NCBI GenBank assembly: GCA_022571575.1
Contig: JACZXN010000152.1
Location: 1-5,301 of the forward strand
Direction: 5' to 3'
Origin: Chloroflexota bacterium
GTDB lineage: Bacteria > Chloroflexota > Dehalococcoidia > UBA3495
Length of the DNA: 5,301 nt
In this document: piece by piece, positions 1-5,301 of the stretch
Layout of the letters: each line of letters begins with the position of its first letter
Numbering within the stretch: position 1 is the stretch's first letter
The notes under the pieces: model-generated
The model's input: only the letters and a program-made list of their open reading frames with translations
What the model was told of the DNA's origin: nothing
Databases searched by the model: none
Translations under genes and position numbers: made by a program

Positions 1-103
1 GGACATCCGTTCCATTGCGGTAATGTAGCGGATTCGAGCGCACCGCGGCGAAGTTGCGCACCCGCGGGTCTACCCCGATCACCCTCGACGCCGGTTCAGA
101 TGT
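1..103 (-). pseudogene. Fragment resembling formate dehydrogenase alpha / molybdopterin oxidoreductase
   Basis: Read on the minus strand, codons from 103 down to 2 are open and run off the left edge. They encode a stretch containing ASRVIGVDPRVRNFAAV, then an S-N-P-L-H-Y-R-N-G-T-D-V tail. This resembles the conserved block in the middle of the bis-MGD oxidoreductases, where a Rossmann-like strand ends in V-DPR and is followed by L-R-P/N-G-T-D-(V/I)-A (E. coli FdhF has a matching VCDPR...LKNGSN block). In the full enzyme several hundred residues precede this block. Here an in-frame TAG (104-106) lies only nine codons before the VIGVDPR motif, and I see no continuation in the other minus frames. 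It is therefore probably a 5'-truncated remnant, a frameshifted gene or an assembly joint. A GTG at 80-82 could be read as a start but would lie inside a conserved strand. Assignment rests on motif memory over about 34 residues only. Confidence 0.45.
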
Positions 104-106
104 CTA

Positions 107-396
107 ACGGATCAGCGACAAGCAGTGTTGGGTAGCACCGCCGGGTCTGAAAAGGTTGTTGCCAAAAGGTATAGCAGTCATTGCGACGCGCTATTCACTT
201 CCGTCTTCTTCGGCTTGTTATGCTGTGGCTCGCCCAAACGGTGTAAGCTGCCGAGCGGGACAGAATGAATCGACGTGGGAATACGGCTTTATTCGCCGAC
301 GTAGCCGATTTCCGCATCGCAGCTTCGAGCAATAGGTGATAAACGCGGAGGCTAACGCAGGTTACCCATCCCGGTCGTTATCGAACCGTCGGCTCC
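107..396. other. Intergenic stretch with no recognised gene
   Basis: About 290 bases with no convincing coding region on either strand. One plus-strand frame is open from 29 to 265, but it has no ATG and its translation resembles nothing I know. No tRNA, Rho-independent terminator or MerR-type operator dyad was found. A weak CGGCT (284-288) / AGCCG (303-307) inverted repeat and two CGACGT copies (271-276, 297-302) are present but short enough to be chance. The promoter for the gene at 397 should lie here, yet I see no pair of boxes good enough to call. Confidence 0.5.
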
Positions 397-600
397 ATGA
401 GTGAGGTGATGCTTCAGTCCACGAATACGTGCCCGGCGTGCAGCCAGGAGGAAACGGAGACGATGCCCACGAACGCGTGTCAGTTCTTCTGGGAGTGTCC
501 CTCGTGTAAGGTCGTCACGCGCCCCAAAGAAGGAGACTGTTGCGTGTTCTGCTCTTACGCCGACTCGAAGTGCCCGATGCAGCAGGCGCCGGCGATCTGA
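397..600 (+). CDS. GDCCVxC-type small Cys-rich protein (mercury-associated family)
   Basis: A 67-residue protein with nine cysteines: CPAC at 12-15, Cys28 in TNACQFFWEC, Cys34 and Cys37 in ECPSC, the signature GDCCVFC at 46-52, and Cys59. This matches the small family known as GDCCVxC domain-containing (seleno)proteins, often found beside mer genes. In some members a Cys is replaced by Sec; here all are ordinary TGT/TGC codons. The family usually has a C-terminal CPPIQ; here it is CPMQQ. It has no signal peptide or membrane segment, so it is presumably cytosolic. A role in binding or passing a soft metal such as Hg is inferred from cysteine content and company, not known. The 397 ATG is preferred because homologues start M-S/T-x-(V/I)-x-L-x-S-T-x-T-C-P. 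The ATG at 409 would have its GAGGTG directly abutting, which is too close. The Shine-Dalgarno sequence before 397 is poor. It is followed after 79 bases by the MerB-family gene on the same strand. Confidence 0.85.
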   Translation: MSEVMLQSTNTCPACSQEETETMPTNACQFFWECPSCKVVTRPKEGDCCVFCSYADSKCPMQQAPAI

Positions 601-605
601 GCGGA

Positions 606-647
606 CCGGCTGAAAGTTTCATGGCCTTACGGTGCGCCGTCAGCCGG
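606..647 (+). repeat. 8-bp perfect inverted repeat between the GDCCVxC and MerB-like genes
   Basis: CCGGCTGA at 606-613 is exactly complementary to TCAGCCGG at 640-647, with 26 bases between. The loop holds a nested ACGG-TGCG-CCGT mini-hairpin (629-640) that competes for the last base. It starts five bases after the GDCCVxC stop codon and ends 20 bases before the ribosome binding site of the next gene. There is no T-run after it, so it is not a classical terminator. It may be an mRNA-stabilising, processing or operator structure. Confidence 0.4.
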
Positions 648-679
648 ATACCAGCCAAGATTCCAACGGGGAGTAGACG

Positions 680-1540
680 ATGGACGAGAAAGCGGTCGAG
701 AGATTGCTCATCAGCGATTGGGCGTCGGGGTTGCGGATCACCACCGTTCCCCAGGCGATGAGCCGGCTCGGTATAGCCGATGATCTGGAGGCTCGGTGGG
801 AATTGGCGAACCGGATGGGCGCTCTGTGGCATAGCACGTTGGAGACGCCGGAGAAGATTCGGGAGGTCCATTCGGCCATCGGTTTGCTGGCCGATGAGGA
901 GCGCGCAGCCCTTTCGCAACATTGGCGTGAACAGGTAGGTACCTGGGACCGGGCGTCCATACTGCTGACCGAAAACGAGAAGCTGATGGCGCGTCATATC
1001 CTATGGGGTCAGAGACACGGCTCACATCTGCCATCCCCTGAAGACATCGGCGCTGCCGTGGACATCGGACCCGAGGAAACGGCCAACGGGATCCGGATAT
1101 TGACTTGGCTCGGCTTCTTGGTTCTACCCGACGGCCAATCTGTGGACACCTACACCCTGGCCGAGGACCACGCGAGGTTTCTCGACGGACTGGGTTTCTC
1201 GTTCCACACCGTGACATTGGACGGCGAGGAGCGCTTCGGCATACCTTGAGCCATCGACTTCCTGCTGTTGGTCAACAGCCAATACCGCGAGCACCGGATC
1301 AAGCTGGAAGACGCCTGTGCCCACTGCGCTGACCGTATCTTTATCGAAGCAGACCGGGGGAAACTCACCCAGGTGTCGCCCGCAACAGCCGTGGTCCACC
1401 GAGGCGGCACTTGAGGCCAAAACAACCTCTTCCGGTCGGAGGAGCACCTCAGGGAATGGAACGGTGGCGAATACCCGGAGCCGGGCGCCTGGATGCCGGT
1501 GGCGGGGATACTGGAACAGATCACGGCAAGATATTCGTAG
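680..1540 (+). CDS. merB: MerB-family organomercurial lyase-like protein, predicted double selenoprotein (Sec190, Sec245)
   Basis: Reading frame of 287 codons (286 residues) containing in-frame TGA at 1247-1249 and 1412-1414 and ending at TAG 1538-1540. A good GGGGAG ribosome site (668-673) lies 6 bases before the ATG. Residues 1-95 are a helical extension absent from MerB. Residues 96-165 resemble the MerB winged-helix part (PSPEDIGAAVDIGPEETANG). Residues 175-286 align with the MerB catalytic core: FGIP-U190-A-I-D193 corresponds to MerB W-C96-A-L-D99, CAHC (213-216) falls near Cys117, and T-U245-GQNNLFRSEEHLREW corresponds to C159-HVHFFASVPTAEDW. In MerB, Cys96, Cys159 and Asp99 cleave the C-Hg bond. 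Both cysteines are TGA here and the Asp is kept. A SECIS-like hairpin follows each TGA. Protonolysis of organomercury or a related organometal is inferred. The symbol is at family level; it may belong to the MerB-like selenoproteins (Sao-type) I recall from curated families. The alternative is a decayed gene with two nonsense mutations. Confidence 0.85.
1247..1279 (+). promoter_or_regulatory. UGA(Sec190) codon with SECIS-like hairpin, GGUC loop
   Basis: Downstream of the TGA at 1247, GCTGTT (1264-1269) pairs perfectly with AACAGC (1274-1279) around the loop GGTC (1270-1273). Counting the U of UGA as 1, the loop sits at 24-27. In the E. coli fdhF SECIS the same GGUC loop sits at 22-25. A T lies at position 17 just below the stem (1263), where fdhF has its bulged U; whether it is truly bulged here cannot be decided by eye. 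The hairpin is inside the coding sequence, as bacterial SECIS elements are, and would recruit SelB with Sec-tRNA. Confidence 0.75.
1412..1444 (+). promoter_or_regulatory. UGA(Sec245) codon with SECIS-like hairpin, GGUC loop
   Basis: After the TGA at 1412, CTCTTCC (1427-1433) pairs with GGAGGAG (1438-1444) over seven base pairs, one a U-G wobble, around the loop GGTC (1434-1437). Counting from the U of UGA the loop lies at 23-26, within one base of the first element in this gene and of E. coli fdhF. U residues at positions 17 and 19 are candidates for the SelB-contacted U. Two independent hairpins with the same loop at the same distance from two TGAs support recoding rather than termination. 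Confidence 0.75.
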
Positions 1541-1560
1541 TCACGCCGCTCGACGGGGCG

Positions 1561-1579
1561 AATAGCCAGGCCGGTTATT
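1561..1579 (+). terminator. Weak hairpin after the MerB-like gene
   Basis: AATAGCC (1561-1567) can pair with GGTTATT (1573-1579) over seven pairs, one G-U, with loop AGGCC. It sits 20 bases after the TAG of the MerB-like gene, in the 60-base gap before the convergent metallophosphoesterase gene. Pairing is better on the plus-strand RNA than on the minus. No U-run follows, so termination would be weak or Rho-dependent. Confidence 0.25.
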
Positions 1580-1600
1580 GGGTGTCTTGGTGGGAAATGC

Positions 1601-2320
1601 CTAGTTGATGGCCACCTGATGATGGGAAACCCCGCTCCGCGGGTCCAGGTCAACCACCGTCACCTCTCCGGCGCCGGGGCTTCCGATGGGGCCGAGAGGG
1701 CATCCCGAATACACCGCCGTCACGTTCCCCTGGGACACGTCCACGTGGCGGTCCCAGTGGCCCAGGGCCAGGTAGTGGCAGGCGGCGTCGGCGACTTCCT
1801 GGGGGTAGATGGGGGAAGACCTTTGGTCCCGGTCCTCTTCGTAATGGAAATGGCCGTGGGCCAAGGCCACCAGCCAATTGTCCGCAACGGGCGGAGGCAT
1901 CCCTTCCAGGGGCTTGAATTCCGGGGTATGCATGGGCATGGCCCGTCCCCAAAGATCGATGCCCAGACCGGGGAATGACAGCAGTTCGCCCTCGGTCCCC
2001 CTGAAGACGAATAGGTTGTCCGGGGCGTGCTTGAAGGGCTCTCGATGATATACCGAGGTCTCGTGAATCAGGTCATGGTTCCCCGGCAGCACCACCACCG
2101 GGGCCCGCACCCGGCCCATCTCACGCAGGAACCACTCCAGGACCTCGTCCGAGACCCGCTCGTTGTCGAAAACGTCCCCCACCAGCAGCAGCATATCGGC
2201 GCCGTTATGGGACACCGCGTCCACCACCGCGCTCAGCGCATCGGCCGACTGGGGATGGCCGGTGGAGTCGCCCAGATGGGTATCCGAAGTATGGATCAAT
2301 CGCAGTTTTTTGGCAGGCAT
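1601..2320 (-). CDS. Metallophosphoesterase, SbcD/Mre11-like DNA repair exonuclease family
   Basis: A 239-residue calcineurin-like phosphoesterase with the full set of metal-binding motifs in order: D13-T-H15 (SDTHLGD), GD49-VFDN, GNHD at 80-83, GHFH at 156-159 and GHWDRH at 187-192. These ligate a two-metal (usually Mn) centre. The order and the HTSDTHLG start resemble SbcD/Mre11/YhaO nucleases. The protein is shorter than E. coli SbcD (about 400 residues) and lacks a C-terminal capping domain, so it is a single-domain form. No SbcC-like ATPase is in the window, so nuclease activity and partner are unproven; it could be another phosphodiesterase. The ATG at 2318-2320 lies directly before the first beta strand, as expected. 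No strong ribosome site precedes it. It lies downstream of the CoA-transferase gene on the same strand, with 85 bases and a hairpin between, and converges on the MerB-like gene. Confidence 0.88.
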   Translation of the reverse strand: MPAKKLRLIHTSDTHLGDSTGHPQSADALSAVVDAVSHNGADMLLLVGDVFDNERVSDEVLEWFLREMGRVRAPVVVLPGNHDLIHETSVYHREPFKHAPDNLFVFRGTEGELLSFPGLGIDLWGRAMPMHTPEFKPLEGMPPPVADNWLVALAHGHFHYEEDRDQRSSPIYPQEVADAACHYLALGHWDRHVDVSQGNVTAVYSGCPLGPIGSPGAGEVTVVDLDPRSGVSHHQVAIN

Positions 2321-2376
2321 GTTCTTAGATCAGGCGCAGCTCTTTTGAAGGCAGGTTCACAGACCAGGATAAAGGG

Positions 2377-2391
2377 CGCCGGCAACCGGCG
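2377..2391 (-). terminator. Candidate terminator after the CoA-transferase gene
   Basis: On the minus-strand RNA, CGCCGG pairs with CCGGCG over six GC pairs with a TTG loop, 14 bases past the CoA-transferase stop. It is followed by CCC and TTTAT, which is a short U-tract displaced by three bases. This could terminate the CoA-transferase message before the phosphoesterase gene, partly or fully. The short stem and offset U-run keep confidence modest. Confidence 0.4.
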
Positions 2392-2405
2392 ACAAGGGTG
2401 TGGCC

Positions 2406-3596
2406 CTAGCTGCTGATAACCCCACGCTCCTTCAGGTCGGCGATCTTATCCGGCGAATAACCCGCTTCGCTCAGGATCTCCTCGTTGTGCTGGCCCAGGA
2501 GAGGCGGGACGCGACGGATCGTGGCCGGAGAGTCGGTTAGTTTCAACGGGGAACTGGGGAATTTCAGGTTGGGGATGTTGGGATGTTCCACTTCGGAAAT
2601 CATGTTGCGGGCCAACACCTGAGGATTCGAGACCACCTCCGAAACCGTGTTGATGGGGCCGCAGGGCACGCCAGCCTCGACGATCAACCCAACCCAGTGG
2701 TCGGTGGTGTTCTGCATGAACACTGCGTTTAGCTCACCCACACATTCGGCCCGGTGTTCCACCCGGTCGGTGTTGGTGGAGTACCGAGGGTCCTCCAACA
2801 TGCCGGACTGGCCGATGGCTTGGCACATGCGCTCCCATAGTCCCTGGTTGGCGCAGCCGATGATGAATTGGCCATTGGACGAAGAAAAACTCTGGTAGGG
2901 CACCAGGCTGGGGTGGCCCGAACCCATTCGCGTGGGCTCAACTCCCGTGCCCATGAAGCCGGTGGCATGGTAGCTCAGGGCCGCCACCTGCCCGTCCAGC
3001 AGAGCTGCTTCCACCCATTGCCCTTTGCCGGTCTGGTCCCGTTGCCGGAGGGCGGTCAAGATGGTGCCGTAGGCCATCATCCCCGTAAAAAGATCGACCA
3101 GGGAGAATCCGATCCGCAGGGGCGAGCCGTCCGGCTCGCCGGTCAGGCTCATCAGGCCGCTGTAGGCCTGGATCAACAGGTCGTAACCCGGCATGTCGGC
3201 CATGGGTCCAGTCCGGCCATACCCGGAAATGGAGCAATAAACGACACGAGGATTTATCTTTTTGATCTCATCGTAGCCGAGGCCCAACCGGTCCAGGGTC
3301 CCGGCGCGGAAACTTTCAATCATGACATCGGCATCGGCCGCCAGGTCCTTGACGATCTTGAGACCCTCCGGTTCTTTCAAGTCTATCGCGAGGCTGCGTT
3401 TGTTGCGGTTGAAAGTCAGGAACTGGGAACTCTCGCCGTTAATGAAGGGGGTCCAATTGCGTGTCTCGTCGCCGGCCGTCGGCTCTTCGATCTTGACCAC
3501 ATCGGCGCCCATGTCTCCCATCAACATGGTGCAGAAGGGACCGGCCAGTGTGCGGGTCAGGTCGACGACCTTTATGTTGTCCAACGCTGCAGCCAT
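2406..3596 (-). CDS. Class III CoA-transferase (CaiB/BaiF family)
   Basis: A 396-residue protein, the normal length for the family that includes formyl-CoA transferase, CaiB and alpha-methylacyl-CoA racemase. These enzymes move CoA between a carboxylic acid and an acyl-CoA through an aspartyl-CoA thioester, in the cytosol as interlocked dimers. Visible hallmarks are the N-terminal VVDLTRTLAGPFCTMLMGDMGADVVKIE-type start (residues 10-37, split here by description only), NRNKRSLAIDL at 63-73, VMIESFRAGTLDRLGLGY at 91-108, SISGYGRTGP at 122-131, PGYDLLIQAYSGLMSLTG at 136-153, and the likely catalytic Asp168 in SLVDLFTG. The substrate cannot be told from sequence. GGAG eight bases before the ATG supports this start. 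An extended -10 promoter lies upstream, divergent from the ribokinase gene. No acyl-CoA dehydrogenase or other pathway partner is nearby. Confidence 0.93.
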   Translation of the reverse strand: MAAALDNIKVVDLTRTLAGPFCTMLMGDMGADVVKIEEPTAGDETRNWTPFINGESSQFLTFNRNKRSLAIDLKEPEGLKIVKDLAADADVMIESFRAGTLDRLGLGYDEIKKINPRVVYCSISGYGRTGPMADMPGYDLLIQAYSGLMSLTGEPDGSPLRIGFSLVDLFTGMMAYGTILTALRQRDQTGKGQWVEAALLDGQVAALSYHATGFMGTGVEPTRMGSGHPSLVPYQSFSSSNGQFIIGCANQGLWERMCQAIGQSGMLEDPRYSTNTDRVEHRAECVGELNAVFMQNTTDHWVGLIVEAGVPCGPINTVSEVVSNPQVLARNMISEVEHPNIPNLKFPSSPLKLTDSPATIRRVPPLLGQHNEEILSEAGYSPDKIADLKERGVISS

Positions 3597-3633
3597 TTTT
3601 GACTCTCCGGGATTATCGGTTTCGTACGTGGTC

Positions 3634-3653
3634 CAGGCGTCCGAAAACGCCTG
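3634..3653 (-). repeat. Inverted repeat at the presumed transcription start of the CoA-transferase gene
   Basis: CAGGCGT (3634-3640) and ACGCCTG (3647-3653) are perfectly complementary, seven pairs with a six-base loop. On the minus strand it begins four bases downstream of the TATAAT box, so it overlaps the expected +1. It may be a repressor operator or a hairpin at the very 5' end of the mRNA. It is too far from the coding start (38 bases) to block the ribosome directly. Confidence 0.45.
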
Positions 3654-3657
3654 CGCG

Positions 3658-3668
3658 ATTATAGCATG
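3658..3668 (-). promoter_or_regulatory. Extended -10 promoter (TGCTATAAT) for the CoA-transferase gene
   Basis: On the minus strand the sequence reads TGCTATAAT: a perfect TATAAT (plus-strand 3658-3663) with the TGn extension upstream. There is no recognisable -35 box at 16-18 bases, where the DNA is G-rich on this strand. That is typical of extended -10 promoters. Transcription would begin near 3651, giving a leader of about 55 bases. Confidence 0.5.
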
Positions 3669-3698
3669 GGCTCACCTGCCACCCCCGCCACCACCTGA

Positions 3699-3727
3699 TT
3701 GACCCTCCTGGCCGCTGGTGCTAGCGT
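3699..3727 (+). promoter_or_regulatory. Possible promoter for the ribokinase gene
   Basis: TTGACC (3699-3704) matches the -35 consensus at five of six positions. With a 17-base spacer it is followed by TAGCGT (3722-3727), a poor -10 with three of six matches. It lies 24 bases before the ATG at 3751, or 45 before the ATG at 3772. The latter start would give a more comfortable leader. Confidence 0.25.
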
Positions 3728-3750
3728 GGTAGCCGCCAAAGGCCTGCCCC

Positions 3751-4725
3751 ATGGACGTGACTTGGCGTGAAATGACCCAACAACCACCGAAGATCATAGT
3801 TCTGGGCGGGATCAACATGGACCTGGTGACATTTTCGCCCCGGTTCCCCCAGCCGGGGGAGACGGTGGTGGGGACGCGCTTCCTGACCTACGCCGGGGGC
3901 AAGGGCGCCAACCAGGCCGTGGCCGCCGCCCGCATGGGCGCCAGGTCCGTCATGGTGGGACGGGTCGGCGGGGATATCTTCGGCCCCCAGTTGCTGGACG
4001 GCCTGGCGGCGGCGGGCGTGGACATCTCCGGCGTCGGCGTCAACCCGGACGCCAGCTCAGGGATCGCGGTCATCGGCGTCGATGAGACGGCGCAGAACTG
4101 CATCACCCAGGTCCTCGGCGCCAACGCCACCTGCGGTCCCGAGCAGGCGGCGGCGGTCAGGCGGGCGCTGCCGGGAACCGCCGCGCTGCTGCTGCAATTG
4201 GAAGTCGCGCCGGAGCTGTCCTTGGAGACCGCGCGGGAAGCCAGGGCCCAGGGCGTCGCCGTCATGCTGGACCCAGGGCCGGTCAGGCCGCTTCCCGACG
4301 GGTTGTTGAGTCTCTGCGACGTTCTCACGCCCAACGAGACCGAGGCCCAGGCGCTGGTGGGGTTCCCCGTGACCGGGCCGGAGTCGGCCGCCAGGGCCGC
4401 CTCGGCCCTGCTGGAACAGGGGGTTGGGACGGTGGTGGTCAAGCTGGGGGACCAGGGCGCCTACTTCGCCAACGACAATAGCCGCGGCGTCGTCCCGCCC
4501 TTCAATGTGGACGCCGTGGACTCGGTGGCGGCGGGCGACGCCTTCAACGGGGCGCTGGCGGTCTCGCTGGCGGAGGGCCTGAACCTGGAAGCAGCGGTGA
4601 CCGTGGCCTGCGCCGCCGGAGCGTTGGCCGTGACCCAGACCGGGGCCCAGGACTCCATGCCACAGCGCCGGCTGGTCGAGGAACTGCTGCGAAGTCAGCG
4701 GCCCCGGACCCGCCGCACCAGGTAA
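3751..4725 (+). CDS. rbsK: Ribokinase, PfkB carbohydrate kinase family
   Basis: A 324-residue PfkB-family sugar kinase that transfers phosphate from ATP to the 5-hydroxyl of a sugar, most likely D-ribose. Landmarks: LGGINMDLV (18-26), the substrate-binding GGKGANQAVAAARMG (49-63), the S/T-G-x-A region (102-107), LLQLE (147-151), DPGPVRPLPD (174-183), TPNETEA (193-199), and the C-terminal signature AAGDAFNGAL (260-269) with catalytic base Asp263 and the anion-hole glycine. Similarity to E. coli RbsK appears even along the length. Residues 1-13 precede the usual N-terminus, so translation may start instead at the ATG at 3772 (residue 8). Neither start has a strong ribosome site. No ribose transporter or repressor is adjacent. 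A few other PfkB sugars (deoxyribose, for example) cannot be excluded. The last 31 bases overlap the 3' end of the convergent membrane-protein gene. Confidence 0.9.
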   Translation: MDVTWREMTQQPPKIIVLGGINMDLVTFSPRFPQPGETVVGTRFLTYAGGKGANQAVAAARMGARSVMVGRVGGDIFGPQLLDGLAAAGVDISGVGVNPDASSGIAVIGVDETAQNCITQVLGANATCGPEQAAAVRRALPGTAALLLQLEVAPELSLETAREARAQGVAVMLDPGPVRPLPDGLLSLCDVLTPNETEAQALVGFPVTGPESAARAASALLEQGVGTVVVKLGDQGAYFANDNSRGVVPPFNVDAVDSVAAGDAFNGALAVSLAEGLNLEAAVTVACAAGALAVTQTGAQDSMPQRRLVEELLRSQRPRTRRTR

Positions 4726-5301
4726 CGGGCCGGCACGGCCAGCAGAGCGGCGGCCCACACCATCATCGCCAGGGTGAAGACCCACCAGTAGGGCGGCCAG
4801 TTGATCCCGGCGGCGATCCCCAGGGAGACCATGAAGGCCGCGAAGGAGATGACTTTGACGGCGAACGAACGCCTCAGCCTCCCCGGCTCAAGGTCTACCA
4901 CCGCGAGGTAAGCCATCGTCACGGCCAGCGCCGTCACGATGGCCGCGCTCTTCCAGAAGCCGTCCGAGTTGGGCGTCGCCCAGACCCCGGTTAAGATCAG
5001 CAGCAGGGCGGCCCCGCCGAACACCAGCGCAACCTGGGGCACGGCCAGGCCGGGCCGCCGCCGCGCCGCCCAAACCGGTCCCAGGCTGAACAGGAAGTAG
5101 GCCCCGAACACCACGGCCGTGAGCAAGAGCCGGCCTCTGGTCTTGGTGTACTCACCCAGCACCACCATGGCGATGACGATCACCACCGCCATGACCGACG
5201 ACGCCAGAAAGCCCGCCGCGTAGGCGTTGGGGGCCAGGAGACGCCTGAATCGCCGCCAGGGTCCGATGTTCTGCCTCCGCTGCCCTATCCCGAATTGAGT
5301 T
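4695..5301 (-). CDS. Six-helix integral membrane protein, partial (5' end outside window)
   Basis: About 201 residues are visible and the frame is open to the right edge. No ATG, GTG or TTG lies in frame between the edge and the Met codon at 5190-5192. That Met falls inside a hydrophobic helix (GFLASSVMAVVIVIAMVVL), so it is not the likely start, and the gene extends beyond the window. There are six predicted membrane segments, separated by short Arg-rich loops such as WAARRRPG and DLEPGRLRRS. An Arg-rich tail (YLVRRVRGR) ends the protein. The visible N-terminal part before helix 1 is basic (RRQNIGPWRRFRR), suggesting a cytoplasmic side. I do not recognise the family and no catalytic motif stands out. 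It is convergent with and overlaps the end of the ribokinase gene. Confidence 0.75.
   Translation of the reverse strand, partial: TQFGIGQRRQNIGPWRRFRRLLAPNAYAAGFLASSVMAVVIVIAMVVLGEYTKTRGRLLLTAVVFGAYFLFSLGPVWAARRRPGLAVPQVALVFGGAALLLILTGVWATPNSDGFWKSAAIVTALAVTMAYLAVVDLEPGRLRRSFAVKVISFAAFMVSLGIAAGINWPPYWWVFTLAMMVWAAALLAVPARYLVRRVRGR

What the first reader, a model, noticed from the sequence alone, without database searches (positions are those of the whole stretch)
680..1540. MerB-family lyase with TGA at both catalytic cysteine positions: a predicted double selenoenzyme
Seen: the frame opened at 680 continues past TGA 1247 and TGA 1412 to a TAG at 1538. The translated text after each TGA aligns with the MerB catalytic core. 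TGA-A-I-D matches C96-A-L-D99 and T-TGA-GQNNLFRSEEHLREW matches C159-HVHFFASVPTAEDW. Known: MerB breaks the carbon-mercury bond with Cys96, Cys159 and Asp99. Inferred: both thiolates are replaced by selenolates, which bind Hg far more strongly and are better nucleophiles, while the proton-donating Asp is kept. The only two internal stops being TGA, and landing exactly on the two catalytic residues, argues against random decay. Selenocysteine at both active-site positions of an organometal lyase would be striking. I recall that curated MerB-like selenoproteins (Sao-type organometal systems) exist but cannot check whether they carry two Sec.
Basis: partly seen in the sequence, partly recalled or inferred. 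Interest (0 to 1): 0.95.

Follow-up and report, generated by a model that had tools for sequence, protein, structure and literature searches.

The report
Double-selenocysteine MerB-like organomercury lyase
A bacterial gene related to the mercury-detoxifying enzyme MerB has UGA codons at both catalytic-cysteine positions, each followed by a conserved hairpin; they are likely read as selenocysteine, giving a predicted carbon-mercury lyase with two selenium atoms in its active site.

Summary
Frame 680-1540 has two internal stops, both TGA, at residues 190 and 245; profile alignment puts them on MerB Cys96 and Cys159, with Asp99 kept. Of 56 protein relatives, 53 end directly before residue 190; the other 3 have Cys there and end directly before 245. 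All 8 relatives of this family seen as DNA carry TGA at both sites; one distant protein has Cys at both. Each UGA is followed, after 19-20 nt, by a GGUC-loop hairpin of the bacterial SECIS type. In the 7 relatives' genomes searched for all four genes, tRNA-Sec, selA and selD are over cut-off in 6 and selB in 5; one genome lacks all. In 400 Chloroflexota genomes, 26 of 73 MerB matches contain TGA (18 one, 8 two); in the 24 I fetched, all 31 TGAs sit on the two catalytic columns. Double-UGA MerBs fall in three clades. The published inventory lists only a single-Sec MerB relative (SaoL). Sec at both sites is very likely; mercury as the substrate is inferred; nothing here is biochemical, and the window's own genome was not available.

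The parts
668..673 (+). Shine-Dalgarno-like GGGGAG, 6 nt before the ATG
   Evidence: sequence; not tested
680..1540 (+). double-UGA MerB-like gene, 286 residues with both UGAs read through, TAG stop 1538-1540
1247..1249 (+). in-frame UGA, residue 190, aligned with MerB Cys96; predicted Sec
1256..1258 (+). Asp193 codon, aligned with MerB Asp99
1264..1279 (+). hairpin after UGA 1: 6-bp stem, GGUC loop at 1270-1273, 20 nt after the UGA; predicted SECIS
1412..1414 (+). in-frame UGA, residue 245, aligned with MerB Cys159; predicted Sec
1427..1444 (+). hairpin after UGA 2: 7-bp stem, GGUC loop at 1434-1437, 19 nt after the UGA; predicted SECIS; encodes LFRSEE
397..600 (+). 67-residue GDCCVxC protein (NF041374, 87.2 bits, cut-off 40), Cys form, directly upstream; same place in L001 and L002

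Best explanation
The gene at 680-1540 encodes a MerB-family protein with in-frame UGA codons at the positions of catalytic Cys96 and Cys159, and both are likely translated as selenocysteine, giving an enzyme predicted to break carbon-mercury (or similar carbon-metal) bonds. Each UGA is followed after 19-20 nt by a GGUC-loop hairpin that would bring SelB with Sec-tRNA(Sec) to the UGA (inferred from the bacterial SECIS mechanism). The two selenolates would hold the metal as the two thiolates do in MerB, and Asp193, aligned with Asp99, would take part in cleaving the carbon-metal bond (inferred from MerB). The released Hg(II) would pass to a thiol acceptor; the GDCCVxC protein encoded directly upstream is a candidate (inferred). 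Shown: position and conservation of the UGAs, Cys in some homologues, hairpins, machinery in relatives' genomes. Not shown: Sec in the protein, activity, substrate.
Against: No protein-level evidence. The window's genome is not held. G006 has the gene but no selA, selB, selD or tRNA-Sec over cut-off. Hairpin 1 is -5.4 kcal/mol alone, above the model's -7.5 limit (a 46-nt fold gives -7.9); in the window synonymous resampling gives p 0.10 (UGA 1) and 0.031 (UGA 2), and the sites rank only 29th and 15th of 266 positions. Some covariation measures do not exceed shuffles (further pair types at both sites; number of pairs with change on both sides at site 1, 432 of 500 shuffles). For most of the 56 protein relatives the DNA was not seen, so their stop letter is unknown. 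selA does not separate TGA-bearing from Cys-only genomes significantly (20/20 against 29/35, p 0.056). Whole-model TM-scores to MerB are low (0.30-0.32 by query length) and residues 243-245 are the least confident. No MerA was seen, but flanks were only partly scanned.
Confidence: 0.85

Rival explanations
1. Both UGAs are read as Sec, but the protein does not cleave carbon-metal bonds: it would bind or carry metal or metalloid ions, or do redox chemistry with its two selenols.
For: The N-terminal part differs from MerB: the MerB domain starts only at residue 176. Below all NCBIfam MerB and SaoL cut-offs. No mer operon seen around the window gene. In clade b the Asp99 column is mostly Glu.
Against: Asp193 is kept in the window's family and both nucleophile columns are kept. 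A conventional merB lies two genes upstream in G001 and G002; that conventional MerB also misses the NCBIfam cut-off (159.1 against 193), so the cut-off is a weak test.
Confidence: 0.12
2. Only one of the two UGAs (more likely UGA 2) is read efficiently as Sec in the window's organism; UGA 1 mostly stops translation.
For: Hairpin 1 is weaker (-5.4 against -8.8) and its synonymous test gives p 0.10. Most TGA-bearing MerBs outside this family have a single UGA, at the Cys159 site (17 of 24 fetched).
Against: UGA 1 is upstream of UGA 2, so the active site cannot be made without reading it. UGA 1, its spacing and a GGUC loop are kept in all 9 sequences, with a C-G/U-A exchange in the stem.
Confidence: 0.06
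3. The UGAs are true stops: a pseudogene, or a functional 189-residue protein without the MerB active site.
For: Gene callers end 53 of 56 relatives there. One relative copy, L003, is plainly degraded, with TAA, TAG and a further TGA.
Against: Codons after the UGAs are under the same kind of selection as those before in the closer relatives. Stops are TGA at the catalytic columns in 8 of 8 loci; homologues have Cys there.
Confidence: 0.02
4. UGA is recoded to another residue (Cys or Trp) in these genomes, without selenium.
For: Homologues have Cys, so Cys insertion would restore the active site.
Against: Two other genes of the window end in TGA, and several relatives' copies of this gene end in TGA (L002, L004, L006). 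tRNA-Sec, selA and selD are present in 6 of 7 genomes. Trp does not occur at these columns in the homologues seen.
Confidence: 0.02
5. The hairpins only reflect conserved peptides (LLLV, LFRSEE) and have no role in translation; Sec would be inserted by other signals, or not at all.
For: The stems are fully coding, three of seven pairs at site 2 and three of six at site 1 never vary. Two of 20 Cys homologues have an 8-bp stem at the same offset and three a 4-bp stem.
Against: Paired changes include a synonymous one (TCG to TCA) opposite CGG to TGG. None of the 20 Cys homologues has LFRSEE, and 15 of 20 have 0 or 1 pair. Median hairpin energy at the Cys159 site is -8.8 with UGA (n 24) and -2.5 with Cys (n 20), p 2.6e-8. 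The same GGUC loop follows UGA 1 over a different peptide.
Confidence: 0.04

Closest known systems
MerB, organomercurial (alkylmercury) lyase, E. coli R831b type (PF03243; PDB 1s6l, 3f0o)
   Same: C-terminal domain, fold, Asp99 column, the two nucleophile columns
   Different: UGA in place of both catalytic Cys codons; longer, different N-terminal part; LFRSEE instead of VHFFAS-type peptide after the second site
MerB2 (PDB 5c17)
   Same: best PDB match by sequence, profile and Foldseek E-value
   Different: Cys at both columns, Ser where this family has Asp (alignment)
SaoL, MerB-like organometallic lyase (NF040728), a known selenoprotein
   Same: MerB-related, selenocysteine predicted (PMC13188914); weak match over residues 176-239
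   Different: listed with one Sec in a CU motif; 22.9 bits here against a cut-off of 140
Double selenoproteins of other families (for example MbdU, MduS, NF041115 metal-binding protein, as listed in PMC13188914)
   Same: two Sec in one protein
   Different: other domains; no MerB with two Sec is in that table

Membership tests
MerB (PF03243) | Pfam match above gathering score | tested here: met
   37.5 bits, gathering 27
MerB (PF03243) | nucleophile columns of Cys96 and Cys159 present as Cys or Sec | tested here: met
   UGA at both in window and 8 of 8 DNA relatives, Cys at both in P0058; that UGA gives Sec is inferred
MerB (PF03243) | Asp99 | tested here: met
   Asp193, invariant in the 11-row family alignment
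MerB (PF03243) | MerB fold of the catalytic domain | tested here: met
MerB (NCBIfam equivalog NF009710) | score above curated cut-off | tested here: not met
   not listed for P0001 or P0059; the conventional MerB of L001 also misses it
MerB (PF03243) | cleaves organomercurials | not testable with these tools
   needs an assay
SaoL (NF040728) | score above curated cut-off | tested here: not met
   22.9 bits, cut-off 140
SaoL (NF040728) | single Sec in a Cys-Sec pair | tested here: not met
   residues 189-190 are Pro-UGA and 244-245 Thr-UGA; two UGAs
SaoL (NF040728) | SAO operon neighbours | not tested
   no search with the Sao families was made
bacterial selenoprotein | in-frame UGA conserved, with Cys in homologues | tested here: met
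bacterial selenoprotein | bSECIS after UGA 2 (loop 3-9 nt, stem 4-16 bp, G in first two loop nt, spacing 16-37, MFE <= -7.5) | tested here: met
   4-nt loop, 7 bp, GGUC, spacing 19, -8.8 (model)
bacterial selenoprotein | bSECIS after UGA 1 | tested here: inconclusive
   geometry met (4-nt loop, 6 bp, GGUC, spacing 20), hairpin alone -5.4, 46-nt fold -7.9
bacterial selenoprotein | selA, selB, selC, selD in the same genome | not testable with these tools
   window genome not held; relatives: 6, 5, 6, 6 of 7 over cut-off

The most novel reading that the evidence does not exclude
Chloroflexota hold a phylum-wide class of selenium organometal lyases. Sec at the Cys159 position, with one shared SECIS that itself dictates the peptide LFRSEE, is old; Sec at Cys96 was added separately in three clades, each with its own hairpin, giving diselenolate active sites that break carbon-mercury bonds. 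Surveys that demand Cys at these positions cannot see them.
Probability: 0.5. Interest if true: 0.92.

Novelty: new variant of a known kind. Interest (0 to 1): 0.82.

Why it matters
If true, both metal-binding nucleophiles of a carbon-metal lyase are selenium: a natural test of what selenolates do to Hg-C cleavage and product release. Synthetic selones were reported to react faster than sulfur analogues in organomercurial-lyase mimics (PMC11639659, passage). A recent ocean survey discarded merB sequences lacking Cys96, Asp99, Cys117 or Cys159 (PMC12874090, passages) and so would miss such genes; in the protein database the relatives are cut off before the active site. Methylmercury breakdown by Chloroflexota may therefore be undercounted. 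It also gives a directly testable case of two Sec insertions in one short protein.

Tried and rejected
Led nowhere: the single-protein scan of genome contigs; the viral-contig scan; Rfam in the window, three sub-threshold hits of unrelated families; tRNA in the window, none. The domain-only protein search found one protein, P0058, where P0050 and P0052 should also have matched; I do not know why. The selA comparison is not significant (20/20 TGA-bearing against 29/35 Cys-only genomes, p 0.056; with the eight genomes of the first family added 27/28, p 0.094). selA is common here anyway: over cut-off in 42 of 49 genomes of G001's family, while the double-UGA gene was in 5 of 50.

My own errors, corrected: my motif pattern did not find L048, L049, L051, L053 and L055, and I took them for chance; searches show MerB homologues with TGA at those places. 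In one search my pattern found the GDCCVxC gene only in the window; searches show it in G001 and G002.

Rows dropped: L112 from alignment A6 (33 of 34 extracted sequences given; its hairpin differs). Cys controls: 20 matches of my pattern among 29 loci scanned (L068-L096). L003 was left out of the dN/dS test and the tree. Of 59 genomes with a MerB match, 55 went into (left out: G004, tested before; G060, G132, G332, weak matches). The TAG copy L122 is not in the TGA counts. In one search a TGA not matching the first-site pattern was labelled C159 by default; the printed contexts agree for all 24. In one search ties in the ranking were broken by position.

Rejected: true stop, general UGA reassignment, peptide-only hairpins (see rivals).

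Literature: Haft and Gwadz 2023 and Haft and Tolstoy 2025 are not held, so what they say of MerB is known to me only through PMC13188914. That no double-Sec MerB is in print rests on searches (CC-licensed PMC papers only), on parts 1 and 2 of 3 of section 7 of PMC13188914, on NCBIfam release 20 and on a term search in deep-Sep, PMC12013277.

Full report

Where the UGAs fall. Profile-profile alignment (probability 67.8, E 4.9e-5) sets residue 190 on the first and residue 245 on the second catalytic Cys of the conventional MerB proteins of L001/L002; in the L001 protein these align with 'WCALD' and 'SFC' of solved MerB. Cys96, Asp99 and Cys159 as essential residues: PMC8261052 (passages). Asp193 aligns with Asp99. 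Over 17 rows of several MerB subfamilies three columns are invariant: C/U190, C/U245 and Ser253.

Relatives. The protein search gave 56 relatives. 53 end directly before residue 190; P0034, P0050 and P0052 have Cys at 190 and end directly before 245. For most of these the DNA was not seen, so the stop letter is unknown. Eight relatives were read as DNA: L001-L007 and L046. All 8 have TGA at both columns with 54 codons between, down to 35% identity. L003 is a degraded copy with other stops that keeps both TGAs. P0058, 39-40% identical, has Cys at both. L001-L007 are titled Chloroflexi, SAR202 or Dehalococcoidia MAGs. The window shares gene order with L001 and L005 downstream (59-90% protein identity), so it very probably comes from the same group. 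The gene is patchy: 5 of 50 genomes of G001's family.

Translation beyond the UGAs. dN/dS before, between and after the UGAs: 0.22, 0.27, 0.13 against L001; 0.18, 0.15, 0.22 against L002; 0.11, 0.25, 0.20 against L005; 0.12, not computable, 0.14 against L004. For L006, L007 and L046 synonymous change is near saturation and the ratios (0.21-0.91) say little.

Hairpins. UGA 1 is followed after 20 nt by GCUGUU-GGUC-AACAGC (written from its stem on; loop start at 20 nt) and UGA 2, loop start at 19 nt, by CUCUUCC-GGUC-GGAGGAG. The published model asks for a 3-9 nt loop, 4-16 bp stem, G in the first two loop positions, spacing 16-37 and MFE <= -7.5 (PMC13188914, figure legend in a passage). Hairpin 2 meets it (-8.8); hairpin 1 meets the geometry but is -5.4 alone (-7.9 in a 46-nt fold). 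In the window synonymous resampling gives p 0.10 and 0.031, and the sites rank 29th and 15th of 266 positions: each alone is modest. The weight comes from conservation. Site 2, 32 distinct rows: 95.5% of cells pair (46-62% when slid by 1-3 columns), 10 cells change on both sides (shuffled mean 2.1, 0 of 500 as high), three pairs do (38 of 500 as high); further pair types do not exceed shuffles. Site 1, 7 distinct rows: 97.6% pair (12-74% slid), 3 cells with a C-G/U-A exchange (16 of 500 as high); the number of such pairs and of pair types does not exceed shuffles. SelD hairpins of L033, L034, L035 and L037 (4 of 6) have GGUC at the tip too.

Machinery. The window's genome is not held. In the genomes of L001-L007, over cut-off: tRNA-Sec 6 of 7 (the model alone also matches other tRNAs, but ARAGORN calls tRNA-Sec with anticodon TCA in those six), selB 5 of 7, selA 6 of 7, selD 6 of 7, each SelD with a TGA of its own. 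G006 has none over cut-off; whether it is an incomplete bin or truly lacks them is open. G125 (L046) has selA; its other genes were not searched.

Phylum-wide pattern. PF03243 in 400 Chloroflexota genomes gave 73 matches in 59 genomes: 45 without stops, 18 with one TGA, 8 with two TGA, one with TAG, one with TAA. I fetched the 24 TGA-bearing places not yet held (two in G004 were). All 31 TGAs lie on the two catalytic columns, 7 at Cys96 and 24 at Cys159. 17 places have Cys96 and UGA at 159, most like 'NCAWDALG...YTUGTMLLFRSEEH'; L112 is close to classical MerB and has U-C where E. coli MerB has C159-C160. Seven, and L060 in G004, have two UGAs, in two other subfamilies: 'AQUGFESLA...UxxMNLFRSEEH' and 'AAUAIDAIAV...FURKSVFFWSEEH'. 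At the Cys159 UGA 22 of 24 have the GGUC hairpin as best structure; median -8.8 against -2.5 at the same codon of 20 Cys homologues, p 2.6e-8. At the Cys96 UGA median -6.5 (n 7) against -3.05 (n 20), p 0.008. LFRSEE looks like the peptide footprint of the hairpin (inferred): none of 20 Cys homologues has it and 15 have 0 or 1 pair at that offset, but two have 8 and three have 4. P0058, Cys at both, still has LFRSEE, as if it had gone back from Sec to Cys (inferred).

Tree. With 56 rows the window's family is one clade of 8 double-UGA rows and P0058 (100/100). The double-UGA label needs 4 changes, at least 3 forced by well supported branches. The clades use different hairpins at the Cys96 site (spacing 20, 17, 26) and one kind at the Cys159 site. 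My reading, not shown: Sec159 is older and Sec96 was added more than once.

Context. In G001 and G002 the order is conventional merB, GDCCVxC gene, double-UGA gene; the window has the last two. GDCCVxC was not found in the other 6 of the 8 genomes. L003 and L005 have a GMC oxidoreductase directly upstream; L006 has a gene with heavy-metal-associated and CopZ zinc-binding domains 2 kb downstream. Flanks were scanned only in part.

Mechanism. MerB uses Cys96, Cys159 and Asp99 (PMC8261052, passages). Here the two nucleophiles would be selenolates (inferred). Tighter Hg binding would make product release a cost, so an acceptor is expected; the GDCCVxC protein is a candidate (inferred).

Known or new. 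The 2026 inventory of 119 families lists one MerB relative, SaoL, with one Sec in a CU motif (PMC13188914, section 7 parts 1-2 of 3); PMC9312934 lists an alkylmercury lyase MerB-like selenoprotein (passage). None of the read-through proteins tested reaches an NCBIfam MerB or SaoL cut-off, but nor does the conventional MerB of L001, so that test is weak. Two primary papers are not held, so an earlier mention there cannot be excluded. I file it as a double-Sec variant within the MerB family, and not as SaoL.

Noticed in passing
L098-L111, L113 (unnamed Chloroflexota genomes): Single-UGA MerB-like proteins with Cys96 and UGA at the Cys159 column, all followed by the LFRSEE-type hairpin letters; not above any NCBIfam cut-off in the two tested (L099, L104).
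   Followed up: partly
L112:407-1075 (+): Near-classical MerB with UGA-Cys where E. coli MerB has C159-C160, and a different hairpin (loop CGUGA, spacing 24): looks like a separate gain of Sec.
   Followed up: partly
L060 (G004), L115, L117-L119; L116, L120, L121: Two further double-UGA MerB subfamilies, one with mostly Glu at the Asp99 column; G189 alone has three such genes.
   Followed up: partly
window 397-600; L001 about 7760-7954; L002 about 7754-7942: GDCCVxC protein directly upstream of the double-UGA gene; in L001/L002 a conventional Cys merB precedes it.
   Followed up: partly
L003 7980-8840: Degraded copy with TAA, TAG and an extra TGA that still keeps both catalytic TGAs.
   Followed up: no
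P0058: Cys/Cys member of the window's clade that still has LFRSEE after the second site; perhaps a return from Sec to Cys.
   Followed up: no
L078, L086 (Cys MerB): Two Cys homologues have an 8-bp stem at the same offset after the Cys159 codon; unexplained.
   Followed up: no
L006 / genome G006: Carries the double-UGA gene and a second end-of-contig copy (L063) but no selA, selB, selD or tRNA-Sec over cut-off.
   Followed up: no
L122 (G303:C30:238-606): MerB copy with an in-frame TAG near its end and Cys at both catalytic columns; probably a broken copy.
   Followed up: no
window 1601-5300: Ordinary neighbours: calcineurin-like phosphoesterase, CoA-transferase family III, ribokinase-like kinase, predicted membrane protein; gene order shared with L001 and L005.
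   Followed up: yes
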